From NCBI RefSeq assembly GCF_009733735.1, contig NZ_WNJP01000001.1:1-64000 (forward strand): 64,000 nucleotides of DNA. Direction: 5' to 3'. This stretch comes from Sandarakinorhabdus oryzae (GTDB lineage: Bacteria > Pseudomonadota > Alphaproteobacteria > Sphingomonadales > Sphingomonadaceae). Under the pieces are notes generated by a model. The model was given only the letters and a program-made list of their open reading frames with translations, was not told the DNA's origin and did not search any database. Position numbers and translations under genes: made by a program. Positions 1 through 64,000 of this stretch are shown here, one piece after another. How positions within the stretch are numbered: position 1 is the first letter of the stretch; each line of letters begins with the position of its first letter.

Positions 1-249
1 GCGCTCGATCCCGGCACGGTGCGCCGCGCGGTGCAGGCGGCGCGCGCCGCGATGGGGCTGCCGGCCAGCGCCACGCCACATGCGCTCAGGCACAGTTTCG
101 CCACTCACCTGCTGGCGCGCGGGGCCGACCTCAGGCAGCTGCAGGAACTGCTCGGCCACGCCAGCCTGTCGTCAACGCAGATCTATACCAAGGTCGATGC
201 GGGGCAGCTGCTCGATGCCTGGGCGGCGGCGCATCCCCGCGCCGGATAA
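1..249 (+). CDS. xerC: Tyrosine recombinase XerC, C-terminal part (gene cut by window edge)
   Basis: The reading frame is open from base 1, so only the last 82 residues are present and the start lies outside the window. The fragment carries the C-terminal catalytic box of tyrosine recombinases: [12 protein letters not shown] holds the His-x-x-Arg pair, and [14 protein letters not shown] holds the second His and the Tyr nucleophile. The family resolves chromosome dimers at dif with a XerD partner. The ending, in which the QIYT motif is followed by a short tail closing in AAHPRAG, looks more like alphaproteobacterial XerC than XerD. That subtype call is from recall and less certain than the family. 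Confidence 0.85.
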
Positions 250-262
250 CGGCGCGAAGCCA

Positions 263-661
263 TCAGGAGGGGCGATACACCCGGCGCTGTTCGGTGAGGG
301 TGATGGGCGAAACCGTGAAGAAGTAGAGGTTGAACCTCGGATTCGCCGTCACCGTGATGTCCACATAGGCCTGGCCATTGGCCGTACCGGTGGTGAGCGT
401 GGGCGTGCCCATCATGCCATTCAGGCCGAAACTGTTGCTCTTGATGGTGTTGATGATGGTTGTATCGTCGCGCAGCGGAAACAGCGTGGCCACCCTTGCC
501 CCTTCGCCCACGGCATTGCGCAGGCCGGCATTGGCCCAGAACACGAAACCGATCCCGAAGAAGACCATCACGAACGCCAGGAACACCGGGACCACCAGCG
601 AAAATTCGGCGGCCGTGGCCCCACTGCGGTTGCGGGCAAAGTGGCGGAGCAGGCGAATCAT
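263..661 (-). CDS. TadE-like pseudopilin / Flp pilus assembly protein
   Basis: 132 residues. The N-terminus RNRSGATAAEFSLVVPVFLA is the classic TadE-type entry: a short basic cytoplasmic segment, an AAEF prepilin-like motif and one transmembrane helix at about residues 16-38. A secreted C-terminal domain follows. TadE-like proteins are minor pseudopilins of the Tad/Flp pilus. It is the last gene of a three-gene minus-strand group and overlaps the preceding TadE-like gene by 4 bp, which suggests translational coupling. The Tad motor and secretin genes are not nearby, so a role in a specific pilus is inferred only. Confidence 0.85.
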   Translation of the reverse strand: MIRLLRHFARNRSGATAAEFSLVVPVFLAFVMVFFGIGFVFWANAGLRNAVGEGARVATLFPLRDDTTIINTIKSNSFGLNGMMGTPTLTTGTANGQAYVDITVTANPRFNLYFFTVSPITLTEQRRVYRPS

Positions 662-1128
662 TGCAGCCGCACCGCCGCATCGCCGGTCAACACATAGGCG
701 CCGTTCGAGCCCGTGCCTTTCATGACACCGCCGAAGCTGTACCAGGGGACATAATCAGCCTGCACCTGCACCGAAACATAGCGGGCAAATGTCTGCCCGG
801 CCGGACAGAAGCTGCTCCAGCTGGCCTGGCGCACGCCATTGCATTCCAGCCAGTTCGTCACAGTGACCGATTTGACCGGCTTGCCATAGGCCGTCTGCAC
901 TTCGGTGGAGAGATAGCTGTAATCACCGTTGGTGGTGGTGGTGCCGGGCGCCACCGCCAGTTCCACGCCGCGCTGGGCGGCCTGTTCCAGCTGCAGTTTC
1001 TGCCAAAAGGCGAGCGCCAGATCCATGCCAACAAACAACAGGCTGCCCAGCACCGGGGCAATCAACGCCATTTCGGCGGCGGCGCCGCCGCGCCGGCTGC
1101 GGCCCAAACGGGTGAGAGCGCGCCTCAT
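658..1128 (-). CDS. TadE-like pseudopilin / Flp pilus assembly protein
   Basis: 156 residues starting at an ATG. The N-terminus has the basic segment, AAAEMALIAP prepilin-like motif and single transmembrane helix (about residues 17-40) typical of the TadE family. The rest is a predicted periplasmic domain with two cysteines that could pair. It is the middle gene of the group, 2 bp after the TadG-like gene and overlapping the next TadE-like gene by 4 bp. Having two TadE paralogues in tandem behind a TadG-like protein is a common arrangement for these minor pseudopilins. Confidence 0.85.
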   Translation of the reverse strand: MRRALTRLGRSRRGGAAAEMALIAPVLGSLLFVGMDLALAFWQKLQLEQAAQRGVELAVAPGTTTTNGDYSYLSTEVQTAYGKPVKSVTVTNWLECNGVRQASWSSFCPAGQTFARYVSVQVQADYVPWYSFGGVMKGTGSNGAYVLTGDAAVRLQ

Positions 1129-1130
1129 CG

Positions 1131-2405
1131 TCAGGCCACCAGCTTGATCTGCGTGCCCTTGAAGGACGACGCGCCCGATGCCGGCGGGCAGACATTGTTG
1201 ATCGCGGTATTGCCCACCCAGTCAACCTGGCGGGCCACGATCTGGACGCACTTCGTGTCCATGCCGGCGGTGCCGTTCATCTGCAGCTGCTGCGCCGGGA
1301 AATAGAACGCGCCCTGCAGCTTGCTGCCGCTGTTACCGTTGATCTTATTGGTCGCCATGTTGGTGGCGCGGCGGTCCTGATAGAAGAGGAGGCCGGCATA
1401 GGTGCTGCTCTGCGCCGTCGTCGGCGCCGTCATGTTCACGTTGGCGCCACCATTGATCGTCACCGTGGCGATGCTGCCCGTGTTGCTGGCGGCATTCCTG
1501 GCGGTCAGGATGAACACGGCGCCGTCGGCATTGATCGTCGCCCCGCTGTTCACGCTCATGTTGCCGGTGATGTAATAGATGCCGGGGCCGAAGTTCGCCA
1601 CGCCCTTGATGTCGACACTGTTGTAAACGGTGCCCGTGGTAAAGTTCGACGTGTATGAGCGGGTTTGCTGCGGATTGACGCTGAGGGCGCTGCCATTGGC
1701 CGAGATATTGGGATCAGGCAGGTTGCGGAAAGGATCACGCAGCGGCAGCGCATATTCCTGACGGATGGTGCCGGGCCCATAATTGTTGCTGGCCGGCACA
1801 TTGCCCACCGCCGCCACCGGGCTGGCGGTGATCTGGCTGCTGCCGCCGGCGGTGACGCTGGCGGTGCTGGGCGCATTGCTCATCATGCCGCAACCCAGGT
1901 TCACCGTGGCGTTGCCGTTCATGGAAATGCCGGTGGTGTTGGTCTTCTCCAGCGCCAGCACGCAATAATCGCCATTGCCGACGACTTCGGCCACGGCGCG
2001 CGCGCTGATCCGCACCGGGCCGCGCATGATCATGCTGGTGAAGGGCAGCCGCGCATCGGTCGCCAGGGTCACTTCCACCGCGGAACTGGCATCGCGGTAG
2101 CTGCCATAGGTGGCCGGCGTGTTGATGACCGGTGCGACGGTCATGCTGAAGCCTGCGTTGCGGTTGATGTCGGTCGTGACGGCCGCTTTTACCACATCGG
2201 TGCTGCTGGACTGGCTCAGCTGATAGGCGCCGGCAATTGCGCCCGAATCCGCCGCGCGCTGCATCATGCGCTTGGTCAGCGTCCACTGAATAGTGTCACT
2301 GGCGAGACCAGCGGTGCCGATCAGGATCGGCATCATCAACGCTGTCAACGTCACCACATTGCCCTGCCGGCTTGACCGCAGCCGGCGTACAGAAAAGCCA
2401 CCCAT
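1131..2405 (-). CDS. TadG-like pilus-associated protein (Tad_N domain)
   Basis: 424 residues from the ATG at 2405. A GTG at 2414 would add three residues; I prefer the ATG because a GAGG lies upstream of it. The N-terminal 60 residues hold a basic stretch, one transmembrane helix and the motif MMQRAADSGAIAGAY, which is typical of the Tad_N module of TadG proteins. The long C-terminal region is rich in Ser, Thr, Asn and Gly with beta-type repeats and is predicted to be outside the cytoplasm. It is the first gene of the operon with two TadE-like genes. I see no von Willebrand A domain, so it is not a full-length classical TadG. Confidence 0.8.
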   Translation of the reverse strand: MGGFSVRRLRSSRQGNVVTLTALMMPILIGTAGLASDTIQWTLTKRMMQRAADSGAIAGAYQLSQSSSTDVVKAAVTTDINRNAGFSMTVAPVINTPATYGSYRDASSAVEVTLATDARLPFTSMIMRGPVRISARAVAEVVGNGDYCVLALEKTNTTGISMNGNATVNLGCGMMSNAPSTASVTAGGSSQITASPVAAVGNVPASNNYGPGTIRQEYALPLRDPFRNLPDPNISANGSALSVNPQQTRSYTSNFTTGTVYNSVDIKGVANFGPGIYYITGNMSVNSGATINADGAVFILTARNAASNTGSIATVTINGGANVNMTAPTTAQSSTYAGLLFYQDRRATNMATNKINGNSGSKLQGAFYFPAQQLQMNGTAGMDTKCVQIVARQVDWVGNTAINNVCPPASGASSFKGTQIKLVA

Positions 2406-2826
2406 TACGCCCACGCCTCGTTGTTACGCCACCAAACTGGCGCTCATCAATGCGCCTGATATCAGATAATGAGTCAATTTTGCGTAAATTGGCATCTGCT
2501 TTGCCGCTTCAACAGTGATTGTCAAGGTAAAGGCCGGAATTTTAACCTTTCGTTTACCATTTCTTTGCTGGATCGCGCTGCGACTCTGGCAGAATCACTG
2601 CAGATTGTAACTTGTTCCAATGGGGAAATGATTCGCGATTTGGCAAACCGGCTTGTCAGAAGCTTTGCATGCCGGCCAGGCGCGGGCTGGATGCGGGCAG
2701 ACCGGCGGCGCCAATCACCGCCATCATCACGGCGGCCAACGGGCGCCCGTCATGCGGGCTGATACCCTGCTTCGCGTGCGCTTTCCGGCTTGACGGGGCC
2801 AAGACGCTGCCCGAAGTCAGACGGCG
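2406..2826. other. Intergenic region between divergent tad-like operon and symporter gene
   Basis: 421 bp without a convincing gene. The part next to the TadG-like gene (about 2440-2660) is clearly more AT-rich than the surroundings and probably carries the promoters of both divergent units. Short open frames here lack a ribosome site and protein-like composition. A TTAAC half-site followed 7 bases later by TTTACC (2542-2558) is the only regulatory motif that stood out. Confidence 0.6.
2542..2558. promoter_or_regulatory. Possible CtrA-type site upstream of tad-like genes
   Basis: The sequence reads TTAA, seven bases, then TTTACC. The CtrA consensus of alphaproteobacteria is TTAA-N7-TTAA(C), so this is a one-mismatch candidate. 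Pilus genes are known CtrA targets in this class. A single degenerate match may be chance, hence the low score. Confidence 0.2.
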
Positions 2827-4086
2827 ATGACTGTTTCCGCTTCTGGCACAAACTCGCTCACTCGCTGGATCCTCGTTGGCCTTGTCGCCGGTCTTGGCGT
2901 CGGCTGGGCGATCAACGCCAATGTTGCGCCGGATCAGGCCAAGGCGATCGCCGGCACTCTGTCGATCATCACCGATGTGTTCCTGCGGCTGATCAAGATG
3001 ATCATCGCGCCGCTGGTGCTGGCGACGCTCACCGTTGGCATCGCGCACATGGGCTCGGGCAGCGCGGTCGGCCGCACCTTCGTGCGCACCCTGGCCTGGT
3101 TCATCGCCGCCAGCGTGTTCAGCCTTGGCCTGGGCATATTGATGGTCAACCTGCTGGCCCCCGGCGTCGGGGTCGGCCTGCCGCTGCCCGATGCCGCTGC
3201 CGCCTCGGGCGTGGCCAACAAGGCCTTCAACCTGAAGGACTTCATCGGCCACATCTTCCCCAAGTCGATCATCGAGGCGATGGCCACCAACGAAGTGCTG
3301 CAGATCGTGGTGTTCAGCCTGTTTGCCGGCGTCGCGCTGATCCACATGGGGGAGAAGGCCAAGGTCATCAACGACGGCCTTGATGCCATCATGCACATGA
3401 TGTTGGTGATCACCGGCTATGTGATGAAGGTGGCGCCGTTCGCGGTGTTTGCCGCCATTGCCAGTTCCATCGCAGTGGAAGGCCTCGGCATCCTTATCAC
3501 CTTCGGCAAGTTCGTCGGCGGTTTCTACCTGGCGTTGGCCATGCTGTGGGTGTTCCTGCTGGGCGCCGGCAGCGCGGTGCTGGGCTTTGGCGAAGTCCGC
3601 CGCCTGATCCCCGAAATCCGCGAGCCGTTCCTGATCACTTTCGCCACCGCCTCATCGGAAGCGGCCTATCCCAAGCTGCTGGCGGCGATGGAGCGCTTTG
3701 GCGTGCCCAACCGCATCGCTTCGTTCGTGCTGCCGCTGGGCTACAGCTTCAATCTTGATGGCTCGATGATGTATTGCGCCTTTGCCAGCATCTTCATCGC
3801 CCAGGCCTATGGCATCGACCTGTCCCTGGGGCAGGAACTGGCGATGCTGGGCCTGTTGATGATCACGTCGAAAGGCATCGCCGGCGTGCCGCGCGCCAGC
3901 CTGGTCGTCATCGCCGCGACCTTGCCCTATTTCAACATCCCGGAAGCCGGCCTGCTGCTGATCCTGGCCGTGGACCATTTCCTCGACATGGGCCGCAGCG
4001 CCACCAATGTCATCGGCAACGCGGTGGCAACGGCGGTGATCGCCAAGTGGGATGCCGGGCAGGCGCCGGCTGAAGCTCAGCTGTAA
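2827..4086 (+). CDS. Dicarboxylate/amino acid:cation symporter (DAACS, DctA/GltP type)
   Basis: 419 residues with about eight membrane helices plus two re-entrant hairpins, as in the sodium:dicarboxylate symporter family. Hairpin 1 reads TASSEAAYPKLL at about residue 274, close to the SSES-ALP form of DctA rather than the serine-rich glutamate-carrier form. NLDGS follows near 309 (family NMDGT), GIAGVPRAS in hairpin 2 near 350, and DMGRSATNVIGN near 388. The substrate is therefore most likely a C4-dicarboxylate, with an acidic amino acid as the alternative. The gene stands alone and its 3' end overlaps the convergent DUF805 gene by 10 bp. Confidence 0.9.
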   Translation: MTVSASGTNSLTRWILVGLVAGLGVGWAINANVAPDQAKAIAGTLSIITDVFLRLIKMIIAPLVLATLTVGIAHMGSGSAVGRTFVRTLAWFIAASVFSLGLGILMVNLLAPGVGVGLPLPDAAAASGVANKAFNLKDFIGHIFPKSIIEAMATNEVLQIVVFSLFAGVALIHMGEKAKVINDGLDAIMHMMLVITGYVMKVAPFAVFAAIASSIAVEGLGILITFGKFVGGFYLALAMLWVFLLGAGSAVLGFGEVRRLIPEIREPFLITFATASSEAAYPKLLAAMERFGVPNRIASFVLPLGYSFNLDGSMMYCAFASIFIAQAYGIDLSLGQELAMLGLLMITSKGIAGVPRASLVVIAATLPYFNIPEAGLLLILAVDHFLDMGRSATNVIGNAVATAVIAKWDAGQAPAEAQL

Positions 4087-4601
4087 TAGAGCGTCGGGTT
4101 GGCCGCTTCGGCCAGCGGATCGGGGCCATAGCGGTTGTCGCCCGCCGTGCCGCGCGAGCAATACCAGATCAGCATCACGATGGAGATGATGCCGCCGGCC
4201 AGCAGGCCGACGCCCAGCACAATCATCGCGCCGCCAGCGCCGGCACCGGCGGCCTCGCCGCTGCCCAGCAGGCCGGCAATGGCCCCGCCGGCGCCCATCA
4301 CGGCGGCGATGGCGATGGTGGGCAGGATGATCAACAGCGGCGCCAGCACCCACCAGCCGGTGCGGTCCAGATCGTGCAGACGGCGCACGCTCACCGCCAG
4401 GCTGGGCAGCAGCAGGCCAAGCGAAAGCAGCGGCCCTGCCAGTTGTATGCCCATGATTGCGTCGATCATTCCGACCGGGATGCCGACCAGAATCGAAAAC
4501 AGCACGAACCACCAATATTCGGCACGCGGTGCCCGGCCGGAAAATTGCGCATAACGCTGCACCGGCAGCAGCATCCATTGCACAGGCGACCGCGTGATCA
4601 T
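4077..4601 (-). CDS. DUF805 family membrane protein
   Basis: 174 residues. The N-terminal motif YAQFSGRAPRAEYWWF, then paired helices and VRRLHDLDRTGWW in the middle, are the signature of DUF805 inner-membrane proteins, whose function is unknown. About four to five transmembrane segments are visible. The start is supported by GGAGAGG just upstream on the minus strand. The stop overlaps the convergent symporter gene. A perfect 16-bp palindrome lies 34 bp upstream of the start codon and is a candidate operator. Confidence 0.88.
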   Translation of the reverse strand: MITRSPVQWMLLPVQRYAQFSGRAPRAEYWWFVLFSILVGIPVGMIDAIMGIQLAGPLLSLGLLLPSLAVSVRRLHDLDRTGWWVLAPLLIILPTIAIAAVMGAGGAIAGLLGSGEAAGAGAGGAMIVLGVGLLAGGIISIVMLIWYCSRGTAGDNRYGPDPLAEAANPTLYYS

Positions 4602-4634
4602 TGAACCTCTCCCCGGACTTCAATCAGGAGAGTG

Positions 4635-4650
4635 AATGACAATTGTCATT
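4635..4650. promoter_or_regulatory. Perfect 16-bp palindrome upstream of the DUF805 gene
   Basis: AATGACAATTGTCATT is self-complementary over all 16 bases. It lies in the 67-bp gap between the 3' end of comM and the start of the DUF805 gene, both on the minus strand, where a repressor or activator of the DUF805 gene would sit. No matching regulator gene is adjacent. Alternatively it is a small hairpin at the end of the comM transcript, though no T-run follows. Confidence 0.45.
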
Positions 4651-4668
4651 TCCGCAAGATTGGCTGCT

Positions 4669-6177
4669 TTAATTGACCGGTGGCCGGCGACGATAACTCA
4701 AGGCCTCGGCAACATGGACGCGGGCGACGGTCTCGCTGCCCGCCAGATCGGCGATGGTGCGCGACACCCGGAGCACGCGGGCATAGCCGCGCGCTGACAG
4801 GCGCAGCGTGTCGGCGGCCTGGGTGAGCAGGCGCTGGCCCTCAGCATCGGGCGTTGCGTGGGCCGTCAGCGTCTCGCCATCGGCTTCGGCATTCATGCGT
4901 GTGGCGGTGCCGGCATAGCGCGCGGTCTGCCGGGCACGAGCGGCGGCCACGCGGGCCGCCACCTGCGCGCTGTTCTCGGCCGGTGGCGGCAAGGTCAGAT
5001 CGGCGGCTGACAGCGCCGGCACCTCGATGTGGAGATCAATGCGGTCAAGCAGCGGCCCGGACAGTTTCGACTGGTAATCCGCCGCGCAGCGCGGGGCGCG
5101 CGCACAGGCCAGGCCCGGATCCGCCAGATGCCCGCAGCGGCAGGGGTTCATCGCCGCGACCAGCTGGACGCGCGCCGGGTAGGTCACGTGCGCCGCGGCG
5201 CGTGCCACCTGCACCTGGCCGGTTTCCAGCGGCTGGCGCAGGCTGTCGAGCACGCCGCGCTGAAATTCCGGCAGCTCGTCGAGGAACAGCACGCCAAGAT
5301 GGGCGAGTGACACTTCCCCCGGCCGCGCTCTCATGCCGCCACCGACCAGCGCCGGCATCGAAGCCGAATGGTGCGGCGAGCGGAACGGCCGGCTGCGTTT
5401 CAGCTTGCCGCCCTCAAGCTCGCCGGCGATGGAGGCAACCATCGAGACTTCCAGCGCCTCGGCCGGGGTGAGATCGGGCAAGATGCCGGCCAATGCGGCA
5501 GCCAGCAGCGACTTGCCCGAACCGGGAGGTCCGCTCATCAGCAGATTATGGCCGCCGGCCGCGGCGATTTCGGCGACGCGCTTCGGTGTCTCCTGGCCCT
5601 TGATGTCGGCAAAATCCGGCCCGCGCCGGGTCGGCTCGGCTTCGGCGCGTTGCGGCGCGGCCAGGATGATCTGGCCCTTCAGATGATTGATCAGGGCGAG
5701 CAGGTCGGGTGCCGCCAGCACCTGCACCTCGCCGGCCCAGGCCGCTTCCGGGCCCTGCACGGCCGGGCAGATCAGCCCCTGTTCGTGAGCGGCGGCGTGC
5801 AGCGCGGCGAGCAGCACGCCCGGCACCGGCGCAATCGCGCCATCCAGGCCCAACTCGCCGACCGCAACGAAATCATCGAGCGCGTCCTGCGGGATCACGC
5901 CCATTGCGGCCAGCAACCCGAGCGCGATCGGCAGATCATAGTGGGAGCCTTCCTTGGGCAGATCGGCCGGCGACAGGTTCACCACCACCCGGCGCGGCGG
6001 CAGCGACAGGCCGATGGCGTGCAGCGCGGCGGCCACCCGTTCGCGGCTTTCCTTCACCGCCTTGTCGGGCAGGCCCACGGTAACAAATGTCACCGGCCCT
6101 GCGGATATCTGCACCTGGACGTCTACGCTGCGGGCTTCGAGGCCCAGAAAGGCCACCGTGCCGACATGGGCCACCAT
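4669..6177 (-). CDS. comM: YifB/ComM family Mg-chelatase-like AAA ATPase
   Basis: 502 residues from the ATG at 6177 (reading MVAHVGTVAFLGLEA). The frame is open another 96 codons upstream, but that stretch has no family similarity. The N-terminal Lon-protease-like fold (about 1-170) is followed by a Mg_chelatase AAA module with Walker A GPPGSGKS near 215 and a conserved C-terminal helical domain. ComM is a hexameric helicase that promotes branch migration during integration of DNA in natural transformation. YifB homologues occur in most proteobacteria, so the gene alone does not prove competence. Confidence 0.93.
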   Translation of the reverse strand: MVAHVGTVAFLGLEARSVDVQVQISAGPVTFVTVGLPDKAVKESRERVAAALHAIGLSLPPRRVVVNLSPADLPKEGSHYDLPIALGLLAAMGVIPQDALDDFVAVGELGLDGAIAPVPGVLLAALHAAAHEQGLICPAVQGPEAAWAGEVQVLAAPDLLALINHLKGQIILAAPQRAEAEPTRRGPDFADIKGQETPKRVAEIAAAGGHNLLMSGPPGSGKSLLAAALAGILPDLTPAEALEVSMVASIAGELEGGKLKRSRPFRSPHHSASMPALVGGGMRARPGEVSLAHLGVLFLDELPEFQRGVLDSLRQPLETGQVQVARAAAHVTYPARVQLVAAMNPCRCGHLADPGLACARAPRCAADYQSKLSGPLLDRIDLHIEVPALSAADLTLPPPAENSAQVAARVAAARARQTARYAGTATRMNAEADGETLTAHATPDAEGQRLLTQAADTLRLSARGYARVLRVSRTIADLAGSETVARVHVAEALSYRRRPPVN

Positions 6178-6295
6178 CAACCAACTCCCTCGCGAGTGGA
6201 AGCAACTGACCCTGAACCGGTTTGGTAGAATCTTTGACGATGCGGTGCAACGCCGCCTTACGATTGCCACAGGATGGCCGTAACGGGTTCCTATC

Positions 6296-6646
6296 GTGAG
6301 TCGGCCAAGCTTCCTTGACCTGTTGGTTCGTTCCGAACCCTTCCGGGTGTTCCAGATCATCCTGGGCATCCTCTTGATGCCTGTTGCCTTCATCGTCGGG
6401 CTGATTTCGCCGGCGCCGATCGGCATCGTCATCTTCGGGGCCGGGGTGGCGCTGGTGCTCCGCAACTCGCGCTGGGCGCGGCGGCGCTATCTCTTCTATA
6501 CCCGCCACCATCCGCGCGTGCGCCGGGCGGTGGACATCGGGCTGATGCGGGGCCGCAACCGCGCGCGGGGCCGGGCGCGCGCTGATGCGCCGGCCGCTTC
6601 ATTGACGAATACGGCGACTGACCCTACATCGCCCACGATGCCGTGA
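6296..6646 (+). CDS. Small membrane protein, two predicted helices
   Basis: 116 residues with a GTG start; no strong ribosome site is visible. Residues 18-57 form two hydrophobic segments split by a Pro/Ala turn. A very basic segment ([20 protein letters not shown]) then leads to an Arg/Ala-rich tail. I recall similar short proteins in sphingomonads, some grouped under PGPGW-type transmembrane proteins, but no function is known. It lies divergently from comM and 43 bp upstream of secA, so co-transcription with secA is possible. Confidence 0.65.
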
Positions 6647-6689
6647 TGGGCCTGCCCCGTCGCGCGCCCCCAGTCAGGTCAGGAATTTC

Positions 6690-9440
6690 ATGCTCGGGTT
6701 GAACAAGGTCGCGAAGGCGATTTTCGGGTCGTCGAATGATCGCTATCTGAAGTCGCTGCGGCCGATCATCAAGCGCATCAACGATCTGGAAGCCACGATC
6801 AGTGCGCTGACCGACGAGCAGTTGCAGGCGCAGACCCCCAAGCTCAAGGCCGAGCTCGAAGCCGGCAAGAGCCTTGATGATGTCCTGCCGGAAGCCTTCG
6901 CCACCGTGCGCGAGGCCGCCCGGCGCACGCTGGGCCAGCGCCATTATGATGTGCAGCTGATCGGCGGCATCGTGCTGCACCGGGGCGAGATCGCCGAAAT
7001 GCGCACCGGCGAAGGCAAGACGCTGGTGGCGACGCTTGCGGTGTATCTGAACGCGCTGACCGGCAAGGGCGTCCACGTCGTGACGGTGAACGATTATCTC
7101 GCCAGCCGCGATGCGCAGTGGATGGGCCAGGTCTATCGCTTCCTGGGGCTGAGCGTCGGCGTGATCGTGCCCAACCTCGATGACCAGACGCGCCGCCAAG
7201 CCTATGCGTGCGACATCACCTACGGCACCAACAATGAATTCGGCTTCGATTATCTGCGCGACAACATGAAGTACACGCGCGAGCAGATGGTGCAGCGGCC
7301 GTTCAATTTCGCCGTGGTCGATGAGGTCGATAGCGTCCTGATCGACGAAGCCCGCACGCCGCTGATCATCTCCGGCCCCACCGACGACAAGTCGCAGCTC
7401 TACACCCAGGTCAACGCCGTGGTGAAGGAACTGGAGCGCGAGGATGTCGAGGTTGACGAGAAGCAGCGCTCGGTGATCCTCACCGAAGCCGGCACCGAGA
7501 AGGTGGAGCGCATGCTGTCCGCCGCCGGCCTGCTGGAGGGCGAGAATCTCTATGATTTCGAGAACACGCAGGTTGTCCACCACCTGAACCAGGCCCTGCG
7601 CGCCATCGTGATCTTCCGCCGCGACACCGACTATATCGTGCGTGACGACAAGGTGATCATCATCGATGAATTCACCGGCCGCATGATGGATGGCCGCCGC
7701 TGGTCGGAAGGCCTGCACCAGGCAGTGGAAGCCAAGGAAGGCGTGACCATCCAGCCGGAAAACCAGACGCTGGCCAGCATCACCTTCCAGAATTATTTCC
7801 GCATGTATCCCAAGCTGGGCGGCATGACCGGCACCGCCAACACCGAAGCCGCCGAATTCTACGACATCTACAAGCTGAACGTGGTGGAAATCCCGACCAA
7901 CGTGCCGGTGCTGCGCAAGGATGTCGACGACGAATTCTACAAGAACAGCGACGACAAATATAAGGCCATCGTCAAGGCGATCCGCGGCGCGCAGGAGCGC
8001 GGCCAGCCGGTGCTGGTCGGCACGGTGTCGATCGAGAAGAGCGAACTGCTGTCGGAGTTCCTGAAGACCGAAGGCGTCGAGCATGTCGTGCTCAACGCGC
8101 GCTACCACGAGCAGGAAGCCGCCATCGTCGAGCAGGCCGGCCGCATCGGCGCCGTCACCATCGCCACCAACATGGCCGGCCGCGGCACCGACATCAAGCT
8201 GGGCGGCAACGAGGAAGCCCGCATCACCCGCGAGCTGGCCGACATGCCGCCAGGGCCGGAGCGCGACGCCGCCGAAGCCAAGATCAAGGCCGAGGTGAAT
8301 GCCGAGCGCGAGCAGGTGAAGGCCAATGGCGGCCTGTTCGTGCTGGGCACCGAGCGCCACGAAAGCCGCCGTATCGACAACCAGCTGCGCGGCCGTTCGG
8401 GCCGCCAGGGGGACCCGGGCCTGTCGCGCTTCTACCTCAGCCTCGACGACGATCTGCTGCGCATCTTCGGCCAGCAGAACATGCTGTCGCGCCTGATGAA
8501 CTCCGGCCTGGAAGAAGGGGAGGCGATCATCCACCCCTGGATCTCCAAGGCGATCGAGACGGCGCAGAAGAAGGTGGAGGCGCGCAACTACGACGTGCGC
8601 AAGCAGCTGCTGCAGTATGACGACGTCATGAACGACCAGCGCAAGGTCGTCTATGAACAGCGCTCCGACATCATGGACTCGGAAACCGTCGGCGATGTCG
8701 TGATCGACATGCGCCACGAGACGGTGAACGCCATCGTCGCCAATCGCTGCCCACTCGGCAGCTATCCGGAACAATGGGATATCGCCGGGCTGCAGGAGGA
8801 TGTGAGCGGCACGCTTGGCCTCGCCATCGACGTGACGGCCTGGCCGCAGGAAGCCGCCATCGATCCGGAAATCGTCGTCGATCGCCTGATCGAAGCGTCG
8901 GACGCGCTGATCGCCGCCAAGGCCGCGCAGCTACCCGAAGACACCTGGATCAGCATCGAGAAGAGCTTCCTGCTGCAGGCGCTCGACCATCACTGGAAGG
9001 AGCATCTGGCGACGCTGGATTCGCTGCGCTCGGTCATCCATCTGCGCGCCTATGCCCAGAAGACGCCGATCAACGAATACAAGCGCGAGGCCTTCGCCCT
9101 GTTTGAGCGCATGCTGCAGGCGGTGCGCGAGGACGTGACGCGGATGCTGGCCAATGCCCAGTTCCAGATGCAGGCGGATGAACCGCCGCAGGAGCTGCCG
9201 CCGTTCATCACCACCCATATCGATCCGGCCACCGGCCAGAACGAGGCGGGCCCGACGATGAGCTTTGACGCGTTCGGCTCGGCGCTGCCGGCCGGCATGC
9301 TTGCCGCCGCCCAGAGCGCGGCCGAGATGATCGACATCGACCCCACTGACGTGGAGGAATGGCGCCAGACGGTGAGCCGCAATGCCGAATGCCCGTGCGG
9401 CAGCGGCAAGAAGTTCAAGCACTGCCACGGCGCGTTGTAA
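6690..9440 (+). CDS. secA: Preprotein translocase ATPase SecA
   Basis: 916 residues, normal for SecA. This motor pushes unfolded preproteins through SecYEG. Visible landmarks are Walker A MRTGEGKT near residue 104, the DEAD-like [14 protein letters not shown] near 209, the preprotein-binding domain, the second nucleotide-binding fold with [14 protein letters not shown], and the C-terminal zinc motif [14 protein letters not shown] from about 900. The zinc motif binds SecB, whose gene is present at 32.2 kb. The start ATG has AGGAA four bases upstream. Long open frames on the opposite strand are GC-driven shadows. Confidence 0.98.
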
Positions 9441-9675
9441 CGCGCCGGACAACAAGCGCCGCGCTGTAAGGCGCCGGGCTGTCAGCGCCGCGCTGTTGGT
9501 GGGGCGCTGGCGGCGAGCGGTGCGATTGGAACGACGGGCCGAGAACGCGGCGGAGTCGCGGCCGCGCGCAAGCCACTTTGTTGAAAAGCGCGGCTTTCCC
9601 ATGCCCAAGTCCGGCTCCAATTGCCTAGTTAACGAGTAGGAATAAGCTCGTCTCCAGTCAGATCGGCGGGAGGTA

Positions 9676-12003
<2,328 letters not shown>

Positions 12004-12837
12004 TCAGCCGCCGGCCACCGCCGCGCTGATATCGGCCACCCGCAATTCGCCCTCGCGGGTCTGGCCGCCCAGCGCCATGAAGCGGCGCATGGCGGCACGG
12101 GCGGGATCGCTGAACAGCAGTTGCTGGAACAGGGCGGCTTCCGCGGCGCAGCCTTCGGCAATCGGCAGCGCGGCATTGTCCACCGATTGCTTGGCCAGCC
12201 GCACGGCCTCTGGCGGGAAGCTGGCGATGCGGCGGGCCAGCGCGTCCACAAAGGCGTCAATCTGATCGGCCGGCAGCGCGCGGTTGAGCCAGCCCCAGCG
12301 CTCGGCGGTGAGGGCATCGACATCGATGCCGCCCAGGATGATCTCCATCGCCCGCGCCCGGCCGACCAGGCGCGGCAGATTCTGGGTGCCGGTTCCGCCG
12401 GGCAATATACCGATTGGCACCTCCATCTGGTTGATGATGGTCTTGCCAATCACGCCGAAGCGCATGTCGAAGTTCATCGACAATTCGGCCCCGCCGCCGC
12501 CCACGCGACCTTCGATCTGGGCAATCGTCACCTTGTCCATGGTGCGAAACGCGTGGCACATCGCGTGATAGGCGTTGGACGCTTCGGTGGGCGGTTCGGG
12601 CGCATCGGCCAGCGCAATCAGCGCTTCGACATCGAAATGGGCCAGGAAGAAATCCGGGTCGGCGCTCTTCAACACGAACACCAGCACTGACGGGTCGGCC
12701 TCCAGCTCGGCCGCCAGCCGCGCCAGTTCGCCAAACAGCGCCATGGTGATGATGTTGATCGGCGGGTTGCTGACCACCGCGGTGACCAGCGGCCCCTCCT
12801 GCGTGACACGGATCAGGCTGTAGCTGTCATAGGCCAT
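12004..12837 (-). CDS. Enoyl-CoA hydratase/isomerase (crotonase) family protein
   Basis: 277 residues from the ATG at 12837, which sits 7 bases after GGAG. An ATG two codons earlier (12843) is the alternative. The crotonase fold is shown by the oxyanion-hole motif EGRVGGGGAELSM and by MEVPIGILPGGTGTQNL, which together keep both glutamates aligned with the catalytic pair of enoyl-CoA hydratase. The exact acyl-CoA substrate cannot be read from sequence. The gene abuts the convergent TonB receptor gene with no gap, and it has no beta-oxidation partners nearby. Confidence 0.88.
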   Translation of the reverse strand: MAYDSYSLIRVTQEGPLVTAVVSNPPINIITMALFGELARLAAELEADPSVLVFVLKSADPDFFLAHFDVEALIALADAPEPPTEASNAYHAMCHAFRTMDKVTIAQIEGRVGGGGAELSMNFDMRFGVIGKTIINQMEVPIGILPGGTGTQNLPRLVGRARAMEIILGGIDVDALTAERWGWLNRALPADQIDAFVDALARRIASFPPEAVRLAKQSVDNAALPIAEGCAAEAALFQQLLFSDPARAAMRRFMALGGQTREGELRVADISAAVAGG

Positions 12838-12920
12838 GGTCATTCTCCCCTCGGCAGGAAGCGTAGCGCACAAGCGGCGCCGGGCCTATCGCGAAGGCGC
12901 CACTGGGGCTGCGCTTCATG

Positions 12921-12948
12921 TTGACCCCAACCCCCTTTGCCGCTAAAG
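12921..12948 (+). promoter_or_regulatory. Possible promoter of the str operon
   Basis: TTGACC and CTAAAG are separated by 16 bases. This resembles the alphaproteobacterial housekeeping promoter, in which the -35 box is well conserved and the -10 box is loose. It lies about 190 bp upstream of rpsL in the only space available. The assignment rests on motif likeness alone. Confidence 0.35.
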
Positions 12949-13005
12949 GCGCGCATCCCTGACCGGTGGCAACACTGGCTCGGGGGATACGACAGACGGC
13001 ACCGT

Positions 13006-13043
13006 GTGCGAACGGCCTTCCGATATCGGGGGGCCTTTCGCAC
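13006..13043 (+). promoter_or_regulatory. Leader hairpin upstream of rpsL
   Basis: GTGCGAA-c-GGCC pairs with GGCC-t-TTCGCAC, and the loop contains the palindrome CCGATATCGG, so an extended hairpin forms. A run of five T follows about ten bases later. It may be an attenuator or a target for feedback by S7 or S12, or simply a stable leader structure. Confidence 0.45.
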
Positions 13044-13140
13044 TTATGTGATGCGCTTTTTCTGAAGGGCGCTTCAACGGGGCAGGTCTGGAGTAGGCCG
13101 CGGGCCATGGGGGCCCCGGTCGAAGCGAAGAAGAGAGACG

Positions 13141-13512
13141 ATGCCAACGATCAACCAGTTGATCCGCAAGGGTCGCACGCCGCAGAAGGCGCGCAACAAG
13201 GTGCCGGCCATGGAGGCCAACCCGCAGAAGCGTGGCGTGTGCACCCGCGTTTACACCACCACCCCCAAGAAGCCGAACTCGGCGCTCCGCAAGGTGGCCA
13301 AGATCCGTCTGACCAATGGCTTTGAAGTCATCGGTTACATCCCGGGTGAAGGCCACAATCTGCAGGAACACTCGGTCGTGCTGATTCGCGGCGGCCGCGT
13401 GAAGGATCTTCCCGGCGTGCGCTATCACATCGTTCGCGGTGTGCTCGACACGCAGGGTGTGAAGAACCGCAAGCAGAGCCGTTCGAAGTACGGCGCCAAG
13501 CGTCCGAAGTAA
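13141..13512 (+). CDS. rpsL: 30S ribosomal protein S12
   Basis: 123 residues, the normal length. S12 sits at the decoding centre of the small subunit. The segments [14 protein letters not shown] and [17 protein letters not shown] are fully conserved and keep the lysines where streptomycin-resistance changes are known, so this allele looks wild type. It is the first gene of the str operon rpsL-rpsG-fusA-tuf, with 14 bp to rpsG. A purine-rich AAGAAGAGAGA lies just before the ATG. Confidence 0.99.
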
Positions 13513-13526
13513 GGGGGATATAGATC

Positions 13527-13997
13527 ATGTCACGTCGTCGTCGCCCCGAAAAGCGCGTCATCCTGCCGGATCCCAAGTTCGGCGATCAGGTGCTGTCGAA
13601 ATTCATGAACCTCGTCATGCTGCAGGGCAAGAAGTCGGTCGCTGAAAAGATCGTCTATTCCGCGCTGGAAACCATCGAGGCCAAGAGCCGCCGCGAACCG
13701 CTGGGCGTGTTCCACGATGCGCTCGCCAACGTGCGCCCGGGCATCGAAGTGCGCAGCCGCCGCGTCGGCGGTGCCACCTACCAGGTGCCGGTGGAAGTCC
13801 GTCCCGATCGTGGCCAGGCCCTGGCCATCCGCTGGATCATCTCGGCCGCCCGCAAGCGCGCCGAGCACACCATGGCGGCCCGCCTGTCGGCGGAACTGCT
13901 CGATGCCGCGTCCAACCGCGGTTCGGCCGTGAAGAAGCGTGAAGACACCCACCGGATGGCGGAAGCCAACCGCGCCTTCTCGCACTACCGCTGGTAA
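13527..13997 (+). CDS. rpsG: 30S ribosomal protein S7
   Basis: 156 residues, the usual length. S7 starts assembly of the 30S head by binding the 3' domain of 16S rRNA, and in enteric bacteria it also represses the str operon. The N-terminus [19 protein letters not shown] and the ending [15 protein letters not shown] are typical for alphaproteobacteria. It follows rpsL by 14 bp with a GGGGG-type ribosome site, and precedes fusA by 67 bp. A feedback site comparable to the E. coli one was not identified. Confidence 0.99.
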
Positions 13998-14064
13998 TCC
14001 GATCCGGGCCGGTGCCCTCGTGGTGCCGGCCCGCTTGTTCTCCTATTGATTGAGGCTCTTCCCC

Positions 14065-16158
<2,094 letters not shown>

Positions 16159-16179
16159 TTTTTCGGGAAAGCCGGCTAG

Positions 16180-16203
16180 TCAGCGCGCCTCAAGGTGCGC
16201 TGA
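16180..16203 (+). terminator. Hairpin between fusA and tuf
   Basis: TCAGCGC pairs with GCGCTGA, extended by three more pairs to a TCAA loop. No T-run follows, so it is more likely an mRNA stabiliser or processing site than a true intrinsic terminator. It lies in the 149-bp gap before tuf, where a separate tuf promoter could also sit. Confidence 0.4.
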
Positions 16204-16307
16204 TTCGGCGCTTCCCCGCTGAAACCACCGCACCGGCGGCGCCCCACGGGCTTTGCCGGAACCAAGTTGAACCCATCACTCGTTGATCAAGGAAGAAGGT
16301 AAGGGCC

Positions 16308-17498
16308 ATGGCCAAAGCCAAGTTCGAGCGGAACAAGCCGCACTGCAACATCGGGACCATCGGTCACGTCGACCATGGCAAGACCTCGCTGACCGCTGCC
16401 ATCACCAAGGTGCTGGCCGAAACCGGTGGCGCCACCTTCACCGCCTACGACCAGATCGACAAGGCGCCGGAAGAGCGTGAGCGCGGCATCACCATCTCGA
16501 CCGCCCACGTCGAGTATGAAACTGCCGACCGTCACTATGCCCACGTCGACTGCCCGGGCCACGCCGACTATGTGAAGAACATGATCACCGGCGCCGCGCA
16601 GATGGACGGCGCGATCCTGGTCGTGTCCGCCACCGACGGTCCGATGCCGCAGACCCGTGAGCACATCCTGCTCGCCAAGCAGGTCGGCGTGCCGGCCATG
16701 GTCGTGTTCATGAACAAGGTGGACATGGTCGACGACGAGGAAATCCTCGAGCTGGTCGAACTGGAAATCCGCGAACTCCTGTCGAAGTATGATTTCCCGG
16801 GCGATGACATTCCGATCATCAAGGGTTCGGCCCTGTGCGCCCTGGAAGGCAAGAACGACAAGATCGGCCGCGAAGCCGTGCTGGAGCTGATGCGCAACGT
16901 CGACAGCTACATCCCGCAGCCGGAGCGTCCGCTGGACAAGCCGTTCCTGATGCCGATCGAAGACGTGTTCTCGATCTCGGGCCGTGGCACCGTCGTCACC
17001 GGCCGCGTCGAAACCGGCATCGTCAAGGTTGGCGAAGAACTGGAAATCGTCGGCATCCACGACACCCGCAAGACCGTCTGCACCGGCGTTGAAATGTTCC
17101 GCAAGCTGCTCGATCAGGGCCAGGCTGGCGACAACATCGGCGCCCTGCTGCGCGGCGTGGGCCGTGAAGAAGTCGAGCGCGGCCAGGTGCTCTGCAAGCC
17201 CGGCTCGATCAAGCCGCACACCGAGTTCACCGCCGAAGTCTACGTGCTGTCGAAGGACGAAGGTGGCCGTCACACGCCGTTCTTCGCCAACTACCGCCCG
17301 CAGTTCTACTTCCGCACCACCGACGTCACCGGCACCGTTGAGCTGCCGGAAGGCACCGAGATGGTGATGCCGGGCGATAACGTGCAGCTCAAGGTCAAGC
17401 TGATCGCTCCGATCGCCATGGACCAGGGCCTGCGCTTCGCCATCCGCGAAGGCGGCCGTACCGTCGGCGCCGGCGTGGTTGCTTCGATCATCAAGTGA
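16308..17498 (+). CDS. tuf: Elongation factor Tu
   Basis: 396 residues, as expected. EF-Tu delivers aminoacyl-tRNA to the ribosome with GTP. The G-box motifs GHVDHGKTS near 18, DCPGHADY near 80 and NKVDM near 136 are intact, and the C-terminal beta-barrel domains are complete (ending [11 protein letters not shown]). It is the last gene of the str operon. A strong 8-bp hairpin follows directly. Whether a second tuf copy exists elsewhere in the genome cannot be seen here. Confidence 0.99.
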
Positions 17499-17505
17499 GT
17501 GTAAA

Positions 17506-17531
17506 GGGCCGCTTCCCTAGGGGAGCGGCCC
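17506..17531 (+). terminator. Hairpin after tuf
   Basis: GGGCCGCT pairs perfectly with AGCGGCCC, and the inner bases add further C-G pairs. It starts 8 bp after the tuf stop. The tail TGATTCG is not T-rich, so termination may be partial and allow read-through into rpsJ. It marks the boundary between the str and S10 operons. Confidence 0.6.
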
Positions 17532-17626
17532 TGATTCGTCAGCGCGCGGAAACGCAGCGCCGATGACGGAAGCCGGGCCCCGCGGCTTTAAACCCAGGGG
17601 CAGTTATTCTGAAGCGGCCGGTGCAA

Positions 17627-17667
17627 CCCCGACCTCACATTCGGGGATGTGTCGGTCCGCTTTTTTT
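17627..17667 (+). promoter_or_regulatory. Hairpin plus T-run in the rpsJ leader
   Basis: CCCCGA pairs with TCGGGG around an 8-base loop, and seven T residues end at 17667, 31 bp before the rpsJ start codon. The layout resembles a transcription attenuator. In E. coli the S10 leader is the target of L4 feedback. This is only a positional analogy, because the 14 bases between stem and T-run are longer than usual. Confidence 0.4.
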
Positions 17668-17697
17668 GAATGAACGCTGTTTGACAAGATTGGTGCC

Positions 17698-18012
17698 ATG
17701 GACGCTCAGAACATCCGCATTCGCCTGAAGGCTTTTGACCATCGTGTGCTCGATCTGGCCACCGGTGAGATCGCCGACACCGCCAAGCGGACCGGCGCTG
17801 CCATTCGTGGCCCGATTCCGCTGCCGACGCGCTTCGAGAAGTTCACCGTGAACCGCTCGCCGCACGTCGACAAGAAGAGCCGTGAACAGTTCGAGGTGCG
17901 CACCTACAAGCGCCTCCTCGACATTGTTGACCCGACCCCGCAGACGGTGGACGCGCTGATGAAGCTCGATCTGGCCGCCGGCGTGGACGTGGAAATCAAA
18001 CTCGGCAAGTAA
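17698..18012 (+). CDS. rpsJ: 30S ribosomal protein S10
   Basis: 104 residues. S10 binds the 30S head and also forms NusE in transcription antitermination. The N-terminus [19 protein letters not shown] and the loop around [20 protein letters not shown] match the family closely. It opens the S10 operon rpsJ-rplC-rplD-rplW-rplB-rpsS-rplV-rpsC-rplP-rpmC-rpsQ. The leader carries a hairpin and T-run that may regulate the operon. Confidence 0.99.
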
Positions 18013-18103
18013 CCGTCCCGACCAAATACGCGGAGCGACTTTGGAAGGGTCACGCCCCTCCCCCGGCAACACCGGATGGGGCCTCTGATGAAAGGAACAG
18101 ATC

Positions 18104-18847
18104 ATGCGCACAGGCGTGATCGCGAAGAAAATGGGGATGACGCGGATTTTCCGCGACGACGGCCGGCATGTTCCGGTGACCGTGCTCTCCCTCGAGAACA
18201 ACCAGGTCGTCGCGGTGAAGACCGACGAGACCGATGGCTACACCGCCGTCCAGCTTGGCGCTGGCGCGAAGAAGGCCAAGAACACCACGAAGCCGGAACG
18301 CGGCCATTTCGGCAAGGCCGAAGTGGAGCCCAAGGCCAAGGTGGCGGAGTTCCGCGTGGCGGCTGACGCCGTGCTGGAACCGGGTGCCACCATTTCCGCC
18401 GATCATTTCGTGCCGGGCCAGCTGGTTGATGTCACCGGCATCACCCAGGGCAAGGGCTTTGCCGGCGTCATGAAGCGCTGGAACTTCGGCGGTCTGCGCG
18501 CCACCCACGGCGTCTCGGTCTCGCACCGCTCGCACGGCTCGACTGGCCAGCGCCAGGATCCGGGCAAGGTGTTCAAGGGCAAGAAGATGGCCGGGCACAT
18601 GGGTGCCAAGCAGCGCACACAGCAGAACCTGGAAATCGTGTCGACCGACGTCGAGCGCGGCCTGATCTTCGTGATGGGCTCGGTGCCCGGCTCGAAGGGC
18701 GGCTGGCTGCTCGTGAAGGACGCCGTCAAGGTGGCCCGCAACGCCGACGCCCCGTATCCGGCCGCCGTCAAGGTGGCTGCCAACACCAACGTCGTTGCTG
18801 AAGTGGCCGATGCCGCTCCGGCTGCCGACGAAACCACGGAGGCTTGA
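18104..18847 (+). CDS. rplC: 50S ribosomal protein L3
   Basis: 247 residues, slightly long because of an acidic, Ala-rich tail after about residue 220 (ending AADETTEA). L3 is an early-assembly protein near the peptidyl-transferase centre. The central motif [20 protein letters not shown] is intact and holds the Gln that is methylated by PrmB in many bacteria. AAAGGA precedes the ATG. The stop is 2 bp before the rplD start codon. Confidence 0.99.
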
Positions 18848-18849
18848 TC

Positions 18850-19473
18850 ATGAAGGTTCAGGTGAAGACCCTGGCCGCAGCCGACGCTGGCGAGATCGAG
18901 CTGTCTGAAGCCGTGTTCGGCAAGGAACCGCGCCTCGACATCCTGCACCGCGTCGTGACCTGGCAGCTGGAAAAGCGTCGCGGCACCGCCCGCAAGGCGC
19001 GTGAACGCAGCGAAGTCGCCCGCACCGGCAAGAAGCTGGGCAACCAGAAGGGCGGCGGTCGTGCCCGTCACGGCAACCGCGCTGCGCCGCAGTTCATCGG
19101 CGGCGGCAAGGCCCATGGCCCGCGCGTGCGTGATTTCGATCCGTCGCTGAACAAGAAGATCCGCCGTCTCGGCCTCGCCACCGCGCTCAGCGTGAAGGCC
19201 CAGGAAGGCAAGCTGATCGTGGTGGAAGACCTGAACCTTGGCGAAGCCAAGACCAAGGCGTTCCTGGCCTCGATGGGTGCGCTCGGCATCACCTCGGGCC
19301 TGTTCATCGACGGTGCCTCGGTTGATGTCGGTTTCGCCCGCGCTTCGGCCAACGTGCCCCACATCGACGTGCTGCCGGCCATCGGCGCCAACGTCTATGA
19401 CATTCTCAAGCACGACACGCTGGTCCTGACCCGCGCTGCCGTTTCGGCTCTGGAGGCCCGGGTCAATGGCTAA
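18850..19473 (+). CDS. rplD: 50S ribosomal protein L4
   Basis: 207 residues from the ATG at 18850 (a TTG two codons earlier is not needed). L4 lines the peptide exit tunnel with L22 and, in enteric bacteria, represses its own operon. The tunnel loop [19 protein letters not shown] is intact, so no macrolide-type deletion is present. It overlaps rplW by 8 bp, which implies translational coupling. Confidence 0.99.
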
Positions 19474-19765
19474 CATCGATCTCAAGCACTACGACATTGT
19501 CGTGAAGCCGGTGATCACCGAGAAGTCGACCCTGGTGAGCGAATTCAACCAGGTCGTCTTCCAGGTCGCCAAGGACGCCACCAAGCCGCAGATCAAGGCC
19601 GCCGTCGAAGCGCTGTATGGCGTCAAGGTGCTGGCCGTGAACACCATGGTGGCCAAGGGCAAGACCAAGCGCTGGCGCGGCCAGGAATATCGCCGGTCTG
19701 ATGTGAAGAAGGCCGTGGTGACGGTTGCCGATGGCGACCGCATCGACGTGACCACCAGCATCTGA
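19466..19765 (+). CDS. rplW: 50S ribosomal protein L23
   Basis: 99 residues. L23 lies at the tunnel exit and is the docking point for trigger factor and SRP. The motif [20 protein letters not shown] at the N-terminus and [20 protein letters not shown] in the loop identify it clearly. It overlaps the end of rplD by 8 bp and is followed by rplB after 17 bp with a purine-rich ribosome site. Confidence 0.99.
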
Positions 19766-19782
19766 GGGCAGGGACCAGAACC

Positions 19783-20625
19783 ATGGCACTCAAGAATTTC
19801 AACCCGACCAGCCCCGGCACGCGTGGCCTGGTGCTGATCGACCGCTCCGCCCTGCACAAGGGTCGTCCGGTCAAGGCGCTCACCGAAGGTCTGAAGAAGA
19901 CCGGCGGCCGCAACAACAAGGGCCACGCCACTGCGCGCGGCATTGGTGGCGGTCACAAGCGCCTGTATCGCGTCGTCGATTTCAAGCGCCGCCTGTGGGA
20001 CGTCGCCGCGACCGTCGAACGCCTGGAATATGACCCCAACCGCTCGGCCTTCATCGCGCTGGTGAAATATGCGGACAAGGATGGCACCCAGGCCTATATC
20101 ATTGCCCCGCAGCGCCTCGCCGTCGGCGACAGCGTCATCGCCGGCAAGAAGGTCGACGTGAAGCCGGGCAACGCGATGGAAATCGGCCAGATGCCGGTTG
20201 GCACCATCGTCCACAACGTCGAGCTGAAGCCCGGCAAGGGCGGGCAACTCGCGCGCGCCGCCGGCACCTTCGTGCAGGTGGTGGGCCGCGACAAGGGCAT
20301 GGTGATCATCCGCCTGAACAGCGGTGAACAGCGCTATGTCCGCGCCGAGTGCATGGCCACCGTGGGTGCAGTGTCGAACCCCGACAACAGCAACCAGAAC
20401 CTCGGCAAGGCCGGCCGCAACCGCTGGCTCGGCTATCGTCCGCTCACCCGCGGCGTGGCCAAGAACCCGGTCGACCACCCGCACGGCGGTGGTGAAGGCC
20501 GCACCTCGGGCGGTCGTCACCCGGTGACCCCGTGGGGCAAGCCGACCAAGGGTGCCAAGACCCGTTCGAACAAGGCGACGGATCACATGATCATCCGTTC
20601 GCGCCACGCCAAGAAGAAGAGGTAA
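19783..20625 (+). CDS. rplB: 50S ribosomal protein L2
   Basis: 280 residues. L2 is needed for subunit joining and supports peptidyl transfer. The C-terminal motif [20 protein letters not shown] is intact and contains the conserved His of the active-site region. The basic N-terminus and the ending [11 protein letters not shown] are typical. The gene is 6 bp upstream of rpsS. Confidence 0.99.
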
Positions 20626-20631
20626 GCGCGC

Positions 20632-20907
20632 ATGAGCCGCTCCGTCTGGAAGGGTCCGTTCGTGGACCTCTCGCTGCTGAAGAAGGCCGAAGCCGCGCAG
20701 GGCTCCGGTGCGCGCGCGCCGATCAAGACCTGGTCGCGCCGCTCCACCATCCTGCCGCAGTTCGTTGGCCTCACCTTCAACGTGTACAATGGCAAGAAGC
20801 ACATCCCCGTCGTGGTCAACGAAGACATGGTGGGCATGAAGCTGGGTGAATTTGCGCCGACGCGCTTCTTCCCCGGCCACGCCGCCGACAAGAAGGGCAA
20901 GCGCTGA
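20632..20907 (+). CDS. rpsS: 30S ribosomal protein S19
   Basis: 91 residues. S19 forms part of the 30S head and contacts the A-site tRNA region together with S13. The start [20 protein letters not shown] and the core [20 protein letters not shown] are strongly conserved. The stop shares one base with the rplV start codon (TGATG), a tight coupling found at several joints of this operon. Confidence 0.99.
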
Positions 20908-21293
20908 TGTCCAAGCCCAAATCCCCCCGCAAGGTTGGCGACCGTGAGGCGCTGGCCGTTGCCACCACCATCCGCGGTTCGGCCTACAAGCTGAACCTGG
21001 TTGCCGGCCTGATCCGCGGCCGCAAGGCGTCGGAAGCCCTCAACATCCTGCAGTTCAGCCGCAAGGCGATGGCGGTTGATGTGCGCAAGGTGCTCGCGTC
21101 GGCCGTGGCCAATGCCGAAAACAACCACAACCTGGATGTGGACGCGCTGATCGTGAAGGAAGCCAGCGTTGGCAAGGCGATCACCATGAAGCGCTTCACG
21201 CCGCGTGCGCGTGGCCGCGCCTCGGCCATCACCAAGCCGTTCAGCCGTCTGCGCGTCGTCGTGCGCGAAGCCGACGAAGAGGGAGCAAACTAA
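20907..21293 (+). CDS. rplV: 50S ribosomal protein L22
   Basis: 128 residues. L22 lines the exit tunnel opposite L4. The tunnel hairpin region [20 protein letters not shown] is intact, without the deletion that gives macrolide resistance. It starts on the last base of the rpsS stop and its own stop shares one base with the rpsC start, so rpsS, rplV and rpsC are probably translated in a coupled way. Confidence 0.99.
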
Positions 21294-21988
21294 TGGGTCA
21301 CAAGACGTCCCCCATCGGTCTGCGCCTGCAGATCAACCGCACCTGGGACAGCCGCTGGTTCGCCAAGGGCGACGATTACGGCAACCTGCTGCTGGAAGAC
21401 CTGCGCATCCGCGAGTTCATCCTGAAGCATCACGGCCAAGCCGCCATCTCCAAGGTGGTGATCGAGCGTCCGGCCAAGCTGTGCCGCGTCTCCATCTTTG
21501 CCGCACGCCCCGGCGTGATCATCGGCAAGAAGGGTGCGGACATCGAGAAGCTGCGCAAGCAGATCGCCCAGATGACCCGCAGCGACGTGAGCCTGAACAT
21601 CGTCGAGATCCGCAAGCCGGAAATCGATGCCAAGCTCGTCGCCGCCGGCGTGGCCGATCAGCTGGAGCGCCGTATCGCGTTCCGCCGCGCCATGAAGCGC
21701 GCCGTGCAGTCGGCCCTGCGTCTGGGCGCCGAAGGCATCAAGATCACCTGCTCGGGTCGTCTGGGCGGCGCTGAAATCGCCCGCACCGAATGGTATCGCG
21801 AAGGCCGTGTGCCGCTGCACACCCTGCGCGGCAACGTCGATTATGCCGAGCACCAGGCCCACACCGCCTATGGCGTGTGCGGCGTGAAGGTTTGGATCTT
21901 CAAGGGCGAAATCCTTGGCCACGACCCGATGGCCCAGGACCGCCTGATGATGGAAGCCCAGACCTCTGGCGTCCGTCCGGCGCGCTGA
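21293..21988 (+). CDS. rpsC: 30S ribosomal protein S3
   Basis: 231 residues. S3 forms the mRNA entry site and has helicase activity with S4 and S5. The N-terminus [20 protein letters not shown], a KH domain with [14 protein letters not shown], and the C-terminal [17 protein letters not shown] are all present. The length fits alphaproteobacterial S3. It is followed by rplP after 13 bp. Confidence 0.99.
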
Positions 21989-22001
21989 GGAGTAAGAAGA
22001 G

Positions 22002-22430
22002 ATGCTGCAACCAAAGCGCACCAAGTTCCGCAAGGCGTTCAAGGGCCGTATCCACGGTGACGCCAAGGGCGGTACCGCGCTCAACTTCGGCGCCTTCGGC
22101 CTGAAGGCGATGGAGCCGGAGCGGATCACCGCCCGCCAGATCGAAGCGGCCCGCCGCGCGATCTCGCGTCACATCAAGCGCCAGGGCCGCCTGTGGATCC
22201 GCGTGTTCCCGGACGTGCCGGTGTCGTCGAAGCCGGCCGAAGTCCGCATGGGCTCGGGCAAGGGTTCGCCGGAATATTGGGTGGCCCGGGTCAAGCCCGG
22301 CCGCGTGATGTTCGAACTCGACGGCGTGCCGTACGACGTGGCCGCCGGTGCCTTTGAACGCGCGGCTGCCAAGCTGCCGATCAAGGTCAAGATGGTGGTT
22401 CGCCTCGGCGAGCCGACGACTCAGGATTAA
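22002..22430 (+). CDS. rplP: 50S ribosomal protein L16
   Basis: 142 residues. L16 helps place the A-site tRNA. The N-terminus [19 protein letters not shown] and the motif [19 protein letters not shown] are characteristic; the latter region holds the arginine that is hydroxylated in E. coli. The ribosome site GAGGAGTAAGAAGAG is strong. The stop is 5 bp before rpmC. Confidence 0.99.
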
Positions 22431-22435
22431 GAGCG

Positions 22436-22648
22436 ATGGCCGACAAGATTTTTGCCGATCTGAAGGTTGCGACCGACGATCAACTCGCCACCCAGCTTTC
22501 CGAGCTGAAGCGCGAACAGTTCAACCTGCGGTTCCAGGCGGCCACCGGCCAGCTGGAGAAGCCCGGCCGTGTGCGTGTTGTGCGCCGCACGATCGCCCGC
22601 ATCAAGACGCTGCAATCGGCCCGCAAGGCCGTGCAGGCAGGAGCATAA
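22436..22648 (+). CDS. rpmC: 50S ribosomal protein L29
   Basis: 70 residues, two long helices as usual. L29 sits beside L23 at the tunnel exit. The motif [20 protein letters not shown] followed by [12 protein letters not shown] is the family signature. The N-terminus ([15 protein letters not shown]) is the part that normally varies. It lies 5 bp after rplP and 3 bp before rpsQ. Confidence 0.98.
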
Positions 22649-22651
22649 GAC

Positions 22652-22888
22652 ATGCCGAAGCGTGTTCTGCAGGGCACCGTGGTGTCCGACAAGGGCGACA
22701 AGACGGTGGTCGTGCTGGTTGAGCGCAAGGTCGCTCACCCGGTGTACGGCAAGATCATCCGTCGCTCGAAGAAGTATCACGCCCACGACGAGGGCAATGT
22801 GATCAAGGCCGGTGACACGGTGCGCATCGAAGAATGCGCCCCGCTGTCCAAGCTCAAGACGTGGAAAGTGCTCGAAAAGGTCGGCTGA
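22652..22888 (+). CDS. rpsQ: 30S ribosomal protein S17
   Basis: 78 residues with an OB fold. S17 is an early-binding protein of the 30S body. [20 protein letters not shown] and the central [18 protein letters not shown] identify it. It is the last gene of the S10 part; two hairpins and a T-run follow in the 71-bp gap before rplN, as expected for the S10/spc operon boundary. Confidence 0.99.
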
Positions 22889-22911
22889 GCCGGTCTTCGA
22901 GCTGATTTTTT
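22877..22911 (+). terminator. Hairpin and T-run at the S10/spc boundary
   Basis: AAGGTCGGC pairs with GCCGGTCTT (two G-U pairs) around a TGA loop that is the rpsQ stop codon itself. Eight bases later comes a run of six T. The distance is too long for a textbook intrinsic terminator, so partial termination or pausing is more likely. Confidence 0.45.
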
Positions 22912-22915
22912 AGCC

Positions 22916-22939
22916 GTCTGCCGGTCGGAATCGGCAGAC
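22916..22939 (+). promoter_or_regulatory. Leader hairpin before rplN
   Basis: GTCTGCCG pairs perfectly with CGGCAGAC around an 8-base loop. It sits 20 bp before the rplN start and only 8 bases before the GGAAGG ribosome site. In E. coli the spc operon is regulated by S8 binding near rplE; this structure is elsewhere, so any feedback role is a guess. Confidence 0.45.
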
Positions 22940-22959
22940 ATAATGGAAGGATCGAACGC

Positions 22960-23328
22960 ATGATCCAGATGCAGACGAACCTCGATGTGGCGGACAACAG
23001 TGGCGCCAAGCGGGTGATGTGCATCAAGGTCCTGGGTGGTTCCAAGCGCCGCTTTGCCGGCGTCGGCGACATCATCGTGGTGTCGGTGAAGGAAGCGCAG
23101 CCCAAGGGCAAGGTGAAGAAGGGTGACGTGCACCGCGCTGTGGTCGTGCGCACCGCCAAGGATATCCGTCGTCCCGACGGGTCGGTGATCCGCTTCGACA
23201 GCAATGCTGCCGTGCTGATCAACAAGAACGAAGAGCCGATCGGCACCCGTATCTTCGGGCCGGTGGTGCGTGAACTGCGCGCCACGGGCCACATGAAGAT
23301 CATCAGCCTGGCTCCCGAGGTGCTGTGA
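22960..23328 (+). CDS. rplN: 50S ribosomal protein L14
   Basis: 122 residues. L14 forms an intersubunit bridge and is the binding site of the silencing factor Rsf[21 protein letters not shown] at the start and [20 protein letters not shown] at the end are conserved. It opens the spc operon here. GGAAGG lies before the ATG. The stop shares one base with the rplX start. Confidence 0.99.
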
Positions 23329-23648
23329 TGAGTGCGCTGAAGATCAAGAAGGGTGACACCGTGATCGTCCTGTCCGGCAAGGACAAGGGCAAGGAAGGCA
23401 CCGTGACCCGCAACCTGCCGCGCGAAGGCAAGGTTGTGGTGGCCGGCGTCAACCTGATCACCCGTCACAACAAGCCGTCGCAGACCAACCCCAATGGCGG
23501 CATCAGCCAAGTGGAAGCGCCGATGGCTGTCGCCAAGGTGGCGCTGAAGGATCCGAAGACCGGCCAGCCGACCCGCGTCGGTTTCGCCGTGGTCGACGGC
23601 AAGAAGGTGCGCGTCGCCAAGAAGTCGGGAGCCGTGATCAATGGCTGA
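23328..23648 (+). CDS. rplX: 50S ribosomal protein L24
   Basis: 106 residues from the ATG at 23328; a GTG one codon earlier would add one residue. L24 starts assembly of the large subunit. The KOW motif is visible in [20 protein letters not shown], followed by [20 protein letters not shown]. It overlaps rplN by one base and rplE by 8 bp. Confidence 0.99.
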
Positions 23649-24219
23649 GAAGCTCAACCCCCGCATGCAGACCCTGTATGCCGAGACGGTCCGCCCGAAG
23701 ATGGTGGAACTGTTTGGCTACAAGAATCTGATGGAAGTGCCGAAGATCGAGAAGATCGTGCTCAACATGGGCGTCGGCGAAGCCACCCAGGACAAGAAGA
23801 AGGTCGAGCAGGCTGCCGGTGAAATGGCCCTGATCGCTGGCCAGAAGCCGGTGATCTGCCGCGCCAAGAAGTCGGTCGCGCAGTTCAAGCTGCGTGAAGG
23901 CATGCCGATCGGCTGCAAGGTCACGCTGCGCCGCGAGCGCATGTATGAGTTCCTTGACCGCTTCGTCACGATCGCGCTGCCGCGCGTGAAGGATTTCCGT
24001 GGGCTTTCCGCCAAGTCGTTCGATGGCCGTGGCAATTATGCCTGCGGTATCAAGGAACAGCTGATCTTCCCGGAGATCAACTATGACCGGATCGAGAAGA
24101 TCCGCGGCATGGACATCATCGTCACCACGACGGCCAAGACCGACGAGGAAGCCCGCGCCCTGCTGGCGCTGTTCGGTTTCCCGTTCGTTGGCTACACCCT
24201 CGAAAAGAAGGCGGCCTGA
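23641..24219 (+). CDS. rplE: 50S ribosomal protein L5
   Basis: 192 residues. L5 binds 5S rRNA and contacts the P-site t[22 protein letters not shown] near the N-terminus and [20 protein letters not shown] in the middle are diagnostic. It overlaps rplX by 8 bp and lies 3 bp before rpsN. The length is typical of alphaproteobacteria. Confidence 0.99.
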
Positions 24220-24222
24220 GCC

Positions 24223-24528
24223 ATGGCGAAGCTTTCGATGATCAACAAGAACGAGCGTCGCAAGGCGCTGGTTGTGAAGTACGCCGGCAAATATGCCGTG
24301 CTCAAGGCGATCGCCAACGACGAGAGCCGTTCCGATGAGGAGCGTCTGATGGCCCGCCTGAAGATGGCCGAGCTGCCGCGCAACGCGAACCCGACCCGGG
24401 TGCGCAACCGCTGCGAGCTGACCGGCCGTCCGCGCGCCTATTACCGCAAGTTCAAGCTTTCGCGCGTCATGCTGCGGGAACTGGCCAACAAGGGCCTGAT
24501 TCCCGGTGTGACCAAGTCGAGCTGGTAA
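24223..24528 (+). CDS. rpsN: 30S ribosomal protein S14 (zinc-free type)
   Basis: 101 residues, the long zinc-free form: the C-terminal region [20 protein letters not shown] has no pair of CxxC motifs. S14 is in the 30S head near the A site. The ending [11 protein letters not shown] is typical of alphaproteobacteria. It is 3 bp after rplE and 10 bp before rpsH. Confidence 0.99.
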
Positions 24529-24538
24529 GGATAGCCCG

Positions 24539-24934
24539 ATGTCGATGTCTGATCCTCTGGGCGATATGCTCACCCGGATCCGGAACGGCCAGCAGGCCCG
24601 CAAGGATTCGATCGTCACCCCCGCTTCCAAGCTGCGTGCGCGCGTGCTGGATGTTCTGCAGCGCGAAGGCTATATCCGTGGCTATGCCCCGGTGCTTGAT
24701 GGCGCCCACCAGAATCTGCGGATCGACCTGAAATATTTCGAAGGTCGTCCCGCCATCCAGCACCTTGCCCGCGTGTCGAAGCCCGGCCGCCGCGTCTACA
24801 GCGGTTCGACCGAGCTTCCACGCGTCCGCAACGGCCTGGGCATCACCATTGTTTCGACGCCCCAGGGCGTTCTTTCCGACGCGGAAGCGCGCGAGAAGAA
24901 CGTGGGCGGCGAAGTCCTCTGCCAGGTGTTCTGA
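24539..24934 (+). CDS. rpsH: 30S ribosomal protein S8
   Basis: 131 residues. S8 is a primary 16S rRNA binder and the classical repressor of the spc operon. [20 protein letters not shown] at the start and [19 protein letters not shown] near the end mark it. AAGGA seven bases before supports the ATG at 24539 over the second ATG two codons later. It is followed by rplF after 2 bp. Confidence 0.99.
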
Positions 24935-24936
24935 CC

Positions 24937-25470
24937 ATGTCGCGCATCGGTAAAAAACCCGTCGCCGTTCCGGCCGGCGTCACCGCCACCATCAATGATC
25001 GCATCCTGGTGGTCAAAGGCCCCAAGGGCGAGCTGTCGATGCCGCTGGTGGATGACATCAGCTACACCATCGACGCTGGCCAGATCGCGGTGCTGCCGGC
25101 ATCGGACACCAAGCGCGCCCGTGCCTTCTGGGGCATGCAGCGCACGATGGTGAACAACCTCGTCACTGGCGTGGCCGACGGCTTCACCAAGGTGCTCGAA
25201 ATCACCGGCGTCGGCTATCGCGCCTCGGTGCAGGGCAGCAACCTGAAGCTGCAGCTGGGCTACAGCCACGACGTGGATTTCCCGATCCCGGCCGGCATCA
25301 CCATCAAGACGCCTGACCCGACGACCGTTGAAATCAGCGGTTCCGACAAGCAGCGCGTTGGCCAGGTTGCCGCCGAGATCCGCCGCTGGCGCAAGCCCGA
25401 GCCCTACAAGGGCAAGGGCATCAAGTACCGCGGCGAGTTCATCTTCCGGAAGGAAGGGAAGAAGAAATGA
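24937..25470 (+). CDS. rplF: 50S ribosomal protein L6
   Basis: 177 residues. L6 sits near the GTPase-associated centre and the sarcin-ricin loop. [20 protein letters not shown] at the start and the C-terminal [20 protein letters not shown] are conserved. Its stop overlaps the rplR start by 4 bp (ATGA), another coupled joint. Confidence 0.99.
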
Positions 25471-25820
25471 GCAAGCTCACCCCCTTCGAGCAGCGTCGTC
25501 GCCGCGTGCGCACGGCGATCCGCCTCAAGAGCAGCGGCCGTCCGCGCCTGTCGGTGCACCGGTCGTCGCAGCACATCTATGCGCAGATCATCGACGACAC
25601 CAATGGTGTCACCCTCGCCGCCGCCTCCACCCTGGAGAAGGATGTGCGCGGGGCGACCGGCGCCACCACCGACGCAGCCGCGGCGGTGGGCAAGCGCCTG
25701 GCCGAGCGTGCCAAGGCGGCCGGTGTGTCGGCCGTGGTGTTCGACCGTGGCGGTTTCCTCTTCCATGGTCGCGTGAAAGCGCTGGCCGATGGCGCCCGCG
25801 AAGGCGGGCTGGAGTTCTGA
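25467..25820 (+). CDS. rplR: 50S ribosomal protein L18
   Basis: 117 residues. L18 binds 5S rRNA with L5. The core [20 protein letters not shown] and the C-terminal [20 protein letters not shown] are diagnostic. The N-terminus is basic as usual. It overlaps rplF by 4 bp and ends one base before the rpsE start codon. Confidence 0.99.
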
Positions 25821-25821
25821 G

Positions 25822-26535
25822 ATGAGCGATGAAATCGAAGTGACCGGCGCAGCGCCGGAAGCCGAAGGCCGCGGGCCTGGTGGTGGTCGGGGCCGTGGTC
25901 GTGGTGGCCCCGGTGGTGATCGCCGTGGCGGCCCCGGCGGCAACCGTCGTGACGGTGACCGCAACAAGCGCGGCCGTGACAACAACGCCGAACCTGCCGG
26001 TGAAGAGCTGATCGAAAAGCTCGTCCACATCAACCGCGTCTCCAAGACCGTGAAGGGCGGCAAGCGCTTCGGCTTTGCAGCCCTGGTCGTGGTGGGTGAC
26101 GGCAAGGGCCGCGTCGGCTTCGGCCACGGCAAGGCCCGCGAAGTGCCGGAAGCCATCGCCAAGGCCACCGCCGCCGCCAAGAAGGCGATGGTGCGCGTGC
26201 CGCTGCGCGATGGCCGCACCCTGCACCATGATGGCTTCGGCCATTTCGGCGCCGGCAAGGTCTATGTGCGCTCGGCCACGCAGGGCACCGGCATCATCGC
26301 CGGTGGTCCGATGCGCGCCGTGTTCGAATCGCTGGGTGTTGCCGACGTGGTCACCAAGTCGGTGGGCACCAACAACCCCTACAACATGATCCGTGCCACC
26401 TTCGCGGCGCTGGTCGGCCAGACCAGCCCGAAGAGCGTCGCCCAGCGTCGCGGCAAGAAGGTGGTGGATCTGCTGTCGCGCCGTGGCGACGTTTCGGCCA
26501 AGCAGGCCGAAGCCGACGCCGAAGCGGTGGCGTGA
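25822..26535 (+). CDS. rpsE: 30S ribosomal protein S5 with Gly/Arg-rich N-terminal extension
   Basis: 237 residues from the ATG at 25822, about 70 longer than E. coli S5. S5 guards decoding accuracy. The core ([20 protein letters not shown] onward, from about residue 69) is normal, with [19 protein letters not shown] in the C-terminal half. The first 65 residues are a low-complexity stretch with repeated [10 protein letters not shown] and RRD units, an RGG-like tail likely to bind RNA loosely. I recall similar tails in sphingomonad S5 proteins. The ORF could start further upstream, but that part lies inside rplR. Confidence 0.98.
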
Positions 26536-26546
26536 GGAGAGGCACG

Positions 26547-26729
26547 ATGGCCAAGCTGAAAGTCACCCAGATCGGTTCGCCGATCCGCCGCACCCCGATC
26601 CAGGAAAAGAACCTGATCGGGCTCGGCCTCAACAAGATGCACCGCAGCCGCGAGCATGTCGATACGCCGGAAATCCGGGGCATGATCAAGAAGGTGGCGC
26701 ATCTGGTGAAGGTCGAAAGCGTCGCCTGA
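26547..26729 (+). CDS. rpmD: 50S ribosomal protein L30
   Basis: 60 residues from the ATG at 26547, preceded by GAGGAGAGG. L30 is a small surface protein of the large subunit. [20 protein letters not shown] and [20 protein letters not shown] cover most of it and match the family. It is followed by a strong hairpin and rplO. Confidence 0.99.
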
Positions 26730-26743
26730 TCCCTTGATTGCCG

Positions 26744-26785
26744 CCCGCCAACCCGGCCCCTGCCGGGCTGGCGGGCGTTTCCCTT
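26744..26785 (+). terminator. Terminator-like hairpin inside the spc operon
   Basis: GCCCGCCA pairs with TGGCGGGC; inside it CCCGGC pairs with GCCGGG around a 3-base loop, with one A/C mismatch between the two stems. GTTTCCCTT follows at once. The 14-pair stem lies between rpmD and rplO, where no terminator is expected, 40 bp before the rplO start. It may attenuate the distal genes rplO-secY-adk or protect the upstream mRNA from decay. Confidence 0.6.
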
Positions 26786-26815
26786 CCAGCGCGTAAGCGA
26801 AAGCGAGTGCATCCC

Positions 26816-27355
26816 ATGACCACCAAGCTCAACGACCTCCACGACAATCCTGGCGCCCGCAAGAAGCGCGTGCGCGTCGGCCGCGGCATCGGTTCCGGTG
26901 TCGGCAAGACCGCCGGTCGCGGCCAGAAGGGCCAGACCAGCCGTTCGGGCGTCTCGATCAACGGCTTCGAAGGCGGCCAGATGCCGCTGCACATGCGCAT
27001 CCCGAAGCGCGGCTTCAACAACATCTTCCGCAAGGATTATGCCGTGCTCAACCTGGGCACGCTGCAGGCCGCCATCGATGCCGGCAAGCTCGATGCCAAG
27101 ACGCTCATCGACGCCGATGCGCTGGTTGCCGCCAAGGTGCTGACCAATGCCCGTGATGGCGTGCGCCTGCTCGGTGTCGGCGCGCTGACGGCCAAGGTGA
27201 AGCTGAAGCTCGCCGGTGCCTCGGCCTCGGCCAAGGCCGCCGTGGAAGCCGCTGGCGGTTCGATCGAGCTGCCGGCGCCGGCCCCGGCGCCGCTGAGCAA
27301 GGACGAGCAAAAGGCCGCCCGTGCGGCGGCGCGCGCTGCCAAGGCTGCCAAGTAA
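26816..27355 (+). CDS. rplO: 50S ribosomal protein L15
   Basis: 179 residues from the ATG at 26816. L15 is a late-assembly protein of the large subunit. [20 protein letters not shown] and [20 protein letters not shown] near the start are diagnostic. The tail after about residue 145 is an Ala/Lys-rich extension ([12 protein letters not shown]), common in alphaproteobacterial L15. The ORF extends upstream, but those codons read through the terminator-like hairpin and are not part of the gene. Confidence 0.99.
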
Positions 27356-27464
27356 TCCACGAATTGGGTCAATCGACCCCATGGCAATTGCGCCGCGTGT
27401 CGCCTACATGGGACGGACATGCGGCGCTTTGCCGTTTCAGACCATCTTGATCAGGTAGGGTTTC

Positions 27465-28817
27465 ATGGCGTCTGCCGCCGAACAAATGGCCGCGAACCTG
27501 TCGTTCGCCAACTTCTCCAAGGCCACCGAGCTGAAGAACCGCATCTGGTTCACGCTGGGTGCGCTGATCGTGTTCCGGCTGATCAGCTTCGTGCCGCTGC
27601 CCGGCATCGATCCGCTGGCGCTGTCGAGCCTGTTCAACCAGACCCGTGGCGGCGTGCTCGATTTCTTCAACATGTTCTCCGGCGGCGCGCTGGAGCGCAT
27701 GAGCCTGATCGCGCTGGGCGTCACGCCCTACATCACCGCCTCGATCGTGGTCCAGCTGCTGACCAGCCTGATCCCCAGCTTCATGAGCCTGAAGAAGGAA
27801 GGCGAGGCCGGTCGCAAGACGCTGAACCAGTACACGCGCTATGGCACCGTGTTCCTCACCGTCGTGCAGGGCTATGGCATCGCGCTCGGCCTTGAAGGCT
27901 GGGGCGCCGGCCAGGGCGTCTCTGCCGTCATCGATCCGGGCTGGTTCTTCCGCATCTCCACGGTGATCTCGCTGCTGGGCGGCACCATGTTCCTGATGTG
28001 GCTGGGCGAACAGATCACCAGCCGCGGCATCGGCAACGGCATCTCGCTGATCATCATGGCCGGCATCGTCGCGCATTTCCCGACCGCCGTCGGCACGCTG
28101 TTCGAACAGGGCCGCACCGGTGCCCTCTCCACGGGCTTCGTGCTGCTGGTCGGCATCGTGGCGCTGGCCACCATCGGCTTCATCTGCCTGATGGAGCGGG
28201 CGCAGCGAAAGATCCTGATCCAGTATCCCAAGCGCCAGATGGGCAACCGCATGTTCCAGGGGGATTCGAGCTTCCTGCCGCTGAAGCTCAACACCTCGGG
28301 CGTCATCCCGCCGATCTTTGCCAGCTCGCTGCTGCTGATGCCGCTCACGGTGGCGCAGTTCTTCAGCCAGCGCGGCAACATGCCGGAATGGCTGACCACG
28401 GTGACCACCGCCCTGCAGCACGGCGCGCCGCTCTACATGTTCCTCTATGCCGCCGGCATCATCTTCTTCAGCTTCTTCTACACCGCCGTGGTGTTCAACC
28501 CGGACGAGACGGCCGAGAATCTGAAGAAGTACGGCGGCTTCGTGCCGGGCATAAGGCCGGGCACTCGCACGTCGGAGTATCTCGATTTCGTGCTGACCCG
28601 GCTGACGGTGATTGGCGCTGCTTACCTGACGCTGATCTGCCTGCTGCCGGAATTCCTGATCAGCGAGCTGAAGGTGCCCTTCTATTTCGGCGGCACCTCG
28701 CTGCTGATCGTCGTCAATGTCACGATGGACACGGTGGCCCAGATCCAGAGCCATCTTCTGGCCCATCAATATGAGGGACTCATCAAGAAGTCCAAACTCA
28801 GGGGGAACCGCCGTTGA
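27465..28817 (+). CDS. secY: Protein translocase channel subunit SecY
   Basis: 450 residues with ten membrane helices. SecY is the channel of Sec[23 protein letters not shown] (helix 2 region), [20 protein letters not shown] and [20 protein letters not shown] are family landmarks. The cytoplasmic loop with [10 protein letters not shown], which contacts SecA, is present. Its stop codon lies inside the overlap with the adk TTG start, so adk is probably coupled to secY. The spacing of 109 bp from rplO is the largest in this part of the operon. Confidence 0.99.
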
Positions 28818-29461
28818 ATCTGATCCTGCTGGGTCCGCCGGGGGCGGGCAAGGGCACCCAGGCCAGCCGCCTCGTCAAGGAGCGCGGCATGGTGCAGTTG
28901 TCGACCGGTGACATGCTGCGCGCCGCGGTTGCGGCCGGCACGCCGGTCGGCCTCGCCGCCAAGGCCGTGATGGATGCCGGCGGCCTCGTTTCGGACGAGA
29001 TCGTCAACGGCATCTTGTCGGAACGGCTTGACCAGCCCGACGCCCGGGCCGGCTTCATCCTCGATGGCTATCCGCGCACCGACGTGCAGGCCGATGCGCT
29101 CGACGCCATGCTGTCGGGCAAGGGCCTGGCGCTCGATCATGTCATCGAGCTGGTGGTGGACGAGGACGCGCTGGTCGATCGCATCACCGGCCGCTTCACC
29201 TGCGCCAAGTGCGGCGAGGGCTATCACGACCGCTACAAGCTGCCGGCGGTGGCCGGCGTCTGTGATGTCTGCGGCTCCAGCGAATTCAAGCGCCGCGCCG
29301 ATGACAATGCCGATACGGTGCGCCAGCGCATGCTGGAGTATCGCGCCAAGACCGCGCCGATCATTCCGCATTATGAAGGCCGCGGTATTGTTTCGCGTGT
29401 CGATGGCATGGCCAACATGGATGATGTTGCCGCCGCCATCGATGCCATTGTCGACGCATGA
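28814..29461 (+). CDS. adk: Adenylate kinase, zinc-type LID
   Basis: 215 residues, long form. Adenylate kinase balances ATP, ADP and AMP. The P-loop [12 protein letters not shown] is at residues 4-15, and the AMP-site motif DGYPRT is in the middle. The LID carries CAKC and CDVC, a four-cysteine zinc site seen in Gram-positive and some alphaproteobacterial enzymes. The start is TTG inside the secY stop region (TTGA overlap), which is unusual but fixed by the conserved N-terminus. Confidence 0.98.
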
Positions 29462-29482
29462 TTGTCATGCCGTGGCGCCGGC

Positions 29483-29510
29483 TTGACTTTCCGGCGACTC
29501 GCGGCTAACC
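29483..29510 (+). promoter_or_regulatory. Possible promoter of the alpha operon
   Basis: TTGACT and CTAACC are 16 bases apart, the same layout as the candidate in front of rpsL. It lies in the 168-bp gap between adk and rpsM, upstream of rpsM-rpsK-rpoA-rplQ. Motif likeness is the only evidence. Confidence 0.35.
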
Positions 29511-29629
29511 CCCGCACTTCCGTTCATTCGGATGCGCAGAACCGGCGGCCCATAGGGGCGGTCGGCATATTGCTTTGAGATGGCGACATCTTGCCCAGGG
29601 TCGCCGTGGAGCATGAAAGGAACACGACT

Positions 29630-29998
29630 GTGGCACGTATTGCGGGTGTGAACATCCCGACCAACAAGCGCGTGGAGATCGCGCTCACCTACATCCACGG
29701 CATCGGCCGCACCACCGCCAGCCGCCTGGCCGCCGAGCTCGGCTTCCCGCCGGAGCGCCGCGTGCAGGAACTGACCGACGCCGAGATCCTGTTGATCCGT
29801 GAAAAGATCGACCGTGAACTGACCGTGGAAGGCGATCTGCGTCGCCAGAACGCGATGAACATCAAGCGCCTGATGGACCTGGCCTGCTATCGCGGCCTGC
29901 GTCACCGCAAGGGGCTCCCCGTGCGCGGCCAGCGCACCCACACCAACGCCCGCACCCGCAAGGGCAAGGCCAAGCCGATCGCCGGCAAGAAGAAGTAA
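29630..29998 (+). CDS. rpsM: 30S ribosomal protein S13
   Basis: 122 residues from the GTG at 29630, with AAAGGA upstream. The frame runs further upstream but conservation begins at [21 protein letters not shown]13 bridges the subunits at the head. The C-terminal [20 protein letters not shown] is diagnostic. It opens the alpha operon rpsM-rpsK-rpoA-rplQ. No rpmJ or infA lies between secY and rpsM, as is usual in alphaproteobacteria. Confidence 0.99.
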
Positions 29999-30049
29999 GC
30001 GCGTCACCGCTGCTCATCCTCTTCTTCTCATCAGGCAAGGATATCTGAA

Positions 30050-30439
30050 ATGGCTCGCGAAGTTGCTCGCATCAAGCGCAGGGAGCGCAAGAACATCACC
30101 AGCGGTGTTGCCCATGTCAACGCCAGCTTCAACAACACCATGATCACCATCACCGACGCGCAGGGCAATGCGATTGCCTGGTCGTCGGCCGGCACGATGG
30201 GCTTCAAGGGCAGCCGCAAGTCGACGCCGTTCGCGGCGCAGATGGCGGCCGAAGACGCCGGCAAGAAGGCCGCCGAACATGGCGTCCGCACGCTGGAAGT
30301 GGAAGTGCGCGGCCCGGGTTCGGGTCGTGAATCGGCGCTGCGTGCCCTGCAGGCGGTGGGCTTCACCATCACGGCGATCCGTGACGTGACGCCGATCCCG
30401 CACAACGGTGTGCGCCCGCCCAAGCGCCGCCGCGTCTGA
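30050..30439 (+). CDS. rpsK: 30S ribosomal protein S11
   Basis: 129 residues. S11 lines the E-site platform. [20 protein letters not shown], the loop [20 protein letters not shown] and the ending [18 protein letters not shown] are all conserved. An Asn-Gly pair near the C-terminus corresponds to the isoaspartate site known in E. coli S11. It is followed by rpoA after 127 bp, with an imperfect GGCGCC hairpin in between. Confidence 0.99.
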
Positions 30440-30566
30440 TCCGCCTGCCCTGGCGCCGGGCTCCGTTCAGGCGCCCAGCGTATCATTATCCCAACGTGCA
30501 CTGGGACCGGGCAGGTGACGATCTGCTCCTTCCCAGACCCCAGCACTCCAGACCGAGGTGAACCCC

Positions 30567-31616
30567 GTGGCAGTCATCGCCAAGAACTGGACCGAACTCA
30601 AGAAGCCCAACCGTCTGGAGCAGCGCCCGACGGGTGACGGCAAGCAGAAGGCGGCCTTTGTCGCCGAACCGCTGGAGCGTGGCTTTGGCCTGACGCTGGG
30701 CAATGCCCTGCGCCGCGTGCTGCTGTCGTCGTTGCAGGGTGCTGCCGTCACCGCCATCAAGATCGATGGCGTGCTGCACGAATTCTCCAGCCTGGCTGGC
30801 GTGCGCGAAGACGTGACCGACATCGTGCTGAACATCAAGCAGGTGGCGATCCGCATGGCCGGTGATCAGGCCAAGCGCGTCTATCTGAACGCCACCGGCC
30901 CCGGCCCGGTCACCGCTGGCCAGATCGCCGTCACCGGCGACATGGAAGTGATGAACAAGGATCTGGTGATCTGCACGCTGGACGAAGGCGCCACGCTGAA
31001 CATGGAACTGACGGTGGAAACCGGCAAGGGCTATGTGCCGGCCAGCGCCAACCGTCCGGCCGATGCGCCGATCGGCCTGGTGCCGGTCGATGCGCTCTAC
31101 TCGCCGGTGCGTCAGGTCAGCTACAAGGTCGATCCGACCCGCGTGGGCCAGGAACTGGACTATGACAAGCTGACCATCACGGTGGAAACCGATGGCAGCC
31201 TGTCGCCGGAAGACGCGCTCGCCTATGGTGCCAAGATCCTGCAGGACCAGCTCCAGCTGTTCGTGAACTTCGAGGACGCCACCGTGGCCGCCCCGGTCGC
31301 CCATGCCGCCAGCACCGGCGCCGTGGAAGTGGACGACAGCGCCAGCATCAACCGTTACCTGCTCAAGAAGGTGGACGAGTTGGAACTGTCGGTGCGTTCG
31401 GCCAACTGCCTGAAGAACGACAATATCATCTACATCGGCGACCTGGTGCAGAAGACGGAAAGCGAAATGCTGCGCACCCCGAACTTCGGCCGCAAGTCGC
31501 TGAACGAAATCAAGGAAGTGCTGTCCCAGATGGGCCTGCGCCTCGGCATGGAAATTGCCGGTTGGCCGCCGGAGAACATCGAAGAGATGGCGAAGAAGCT
31601 CGAGCAAGAATTTTGA
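30567..31616 (+). CDS. rpoA: RNA polymerase alpha subunit
   Basis: 349 residues from the GTG at 30567. A GTG three codons earlier (30558) is possible, but GAGG eight bases upstream favours the later one and the protein then starts [15 protein letters not shown] as in relatives. The N-terminal domain that dimerises has [20 protein letters not shown] (here with ERGFG). The C-terminal domain that binds DNA and activators has [15 protein letters not shown] and [13 protein letters not shown]. Length and domains are complete. Confidence 0.99.
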
Positions 31617-31624
31617 GTCCTGCA

Positions 31625-31667
31625 GGGCGAGAGCGGCTTCGGCTGCACTCGCCCCTGTCGGCAGGGG
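31625..31667 (+). promoter_or_regulatory. Two overlapping hairpins between rpoA and rplQ
   Basis: GGGCGAG (31625-31631) pairs with CTCGCCC (31648-31654), with an inner stem capped by TTCG. A second hairpin, CCCCTG (31652-31657) with CAGGGG (31662-31667), shares three bases with the first, so both cannot be complete at once. No T-run follows. The arrangement could tune the ratio of rpoA to rplQ messages by pausing or cleavage. Confidence 0.45.
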
Positions 31668-31738
31668 TATCGGCTGACCCCATCATCAGCCTGGTCCGGG
31701 GTACCTGAGACGGCCCCTGAACGAACGGAGTAAGACCC

Positions 31739-32152
31739 ATGCGCCACGGCGTTGCCCACCGCAAACTCGGCCGCACCAGCAGCCATCGCATCGCGATGCT
31801 GCGCAACATGGCCGCCGCCCTGATCAAGCACGAGCAGATCAAGACCACCTTGCCCAAGGCCAAGGAACTGCGCCCCTACGTCGAAAAGCTGGTGACGCTG
31901 GCCAAGACCGGTGGCCTCTCCAACCGCCGCCTCGCCGATGCCCGCCTGGGCGACGACACCCAGCTGATCAAGCTGTTCGACGTGCTGGCTGCGCGCTATG
32001 CCGACCGCCAGGGCGGCTACACCCGCGTCGTCAAGGCTGGCTTCCGCCGTTCGGATGCCACCGCGATGGCGATCATCGAGTTTGTTGACCGCGATGTCGA
32101 CGCCAAGGGCCAGGATTCCGGCCCGGTCGAAACCTTCGGCGACGACGAATAA
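31739..32152 (+). CDS. rplQ: 50S ribosomal protein L17
   Basis: 137 residues. L17 is on the solvent side near the tunnel exit. [20 protein letters not shown] and the motif [20 protein letters not shown] are diagnostic. The tail ([11 protein letters not shown]) is short and acidic. It comes 122 bp after rpoA. secB follows after only 18 bp, so secB is probably read from the same message. Confidence 0.99.
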
Positions 32153-32170
32153 GCGCAAAGGATCGCCACC

Positions 32171-32650
32171 ATGGCTGATGAAATCGATCTGGGTGCAAAT
32201 CCCGAAAACGGCTTTGACGATCAGGCCATGCCGCAGGTGGCGATCCTCACCCAGTATGTGAAGGATCTCTCGTTCGAGAACCCGAACGCGCCGGGCAGCC
32301 TGCAGGTCCAGGCCCAGCCGCGCATCGACGTCAACGTTGGCGTCAACGCCCGCAAGGCCGCCGACGACGTCTATGAAGTCGAACTGAAGATCAGCGCCAA
32401 GGCCGACACCGACAGCGGCGCCGCCTTCATGGTGGAGCTGCTCTATGCCGGCCTGTTCGGCCTGAAGAACGTGCCGGAAGAAGCCATCGAGCCTTTCTGC
32501 ATCATCGAAGGCCCGCGCATCCTGTTCCCCTTCGCCCGCCGCATCATTGCCGACGCCGTGCGCGACGGCGGCTTCCCGCCGCTGATGCTCGATCCGATCG
32601 ACTTCGGCGCGCTCTACATGTCCCAGCAGGGGCAGGTTGGAAACGCCTGA
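32171..32650 (+). CDS. secB: Protein-export chaperone SecB
   Basis: 159 residues. SecB is a tetrameric chaperone that holds preproteins unfolded and hands them to SecA through the SecA zinc tail. QYVKDLSFENPNAPGSLQ near residue 28, YEVELKISAKADT in the middle and GPRILFPFARRIIADAVRDG followed by PPLMLDPIDFGALY are conserved. It lies 18 bp after rplQ and is closed by a strong terminator at 32674, which suggests it is the last gene of an extended alpha operon. Confidence 0.97.
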   Translation: MADEIDLGANPENGFDDQAMPQVAILTQYVKDLSFENPNAPGSLQVQAQPRIDVNVGVNARKAADDVYEVELKISAKADTDSGAAFMVELLYAGLFGLKNVPEEAIEPFCIIEGPRILFPFARRIIADAVRDGGFPPLMLDPIDFGALYMSQQGQVGNA

Positions 32651-32673
32651 GGCGTTGCCATCGGAACATGAAG

Positions 32674-32703
32674 CGGGCGGCCTTCGGGTCGCCCGTTTTC
32701 GTT
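32674..32703 (+). terminator. Intrinsic terminator after secB
   Basis: CGGGCGGCC pairs with GGTCGCCCG (one G-U pair) around a TTCG tetraloop, then TTTTCGTTT. This is a textbook rho-independent terminator. It lies 23 bp after the secB stop and 52 bp before murJ. Confidence 0.88.
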
Positions 32704-32755
32704 TGGGCGCTGCCGCCTTGCACTTTCCGCCTCAGGCCCTAATCCGTCAGGCGCA

Positions 32756-34318
32756 ATGTCACTCGTCCGCGCCACCGCCACCATCGGCAGCCTCACGCTC
32801 CTGTCGCGCGTCGCCGGCTTCATCCGCGACGTTTTGCAGGCGACGCTGATGGGCGCCGGTATGGCGGCGGATGCTTTCCTGATCGCCCAGCGCCTGCCCA
32901 ATCTGTTCCGGGCGCTGTTTGCCGAAGGCGCCTTTGCCTCGGCCTTCGTGCCGATGTTCAACCGCCAGGTCGGTGCCGATGGCGGCCGGCTCGACGGCGC
33001 CCGCCGCTTTGCCGAGGATGTGCTGGCAGTGCTGCTGCCGCTGCTGTTGGCGTTCACGGTGGTGATGGTGGTGGCCGCCGCGCCGGTCGTCTGGGCGCTC
33101 ACCGGCGGCTTTCCCGATGCCGCGCCTGACAAGTTCGCGCTCACCGTCGCCCTCACCCGATTGACCTTCCCCTATCTGATGCTGATCAGCCTGACCTCGC
33201 TGCTGGGCGGCCTGCTCAACTCGGTCGGGCGCTTTGCCGTCAACGCCGCTGCGCCGATCCTGCTCAACCTGGTGCTCATCGCCGGCCTGCTGTGGTCGGG
33301 CGGCAGTGATGATGTCGCCGCCGCCCGCGTGCAGGCGCTGTGTGTCACCCTGGGCGGCATCGCGCAGCTGCTGTGGCTGATGTGGTCGTGCAGCAAGGCC
33401 GGGATCAGCCTGCGCCTGCGGCTGCCGCGCCTCACGCCGCAGGTGCGCGCGCTGTTCCGGCTGATCCTGCCGGCTGCGCTGGGCGCCGGCGCCGTGCAGG
33501 TCAACCTCTTGATCTCCACCGCGCTGGCCGCACGCTTCCTCGGCGATGGCGCGGTCAGCTGGCTCTATTATGCCGATCGCCTCAACCAGTTGCCGCTGGG
33601 CATCATCGGCATCGGCGTCGGCACCGCGCTGCTGCCCACCATGTCGCGGCTGATCGGGGCCGACGATGTGCCCGGCGCCATCGCCCAGCAGAACCGCGCC
33701 ATGGAACTGGTGCTCATCCTCACCCTGCCGGCCGCTGCCGGGCTGGTGGTCGCGGCGCAGCCGATCATCGCGCTGCTGTTCCAGCACGGCCAGTTCACCG
33801 CGGCCGATACCGATGCGACTGCCGCGGCGCTGGCCGGCTTCGCGCTTGGCCTGCCAGCCTATGTGCTGATCAAGATCCTCACCCCCGGCTTTCACGCCCG
33901 CAGCGACACGTCCACCCCGGTGCGGGTGGCGCTGGCGGCCATGCTGGTCAATCTTGTGGCCAATCTGGCGCTGGTGTGGCCGCTGGGCCATGTCGGCATC
34001 GCGCTGGGCACGGCGATCTCGGCCTGGGTCAATGCCGGCGCGCTGTGGTGGCTGCTGGTGCAGCGCGGGCAGTTTGCCCTGGATGCCCGCGCCCGCCGCC
34101 TGCTGCCGCGGCTGCTGCTGGCCACGCTGGCCATGGTGGCAGTGCTGGTCGCCGGCATGCCGCTGGTGGCGCCGCTGGCGCACAATGGTCTCGCCACACG
34201 GGCCATCGCGGTTGCGCTGTTGATTGGCGGCGCCGGCTTGGCCTATCTGGGCGCGGCGCGCCTGCTCGGCCTGTTCACGCTCAAGGGGCTGGTGGCGCAA
34301 GTGAAACGGAAATCCTGA
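32756..34318 (+). CDS. murJ: Lipid II flippase MurJ
   Basis: 520 residues with about 14 membrane helices. MurJ moves lipid II across the inner membrane for peptidoglycan synthesis. The N-terminus [20 protein letters not shown] and the loop [20 protein letters not shown] are signatures of this MOP-family flippase. The Arg residues of the central cavity in these motifs are kept. The stop shares one base with the trpS start, so the two are co-transcribed. Confidence 0.97.
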
Positions 34319-35313
34319 TGAAACGCGTTTTTTCGGGCATCCAGCCCACCGGCAATCTCCACCTCGGCAATTATCTCGGCGCCATCCGCAACTGGGTGCG
34401 CATGCAGGACGAGGCGGAGTGCATCTTCAGCGTCGTCGATCTGCACGCCATCACCATGGCGCAGGATCCGGCCACGCTGCGCCGCGGCATCCACGAGATG
34501 ATGGCGGCGCTGATCGCCGCCGGGCTTGATCCCGAACGCTGCATCCTGTTCCCGCAGAGCCGCGTGCATGTGCATGCCGAATTGGCCTGGGTGCTGATGT
34601 GCACGGCCCGCGTCGGCTGGCTCAACCGCATGACCCAGTTCAAGGAAAAGAGCGGCAAGGACCGTGAGGGCGCCTCCGTGGGCCTCTATACCTATCCGGT
34701 GCTGCAGGCAGCCGACATTCTGGCCTACAAGGCCACGCACGTGCCGGTGGGCGAGGATCAGAAGCAGCACCTGGAGCTGGCGCGCGACATCGCCACCAAG
34801 TTCAACAACGACATGGGCGTCGAGCTGTTCCCGCTGCCCGAGCCGGTGATCGAAGGCCCCGCCACCCGCGTGATGAGCCTGCGCGACGGCAGCGCCAAGA
34901 TGTCGAAGAGCGACCCCAGCGACCAGAGCCGCATCAACCTGACCGACGATGCCGATACCATCGCCGCCAAGGTGAAGCGCGCCAAGTCCGACGCCGATCT
35001 GCTGCCCTCCGAAGCCGCCGGCCTCGCCGGCCGACCGGAAGCGGCCAATCTCGTCAACCTGATGGCGGCCTTGAGCGATCGCAGCGTCGATGCCGTGCTG
35101 GCCGAATATGGCGGCAAGGGCTTTGGCGCCTTCAAGCCGGCGCTGGCCGACGTGATGGTGGCAAAGCTCAGCCCGATCACCGCGCGCTTCAACGCGCTGA
35201 AAGACGATGACGTGGCGATCGAGGCGATCTGCGCCCGCGGCGCCGAGCGGGCGCGGGCCATTGCCGAGCCGGTGCTGGCCGAGGTGCATCGCGCCGTGGG
35301 GTTTACCCGCTGA
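34318..35313 (+). CDS. trpS: Tryptophanyl-tRNA synthetase
   Basis: 331 residues, typical for the bacterial class I enzyme that charges tRNA-Trp. The HIGH-type motif is GNLHLGN near residue 13, preceded by FSGIQPTG, and the KMSKS motif is [11 protein letters not shown] near 194. The start ATG overlaps the murJ stop (TGATG). The frame is open far upstream, but that is a shadow of murJ. The murJ-trpS pair after secB is a recurrent order in sphingomonads. Confidence 0.98.
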
Positions 35314-35451
35314 TGCGGGCAGCGGTGCACCGCCCGCGCTGAAACTGCTGGCATATGAAGGCGTTTTCAGCCGCCATTCATGGTCCAGTCAGTTGCGCGG
35401 CGGCAGGATAAGCGCATAAGATTGCACATCAGTCATCCGGAGCTTCGATCC

Positions 35452-36144
35452 ATGCGCAAAATCACACCCAGGGCGCGCCTGCTGTTGCCGCTGGCCGCGG
35501 CCTTGTCGCTGGCGGCCTGCGCGGCGCCGTTCGAGGCCCGGGTGGCCCGCTTCCAGCAGCTGCCGCCGCCGTCGGGCACCAGCTTCGTGATCGAGCCGCG
35601 CGACAAGGCCAACGCCGGCGGGCTGGAATTTGCCACCTATGCCAATCTGGTGCGCCAGAAGCTGGTCGCCGCCGGCTATCAGGAAGCCGCCAGCCCGGAT
35701 GCCGCCGCGCTGCTGGTGCAGCTGGATTATACGGTCTCCGCCCCGCGCGAGAAGGTCGAAACCCGGCCAGGCGCCTGGGGCGGTTGGGGTTGGGGTCGCG
35801 GCTGGGGCGGTGGCTGGGGCTGGGGCCCCTATTGGGGCGGCGGCTGGGGCGGCTGGGGTGGCGGCTGGGGGCCGGGCTTTGGCGGCCCGTGGAACCAGGA
35901 AGTCTACAGCGTGACCCAATATAACGCCGCCGTGGCGATGCGCATCAACCGCGCCGCCGACAAGCAGAGCGTGTTTGAAGGCCGCGCCGAAACGGTGAGC
36001 ACCAGCAACAATCTCACCCGGCTGGTGCCCAACCTGGTCACCGCCATGTTCACCAACTTCCCCGGCAACAGCGGCGAGACGGTGCGCGTGCGCTTCGATC
36101 CGGCCAAGCCCGACGCGGCGCCGACGGTCAAGCCGATGCGCTGA
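35452..36144 (+). CDS. DUF4136 lipoprotein with Gly/Trp-rich stretch
   Basis: 230 residues from the ATG at 35452. The signal peptide ends in a lipobox (LSLAACAAPF, Cys at 23), so the protein is a membrane-anchored lipoprotein. DUF4136 similarity is seen in SFVIEPRDKANAGGLEFATY and in the C-terminal part near VFEGRAETVSTSNN. Residues about 108-145 form a stretch built from GGW, GWG and GGGWG units, a low-complexity insert common in this family, possibly an extended linker. Function is unknown. A strong terminator follows. Confidence 0.85.
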   Translation: MRKITPRARLLLPLAAALSLAACAAPFEARVARFQQLPPPSGTSFVIEPRDKANAGGLEFATYANLVRQKLVAAGYQEAASPDAAALLVQLDYTVSAPREKVETRPGAWGGWGWGRGWGGGWGWGPYWGGGWGGWGGGWGPGFGGPWNQEVYSVTQYNAAVAMRINRAADKQSVFEGRAETVSTSNNLTRLVPNLVTAMFTNFPGNSGETVRVRFDPAKPDAAPTVKPMR

Positions 36145-36167
36145 CCGGCGTGTTGATGGCCTGAATG

Positions 36168-36197
36168 GGGCGCTCCGGGAAACCGGGGCGCCCTTTT
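36168..36197 (+). terminator. Intrinsic terminator after the DUF4136 gene
   Basis: GGGCGCTCCGG pairs with CCGGGGCGCCC (one T-G pair) around a GAAA tetraloop and is followed by TTTT. It starts 23 bp after the stop codon. It overlaps the region just past the end of the convergent minus-strand gene, so it may act on both strands. Confidence 0.85.
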
Positions 36198-36199
36198 CC

Positions 36200-36670
36200 T
36201 TACTGGCGTGGCGTCGGCTCGCTATAGCCCATGCGGTCGGTGCGATCCCGGGCCCAGGCATCCACCTGCTGGCGGCTGCAGCCGGTGAAGCCGCCAGGGC
36301 CGATGGCGCTGCAGCTGCCGATGCTGTTGCCGGCCCCGCCGGCGCCATCGCCCAGCAACAGCGAACGGTTCTGGGTCAGCACGCTCTGGCGGTTCTGCGG
36401 CTTCCGCAATTGTTCGGGAATGCGATAGACCTCGGATTCGGGCAGGCGGGCGCACACCACCACTTCATCGGCCGAGCTCGGCTTCGGGCAGGCCTCGTTG
36501 CCAAACACCGTCACCAGGCGCTGGCGCGGCTGGCTGCCGTCGCCGGCCGGGATATCCTGCGGCTTCAGCATGGTCGGCCGTGGCGGCGCCGTCGTCGGGT
36601 TGGCCGGTGACTGCTGGGCCAGCGCCGGAAACGCCACTGCCAGGGTCACGGCAATCAGGGGCAGGCGCAT
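36200..36670 (-). CDS. Small secreted protein of unknown function
   Basis: 156 residues from the ATG at 36670 (MRLPLIAVTLAVAFPALAQQ). A cleavable signal peptide of about 18 residues ends in ALA. The mature part is Pro-rich at first, then has the conserved-looking stretch VVVCARLPESEVYRIPEQLR and two further cysteines near GSCSAIGPGGFTGCSRQQVD, likely disulfides. I recall homologues in sphingomonads without assigned function. It lies beyond the ATP synthase terminator and is probably an independent unit. Confidence 0.75.
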   Translation of the reverse strand: MRLPLIAVTLAVAFPALAQQSPANPTTAPPRPTMLKPQDIPAGDGSQPRQRLVTVFGNEACPKPSSADEVVVCARLPESEVYRIPEQLRKPQNRQSVLTQNRSLLLGDGAGGAGNSIGSCSAIGPGGFTGCSRQQVDAWARDRTDRMGYSEPTPRQ

Positions 36671-36789
36671 CAGGGTCAGGCTCCGCAAGCGTGGGGACGT
36701 CAAGAGTTTAGGCGGATTCGCTGGCACAGGAAACCGGCAATCGCTTGAGGCGTCAGGCTGCACCGCGCTGCGTGTCCGCCACCTGAACG

Positions 36790-36824
36790 AAAGCGCCCCG
36801 CCAGCGGGGCCGGCGGGGCGCTTT
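36790..36824 (-). terminator. Terminator of the ATP synthase operon
   Basis: A 13-bp perfect stem (AAAGCGCCCCGCC with GGCGGGGCGCTTT) encloses a 9-base loop. Read on the minus strand it ends in TTTCGTTC and lies 22 bp after the atpC stop. The symmetrical ends mean it could also work on the plus strand, although no plus-strand gene runs into it. Confidence 0.85.
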
Positions 36825-36845
36825 GGTCTGGTCGCAAAGACCGGA

Positions 36846-37223
36846 TCAGTTCGTCGCGGCGGCCTGCATGGCTTCCAGCCGGGTCACGGCAGCCTCGTCA
36901 CCGGCCTGGCGGGCTGCGGCGAGCTGGCCGGCCACGGCCGCCACGTCGATCTCGGCCACCGGGGTGGCCTTTTCGGCGAGGATGGTGAGGCCGGTCTCGG
37001 TCACTTCGGCAAAACCGCCTTCGATGAAGAAGCGCTGCGTCGCCGGGCCACCGTCTGTTTCATGGATGGCGATGGCGCCGGGGCGGATGGTGCTCATCAT
37101 CGGCGCGTGGCCGGGCAGCACACCAAAATCACCCTCGGTGCCGGGCACGACCACCATCGCCACCTTGGCCTTTGCCAGCCGGCGTTCGGGCGAGACGAGT
37201 TCGAAATCGAGCAGTTCAGCCAT
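36846..37223 (-). CDS. atpC: ATP synthase F1 epsilon subunit
   Basis: 125 residues. Epsilon joins the central stalk and regulates ATPase activity. LLDFELVSPERRLAKAKVAM and VVPGTEGDFGVLPGHAPMMS at the N-terminus form the beta-sandwich. The C-terminal helical part is short and Ala-rich. Last gene of atpHAGDC, 53 bp after atpD, closed by a strong terminator. AAAGGAACC precedes the ATG. Confidence 0.97.
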   Translation of the reverse strand: MAELLDFELVSPERRLAKAKVAMVVVPGTEGDFGVLPGHAPMMSTIRPGAIAIHETDGGPATQRFFIEGGFAEVTETGLTILAEKATPVAEIDVAAVAGQLAAARQAGDEAAVTRLEAMQAAATN

Positions 37224-37276
37224 GTTTGGTTCCTTTCCCCTCCCGCCAGCAGGTGCCGTGGGGGAGGGGTGATGGA

Positions 37277-38737
<1,461 letters not shown>

Positions 38738-39613
38738 TTAAAGGGCTTCGGCGCCCGAGATGATCTCGATCAGTTCCTTGGTGATCGCGGCCTGTCTCGT
38801 GCGGTTGTAGGTGATGGTGAGGCGATTGATCATGTCGCCGGCATTGCGGGTGGCGTTGTCCATCGCGGTCATGCGGCTGCCCTGTTCGGACGCGGCATTT
38901 TCCAGCAAGGCGCGGAACACCTGCACGGCGAGATTCTTGGGCAGCAGATCGGCGAGGATGGCCTCTTCGTCCGGCTCATATTCCACTGCGGCATCGGCGC
39001 CAGCGGCACCACCATCGGGCAGGGCGGCCGGGATGATCTGCAGCCGCGTCGGTTCCTGGTTCAGGGCCGAACGGAAGGTGGAGAAGAACAGGTGGGCGAC
39101 ATCGAATTCGCCAGCCTCGAAACGGGTCACCACTTCATCGGCCACCGCCTTGGCATCGGCAAAGGCGACCTGCTTGATGTGGGACATGTCGACAGTGCCG
39201 ACAATCAGATCCTTGTGGGTGCGGGCGAACGGCGCGCGCGCCTTCTTGCCGACAAACAGCAGCTTGACCGTCTTGCCCTGGCCCAGCAGCTCTTCCATCG
39301 TGCGGCGCGCCAGCTTGGCGATGTTGCTGTTGAAACCACCGGCGAGGCCGCGTTCCGACGAGCAGACGACCAGCAGATGCACCTGGTCCTTGCCGGTGCC
39401 GGCGAGCAGGCGCGGCGATTCAGGCCCCACGGTCACGCGGCTGGCCAGCGACGCCATTACGGCCGCCATGCGCTCCGAATAGGGGCGCGCGGCTTCGGCG
39501 GCTTCCTGCGCGCGGCGCAGCTTGGCCGCCGCGACCATCTTCATGGCCTTGGTGATCTTCTGCGTCGACTTCACCGAAGTGATGCGCATTTTCAGGGACT
39601 TCAATGATGGCAT
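38738..39613 (-). CDS. atpG: ATP synthase F1 gamma subunit
   Basis: 291 residues from the ATG at 39613, where the family begins ([20 protein letters not shown]). The frame extends upstream into repeat DNA, which is not part of the gene. Gamma is the rotating shaft; the two terminal helices forming the coiled coil are clear, the last ending [20 protein letters not shown]. The core [13 protein letters not shown] is also present. A 76-bp palindromic repeat sits between it and atpA. Confidence 0.98.
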
Positions 39614-39644
39614 CGGAGTCTTTCGGTCATCCTGCTTCCTGGTC

Positions 39645-39720
39645 GTCACCCCGGACTTGATCCGGGGTCCCGCTGTTCGGAAAAAAAGCGGGGCCCCGGG
39701 TCAAGCCCGGGGCGACGTGA
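39645..39720. repeat. Dispersed palindromic repeat inside the atp operon
   Basis: Two arms of about 30 bp face each other: the left reads GTCACCCCGGACTTGATCC and continues to CCCGCT, the right is the imperfect reverse complement with CGGGCTTGACCC. A run of seven A is in the spacer. Each arm also folds on itself (CCCCGG with CCGGGG). A half copy is at 57254. Such REP-type units are scattered in many sphingomonad genomes; this one lies in the transcribed gap between atpA and atpG. Confidence 0.8.
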
Positions 39721-39726
39721 ATGGGG

Positions 39727-41864
<2,138 letters not shown>

Positions 41865-41936
41865 AAGGCGCGGCGAACATGGTTCACCGTGTGCGGGGCG
41901 CGGCTAGCATGGGGCTGCCGATGTTGCAAGGCAGCA

Positions 41937-42335
41937 TTAGGGCCGGGCGGACTTTATGAGGAGCGGCAGGGCGGCAAACACCAGCTGCCCGGCCAACCCG
42001 AGCAGCCCCGCCGGCGCCCGCATCGCCGCCAGATGTTCGCCCACGGTCCGCCCGAACGCCAGCGACAGCGCCAGTTCCGCCAGCATCAGCCATATGAAGG
42101 CGGAACCGCCCATGATGGCCCGCCCGGCGCTGGTGAGCGCCCTCCCCGCCAGCAGCCGCTGGCACCACCACCAGGACGCGCCAATCATGACCGGCAACTC
42201 CACCCCTACCGCCGCAAGGTCGCCGATGGCCGGCGCCAGCCAAAGCGTGCGGATGGTGCCGAGCAGGAACCCGACAGCAAAAACGCCAGCGAAATAGCGC
42301 AGGCCAAGGGCGAGGGCGGTCATGTCGGGATCCAT
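41937..42335 (-). CDS. Small integral membrane protein, unknown
   Basis: 132 residues with about four hydrophobic helices covering nearly the whole chain (FAGVFAVGFLLGTIRTLWLA, then ELPVMIGASWWWCQRLLAGR and others). The start is at 42335, or four codons later at the ATG of MTALALGLRY. No family name comes to mind, although the composition and codon use match the genome. It lies 72 bp upstream of atpH on the same strand and could share its message. Confidence 0.7.
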   Translation of the reverse strand: MDPDMTALALGLRYFAGVFAVGFLLGTIRTLWLAPAIGDLAAVGVELPVMIGASWWWCQRLLAGRALTSAGRAIMGGSAFIWLMLAELALSLAFGRTVGEHLAAMRAPAGLLGLAGQLVFAALPLLIKSARP

Positions 42336-42406
42336 GCGCTTGTTTCGTCGTGCTAGATATCGCCAACTCTACGGATGCGGCCCATCCGGGACAGAGAAAT
42401 TAGCTG

Positions 42407-42448
42407 GCCTCCGGCGGCCAGGGTCGCAGACCCTGGACCCGTTTGTTT
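42407..42448 (+). repeat. Dispersed GCCTCCGGCGG repeat, copy 1
   Basis: GCCTCCGGCGG, then CAGGGTCGCAGACCCTG hairpin, then ACCCGTTTGTTT. The middle folds as CAGGGT/ACCCTG; here C replaces one G of the usual GGGCAGGG, with the matching change GG for GC on the other arm, so pairing is kept. Four copies of this unit occur in the window. Confidence 0.8.
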
Positions 42449-42476
42449 GCAGGTGGACTTGTATACAAATGCGCCT

Positions 42477-42575
42477 GTCACGCTGGCGAAGGCCAGCATC
42501 CATTGACGAGCACGCGCAGATCGTGACGCCGATGGCCCGCGCGTCGCGGTGGATGCTGGCCTTCGCCAGCATGAC
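42477..42575. repeat. 26-bp inverted repeat pair
   Basis: The left arm starts GTCACGCTGGCGAAGGCC and ends CATCCA at 42502; the right arm (42550-42575) is its reverse complement with one mismatch. The 47-bp spacer is GC-rich. The arms resemble REP sequences widespread in sphingomonads. A cruciform or an RNA hairpin is possible. Confidence 0.75.
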
Positions 42576-42686
42576 GAACGACAAATGTAGGAAACGGTTG
42601 TCATAAAGGCCCCGTTGCCCTGGAATTGTTCCGGCCAACAATTCGAAGCAGCCTCAACCGCGCGAGTGCCCAGGCGTGCCTTGTCT

Positions 42687-42887
42687 TCACTTAAATTTTT
42701 GTAGAATTATCTGCCTCATGACGCAGAAAATATAAAAAGCGGACACCAAGATGGAAAATTTATTGCTATCGTAAAAATCAATCATGTTAGAAAAATATAG
42801 AATCTGTACAAAAAAATTTACAACCACGATTATGACAATATAGTTCTGGAAAAGATCAGGGAATAATATGGGATACATCTTGTTCAT
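42687..42887 (-). CDS. Small AT-rich gene for a hydrophobic membrane protein
   Basis: 66 residues from the ATG at 42887, which has GGAG eight bases before it; a longer frame up to 42929 has no such site. Two hydrophobic stretches are visible: DLFQNYIVIIVVVNFFVQIL and NKFSILVSAFYIFCV, with a basic end (QIILQKFK). I do not recognise the family. The region is sharply AT-rich: bases 42721-42900 contain 54 G or C of 180 (30%), unlike the GC-rich neighbours. That suggests recent transfer. Repeats stand on both sides. The good ribosome site and regular hydrophobic pattern argue that it is a real gene. Confidence 0.5.
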   Translation of the reverse strand: MNKMYPILFPDLFQNYIVIIVVVNFFVQILYFSNMIDFYDSNKFSILVSAFYIFCVMRQIILQKFK

Positions 42888-42978
42888 GGTTTTATCTCCA
42901 GTCAAAACATCAAATAAACCCTGGCGCACGTCCGATCAAGTCATGTTCGGCGGCGCTTTCCCCCGAAAAGCCCCCCGA

Positions 42979-43020
42979 AAACAAACGGGTGCAGGGATGA
43001 GTCCCTGCCCGCCGGAGGCT
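42979..43020 (-). repeat. Dispersed GCCTCCGGCGG repeat, copy 2
   Basis: On the minus strand it reads AGCCTCCGGCGGGCAGGG, ACTCAT, CCCTGCACCCGTTTGTTT. The hairpin GCAGGG/CCCTGC is perfect. This is the only inverted copy. It lies between the AT-rich small gene and the helix-turn-helix gene. Confidence 0.8.
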
Positions 43021-43078
43021 CCACTTTCCCTGTTCCCCTTCTGTCCTACAACCCTGCCAATAGGTTACATTGCCGCCC

Positions 43079-43579
43079 ATGAGCGACCATCTCCCCATCC
43101 CGTCCGCCAGGCCCGCCCGTCACAATGGCTGGACGCTGGCCCGGCAGCGGCGGTTTCTGGAGCATTTGGCGGTTCATGCCAGTGTGGCGGGGGCGGCCAG
43201 GGCGGCGGGGATGTCGCGGCAGTCGGCCTATTGGTTGCGGCGGCAGCCGCACGCGCGGGATTTTGCCCAGGCGTGGGATGCGGCGCTGGCTGATCGGGAT
43301 CGCTGGATCGAGGATCTGGCGATGGACCGGATGCTGGATGGCGAGGAAGAGGTCATTGAGCGCGACGGCCAGACCGTCGCGGTGCGACGACGGCCGGCCG
43401 ACGTTCGACTCTTGTTGTTTTATTTGAAGCGCTTGGAACGGCGCGACCTGGACCGGGAAATCCGAATCCGACACGAATCGTCAAGTGTGTCAAAAATGCG
43501 CGCGGAATTGCGGGCGTTGGCTGGTTTGCCGGCTGACGGCCCGGAAATTCAGCCGGGTGACGACAGGCTGAAGGACTGA
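43079..43579 (+). CDS. Helix-turn-helix protein resembling phage terminase small subunit
   Basis: 166 residues from the ATG at 43079. The N-terminal part TLARQRRFLEHLAVHASVAG followed by ARAAGMSRQSAYWLRRQP is a helix-turn-helix of the kind in terminase small subunits and in related chromosomal proteins. The C-terminal half is charged and helical (VRRRPADVRLLLFYLKRLER). I recall stand-alone relatives in sphingomonads. No large terminase, portal or integrase gene is nearby, so a transcription or DNA-binding role is as likely as a phage origin. Confidence 0.65.
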   Translation: MSDHLPIPSARPARHNGWTLARQRRFLEHLAVHASVAGAARAAGMSRQSAYWLRRQPHARDFAQAWDAALADRDRWIEDLAMDRMLDGEEEVIERDGQTVAVRRRPADVRLLLFYLKRLERRDLDREIRIRHESSSVSKMRAELRALAGLPADGPEIQPGDDRLKD

Positions 43580-43657
43580 TCCACTCGCCCCCTTGCCCTT
43601 GGCCCGCCAATGTGGCCAAGGGGGCGCAGCAACCGCAAGGCACTGACCGCATCACCC

Positions 43658-44398
43658 ATGCCCTGGCTGTTCACCATCTTCCTGGCCATTCACGTCGGTG
43701 CCGGCGTGGTGGCGCTCACCAGTTTCTGGGGGGCGGTGCTCACCCGCAAGGGCGGCCCGGCGCATCGGCGCTGGGGCTTCGTGTTTTCCGCCGCCATCTA
43801 TACCGCGGCGTCGCAGGCGCTGGGGATGGGGGCGTTGTCATTGGTGTGGCCGCTGGCGATGCACCCGCAGTTGACCGACGCTGTGCTCTATCGCGGCATG
43901 TTTGGCACGATGATGGTCTATCTCGGGCTGCTGGCGGTCTCGATGACGCGCTATGGCTTGGGTGTGGTCAGCAACCGGCGCAATCATCCCGGCAACCGCC
44001 ACTGGTCGATGCTGGCGCTGCAGGGGGTGACGATGGCGGCGGCCGGCATCTGCCTGACGCATGGCCTTTATCTCTTGAACCGCAATGGCCCGGTGATGGA
44101 GCCGATCCTGATGGTGATGGTCTCGCTGCTCGGCTTTGGCACCACCATCACCTATTTCCGCTACATCTTCAGCGCGCCGGCCAACCCGCGCGCCTATATC
44201 CCCGAGCATTTCAAGGCGATGGTGGCGACCGGGATCGCGGCCTACACGGCGTTCCTGTCGGTCGGGCTGATCGAGATGTTCCCGCGCCACGCCTTCAACC
44301 CGATGATCTGGGCGATCCCCAGTATGGGCGGCATGGCCATCATCATCCATTATCTGCGGCAGTATCGCCCGGCGGCCAAGGCCCAGCCGGCAGAGTGA
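43658..44398 (+). CDS. Multi-pass membrane protein, DUF2306-like
   Basis: 246 residues from the ATG at 43658 (MPWLFTIFLAIHVGAGVVAL). About seven membrane helices. The pattern His in helix 1, then TRKGGPAHRRWGFVFSAAIY after the first loop, resembles DUF2306 proteins, in which an HR motif precedes the second helix. A gene with clearer DUF2306 similarity is at 58084. Function unknown. It stops just before the convergent patatin-like gene begins its 3' end. Confidence 0.7.
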   Translation: MPWLFTIFLAIHVGAGVVALTSFWGAVLTRKGGPAHRRWGFVFSAAIYTAASQALGMGALSLVWPLAMHPQLTDAVLYRGMFGTMMVYLGLLAVSMTRYGLGVVSNRRNHPGNRHWSMLALQGVTMAAAGICLTHGLYLLNRNGPVMEPILMVMVSLLGFGTTITYFRYIFSAPANPRAYIPEHFKAMVATGIAAYTAFLSVGLIEMFPRHAFNPMIWAIPSMGGMAIIIHYLRQYRPAAKAQPAE

Positions 44399-46699
44399 TC
44401 ATTCCGCCAGCGCGGCCTCCAGTGCTGCGAATGTGTCGGGAATGTCCACCAGGTGGGCCTTTTCTGCCGCCAGGATGGCGCGGAAGGCCGCCCGCCTGAT
44501 CTCACCAAGCTCTTTCTCAGTTGGGCGCGCCTTCATCGGCAGGCTGGAGATGACCAGGTCGATCAGCCGCTCGGCACCGTGCAGCCGGCCCCACAGATAG
44601 TCATGCTCGCGATAGGCGCGGCTGAAGAAGGCGCCGAAGGCATTGAACAGCGCGCCCTTCAACCGCTGTCCGCCGGCGGCGGCGAGTTCGGAGCAATCCT
44701 CCGGGCTGATGCGGTCCACCTTGATCTCGTCCAGCTCGTCCACATTGCCGTCGGCGATCAGCGGCAGGATGGCGATATCGAAGAAGGGAAAGCCCAGATA
44801 GGCCGCGACCAGATCCCGGCGCAGCCGGCGGTGCAGGCCGCTGGCGAGCAGGGCGACCAGCTCGGCATCGCTGCGGGCGTCCAGCGCCTTCAAGTCGAGC
44901 GCCGTGGCCATGGCGGCGAGCGCACTGGCCGGATCGGCGATGGCGTTGGCCGCGGCGGCACGGGCAGCAGCAGCCTCTGTCCGGTCGCTGCCAGCGTTGG
45001 GCCAGCACATCAGGTGCGGGCTGAGGATGGCATAGAGCCCGGCCTTCACCCGGCCCAAGGCCTGGCTGGTCGCCTCGTCGGCGCCGGTCATCTCCATGTT
45101 GACCCGCCGGATCAGGAAGCGCAGCCGGCGGATGCGGAACTCGACATCATATTGGCGCAGGAACAGCACATAGGGGGAGGCAGCGCCGGCCTTGCCCAGC
45201 GCACTTTCCGGCTGGTTGAGGCCGGCGGCGTTGAGGTGGCGCCACAGGCTGGCCCGCACCTGTCCAACGTCCTGCCCGCCCAGCCCGGCGAGGCGTTCGG
45301 CGAGATTCTCGGCCACCATTGCGAACTTCAGCCGGCCATAGGCGCCATAGGCAAAGCCGGTCGCCTTCGCCGCCTCGCTGTTCATCTTGCTGCGCCAGGC
45401 CGCCAGCCGCTCGATGCTGGGCGAGAACAGCAGCAGCCGCATGCCGATCGCGGCATCGATGGCGGCATCCACTTGCGGCATCATGCCGATGACGATGTGG
45501 CGCAGCCGGCGGGCGCGGGCCGAGATCGCCTCGATCGCGCCCAGACTGTCGCGGATCGGCTGCTGGCGCGGGATGTCGGCCAGGCTCCTGAGGATGGTGG
45601 CGAAGAAGCCGGGCACATGGCTGGGGCTGTCGCCGTCGTCGTGCATGCCGGGCTTGGGATCGAGATAGACGAAGCGCCGGTCCACCTCGCGGGTCGCCGG
45701 GCGCTTGCCCAGCGCGGCGAGGGCCGGGCCGAACGGCCGGTTGTCGAGCACGGCGCCATCAATCAGGTCCACGCTTTCCGGATTGGCCCGGCCGGGCAGC
45801 ACGCGGTTGATGAAGGCCTGTCGCCCCGGCCAGTCGTCACCGCGGGCCGCCAGCAGCGCGTCAATCTCGCTGAGCCGGGCCGGCGGAAAGGCGCCGGGGA
45901 AACTGGCCGTCGCCCGCGCCGCGAACACCAGGTCCGGCGTGGGGCCCATGTGCCGCTCCGCTCCGTCGCCGGGGCAGGTGAAGCCGATCACCAGGCGATG
46001 CTCCGGCTCGGTCACCTCCTCGGGCGTGTTCAGCCGCAGCCGCTGCGGCGCACCGTGGTAATCGGTCACCGTCACGAACAGATCGAACGGATGCAGCGCC
46101 GGCACCAGCGGCGGCGACCGCTCGCCCTTTTCCATCGCGGCAAAGGCATCGGCGAGCAGGCCGGCAAAGGCGGGGCCCGAAAACGGCGGCTTGAACCAGC
46201 GGCTGCGCATGAAGCGGGACAGCTTGGCCTTCACCTCGCCGTGCGCGGCCACTTCGGCCTTGTCCTCATCCTCCAGGCCGCGGCGGCGCACCCACCACAC
46301 CAGCGGGATCGCCCACAGCTTCGACAGCGGCCGCGACGCAGCCTTGCGATCGAGCAGCACGTCGCTGTCGGCCCCCGCCAGCCACAGCGAGCGGATGGCA
46401 TCCAGGTCATGCCCCTCCACCAGCGCCCGCGCCAGGAGCACGCCATTGATCCCGCCCGCCGAGGCGCCAGCAACGATGTCACACATCACCCTGAGATCAA
46501 GGCCCGGCAGGCTGTCGAGCAGGGCCTGATAGACGATCTCGCTGTCCCGCGCCGGCGGCAATTCCGTGCCGGGCGGCGCATGCCGCCGCATCGAGGCGCG
46601 GCACAGCTTCCACACCTCTTTGGTGAGGCCGTGCATATAGACCGCCAGGCTCACCCCGCCATAACAGACCAACGCGAGGCGAAGCTCCTTCGTCTGCAC
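44399..46699 (-). CDS. Patatin-like protein with C-terminal DUF3376-type region
   Basis: 766 residues from the GTG at 46699, five bases after AAAGGAG; a GTG at 46717 would add six. The N-terminal patatin fold shows ALVCYGGVSLAVYMHG (oxyanion region), the nucleophile elbow GASAGG (Ser near 80) and the dyad DGAVLDNRPF. A long C-terminal half with PRQQPIRDSLGAIEAISARA matches the DUF3376 region of large patatin-like proteins. Patatin enzymes are lipid acyl hydrolases. No signal peptide is present, so action on inner-membrane or storage lipids is inferred. Confidence 0.88.
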   Translation of the reverse strand: MQTKELRLALVCYGGVSLAVYMHGLTKEVWKLCRASMRRHAPPGTELPPARDSEIVYQALLDSLPGLDLRVMCDIVAGASAGGINGVLLARALVEGHDLDAIRSLWLAGADSDVLLDRKAASRPLSKLWAIPLVWWVRRRGLEDEDKAEVAAHGEVKAKLSRFMRSRWFKPPFSGPAFAGLLADAFAAMEKGERSPPLVPALHPFDLFVTVTDYHGAPQRLRLNTPEEVTEPEHRLVIGFTCPGDGAERHMGPTPDLVFAARATASFPGAFPPARLSEIDALLAARGDDWPGRQAFINRVLPGRANPESVDLIDGAVLDNRPFGPALAALGKRPATREVDRRFVYLDPKPGMHDDGDSPSHVPGFFATILRSLADIPRQQPIRDSLGAIEAISARARRLRHIVIGMMPQVDAAIDAAIGMRLLLFSPSIERLAAWRSKMNSEAAKATGFAYGAYGRLKFAMVAENLAERLAGLGGQDVGQVRASLWRHLNAAGLNQPESALGKAGAASPYVLFLRQYDVEFRIRRLRFLIRRVNMEMTGADEATSQALGRVKAGLYAILSPHLMCWPNAGSDRTEAAAARAAAANAIADPASALAAMATALDLKALDARSDAELVALLASGLHRRLRRDLVAAYLGFPFFDIAILPLIADGNVDELDEIKVDRISPEDCSELAAAGGQRLKGALFNAFGAFFSRAYREHDYLWGRLHGAERLIDLVISSLPMKARPTEKELGEIRRAAFRAILAAEKAHLVDIPDTFAALEAALAE

Positions 46700-46801
46700 G
46701 CACGCTCCTTTCCCCACCAGTGTAACGGCCGCGCAAGCCCCGGCAAGTGCGGGGGAATTCAGATGGGGTCATGGCGCGGTTACGGTGGAGGCCCGCTCGT
46801 C

Positions 46802-47674
46802 CTATCGCCCAAAGGCCTCCTTCATCGCCGCGATGAACAGCGATCGGCCGTTGCCGCTGCTGGTGCGGGCATCAAACAGCAGGTGGACGGGCATGCTGCC
46901 GGGCAGCAGGCCGGGCATGAGTTCGACGAGGCGGCCGGCGGCGAGGGCGGTTGCCAACTGGTAGCTGAGCAGGCTGGCCAGTCCGATGCCGGCTTCGGCA
47001 GCGGCGACGGCGGCTTCGACTGTCGTGACGGTGAGGCGCGGTCGAACGGGCGTGCGGGTGCCGGGCAGGCGCCACTGCGTGGCGGCGCGTGGCCCGGTGG
47101 TGGTGATCAGGCTGTGTTGCTTGAGGTCGGCCGGGGTGGCGGGCACGCCGTTGCGGGCGAGATAGGCCGGGCTGGCAACAATGACCGGGCGCACACTGCC
47201 GATTTTCACTGCCCGCAGGCTGGAGTCGGCGAGCGGCCCGATGCGCACGGCGACATCAATGCCCTCCTCGATCAGGCGAACATTGCGATCGATCAGCAGC
47301 AGCCGGATGGAAAGGCCGGGATGGGCGGCGAGCAGATCGGCCACCACCGGCAGCACGTGCAGGCGTCCGAACATGGTGGGCGCAGTGATGTGCAGTTCGC
47401 CAGTGGGCACTTGGCTGGCGGTGGCAGCAGCCCGGCTGGCGGCGGAAAGTTCGGCAAGCAGCGGCTGGATGCGGTCGCGATAGGCGGCGCCATCGTCGGT
47501 GAGCGCGACCTGGCGGGTCGAGCGACGGAACAGGCTGGTGCCGAGGTTGGCCTCCAGCGCGGCGATGGCGCGGCTGGCGGCAGTGGGCGAGCAACCCAGG
47601 GCCTGCGCCGCCTTGGTGAAGCTCTGGCTCTCGGCCAGCGCCAGGAAGAGTTCAAGGGTGGCCAGCCGGTCCAT
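46802..47674 (-). CDS. LysR family transcriptional regulator
   Basis: 290 residues. The N-terminal winged helix-turn-helix covers MDRLATLELFLALAESQSFT to about residue 60, with KAAQALGCSPTAASRAIAAL as the recognition part. The substrate-binding domain fills the rest. It is divergent from the PNPOx-VOC-NTF2 operon. The 75-bp space between them holds a 10-bp perfect inverted repeat, the likely operator. LysR proteins of this layout usually activate the divergent operon with a small ligand and repress themselves. Confidence 0.93.
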   Translation of the reverse strand: MDRLATLELFLALAESQSFTKAAQALGCSPTAASRAIAALEANLGTSLFRRSTRQVALTDDGAAYRDRIQPLLAELSAASRAAATASQVPTGELHITAPTMFGRLHVLPVVADLLAAHPGLSIRLLLIDRNVRLIEEGIDVAVRIGPLADSSLRAVKIGSVRPVIVASPAYLARNGVPATPADLKQHSLITTTGPRAATQWRLPGTRTPVRPRLTVTTVEAAVAAAEAGIGLASLLSYQLATALAAGRLVELMPGLLPGSMPVHLLFDARTSSGNGRSLFIAAMKEAFGR

Positions 47675-47686
47675 TATTGCGTTATA

Positions 47687-47722
47687 CGCGATAATCTTTT
47701 GCCATACGACTGGATTATCGCG
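47687..47722. promoter_or_regulatory. LysR operator: 10-bp inverted repeat between divergent genes
   Basis: CGCGATAATC (47687-47696) and GATTATCGCG (47713-47722) are perfect inverted copies separated by 16 bases, so the centres are 26 bases apart, about two and a half helix turns. The left arm begins 13 bp before the LysR start codon and the right arm ends 28 bp before the plus-strand gene. LysR sites often contain T-N11-A dyads; this longer dyad would fit two dimers. Confidence 0.6.
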
Positions 47723-47749
47723 GCAAGGCGAGTGGTCTATTGTCTCCCC

Positions 47750-48382
47750 ATGGCTCAGACATTCCTCCGCACCGTCTTTACCGACACCACCCGCCAGCTG
47801 CAGGCCGCCGATGGCTCACGCGACGCCTATGCCAAGATGGAAGGCGACAGCGCTGCCGGCGTTGACGAGATGGGCGAGCGCGAGGCCGACTTCATTGCGG
47901 CGCGCGACAGTTTCTACATGGCCAGCGTCACCGCCGATGGTTGGCCCTACATTCAGCACCGTGGCGGCCCGGCCGGGTTCCTGAAATGGCTGCCAGGCAA
48001 TATGCTGGGCTTTGCCGATTACAGCGGCAATCGCCAGTTTGTTTCCATGGCCAATATCGCGGACGACAATCGCGTGGCGCTGTTCCTGATGGATTATCCC
48101 AATCGGCGGCGCCTGAAACTGGTTGGTCGCGCCCGGGTGGTGACCGCGGTCGACGATCCCGCCCTGGTCTCCTCGCTGATGCCCAATGGCTATCGCGCAC
48201 TCGCCGAACGCGCCTTCCTCATCGATGTCGTCGGCTTCGACTGGAACTGCCCGCAACACATCACGCCGCGCTTCACCGAAGCCGAAATCGCCGCTGCGGT
48301 CGCCCCGCTCAACACCGAACTTGCCACCCTGCGCGCCGAAAACGAACGCCTGCGCGCCATCCTGAAGGACAAGACTGCATGA
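47750..48382 (+). CDS. Pyridoxamine 5'-phosphate oxidase-fold flavoprotein
   Basis: 210 residues from the ATG at 47750. The split-barrel FMN fold appears in AARDSFYMASVTADGWPYIQ, HRGGPAGFLKWL, FADYSGNRQFVSMANI and ALFLMDYPNRRRLKLVGRAR. The last 30 residues form a coiled coil (TLRAENERLRAILKDK). This subfamily is not the true PdxH and usually has unknown redox or stress roles. It starts the operon controlled by the divergent LysR gene. ATGA overlap with the next gene indicates coupling. Confidence 0.87.
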   Translation: MAQTFLRTVFTDTTRQLQAADGSRDAYAKMEGDSAAGVDEMGEREADFIAARDSFYMASVTADGWPYIQHRGGPAGFLKWLPGNMLGFADYSGNRQFVSMANIADDNRVALFLMDYPNRRRLKLVGRARVVTAVDDPALVSSLMPNGYRALAERAFLIDVVGFDWNCPQHITPRFTEAEIAAAVAPLNTELATLRAENERLRAILKDKTA

Positions 48383-48798
48383 CCAGCACCAGCATCGCCG
48401 CCGCCACTCTGGGCATCCACCATGTCGGCCTGGCCGTGCCCGATCTCGACACGGCCTCGACCTTCTTCATCAGCGCATTGGGCTTTGCCGAAGTCGGCGC
48501 CGTGCCCAGCTATCCGGCGCGCTTCGTCTCGGACGGGACGACCCTGATCACCCTCTGGCAGACCGATGCCGCGCCCTCGCCGTTCGACCGCCGCGGCAAT
48601 GTCGGTCTGCATCACCTCGCCTTCCGGGTCGCCGACGATGCCGCGCTCAATGTCCTGCATACCAGGCTGGCGAGCTGGGCCGGTGTCGCCATCGAGGTCG
48701 CGCCCTGTCCGATCCGTGAAGGCTCTGCCGTGCGTCACTTCATCATCGCCATGCCGGGTGGTATCCGCATCGAATTCGCCACGCCGTTCCCGGGTTGA
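48379..48798 (+). CDS. VOC (glyoxalase) family protein
   Basis: 139 residues. The two beta-alpha-beta-beta-beta units of the vicinal oxygen chelate fold are seen: GIHHVGLAVPDLDTASTFF with the first His, GLHHLAFRV with the second, and RIEFATPF with the closing Glu, a usable metal site. It resembles methylmalonyl-CoA epimerase or lactoylglutathione lyase relatives, but the substrate is not clear. It overlaps the upstream PNPOx-type gene by 4 bp. Confidence 0.85.
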   Translation: MTSTSIAAATLGIHHVGLAVPDLDTASTFFISALGFAEVGAVPSYPARFVSDGTTLITLWQTDAAPSPFDRRGNVGLHHLAFRVADDAALNVLHTRLASWAGVAIEVAPCPIREGSAVRHFIIAMPGGIRIEFATPFPG

Positions 48799-48804
48799 AC
48801 CGCC

Positions 48805-49266
48805 ATGCGCCCACCGCTCCCGCCCTTCGATCTCGCCAGCGCCACCGCCAAGGTGCGCGCTGCCGAAGACGCCTGGAACAGCCGCGATCCGGCTCGCGTC
48901 GCCTTGGCCTATACGCCAGACAGCGTGTGGCGAAACCGCAGCGAGTTCCTGACCGGTCGCGCCGCGATCGAAGCCTTCCTCACCCGCAAATGGCAACGCG
49001 AGCAAGACTATCGCCTGGCCAAGCAGCTTTGGACCCACGCCGGCAACCGTATCGCCGTGCGCTTCGCCTATGAATGGCACGACGATGCCGGGCAGTGGTT
49101 CCGGTCCTATGGCAACGAGAATTGGGAATTCGCCGCGGACGGCCTGATGGCGCGGCGCATTGCCAGCATCAACGATGTGGCGATCGCCGAAGGCGAGCGC
49201 CTGCTGAGATGGGAAGGCGCAATGCGGCCGGCGGATTATCCGGAGTTGGAGGAGTTGGGGCTTTGA
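48805..49266 (+). CDS. DUF1348 / NTF2-like protein
   Basis: 153 residues. [60 protein letters not shown] and [20 protein letters not shown] are the typical DUF1348 blocks, a family with the SnoaL/NTF2 cone fold. Function is unknown, possibly a small hydrolase or isomerase. It is the third gene of the LysR-linked operon, 6 bp after the VOC gene, and ends 6 bp before the convergent peptidase gene. Confidence 0.85.
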
Positions 49267-49272
49267 GGGGCC

Positions 49273-50505
49273 TCAGCGCTTGATCGACGCCGCTTCCACC
49301 ACGATGTCGAACGCCGTGGTCAACCCTTTCAGGAAATTGGCCTTTTCCACGTTCACATATTCATCCAACGCGTGGGCGCGGAATCCGCCGCCGCCGGCGG
49401 ACAGGGTGATGGCGGGAATGCCGATGCTGATCGGGATGTTGCTGTCGGTGGAGCCGGCGCCGAGGCGGGCGTGGTAGCCATTGGCCTTCAGCACGCGGGC
49501 CGCGGTCTGCACCAGCGGGTCGGTGGCAGGGGTGGCGCCGGCCGGGCGGTCGCCGATTAACTCGGGTGTGGCGCTGATCTTGCCATAGCGGGTGTCGCGG
49601 GCGGCGTTTTCGGCGGCGACATTGTCCTCGACCAGCTTGAGGAACTGGGCTTCGACAGCCTTGAGATTGGCCGGCGAGGCCGAGCGCATGTCGAATTCCA
49701 TGGTGATCGTGTTGGGAATGGAATTGACCGAGGTGCCGCCGGTGACGGTGGAGGCTGAATAGGTCGTCTTCACGTCGGTCGGCGGCACGATCTTGTAGAG
49801 GCCGGTGACGGTGCCGGCCATGGCCACCATCGGGTTGACGATCCCGAACGCGCCATAGCTGTGGCCACCGGGGCCAGTGAAGGCGACGCGGTAGCGCCGG
49901 GAGCCGACGCCGGCGTTGGTGACGCCGCCGACCGTGCTGCCATCGAAGCTGATGAAATCACCGATCCGCGATTTGAGCGGGCTGGCACTGAACAGGTGGC
50001 GCACGCCGCGCAGATCGCCCTGGCCTTCCTCGCCGACGTTGGCGACGAAGATGATGTCACGCGGCGTGGTGATCTTGGCGGCGTCCATGGCACGCACGAA
50101 GGCCAGCAGGGCAGCGAGGGTGACGGTGGTGTCACCGATGCCGGGGGCGTGCAGCGTCTCGCCTTCACGGCGCACCTTGGTGTTGGTGCCTTCCGGGAAC
50201 ACCGTGTCCTGGTGGGCGGCGACCATGAGCGCCTTGGCGGCGCGGTCCTTACCGGGGCGGATGCCGATGACATTGCCGACCGCATCCATGTGCACGTCGG
50301 ACAGGCCGAGGGCCTTGAATTTTTCGAGCAGGCGCTGGCCGCGGGCGGCCTCCTTGAACGGCGGCGCCGGAATCTCGGTCAACTCGATCAGTTCGGCGAT
50401 GGTCTGGTCGTAGTCGGCGGCCAGCCTGGCGTGAGCGGCCGGCAGGCCAGCCGGCTGGGCGGCGGCAGGGGCGGCGAGGAGCAGGGCAAGGATCAGGGTG
50501 CGCAT
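49273..50505 (-). CDS. M20 family metallopeptidase, secreted
   Basis: 410 residues from the ATG at 50505 (MRTLILALLLAAPAAAQPAG). The signal peptide ends near residue 16, so it acts in the periplasm or outside. Metal-site motifs are ALMVAAHQDTVFPEG, NVGEEGQGDLRG with the catalytic Glu pair, and the C-terminal FRAHALDEYVNV. The lid domain begins near VAFTGPGGHSYGAFG. The closest known types are tripeptidases and di-zinc aminopeptidases of the M20 clan. The frame is open upstream into radA on the other strand, which is a shadow. Confidence 0.9.
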   Translation of the reverse strand: MRTLILALLLAAPAAAQPAGLPAAHARLAADYDQTIAELIELTEIPAPPFKEAARGQRLLEKFKALGLSDVHMDAVGNVIGIRPGKDRAAKALMVAAHQDTVFPEGTNTKVRREGETLHAPGIGDTTVTLAALLAFVRAMDAAKITTPRDIIFVANVGEEGQGDLRGVRHLFSASPLKSRIGDFISFDGSTVGGVTNAGVGSRRYRVAFTGPGGHSYGAFGIVNPMVAMAGTVTGLYKIVPPTDVKTTYSASTVTGGTSVNSIPNTITMEFDMRSASPANLKAVEAQFLKLVEDNVAAENAARDTRYGKISATPELIGDRPAGATPATDPLVQTAARVLKANGYHARLGAGSTDSNIPISIGIPAITLSAGGGGFRAHALDEYVNVEKANFLKGLTTAFDIVVEAASIKR

Positions 50506-50589
50506 CGGCGCATCTGGCACACCGGGTGCGGCGCTTGCAAGTGGCGCTGTGTCCGCATAATGTTTCCTTTCTGTTCTGGAATGGAAGTG

Positions 50590-51969
50590 ATGGCAAAGGG
50601 CAAGACGCGCTATGTGTGCCAGGCCTGCGGGGCGGTGGCGCCGCGCTGGGCGGGGCAATGTGCCGACTGCAAGGAGTGGAACACGCTGGTGGAGGAAGCC
50701 GCCCCGGTGTTCACACCCTTTGCCGCCAAGCAGTCGCTGCAGGGCGGCGGGCGGCGCATCGCGCTGGAGAGCCTGGCCGACGATGTGGCGTTGCCACCAC
50801 GATTGAGCACGGGCATTGCCGAACTGGACCGGGCGCTGGGCGGCGGGCTGGTGCCGGGTTCGGTGACGCTGATTGGCGGCGATCCGGGCATCGGTAAGTC
50901 CACCTTGCTGCTGCAGGCGGCGGGAAAGATGGCCCGCACGGGCGCCAGCGTCGCCTATGTCTCGGGTGAGGAGGCGGCGGACCAGGTGCGGTTGCGGGCG
51001 CGGCGGCTGGGATTGGCCAAGGCCGACGTCGCACTGGCGGCCGAAACCAACGTGCGCGACATATTGACGACACTGACCGGGCTGCCGAAGCCGCCGGGCC
51101 TGCTGGTGATCGACAGCATCCAGACCATGCATAGCGACACGCTGGAAGGGGCGCCGGGCACGGTGTCCCAGGTGCGGGCATCGGCGCAGGAACTGATCCG
51201 CTATGCCAAATTGTCGGGTGCGGCGCTGATCCTGGTCGGGCATGTCACCAAGGATGGCCAGTTGGCCGGGCCGCGCGTGCTGGAGCACATGGTCGATACC
51301 GTGCTCTATTTCGAGGGCGAACGCAGCCACCAGTATCGCATCCTGCGCGCCGTCAAGAACCGATTTGGCGGCACCGACGAGATCGGTGTGTTTGCCATGG
51401 GTGCTGACGGGTTGGAGGAGGTCGCCAACCCGTCGAGCCTGTTCCTCACCAGCCGGGCCGAAGGCGCCAGCGTCACCGGCGCCGTCGTGTTCCCGGCACT
51501 GGAGGGCACACGGCCGGTGCTGTGCGAGATCCAGGCATTGGTGGTGCGGGTGCCATCCGGCGCCACGCCGCGACGGGCCGTGGTCGGCTGGGATTCGGGC
51601 CGGCTGGCGATGCTGCTCGCGGTGCTGGAAGCGCGCTGCGGTTTGGCGTTCGGCGGGCACGAAGTCTATCTCAATGTCGCTGGCGGCCTCAGGATTGCCG
51701 ATCCGGCGGCGGATCTGGCGGTGGCCTGTGCCTTGGTCTCGGCGTTGACTGACCGACCCTTGCCGGCCGATGCCGTGGCCTTCGGCGAGGTGGCGCTGTC
51801 GGGCGAACTGCGCGCCGCCGGGCTGGCCAGCCTGCGCCTGAAGGAGGCGGCGAAGCTGGGCTTTGGCCGTGCCTTCGTGCCGGATGGCACCACGGGCGGC
51901 GGCCCGATGCTGGTCAGCGGGTTTCGCACCATGAACGGCCTGGTCGATCATCTTGGCCGGCCTGAATAG
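50590..51969 (+). CDS. radA: DNA repair protein RadA
   Basis: 459 residues from the ATG at 50590 (MAKGKTRYVCQACGAV); an ATG three codons earlier is the alternative. RadA is a RecA-like helicase that helps branch migration. The zinc motif uses C10, C13, C24 and C27. Walker A is GGDPGIGKSTLL near 96. The RadA-specific KNRFG is near 256, and the C-terminal Lon-like domain ends the protein. It precedes cvpA by 38 bp, and ComM, a related branch-migration protein, is also in the window. Confidence 0.98.
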   Translation: MAKGKTRYVCQACGAVAPRWAGQCADCKEWNTLVEEAAPVFTPFAAKQSLQGGGRRIALESLADDVALPPRLSTGIAELDRALGGGLVPGSVTLIGGDPGIGKSTLLLQAAGKMARTGASVAYVSGEEAADQVRLRARRLGLAKADVALAAETNVRDILTTLTGLPKPPGLLVIDSIQTMHSDTLEGAPGTVSQVRASAQELIRYAKLSGAALILVGHVTKDGQLAGPRVLEHMVDTVLYFEGERSHQYRILRAVKNRFGGTDEIGVFAMGADGLEEVANPSSLFLTSRAEGASVTGAVVFPALEGTRPVLCEIQALVVRVPSGATPRRAVVGWDSGRLAMLLAVLEARCGLAFGGHEVYLNVAGGLRIADPAADLAVACALVSALTDRPLPADAVAFGEVALSGELRAAGLASLRLKEAAKLGFGRAFVPDGTTGGGPMLVSGFRTMNGLVDHLGRPE

Positions 51970-52007
51970 GCTTTTTCCGCGCTCCCAAATCGGTTAGGCG
52001 CTGCTGT

Positions 52008-52655
52008 ATGGACACTGTAACGCAGCTTGCCGGCTTTGACTGGATCGTGGTGCTGATCGTCGGCGCCACGGCCGTACTGGGCCTGATGCGCGGCTTCATC
52101 GCCGAAGTCGCCAGCCTGGCCGGCTGGGTGGCGGGCTTTGTCGCAGTGCGCCTGTTCTACACGCCGGCCCGGGCCATTTTCGAAACCGCCAGCGGCAGCG
52201 AGGTGATGGCGGCCGTCGCGGCCGTGATCGGCCCATTCCTGCTCGCCGTGCTGCTGGTCAAGCTGATTGGCAGCTTCCTGTCGAGCGCCGCCAAGGACAG
52301 CGGCATCGGCCCGGTCGATCGCCTGCTCGGCCTCGGCTTCGGGCTGGTCAAGGGCTTCCTGGCGGCCAGCCTGATCTTCCTGGTCATCACACTTGGCCTG
52401 AAGATCGTTCCCGGCGACGACAAGCGGCCCGACTGGCTGGCCAAGGCCAAGACCACGCCGACGCTGGCGCTGGTGGCAAGCGCCATGGTCTCCTACGTCG
52501 GCGATGCCTGGAAACAGCAGCAGCCACTGCTCGGCCCGCCTCATGATCCGCATGCGCCGCCGGCCGATGGCGCCGGGTATGGCGACAAGGATCGCAGTTC
52601 GCTCGACAAGCTCCTCGACGAGCAGGAACAGACCGCACCGGGAACGGCGATCTGA
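52008..52655 (+). CDS. CvpA family membrane protein
   Basis: 215 residues with four membrane helices in the first 135 and a hydrophilic tail. FDWIVVLIVGATAVLGLMRG followed by FIAEVASLAGWVAGFVAVRL is the CvpA signature. CvpA proteins are linked to colicin V production and envelope stress; the molecular role is not settled. Elsewhere cvpA is often beside purF, but here it is joined to cysS through a one-base stop/start overlap. Confidence 0.9.
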   Translation: MDTVTQLAGFDWIVVLIVGATAVLGLMRGFIAEVASLAGWVAGFVAVRLFYTPARAIFETASGSEVMAAVAAVIGPFLLAVLLVKLIGSFLSSAAKDSGIGPVDRLLGLGFGLVKGFLAASLIFLVITLGLKIVPGDDKRPDWLAKAKTTPTLALVASAMVSYVGDAWKQQQPLLGPPHDPHAPPADGAGYGDKDRSSLDKLLDEQEQTAPGTAI

Positions 52656-54004
52656 TGATCCGCCTCTACAACACGGCCATCCGCGCCAAACAGGATTTCG
52701 TGCCCGCCAATCCGGATCGGGTTACGATGTATGTCTGCGGCCCCACCGTCTATGGCCGGGCGCATATCGGCAATTTCCGCCCCGCCGTGGTGTTCGATGT
52801 GCTGCAGCGCCTGCTGCGCCACGTCTATGGGCCAGACAAGGTCATCTACGCCCGCAACATCACCGATATCGACGACAAGATCATGGACAAGGCGCGCGCC
52901 GAGGGCGTGGGCATCGACGTGATCACCGATCGGTATGAGACGCTTTATCTCGAAGATGCGGCGACGCTTGGCGTCGAGCGCCCCGATCTGCACCCGCACG
53001 CCACCACCAGCATCCCGGCGATGGTGGCGATGATCGAGCTGTTGATCGCCAAGGGCCACGCCTATGCCGCCGAGGGCCATGTGCTGTTCGATGTCGCCAG
53101 CTTTGCCGGTTACGGCCAGCTCTCGCGTCGCCCGCTCGACGAGATGATCGCTGGCGCCCGTGTCGAGGTCGCGCCCTACAAGAAGCATCCGGCCGATTTC
53201 GTGCTGTGGAAACCGTCCAGCCGGGAACAGGCCGGCTGGCCGTCGCCATGGGGCCGCGGCCGGCCGGGCTGGCATATCGAATGCTCGGCGATGATCGCCG
53301 AAAGCCTGGGCACCACCATCGATATTCACGGTGGCGGCATCGATCTGACCTTCCCGCACCACGAGAATGAGTGCGCCCAAAGCGCCTGCGCCCATGATGG
53401 CGCGCCACTGGCCAACATCTGGATGCACAATGGCTTCCTGAGCTTTGGCGGCGGGGAGAAGATGTCCAAGTCGCTTGGCAATGTGCTCAGCGTCGGCGAG
53501 CTGGTGGAGGCCGGCTGGACCGGCGACGAGCTGCGCCTGGGCCTGTTGTCCGCCCAGTATCGCCAACCCTTGCTGTGGGACGAAGCCTTGCTCGGCCAGA
53601 TGCGCGGCCGGCTCGACAAGTGGCTCAGGAAGCTGGGCGACGTGCCGAAGGGCGTCCGCCCGCCACCACCGCCCGCGGTGGTGGAGGCGTTGGCTGACGA
53701 TCTCAACACGCCAGCGGCGCTGGCGGCCATCGCCGGGATCGAGCAGGACCGCGAGGCGCTGCTGGGCGCGCTTGCGTTCCTGGGTCTGCCCTCGCTGGGC
53801 CCGGAGCGCAGCCGCCATGCGCAGGACCAGCGCGGACCGGCCGACGATCCCGACGCTGTCCGCATCGAGGCGCTGGTGGCCGAGCGTATGGCCGCCCGCA
53901 AGGCAAAGAACTGGGCCGAATCCGATCGCATCCGCGATGCCCTTGCGGCCGAGGGCGTGACCCTGGAAGACGGGCCGGGCGGCACTATCTGGCGCCGGTC
54001 CTGA
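52655..54004 (+). CDS. cysS: Cysteinyl-tRNA synthetase
   Basis: 449 residues, slightly short but complete. The enzyme charges tRNA-Cys. The zinc ligand C28 begins CGPTVYGRAHIGN, which includes the HIGH-type motif; further zinc ligands lie in GWHIECSAM and HHENECAQS. The KMSKS motif is GGEKMSKSLGN near 270. The C-terminal domain ends in GGTIWRRS. It starts on the last base of the cvpA stop codon. Confidence 0.98.
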   Translation: MIRLYNTAIRAKQDFVPANPDRVTMYVCGPTVYGRAHIGNFRPAVVFDVLQRLLRHVYGPDKVIYARNITDIDDKIMDKARAEGVGIDVITDRYETLYLEDAATLGVERPDLHPHATTSIPAMVAMIELLIAKGHAYAAEGHVLFDVASFAGYGQLSRRPLDEMIAGARVEVAPYKKHPADFVLWKPSSREQAGWPSPWGRGRPGWHIECSAMIAESLGTTIDIHGGGIDLTFPHHENECAQSACAHDGAPLANIWMHNGFLSFGGGEKMSKSLGNVLSVGELVEAGWTGDELRLGLLSAQYRQPLLWDEALLGQMRGRLDKWLRKLGDVPKGVRPPPPPAVVEALADDLNTPAALAAIAGIEQDREALLGALAFLGLPSLGPERSRHAQDQRGPADDPDAVRIEALVAERMAARKAKNWAESDRIRDALAAEGVTLEDGPGGTIWRRS

Positions 54005-54070
54005 ACGCGCCCGGCACCGGGGCATTTTCCCGCCTATCCAGCACCATGGCTGGCCGGCTAGAGTGAATTG

Positions 54071-54502
54071 ATGTCCGAAGCCCTCTACAACGCGGCGATT
54101 CTGCGCCTTAAGCTGGCGGGCGAGACGGCGCACCGGCTGGCGGCCGCCGATGGCAGTGCCACACGCGTCTCCCCGGTGTGCGGCAGCAAGATCATCGCCG
54201 ATGTGGCGCTGGACCCCAATGGCCGTGTTGCGGCCGTCGGCCTCGATGCCACCAAGGCCTGCACGCTGGGCCAGGCCAGCGCCACCGTGGTGCTGGAGCG
54301 CGCCATCGGCCTCGACGTCGCCGCGCTGGCTGCCACGCGCACCCAACTGGCCGATTTCCTGGCCGGCCGGGCCGAGAGCGCGCCCGAAGGCTGGGCGATG
54401 TTCGCGCCAGCCCGCGCCCACCGCGCCCGTCACCCGTCGATCCTGCTCGCCCTTGATGCGGTGCTGGCCGCGCTTGCCGAAGCCGGGCAGCGGGCCGCCT
54501 GA
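54071..54502 (+). CDS. NifU/IscU-like iron-sulfur scaffold homologue
   Basis: 143 residues from the ATG at 54071. The fold is that of NifU_N: PVCGSKIIADVALDPNGRV with the first Cys and ATKACTLGQASATVVLERAI with the second. The third ligand Cys of IscU is not present; RARHPSILLALDAV has a His there, as I recall for an alphaproteobacterial subgroup. No isc or suf genes are near, so a direct scaffold role is uncertain. The stop shares one base with the antiporter start. Confidence 0.8.
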   Translation: MSEALYNAAILRLKLAGETAHRLAAADGSATRVSPVCGSKIIADVALDPNGRVAAVGLDATKACTLGQASATVVLERAIGLDVAALAATRTQLADFLAGRAESAPEGWAMFAPARAHRARHPSILLALDAVLAALAEAGQRAA

Positions 54503-56298
54503 TGGAGCATGGCGCCACCCTGCTGCGTGACGTGGTGGTGTATCTCGCCGCTGCGGTCGTGCTGGTGCCATTGTTCGTCCGCTTCAAGCTGGGGGCGGTG
54601 CTGGGTTATCTCGCTGCCGGCATCCTGATCGGCCCGGCGGTGCTCGGCCTGGTCGGGAATGCCGAACAGACGCTGCAGTTCGCCGAGTTCGGCATCGTGC
54701 TGCTGCTGTTCGTGATCGGCCTTGAGCTCCAGCCATCGCGGCTGTGGGCGCTCAGGCGGGATATCTTCGGCCTCGGGCTGTTGCAGGTGCTGCTGTGTGG
54801 CCTCGCGCTCACCGGCTTGCTGCTGGTGATGACCAGCCTCACCTGGCAGGCGGCGCTGGTCGTCGGCCTGCCGCTCGGCCTGTCCTCCACGGCGCTGGTC
54901 ATGCAGTTGCTGGCCGAACGCCAGATGGCTGCCACGCCGTTCGGCGAACGCAGCTTTGCCATGCTGCTGTTCCAGGATCTGGCGATCGTGCCGCTGCTCA
55001 CCATCGTCGCGGCGCTCTCCCGCGCCCCGGTCGCCAATCCCGAGCCCGGTTGGTTGATGGCCGCCAAGACGCTGGCGGCGCTCGCCTTCCTGGTCGCCGT
55101 CGGCCGCTTCGTGCTGCCGCGCGCTTTCCGGATGATCGGCAGCCTCGGCGCCCGCGAAGCCTTTGTCGCCGCCGCGCTGCTGTCCGTGCTGGGCAGCGCG
55201 CTCTTGATGGCGTCGCTGGGCCTGTCCATGGCGCTGGGCGCGTTCGTCGCCGGCGTCATGCTGGCCGAATCTCCCTATCGCCACGCGCTGGAAACCGACA
55301 TCGAGCCGTTCCGCGGCCTCATGCTCGGCCTGTTCTTCATCGCCATCGGCATGAGCCTCGATCTGTCGGTCGTTGCCGCCAACTGGGGCCTGCTGATCGG
55401 CCTCGTCATCGGCGTGATGGCAGTGAAGACGGCGGTGATCGCCGTGCTCGCCCGCCGCTTTGGCACCGATTGGCGCCGCGCCGTCGAGATGGGCCTGCTG
55501 CTCGCCCAGGGCGGCGAGTTCGGCTTCGTGCTGTTCAGCGAGGCCGAGCGCGGCCTGCTCATCAGCCATTCGGCCGCGCAACTGTTCGGCGCTGTTGTCA
55601 CCTGCTCCATGGCGCTCACCCCGCTGCTGTTCCGCCTCACCGCCCGCTATATCGAACGCCCCGAAGACCTGGGCAGCCGAGACGGGCCGGAAACCGCTGA
55701 CGGCGAGGGCCGTATCGGCCATGTCGTCCTCGTCGGTTCTGGACGGGTTGGCCAGGTCATCGCCCAGATGCTGCGGGCCCGCGGACAACCCATCACCGCC
55801 ATCGATCTTGATGCCGAACTGATCGACGTTACCGCCCGCTTCGGCAACCAGGTGTTCTGGGGCGACGGCACCCGCCTCGACATCTTGCGCACCGCCGGCA
55901 TTGATCGGGCCAGCGCCCTCGTCTTTGCCATCGATGGCCAGTGGGACCCGAAACTGGTGGTCGAACCGATCAAGGCCGAATGGCCCGATTTGCCAATCAT
56001 CGCCCGCGCCTATGATCGCACCCACGCCATCGCCCTGCGCCAGGCCGGGCTGGACCATGTCACCCGCGAAACGCTGGAAAGCGCCGTCGCCATGGGCCGC
56101 GACGTGCTCGAAACGCTCGGCACCCCCGTCACCATCATCGACGCCATCGAAGCCGAATATCGCCGCCGCGACATCGAACGGCTCGACCTGCAAATCCTGT
56201 CCGGCGACATGATGACCGGCGCCGACACCATCATCCGCGGCGCCCTCGACTTCAACACGCTCGACCCCGCCTCCCTGGGCGAAATCCCGCCGGCGTGA
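54502..56298 (+). CDS. CPA2 monovalent cation:proton antiporter (KefB/KefC type)
   Basis: 598 residues. About 12 membrane helices cover the first 390 residues, with FKLGAVLGYLAAGILIGP in helix 2 and ALLSVLGSALLMASLGLSMA in the middle. The C-terminal TrkA-N domain begins GHVVLVGSGRVGQVIAQML near 406, an NAD-binding fold as in Kef potassium efflux systems. It probably exports potassium in exchange for protons under electrophile or pH stress. No KefF/KefG ancillary gene is next to it. Confidence 0.92.
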   Translation: MEHGATLLRDVVVYLAAAVVLVPLFVRFKLGAVLGYLAAGILIGPAVLGLVGNAEQTLQFAEFGIVLLLFVIGLELQPSRLWALRRDIFGLGLLQVLLCGLALTGLLLVMTSLTWQAALVVGLPLGLSSTALVMQLLAERQMAATPFGERSFAMLLFQDLAIVPLLTIVAALSRAPVANPEPGWLMAAKTLAALAFLVAVGRFVLPRAFRMIGSLGAREAFVAAALLSVLGSALLMASLGLSMALGAFVAGVMLAESPYRHALETDIEPFRGLMLGLFFIAIGMSLDLSVVAANWGLLIGLVIGVMAVKTAVIAVLARRFGTDWRRAVEMGLLLAQGGEFGFVLFSEAERGLLISHSAAQLFGAVVTCSMALTPLLFRLTARYIERPEDLGSRDGPETADGEGRIGHVVLVGSGRVGQVIAQMLRARGQPITAIDLDAELIDVTARFGNQVFWGDGTRLDILRTAGIDRASALVFAIDGQWDPKLVVEPIKAEWPDLPIIARAYDRTHAIALRQAGLDHVTRETLESAVAMGRDVLETLGTPVTIIDAIEAEYRRRDIERLDLQILSGDMMTGADTIIRGALDFNTLDPASLGEIPPA

Positions 56299-56698
56299 AG
56301 GGTTAAGGCTGACAAGACCGGCGTTTCACATGCACCTTCAATTTTGACACTCTTGACGTTTCGTGTGGGATTCAGGCTTTTTCGCCGCCCGCAGCAATTC
56401 CGCCGGAACTCACAGGGCCTGAAGCAGGCCGTGGCGGGGCCTCCAGGTGACAAAGCTTACAACTCGTCCTCGTGCGCGCGAGGCTGTTCCCGGCTGAAGG
56501 CAAGCCCTCTGTTCCTACCATGCAGTGTAGTGCGGCCGGCGTGTGTAGGACAGGAGGAAGGAGCCTCCGGCGGGCAGGGTTGCAGACCCTGCACCCGTTT
56601 GTTTAGGGGCGCGTTGGTTGCACGGTGAACCCCAAGTCCGCTATTATGAATGTCTCGCTCAACAGCGGGGCTGATACTAGCTGGTTGACCGTGAATTG
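56299..56698. other. Intergenic region with a dispersed repeat
   Basis: 400 bp after the antiporter gene. Copy 3 of the GCCTCCGGCGG repeat is at 56563-56604. I see no clear terminator and no gene with a ribosome site. The stretch 56620-56698 upstream of the broken gene is less GC-rich and may keep its promoter. Confidence 0.6.
56563..56604 (+). repeat. Dispersed GCCTCCGGCGG repeat, copy 3
   Basis: GCCTCCGGCGGGCAGGG, TTGCAGA, CCCTGCACCCGTTTGTTT. The stem GCAGGGT/ACCCTGC has 7 pairs and a 5-base loop. It matches copy 4 and the minus-strand copy 2 closely. Confidence 0.82.
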
Positions 56699-57129
56699 AT
56701 GATGGAACCCGATGATTTTCTAATGATGGGCGCTCCGGTGCTTGGTGCTTGTCTCGAACCACTGGGCTTCGCGTTCAACATTGAACAGCCGTCACTGCAA
56801 GGCAGTGGCGGCCTGTTTGCCTGGGGCGCTTTTCGCCGCGATGATCTTGGCATCCGACTCTGGGCGCGTAACGAGAAACTCGGTGTCGTCTTGTATCAGG
56901 TCGGCTCAGTCGAGTTCACACACACCGCGCCCACATGCGCGTGCTGGGCCGGGAGGCTCTGGCGCAGTGGCCCGGATTCGACGATGGCGATCTGCTGGGC
57001 GGATTTCGCCGACTGCTTGATGATCTGCGCCACTGTGAGGAGTTCTTAAACGGCAATGCCGCAAAAGTTGCCGCCGCAGCGAAGGCGCTGGCGCCAGAAC
57101 GAGGGGGCCTGCAGCGACTGCACTACTGA
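56699..57129 (+). pseudogene. Gene of unknown function broken by a CA-repeat frameshift
   Basis: Frame 1 from the ATG at 56699 encodes GFAFNIEQPSLQGSGGLFAW and onward to VGSVEFTH. Then it runs into unlikely Cys/Trp-rich sequence. Frame 2 continues convincingly from MRVLGREALAQWPGFDDGDL to a stop at 57129. The switch lies in CACACACAC (56917-56925): removing one CA gives VEFTH-RAHMRVLG without a break, and a protein of 142 residues. I recall a family with a similar PGF-type block, but cannot name it. It may be a true pseudogene, a reversible slippage switch, or an assembly error. Confidence 0.6.
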
Positions 57130-57180
57130 GTTTGTCGCGGCTGTGATCTGGCTCATCCATGAAAGCGTGCCCAAGAGATT

Positions 57181-57222
57181 GCCTCCGGCGGGCAGGGTCG
57201 TGGACCCTGCACCCATGTGTTT
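57181..57222 (+). repeat. Dispersed GCCTCCGGCGG repeat, copy 4
   Basis: GCCTCCGGCGGGCAGGG, TCGTGGA, CCCTGCACCCATGTGTTT. The hairpin GCAGGGTC/GACCCTGC tolerates a small loop change; the tail differs slightly from CCCGTTTGTTT. It lies 51 bp after the broken gene. Confidence 0.75.
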
Positions 57223-57253
57223 GGAGCTGACTTCTCCCCTGCCATCTCTCGCC

Positions 57254-57284
57254 GTCACCCCGGACTTGATCCGGGGTTCCGCTT
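57254..57284 (+). repeat. Half copy of the atp-operon palindromic repeat
   Basis: GTCACCCCGGACTTGATCC and the next five bases are identical to the left arm at 39645; the following bases differ at one position. The right arm is missing. The unit still folds as CCCCGG/CCGGGG. Confidence 0.75.
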
Positions 57285-57338
57285 GCTTATGGCTCCGCCC
57301 CGTTGCCAACACCTGCCTGTCAATTATAGAACAAGGCC

Positions 57339-57923
57339 ATGATCTTCGACCAACCGATCGAGCATATGACGAGTCTGTTTGCAGAACAGTTTCTACCAGA
57401 TGGAAACGATTATCTCTACAGAAGGCAGTTGACGGCTGCTCCGGTCAGAGTGACCAATAGGGAGCGTGACGATTTTGTTGCAACCTTTCGTCGTCAGGCG
57501 CGCATCAGTTTCTGGGCGACTTCGCTAGGCCTGTTGCTGTTGACTACGATCTTGATCAGCATTTCCATGAACGACGAAACCCTGGACTTCGAGATGGGTA
57601 TCTATGTGATCATCGGGCTGGTTACGGTGCCATATTTCTGGTTCTTCTGGCTGGCATGGAACGCGCCGCACCGCGAATTGCGCCATCGTGCCACGGCAGG
57701 CGCCGCACTGACGAAAGACCAAGCGAGGCGCTTGGCTTTGGACAAGATCAGTTATGGGCAACTTGCCGGCGTTGCCGGTTGTAGTTTGTACTTCGTGTGG
57801 ATTGCATGGGAAAAGCATGGTGGATTCGTCGGCGGGGGCCGCTTCTGGCTGTGTTTTGCCGGGCTGATGATGCTGGTGGCTGTCGTACAGACCGTTCGCA
57901 AGTGGCGGCAGGATCGTACCTGA
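57339..57923 (+). CDS. Membrane protein of unknown function
   Basis: 194 residues from the ATG at 57339; an ATG nine codons later (MTSLFAEQFLPDG) is possible. The first 50 residues are soluble. Helices follow at about 53-75 (ARISFWATSLGLLLLTTILI), 86-107, 140-157 and 168-187. I recall related sphingomonad proteins with the LFAEQFLPDG start, but no function. Codon use is less GC-biased than in the neighbours. No operon partner. Confidence 0.7.
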   Translation: MIFDQPIEHMTSLFAEQFLPDGNDYLYRRQLTAAPVRVTNRERDDFVATFRRQARISFWATSLGLLLLTTILISISMNDETLDFEMGIYVIIGLVTVPYFWFFWLAWNAPHRELRHRATAGAALTKDQARRLALDKISYGQLAGVAGCSLYFVWIAWEKHGGFVGGGRFWLCFAGLMMLVAVVQTVRKWRQDRT

Positions 57924-58083
57924 AAGAACTCGCCGCGCCCGCTCAGCCTGACAGCCCTGCAAACCAACCTTAGGCACGATCAGGCCAATATCCGCATCAA
58001 GCCAGAACTTGGCGGCCCCGCCCGGCGCGCTTCCGCAGGTTGCGCCGATGCGTTATGGTTTCACGGTCTGGGTGGGGGAAATC

Positions 58084-58731
58084 ATGGCAGCGGCGATCAG
58101 GGCGCGCTTGGAAGTGGTGGCATGGACCGTCCTGACCGGTGCCATCGGCTATTTCGTGCTGCGGGACGTGCCGCAATATGCTGATTTCAGCTCGGCGGCT
58201 TACAATGATTTTCCGCGAACACGCTTTTACCTGGTCCCGCATCTCGTGGGCGCCGGGCTCGGCATATTGGCGGGCTTGCTGCAGTTTTCGGCGCGCATCC
58301 GGCGGCAATGGCCGGTGGTGCACCGGGTCAGCGGGCGCATATATGTGATTGGCTGCCTGGTGGGCGCGCCGGCGGCGGCCATGCTGGCGTTGAACAGTGA
58401 CTGTGTGACCTGTCGGCCGGCGCTGGGGTCGCTGGCGGTCTATTGGTTCGCCACGACGCTGGTGGCCTTCATCTTCATCCGGCAGCGCAGTTTCGCCGCG
58501 CATCGCGCTTTCATGATCCGCAGTTTCGTCGCGATGAATGTGTTCGTGATCGTGCGCATCGGCTATCTGCTGGCTGGCGCCGCCGGACGGGAGCCCAGCG
58601 TGCGCACGATGGTGGAGTTCACCTGTGTGTTTGCCCCGCTGCTGCTGTGCGAGGCCTGGCTGTCATGGAGCAGTGATGTCCGCGCCGGTGCTGCCGCGGC
58701 GCGCAAGATCGGCGCCCGCAAGGCCGGCTGA
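58084..58731 (+). CDS. DUF2306 domain membrane protein
   Basis: 215 residues from the ATG at 58084, with GGGGGAA before it; earlier in-frame codons at 58009 and 58051 lack a good site. About six to seven helices. The family pattern is clear: LVPHLVGAGLGILAGLLQFS, then VVHRVSGRIYVIGCLVG and FAAHRAFMIRSFVAMNVFV. Two conserved HR pairs precede helices. The function of DUF2306 is unknown. It ends 5 bp before the convergent oxidoreductase gene. Confidence 0.83.
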   Translation: MAAAIRARLEVVAWTVLTGAIGYFVLRDVPQYADFSSAAYNDFPRTRFYLVPHLVGAGLGILAGLLQFSARIRRQWPVVHRVSGRIYVIGCLVGAPAAAMLALNSDCVTCRPALGSLAVYWFATTLVAFIFIRQRSFAAHRAFMIRSFVAMNVFVIVRIGYLLAGAAGREPSVRTMVEFTCVFAPLLLCEAWLSWSSDVRAGAAAARKIGARKAG

Positions 58732-58736
58732 ACCGG

Positions 58737-59510
58737 TCAGGTGCCGGCGAACCATTCGTAGCCGCGATCGGGCCAGTAACCGCCCTTGCCGCCGCCGAAC
58801 GGCGCCAGGCTGTCGGCGACAACGATCTGCATCAGATATTTGGCCTGCTTGTAGCCCAGTTGGCGTTCGACGCGCAGGCGCACTGGGGCGCCGTTGCCGG
58901 TGGAGAGGGGTTGGCCGTTGAGGCTGTGGGCCAAGATGGTCTGCGGGTGGACGGCGTCGACCAGGTCGATGCTCTCGTAATAGCGGCTTTTCGATTGCAG
59001 GCCGCCCTTGGCGGGTTCGCCGCCATAATCATCGGCGCACAGGAAGACGATGTAGCGGGCGCCGTCGCGCAGGCCGGAGGCTTTCAGGATGTGCGCCAGT
59101 TGCGGCCCGGTCCATTGGCCGATGGCGCTCCAGCCTTCCACGCAGTCGTGGCGGGTGATCTGGGTGCGTTGCGGCAGCGCGCGCAGCTGGGGGAGGCTGA
59201 GGGACAGTTCGCGCTGGACCAGGCCGGTCACCTTCAGCCGCCAATCGGTGAACTTGCCGGCGGCAAGTCGCTGCCATTCCGGGTTGGTGGGTTCGTGGGT
59301 GCCGTTGACCTTGAAATTGGGCGAGATGTCGGCCGCGGAAAACTCGCGGGCCAGGCCGTCGCGGCCGGCGAGGCGTTGCCAGCGGTAGGTCGCCTGTTCG
59401 CCGGATTCCACCACCGCCTTGGCCGTCGAATTGCGGGTGAGCGCGTCGCAGCCGGTGAGCATCAGGCCGGCGGGCACGGCGGTGAGCAGCTGGCGGCGCG
59501 CGAGGATCAT
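58737..59510 (-). CDS. Molybdopterin-dependent oxidoreductase (sulfite oxidase/MsrP fold)
   Basis: 257 residues. The N-terminus LARRQLLTAVPAGLMLTGC combines a twin-arginine pair (R5, R6) with a lipobox at C21, so the protein is probably Tat-exported and lipid-anchored. The molybdenum-ligand Cys is in TRHDCVEGWSAIGQW near 121. It overlaps the upstream cytochrome b gene by 4 bp and should receive or give electrons through it. It resembles MsrP, but the partner is not MsrQ-like, so methionine sulfoxide repair is not assured. Confidence 0.87.
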   Translation of the reverse strand: MILARRQLLTAVPAGLMLTGCDALTRNSTAKAVVESGEQATYRWQRLAGRDGLAREFSAADISPNFKVNGTHEPTNPEWQRLAAGKFTDWRLKVTGLVQRELSLSLPQLRALPQRTQITRHDCVEGWSAIGQWTGPQLAHILKASGLRDGARYIVFLCADDYGGEPAKGGLQSKSRYYESIDLVDAVHPQTILAHSLNGQPLSTGNGAPVRLRVERQLGYKQAKYLMQIVVADSLAPFGGGKGGYWPDRGYEWFAGT

Positions 59511-60367
59511 TTGTCACCTCCGACGGTCATGCGCCCGGTGATCATCGCGCCGATCTGGCGGATCGGGCCGGAGAGGATGACGAGCACGAGGTGCAGGATC
59601 AGGAAGCCGGCGATGCCGGCCATGGCGAGGAAATGCACCGAACGGGCCGATTGGCGGCCGCCCCACAATTGATCGAGCCACGGCCAGGCGGCGTCCATGC
59701 CCGGCGACATGGCGAGGCCGGTGAGGATGACGGTGGGGATGAGGACGAGGGTGACGCCGGCATAGGCGAGGCGCTGCAGCACTTCGTAGGACAGCGCGGC
59801 CTCGCCCTTGGGGAAGCGCAATCTGGCGTGCTCGACAATGTCGTGCCACAGATGGCCCGGTGCCAATTGCCGGGCGCTGGGCAGGATCTCGCGCCACAGC
59901 CGGCCGGAGAGCAGGCCGTAGAGCAGCCAGGCCAGGCCATTGAGGATCAGTGCCCAAGCGGCGAAGAAATGCCAGGTCCGCGCCGTGGCGAGGTCGCGCA
60001 TCGCCGGCAGCGTGGCCCAGTGGGGGAAGGCGACGACGTTGGTGCCGCCGGACGGCGTTTTCGAGACGCCGAGGAGGCCGGTGGTGGGGATGCGGGTGCC
60101 ATTCACATCAAGCCAGCCGCTGGGCTGGCGCCACGGCGGTGATGCGCCGATCTCCAGCCAGACCCGCTCGCGCTGGTCCACCGAACCGGCATTGCCCCAA
60201 TAGAGCCGCGGGTGGGCGCCGAAGATGTTGAGCCCGGTCATCAGCAGGGTGATAATGGCCAGCGCGTTCAGCCAGTGGGTAAGGCGCACCAGCCAGTGGT
60301 GGCGCAGCACGATGCGCGGCCGGGGCGCCGGTGGCGCCAGCGGGGCGGAAGGGGCGATCGATGACAT
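59507..60367 (-). CDS. Cytochrome b561-type membrane subunit
   Basis: 286 residues from the ATG at 60367. Four to five helices with heme-ligand candidates: HHWLVRLTHWLNALAIITLL in helix 1, TWHFFAAWALILNGLAWLLY in the next, and VHFLAMAGIAGFLILHLVLV near the end. A loop of about 80 residues (YWGNAGSVDQRERVW onward) faces the periplasm. It is the first gene of the pair with the molybdopterin enzyme and probably links it to the quinone pool. Confidence 0.87.
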   Translation of the reverse strand: MSSIAPSAPLAPPAPRPRIVLRHHWLVRLTHWLNALAIITLLMTGLNIFGAHPRLYWGNAGSVDQRERVWLEIGASPPWRQPSGWLDVNGTRIPTTGLLGVSKTPSGGTNVVAFPHWATLPAMRDLATARTWHFFAAWALILNGLAWLLYGLLSGRLWREILPSARQLAPGHLWHDIVEHARLRFPKGEAALSYEVLQRLAYAGVTLVLIPTVILTGLAMSPGMDAAWPWLDQLWGGRQSARSVHFLAMAGIAGFLILHLVLVILSGPIRQIGAMITGRMTVGGDK

Positions 60368-60447
60368 GGCTTGACCGAAGCTGTTCGCGTGAGGCGTGGC
60401 CGAGGTTACACCAGGCGAGAGGGGTGGCATAAAAATATTATTTGGCC

Positions 60448-61428
60448 ATGATGCCGGCGATGCTGCGGATTTTCTCTGCCACGGGCCACCATCTTGTCAT
60501 GGCCGGCGATACCCTGCCGGAGGACGCGGTGTGGATCGACCTGTTCAACCCGACGCCGGAGGAGGAGCGCCAGGTCGAGACGGCGTTGGGCTTTGGCGTG
60601 CCGACCGCCGATGAAATGGCGGAGATCGAGACTTCCAGTCGGCTCTATGTCGACAATGGCGCCATCGTGATGACGGCGACGCTGGCCACCGGGCTGATCA
60701 CTGAAACGCCGGAAACCGTGCCGGTCAGCTTCGTGCTCGGCCGCAACCATCTCGTCACCGTGCGCTATGCCGAGATCCGCAGCTTTGATCGCTATGCCGC
60801 CCAGTTGATGCGCACGCCGGGCCAGTGCAGCAGCGCGCCGCTGGCGCTGATGGGGCTGATCGATGCCATCGTCGATCGGCTGGCCGACGGGCTGGAGCAT
60901 GTCGGCCGCGAGGTGGACCAGATCAGCCGCGCCGCCTTTCGCCGGGCTGAGGCCAAGGGCCGGCAACAGCGGCGATCGAACCTGGCCCTGCAGGCGCTGC
61001 TCACCCGGCTGGGCGCGGCGCAGGACGGGCTGAGCAAGGCACGCGAATCCGTCGTGTCGCTCACCCGTGCGCTGTCGTTCCTGCAGTTTGCGGCGCCAAA
61101 GGATGCGGGGCTGTCGGCGCAGATCAAGACGCAGGTGCGCGATCTGGCCAGCCTGGCCGACCAGGCCAGCTTCATCGGCAGCAATCTCACCTTCCTGCTG
61201 GATGCGACGCTGGGCCTGATCTCGATCGAGCAGAATGCCATCTTCAAGATCTTCTCGGTCGCCAGCATCGTGTTCCTGCCGCCCACGCTGGTGGCCGGGA
61301 TCTACGGCATGAACTTCGTCCATATGCCGGAACTGGGCTGGGAATTCGGCTATCCGATGGCGCTGGCCATCATGCTGGCCGCCGCCGTGCTGCCTTATGC
61401 GATCTTCCGCTGGAGAGGGTGGCTTTAA
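60448..61428 (+). CDS. corA: CorA family magnesium/divalent cation transporter
   Basis: 326 residues if the ATG at 60448 is used; ATGs at 60451 and 60460 are equally possible and no ribosome site decides. The large cytoplasmic domain is followed by two helices. The selectivity motif is YGMNFVHMPEL near 287, the GMN signature, right after the first helix IVFLPPTLVAGI. It forms a pentameric channel for magnesium. Divergent from the cytochrome b gene, and overlapping the convergent small gene by 4 bp. Confidence 0.93.
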   Translation: MMPAMLRIFSATGHHLVMAGDTLPEDAVWIDLFNPTPEEERQVETALGFGVPTADEMAEIETSSRLYVDNGAIVMTATLATGLITETPETVPVSFVLGRNHLVTVRYAEIRSFDRYAAQLMRTPGQCSSAPLALMGLIDAIVDRLADGLEHVGREVDQISRAAFRRAEAKGRQQRRSNLALQALLTRLGAAQDGLSKARESVVSLTRALSFLQFAAPKDAGLSAQIKTQVRDLASLADQASFIGSNLTFLLDATLGLISIEQNAIFKIFSVASIVFLPPTLVAGIYGMNFVHMPELGWEFGYPMALAIMLAAAVLPYAIFRWRGWL

Positions 61429-61790
61429 GGCGGGTCCAGCGTGCAGCCATATTCGGGATCAAAGCGCGAGATGCGGCTGGCGAGCAGCGGCACGCCGGCG
61501 GTGATGGTGCGGTTGGCGCTGTCTTCCTCCACCTTCACCACCTCGGTGCCCGGCTCGCGATCGGTGTCGCAGCTCGCCATGTCGCGGCCGCTGACAAAGC
61601 GGCAGCTGCAGGTGACCTGGGCGATATAGCCCGACGCCAGCGCCGCCTGTCGTCCGGTGGTGGAATATCTGAGGCCGAGCCAGGCCCCGGCGGCAAGGCA
61701 GGCCAGCAGCACCGGCGCCCAGATCAGCCAGCGGCGGCGGGAGGGCGCGACGGGTGGCGGTTGGGGGGCAGATGTGTCACTTGCCAGCAT
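61425..61790 (-). CDS. Membrane-anchored small domain protein
   Basis: 121 residues. A Pro/Arg-rich start, one membrane helix (about 21-40: WLIWAPVLLACLAAGAWLGL), then an external part with TCSCRFVSGRDMASCD and the ending RFDPEYGCTLDPP. I recall the same order, a CSxxFVSGR block ending in GCTL, as the N-terminal region of larger serine-hydrolase proteins. Here it is a separate gene, divergent by about 20-30 bp from a serine hydrolase gene. Four cysteines suggest disulfides. Function unknown. Confidence 0.7.
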   Translation of the reverse strand: MLASDTSAPQPPPVAPSRRRWLIWAPVLLACLAAGAWLGLRYSTTGRQAALASGYIAQVTCSCRFVSGRDMASCDTDREPGTEVVKVEEDSANRTITAGVPLLASRISRFDPEYGCTLDPP

Positions 61791-61817
61791 GGGGGCAGGG
61801 CCTTTAGCGTGAAATTC

Positions 61818-62936
61818 ATGACAAGGTGCGACAAGAGCCGGGCGCTCGCAAGCCTGTTGCTCGCCTGCGGGGCGGCGAGGGCGACGCTTGCCCAGGCGTC
61901 AAGTGCTGCTGTGGAGCGCCCGCCCGCAGCGATTCCGGCCACGGCGCCGGCCTCGGCCCTGCCCGCCGCCGATGCCTTCTTCACCGATCCGGCGCTGAAG
62001 GAAACAAGGGCGGTGATCGTGCTGAAGGACGGCAAGCCGATCTATGAACGCTATGCCCCCGGCTATGGCCCTGGCACGCGGCTGATCAGCTGGTCGATGG
62101 CGAAATCCCTTACCTCGACGCTGATTGGTTTCCTGGTGGCCGATGGCAAGCTGGAGCTGGACACGCCGGCGCCGGTGCCGGAATGGAAGGGCGATGCGCG
62201 GGCGAAGATCACGCTGCGCCAGTTGCTGCACATGGCGTCGGGCGTGAAGCATATCGAAGCCGGGCCGTCGCCGGAGATTGCCGACACCAACCGGGCGCTG
62301 TTCGCCGATACGTCGGCGGATATCTACAAGGCGGCGGTGGCCGAACCGGCCGAGGTGCCGCCGGGCACGCGCTTCCAGTACAACACGCTGACGACGCACA
62401 TATTGGCGCGGATCGTGAGCGATGCGGTGGCGCCGGGGGCAACGCCGGCCGAGCGCCGCCGCAAGGTGCGCGCCTTCATCAATGACCGGCTGGCCGGGCC
62501 GGCGGGGATGGCCAGCCTGCTGTGCGAGTTTGATCCGCAGGGCAATCTCTATGGCGGCTCGCTGTGCTTTGCGACGGCACGCGATTGGGCGGCATTCGGG
62601 CAGCTGTATCTGGATGGCGGCGTGGTGGCCGGCGTGCAGGTCGTGCGGCCGGACTGGGTGCGCTTCGTGACCAGCCCGTCGCCAACCAATCCGGGTTACG
62701 GTGGGCAGTTCTGGCTCAACCGCAAGCCGGCCAACGGCAAGGATGAAGCGCTGTTCTGGCACGCCGGGCCGGCCGATGCCTATGCCGCCATCGGCCATCT
62801 GGGGCAGTATGTGATCGTGGTGCCGTCGAAGCATCTGGTGGTGGTGCGGCTGGGCAAGACCCAGGACGATGCGCTGCAACCGGTGCGCGATGGCCTGGCG
62901 AAATTGGTGAATGGCTTTCCGGCGGTGGTGAAATGA
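61818..62936 (+). CDS. Serine hydrolase of the beta-lactamase/class C family
   Basis: 372 residues from the ATG at 61818; a GTG at 61809 has better ribosome spacing and adds three residues. A signal peptide ends near residue 23. The catalytic SxxK is S93-M-A-K96 in LISWSMAKSLTS, the YxN motif is FQYNTLTT, and the third motif is replaced by WHAGPADAY as in esterase-like members. It is likely a periplasmic esterase, peptidase or amidase rather than a real beta-lactamase. The stop overlaps the UPF0262 start by 4 bp. Confidence 0.88.
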   Translation: MTRCDKSRALASLLLACGAARATLAQASSAAVERPPAAIPATAPASALPAADAFFTDPALKETRAVIVLKDGKPIYERYAPGYGPGTRLISWSMAKSLTSTLIGFLVADGKLELDTPAPVPEWKGDARAKITLRQLLHMASGVKHIEAGPSPEIADTNRALFADTSADIYKAAVAEPAEVPPGTRFQYNTLTTHILARIVSDAVAPGATPAERRRKVRAFINDRLAGPAGMASLLCEFDPQGNLYGGSLCFATARDWAAFGQLYLDGGVVAGVQVVRPDWVRFVTSPSPTNPGYGGQFWLNRKPANGKDEALFWHAGPADAYAAIGHLGQYVIVVPSKHLVVVRLGKTQDDALQPVRDGLAKLVNGFPAVVK

Positions 62937-63421
62937 CCACGGATTACCGGCTGATCGACATCAAGCTGGACGAGCGCACCATCCTGTGGCGCAACGCCGA
63001 TATCGAGCAGGAGCGCCGCGTCGCCATCTTCGACCTGTTGGAAGGCAATGAATTCAAGCCGATCGCCGCGGCCGACGCGGGCCATCACGGGCCGTACAAG
63101 CTGCTGCTGGGTGTGGAGGATGGCCGGCTCGACGTGACGGTGAGCAATGGTGACGACATCCAGGTCGATGCCTTCCAGATCGCGCTCAGCCCGTTCCGTC
63201 GCACCATCCGCGAATATTTCGCCATCTGCGACAGCTATTACCAGGCCATCCGCCAGGCCAGCCCCGGCCAGATCGAAACCATCGACATGGCGCGGCGCGG
63301 CATCCACAACGATGCCGCCGAGCTGCTGAAGGAGCGGCTGGAACCCCGCGCCATCGTCGATTTCGACACGGCGCGCCGCCTGTTCACCCTGATCTGCGTC
63401 CTCCACATCAAAGGCCACTGA
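62933..63421 (+). CDS. UPF0262 family protein
   Basis: 162 residues. The blocks [38 protein letters not shown] and [16 protein letters not shown] are the hallmarks of UPF0262, a family found almost only in alphaproteobacteria. No function is known. It is joined by a 4-bp overlap to the serine hydrolase gene and by one base to dcd; the UPF0262-dcd pairing recurs in the class. Confidence 0.93.
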
Positions 63422-63975
63422 TGTCCGTCTTGTCTGACCGCTGGATTCGCGAAACCGCCCTCAACGAGGGCATGATCGAGCCGTTCGTCGAGCGCCAGAC
63501 GCGCGGGGGGTGCATCAGCTATGGCCTGTCGAGCTATGGCTATGACGCGCGCGTGGCCGACGAGTTCAAGATCTTCACCAATGTCGACAGCGCCATTGTC
63601 GATCCCAAGGATTTCCGCTCCGAAAGCTTCGTCGACCGCAAGACCGATGTCTGCGTGATTCCGCCCAACAGTTTCGCGCTGGCCCGCACGGTCGAATATT
63701 TCCGCATCCCGCGCGACGTGCTGGTGATCTGCCTGGGCAAATCCACTTATGCCCGCTGCGGCATCATCGTGAACGTGACCCCGCTGGAGCCGGGCTGGGA
63801 AGGGCATGTCACCCTGGAATTCAGCAACACCACGCCGCTCCCGGCGCGCATCTATGCCAATGAAGGCGCCTGCCAGTTCCTGTTCCTGAAGGGTAACGAG
63901 CCGTGCGAGGTGAGTTATGCCGATCGCGCCGGCAAGTACATGGGCCAGCGCGGCGTGACCCTGCCGAAATTGTAG
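63421..63975 (+). CDS. dcd: dCTP deaminase
   Basis: 184 residues. The enzyme turns dCTP into dUTP, feeding thymidylate synthesis. The substrate-site motifs [20 protein letters not shown] and [20 protein letters not shown] are complete, including the catalytic Glu in TLEFSN. The start overlaps the UPF0262 stop by one base. Another ATG at 63983 begins a frame cut by the window end after six codons; too little is visible to call it. Confidence 0.98.
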
Positions 63976-64000
63976 GTCTGCCATGTTCGCAACGGGGGTG

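Follow-up and report, generated by a model that had tools for sequence, protein, structure and literature searches.

A gene of an unnamed protein family, split at a short CA repeat in the genome sequence of Sandarakinorhabdus oryzae

A split frame in a variable slot

In the window, by which we mean the whole 64,000-nucleotide stretch of DNA that was analysed, two small forward frames meet at a CACACACAC tract within a slot bounded by two backbone genes (Table 1). Orthologs of the left backbone gene, kefC, were found at 20 relative loci (L041-L060), most of which hold about 1.5 kb beyond the match. In the eight genus relatives in which both sides of the slot (window 56299-58736) are seen, the interval between kefC and the oxidoreductase gene measures 1045, 845, 896, 896, 898, 497, 880 and 21 nt and holds six different contents: one slot ORF is shared by L044, L045 and L048, four relatives have others and L051, at 21 nt, is nearly empty. 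The slot of genome G214 contains a different pair of small ORFs together with an ortholog of the 194-residue gene of the window; this 64% ortholog is the only one in the 23 other genus genomes, two of which give weak matches (28%). The protein obtained by joining the two split frames was matched at E 0.01 in none of the 20 relative loci, 12 of which stop short of the far side of the slot. Since its contents change in this way, the slot is a site of turnover at which the loss of cargo is unsurprising.

Table 1. Features at the split frame and in its surroundings (window coordinates)
Feature	Position	Strand	Remarks
Left backbone gene, KefB/KefC-type cation:proton antiporter with TrkA-N domain	54502..56298	+	Below the NCBIfam cut-offs for KefC/KefB, above that of the CPA2 family model; ortholog in relatives
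Dispersed 42-nt repeat, upstream copy	56563..56604	+	88% identical direct copy 618 nt further on
Upstream piece, as the genome reads	56699..57049	+	ATG 56699 to TAA 57047-57049; 116 residues, of which 75 in the family frame and 41 out of frame
CACACACAC tract at the frame break	56917..56925	+	Includes the codon of a histidine invariant in six relatives
Downstream piece, other frame	56926..57129	+	TGA 57127-57129; start in the ORF list ATG 56935; bears the WPGFDDGDLLGGFR signature and the C-terminal helices
Dispersed 42-nt repeat, downstream copy	57181..57222	+	Same orientation as the upstream copy
194-residue unnamed protein, slot cargo	57339..57923	+	No Pfam or NCBIfam match over cut-off
DUF2306 membrane protein, slot cargo	58084..58731	+	No match in ten relative intervals
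Right backbone gene, molybdopterin oxidoreductase-domain protein	58737..59510	-	At 8 of the 20 relative loci an ortholog lies near kefC
Further copies of the 17-nt repeat head	42407-42423, 43003-43019, 49390-49406		Elsewhere in the window

Dispersed repeats near the gene, one element of the original prediction, are present as direct 42-nt copies on both sides of it. The repeat is palindromic (GCCTCCGGCGGGCAGGG...CCCTGCACCC), REP-like by eye, and has dozens of matches in its own genome, where a search returned 45 places, the query itself included, nearly all through the 42-nt repeat. With a query of 1121 nt around the gene, matches were obtained in 21 of the 24 genus genomes (own genome included), and among the matches listed most fall on these repeats. 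With up to two mismatches allowed, the 17-nt head of the repeat occurs five times in the window against 0.13 copies expected. The repeats may mark or promote the turnover of cargo in the slot. A limited literature search found no paper on REP elements in Sphingomonadales and none in which PhasomeIt was applied to Sphingomonas. At one relative locus (L041, 2083-3129), an ORF that is HAD-like by eye lies in the slot between two repeat copies of opposite orientations. Between 56290 and 57345, a promoter scan returned nothing (0.3 expected), and one terminator-like site was found against 1.4 expected.

One gene read in two frames

The tract comprises 4.5 CA units (9 nt), occurs as a single copy in the 64-kb window (0.31 copies expected; at least one copy in 27 of 100 shuffles) and is one of five dinucleotide tracts of at least 9 nt found there. 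The downstream frame is free of stops from 56872 to its TGA, and the two frames overlap without stops over 175 nt (56872-57046), so that stops alone would permit a switch anywhere in this interval. A codon model, trained on 46 long ORFs of the window that were chosen mechanically, exclude any overlapping the target and may include false ORFs, places the optimal switch at 56926, with the positions within 1 bit of it spread over 56918-56931. The upstream part scores 0.09 in its own frame and -1.23 and -0.82 in the other forward frames, and the upstream frame drops to -0.44 beyond the tract. The downstream part scores 0.04 in its own frame and -1.30 and -0.48 in the other forward frames, with one antisense frame (0.11) slightly above its own. 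Relative to true genes both parts rank low, at the 16th percentile for the upstream part and the 12th for the downstream part.

The downstream frame is offset by exactly one extra two-base unit, and a reading with one CA unit removed yields 75 + 67 = 142 residues. The claim from which this work started, that two coding frames meet at the tract, is thus borne out by the sequence, by the interval given by the codon model and by the profile of six relatives described below, and its corollary, that one CA fewer restores a protein of 142 residues, agrees with both the residue count and the frame offset.

Relatives were obtained by scanning genome_contigs with a degenerate DNA pattern for [WY]PGFxDxxLxxFRxLxxDL, the residues of which are those of the window and the spacing of which follows that of other proteins of similar appearance. 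Having one more residue in the motif, the window itself gives 0 matches to this pattern, and the six loci that the scan returned (L082-L087) were judged by their alignment to the window. The records assign these distant relatives to Actinomycetes, Chloroflexi, Deltaproteobacteria, Gemmatimonadaceae, Rhizobium sp. and Bryobacterales; every one is metagenome-assembled, so that binning errors may have affected the group names. Each of the six aligns across the joint, at 37-40% identity and with pairwise blastp E values of 5e-6 to 5e-21.

A profile was built from the six relatives only, with the window sequence excluded, and run on the 1083 six-frame segments of at least 30 residues in the window. 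Exactly two segments match: 56681-57046, which covers profile positions 5-73 (E 2.6e-10), and 56872-57126, which covers positions 69-125 (E 1.7e-11), the next best segment having an E of 0.21. The two profile ranges adjoin at a histidine that is invariant in the six relatives (H72 in L085), encoded by CAC or CAT in the relatives and within the CA tract in the window; the reading with one CA unit fewer places this family histidine at the family spacing. With leave-one-out profiles, each of the six relatives is a single segment across the joint region. All six, distant relatives as they are, run unbroken at the joint and lack a CA tract there. Homologues ending naturally in the upstream frame, which had been set beforehand as the thing to look for, number zero: all six relatives run through the joint.

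Because a profile free of the window sequence matches exactly two pieces with adjoining ranges, we regard it as settled that 56699-57129 is a single gene, that a net gain of two bases breaks it once, on the tract or a few bases from it, and that it has no natural end in the upstream frame. More generally, a profile from which the query is left out can decide the case of a seeming orphan whose frame is broken. Two of the relatives depart from the family away from the joint: L087 (6673-7011) is missing profile positions 1-31 in its frame, and L084 (4694-5083) is gapped and matches poorly over the sheet region. These are possibly further broken copies or assembly faults.

A rare family without a name

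The joined protein matches only itself in its own genome. Searches of genome sets for the genus (24), family (199), order (396), class (385) and phylum (398), which overlap and each include its own genome, gave no convincing relative. In the 23 other genus genomes its best match has an E of 0.05; the genus search gave ten matches at E <= 10 in nine other genomes, of which L027 and L034 were inspected. Weak matches were seen in 4 other genomes of the family set, 11 of the order set, 7 of the class set and 0 of the phylum set. Profile A1, which includes the window protein, gave weak matches in 2 other genomes and no close relative over 397 family genomes. Peptide patterns run over genome_contigs and viral_contigs returned no close relative either, and the motif scan of viral_contigs returned nothing. 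Plasmids and phages searched by tblastn at E 10 held no relative of the joined protein, plasmids queried with the relative L083 at E 0.1 gave no match, and PDB sequences gave no match to the joined protein.

The weak matches inspected (L010-L013, L065, L066, L068, L071 and L074-L081) do not show the signature motif in the stretches inspected. L010 and L011 are the other frame opposite a gene that is nuoD-like by eye, L075 lies inside a frame of 609 residues, an ORF of quite different length, and the remainder are other frames of longer ORFs, short stretches or frames with stops. L067 is the same place as L012, and the inspection left out L069, L070, L072, L073, L089 and L090.

Among model libraries, the joined protein has no match in Pfam, NCBIfam or PADLOC and a best E of 0.22 in PHROGs, and the relatives L083 and L085 have no match in Pfam or NCBIfam. 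The family is therefore without a name in the four libraries searched. The query for the own-genome, genus, family, phylum, Pfam, NCBIfam and PDB searches, and for one of the peptide-pattern scans and one of the tblastn searches, had T for R after the joint histidine (1 of 142 residues), and that for the order, class, PHROGs and PADLOC searches, for the other pattern scan and tblastn search and for the alignments to relatives had R as read; this difference is not expected to change the negative results.

Three of the six relatives lie beside integron-type core sites. At L086 (2541-2957), GTTAGGC lies 15 nt before the start, and both GCCTAAC and GTTAGGC follow the end. L084 is preceded at 25 nt by GTTAGGT and L085 (2266-2700) is followed at 88 nt by GTTAGGC; no core site was found in the stretches scanned at L082, L083 and L087. 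Of the six relative genomes, two encode an integron integrase over the curated cut-off of 265 bits, that of L086 (484.7 bits) and that of L084; none of 14 control genomes does, all 14 giving weaker matches. By its flanking sequence L086 is an integron-type cassette, and the core sites at L086, L084 and L085 together with the integrases in the L086 and L084 genomes make the family look mobile. Beside the window gene, GTTRRRY is absent from the 400 nt upstream, and neither GTTRRRY nor RYYYAAC occurs in the 260 nt downstream.

A structure for L085, predicted from the alignment of the six relatives (mean pLDDT 83, pTM 0.78), begins with a helix at residues 3-21, followed by five strands up to residue 71 and a helix at 72-79. 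The signature is predicted at 87-99, in a loop that enters a helix at 96, with further helices to residue 130. H72 falls at the predicted strand-helix boundary, and the joint thus corresponds in the model to the start of the helix that follows the five-strand sheet. The truncated product would retain the sheet but be without the signature and the C-terminal helices, all of which lie after residue 72 of L085 in the model. Foldseek gave no match to the L085 model at E <= 0.001, and a second fold comparison gave Z values of at most 6.5, mostly to actin-capping protein, a level flagged as common and from which no function was drawn.

What the locus brings to light is an unnamed family with a predicted plan of helix, five-strand sheet and helices, found in records of six bacterial groups and marked by the invariant signature YPGFSDDPLDGFR. 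At least one member, L086, stands in an integron-cassette context.

How the frame may have been broken

The locus probably represents a single-copy accessory gene that belongs to an unnamed family of ~140 residues and lost its function when a short CA repeat gained a net two bases. On the most likely reading it is an ordinary frameshift pseudogene from a family that is rare and mobile; a consensus error ranks next, the weights given to a real indel and to an error being a matter of judgement. Replication slippage at the CA repeat would most likely have added one two-base unit. Translation from the ATG at 56699 would then read through the tract, add 41 out-of-frame residues and stop at 57049, and because the most conserved motif of the family and the C-terminal helices would be lost, no functional product would be expected. 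We infer that the gene came in by horizontal transfer, that the organism itself carries the extra unit, that slippage produced this unit and that the product is dead.

Neither half holds a stop or a second frame break, and 21 of the 27 family-invariant columns are kept in the window protein; if the gene is dead, it therefore died recently. The possible single substitutions that give a stop number 42 of 1278, with a chance of no new stop of 0.50 at a neutral divergence of 0.05 per site and of 0.12 at 0.15, so that stop-free halves are unremarkable below about 5-10% neutral divergence. The signs of decay are equivocal. Among invariant columns outside the search pattern, the N part keeps 8 of 8 and the C part 3 of 8 (p 0.026, from a small hand count and a test chosen afterwards); among all invariant columns the figures are 8 of 8 and 13 of 19 (p 0.14). 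These columns suggest a loss in the C part, whereas overall identity does not: identity to four intact relatives falls by 0.06 in both halves (0.40 to 0.34 and 0.50 to 0.44).

The same freedom from stops, with both halves otherwise family-like, would also be expected if the organism had an intact 142-residue gene and the extra CA were present in the draft sequence only. The assembly is a draft of 431 contigs, which favours this explanation, but if the genome was sequenced with short reads, an error of two bases within a 9-base repeat would be unusual for the consensus, and we consider a consensus or assembly error possible though doubtful. In its accessible text, the GeneTack survey leans towards such errors: its authors expect BLASTP-validated, unclustered frameshifts to be sequencing errors rather than genuine indels (PMC3711429). 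A reversible switch is a further alternative, in which the tract gains and loses units by slipped-strand mispairing and the gene toggles on and off in the population. It would account for the coincidence of the break with a dinucleotide tract, for the return of the family histidine to the family spacing with one unit fewer and for the absence of stops in the halves. According to the available portion of a Neisseria survey, several Gram-negative organisms, though not Neisseria, are known to have phase variation that dinucleotide tracts promote (PMC5953494), and the abstract of PMC3498834 describes a methyltransferase gene with 12 AG repeats. However, the 4.5 units of the tract fall short of the dinucleotide cut-offs seen in the accessible parts of two phase-variation surveys, 6 or more units for Campylobacter (PMC6321876) and 8 or more for Neisseria (in the methods; a table footnote says 6), the latter of which reports, in the same part, no length changes in Neisseria dinucleotide tracts (PMC5953494). 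The tract is also missing in all six relatives, distant as they are, no close relative was found for comparison, and dinucleotide tracts of 12 nt or longer are absent from the window; we consider such a switch unlikely. The original prediction had offered a pseudogene or a slippage switch. The first of these is supported by two pieces that are halves of one family unbroken at the joint in six of six relatives, and the second is disfavoured by a repeat below the published cut-offs, as far as the accessible text of those surveys gives them, and found in none of the relatives.

Slippage switches have mostly been studied in host-adapted bacteria. A switch of low rate in an accessory gene outside these bacteria, with a tract shorter than those counted as phase-variable so far and with the family in an integron cassette elsewhere, is quite unlikely in our estimation; if the tract did switch, dinucleotide phase variation would need fewer units than has been supposed. 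Very improbable is programmed recoding, ribosomal or transcriptional, by which the living organism would join the two frames across their stop-free overlap of 175 nt. The shift needed is -1 or +2, which by our own reasoning would mean a two-base forward hop for re-pairing on CA repeats; homopolymers in the gene reach at most 4-5 nt, none of 4 nt or more lies within 80 nt of the tract, and the relatives keep one continuous frame at the joint. We give practically no credence to two separate small genes that overlap by chance: each frame is open by itself, but each piece is one half of one continuous family, with ranges that adjoin, and unless naturally split relatives exist the six-relative profile refutes this explanation.

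We return to the frameshift pseudogene and its likeness to known systems. With the phase-variable genes driven by simple sequence repeats, of the types found in Haemophilus, Neisseria and Campylobacter, the locus shares a break on a short tandem repeat inside a reading frame, but its tract lies under the cut-offs of the two surveys, as given in their accessible text, is missing in relatives and comes with no evidence of length variation. Like integron gene cassettes, the family includes a member, L086, that is flanked on both sides by attC-like core sites in a genome with an integrase, whereas the window copy has no core sites in its scanned flanks (400 nt upstream and 260 nt downstream). The accessible part of the 2013 GeneTack survey treats most unclustered frameshift genes as indels or sequencing errors and counts overlapping genes among the ones that have no relatives (PMC3711429). 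The locus resembles such an unclustered 'fs-gene' in its one frame break, in relatives that are unbroken there and in a site that is not conserved. It differs, as far as that part of the survey allows the comparison, in that its family is unnamed and rare, so that annotation by known families would probably show two hypothetical ORFs only. As a broken gene it is ordinary, the frameshift pseudogene being a known kind.
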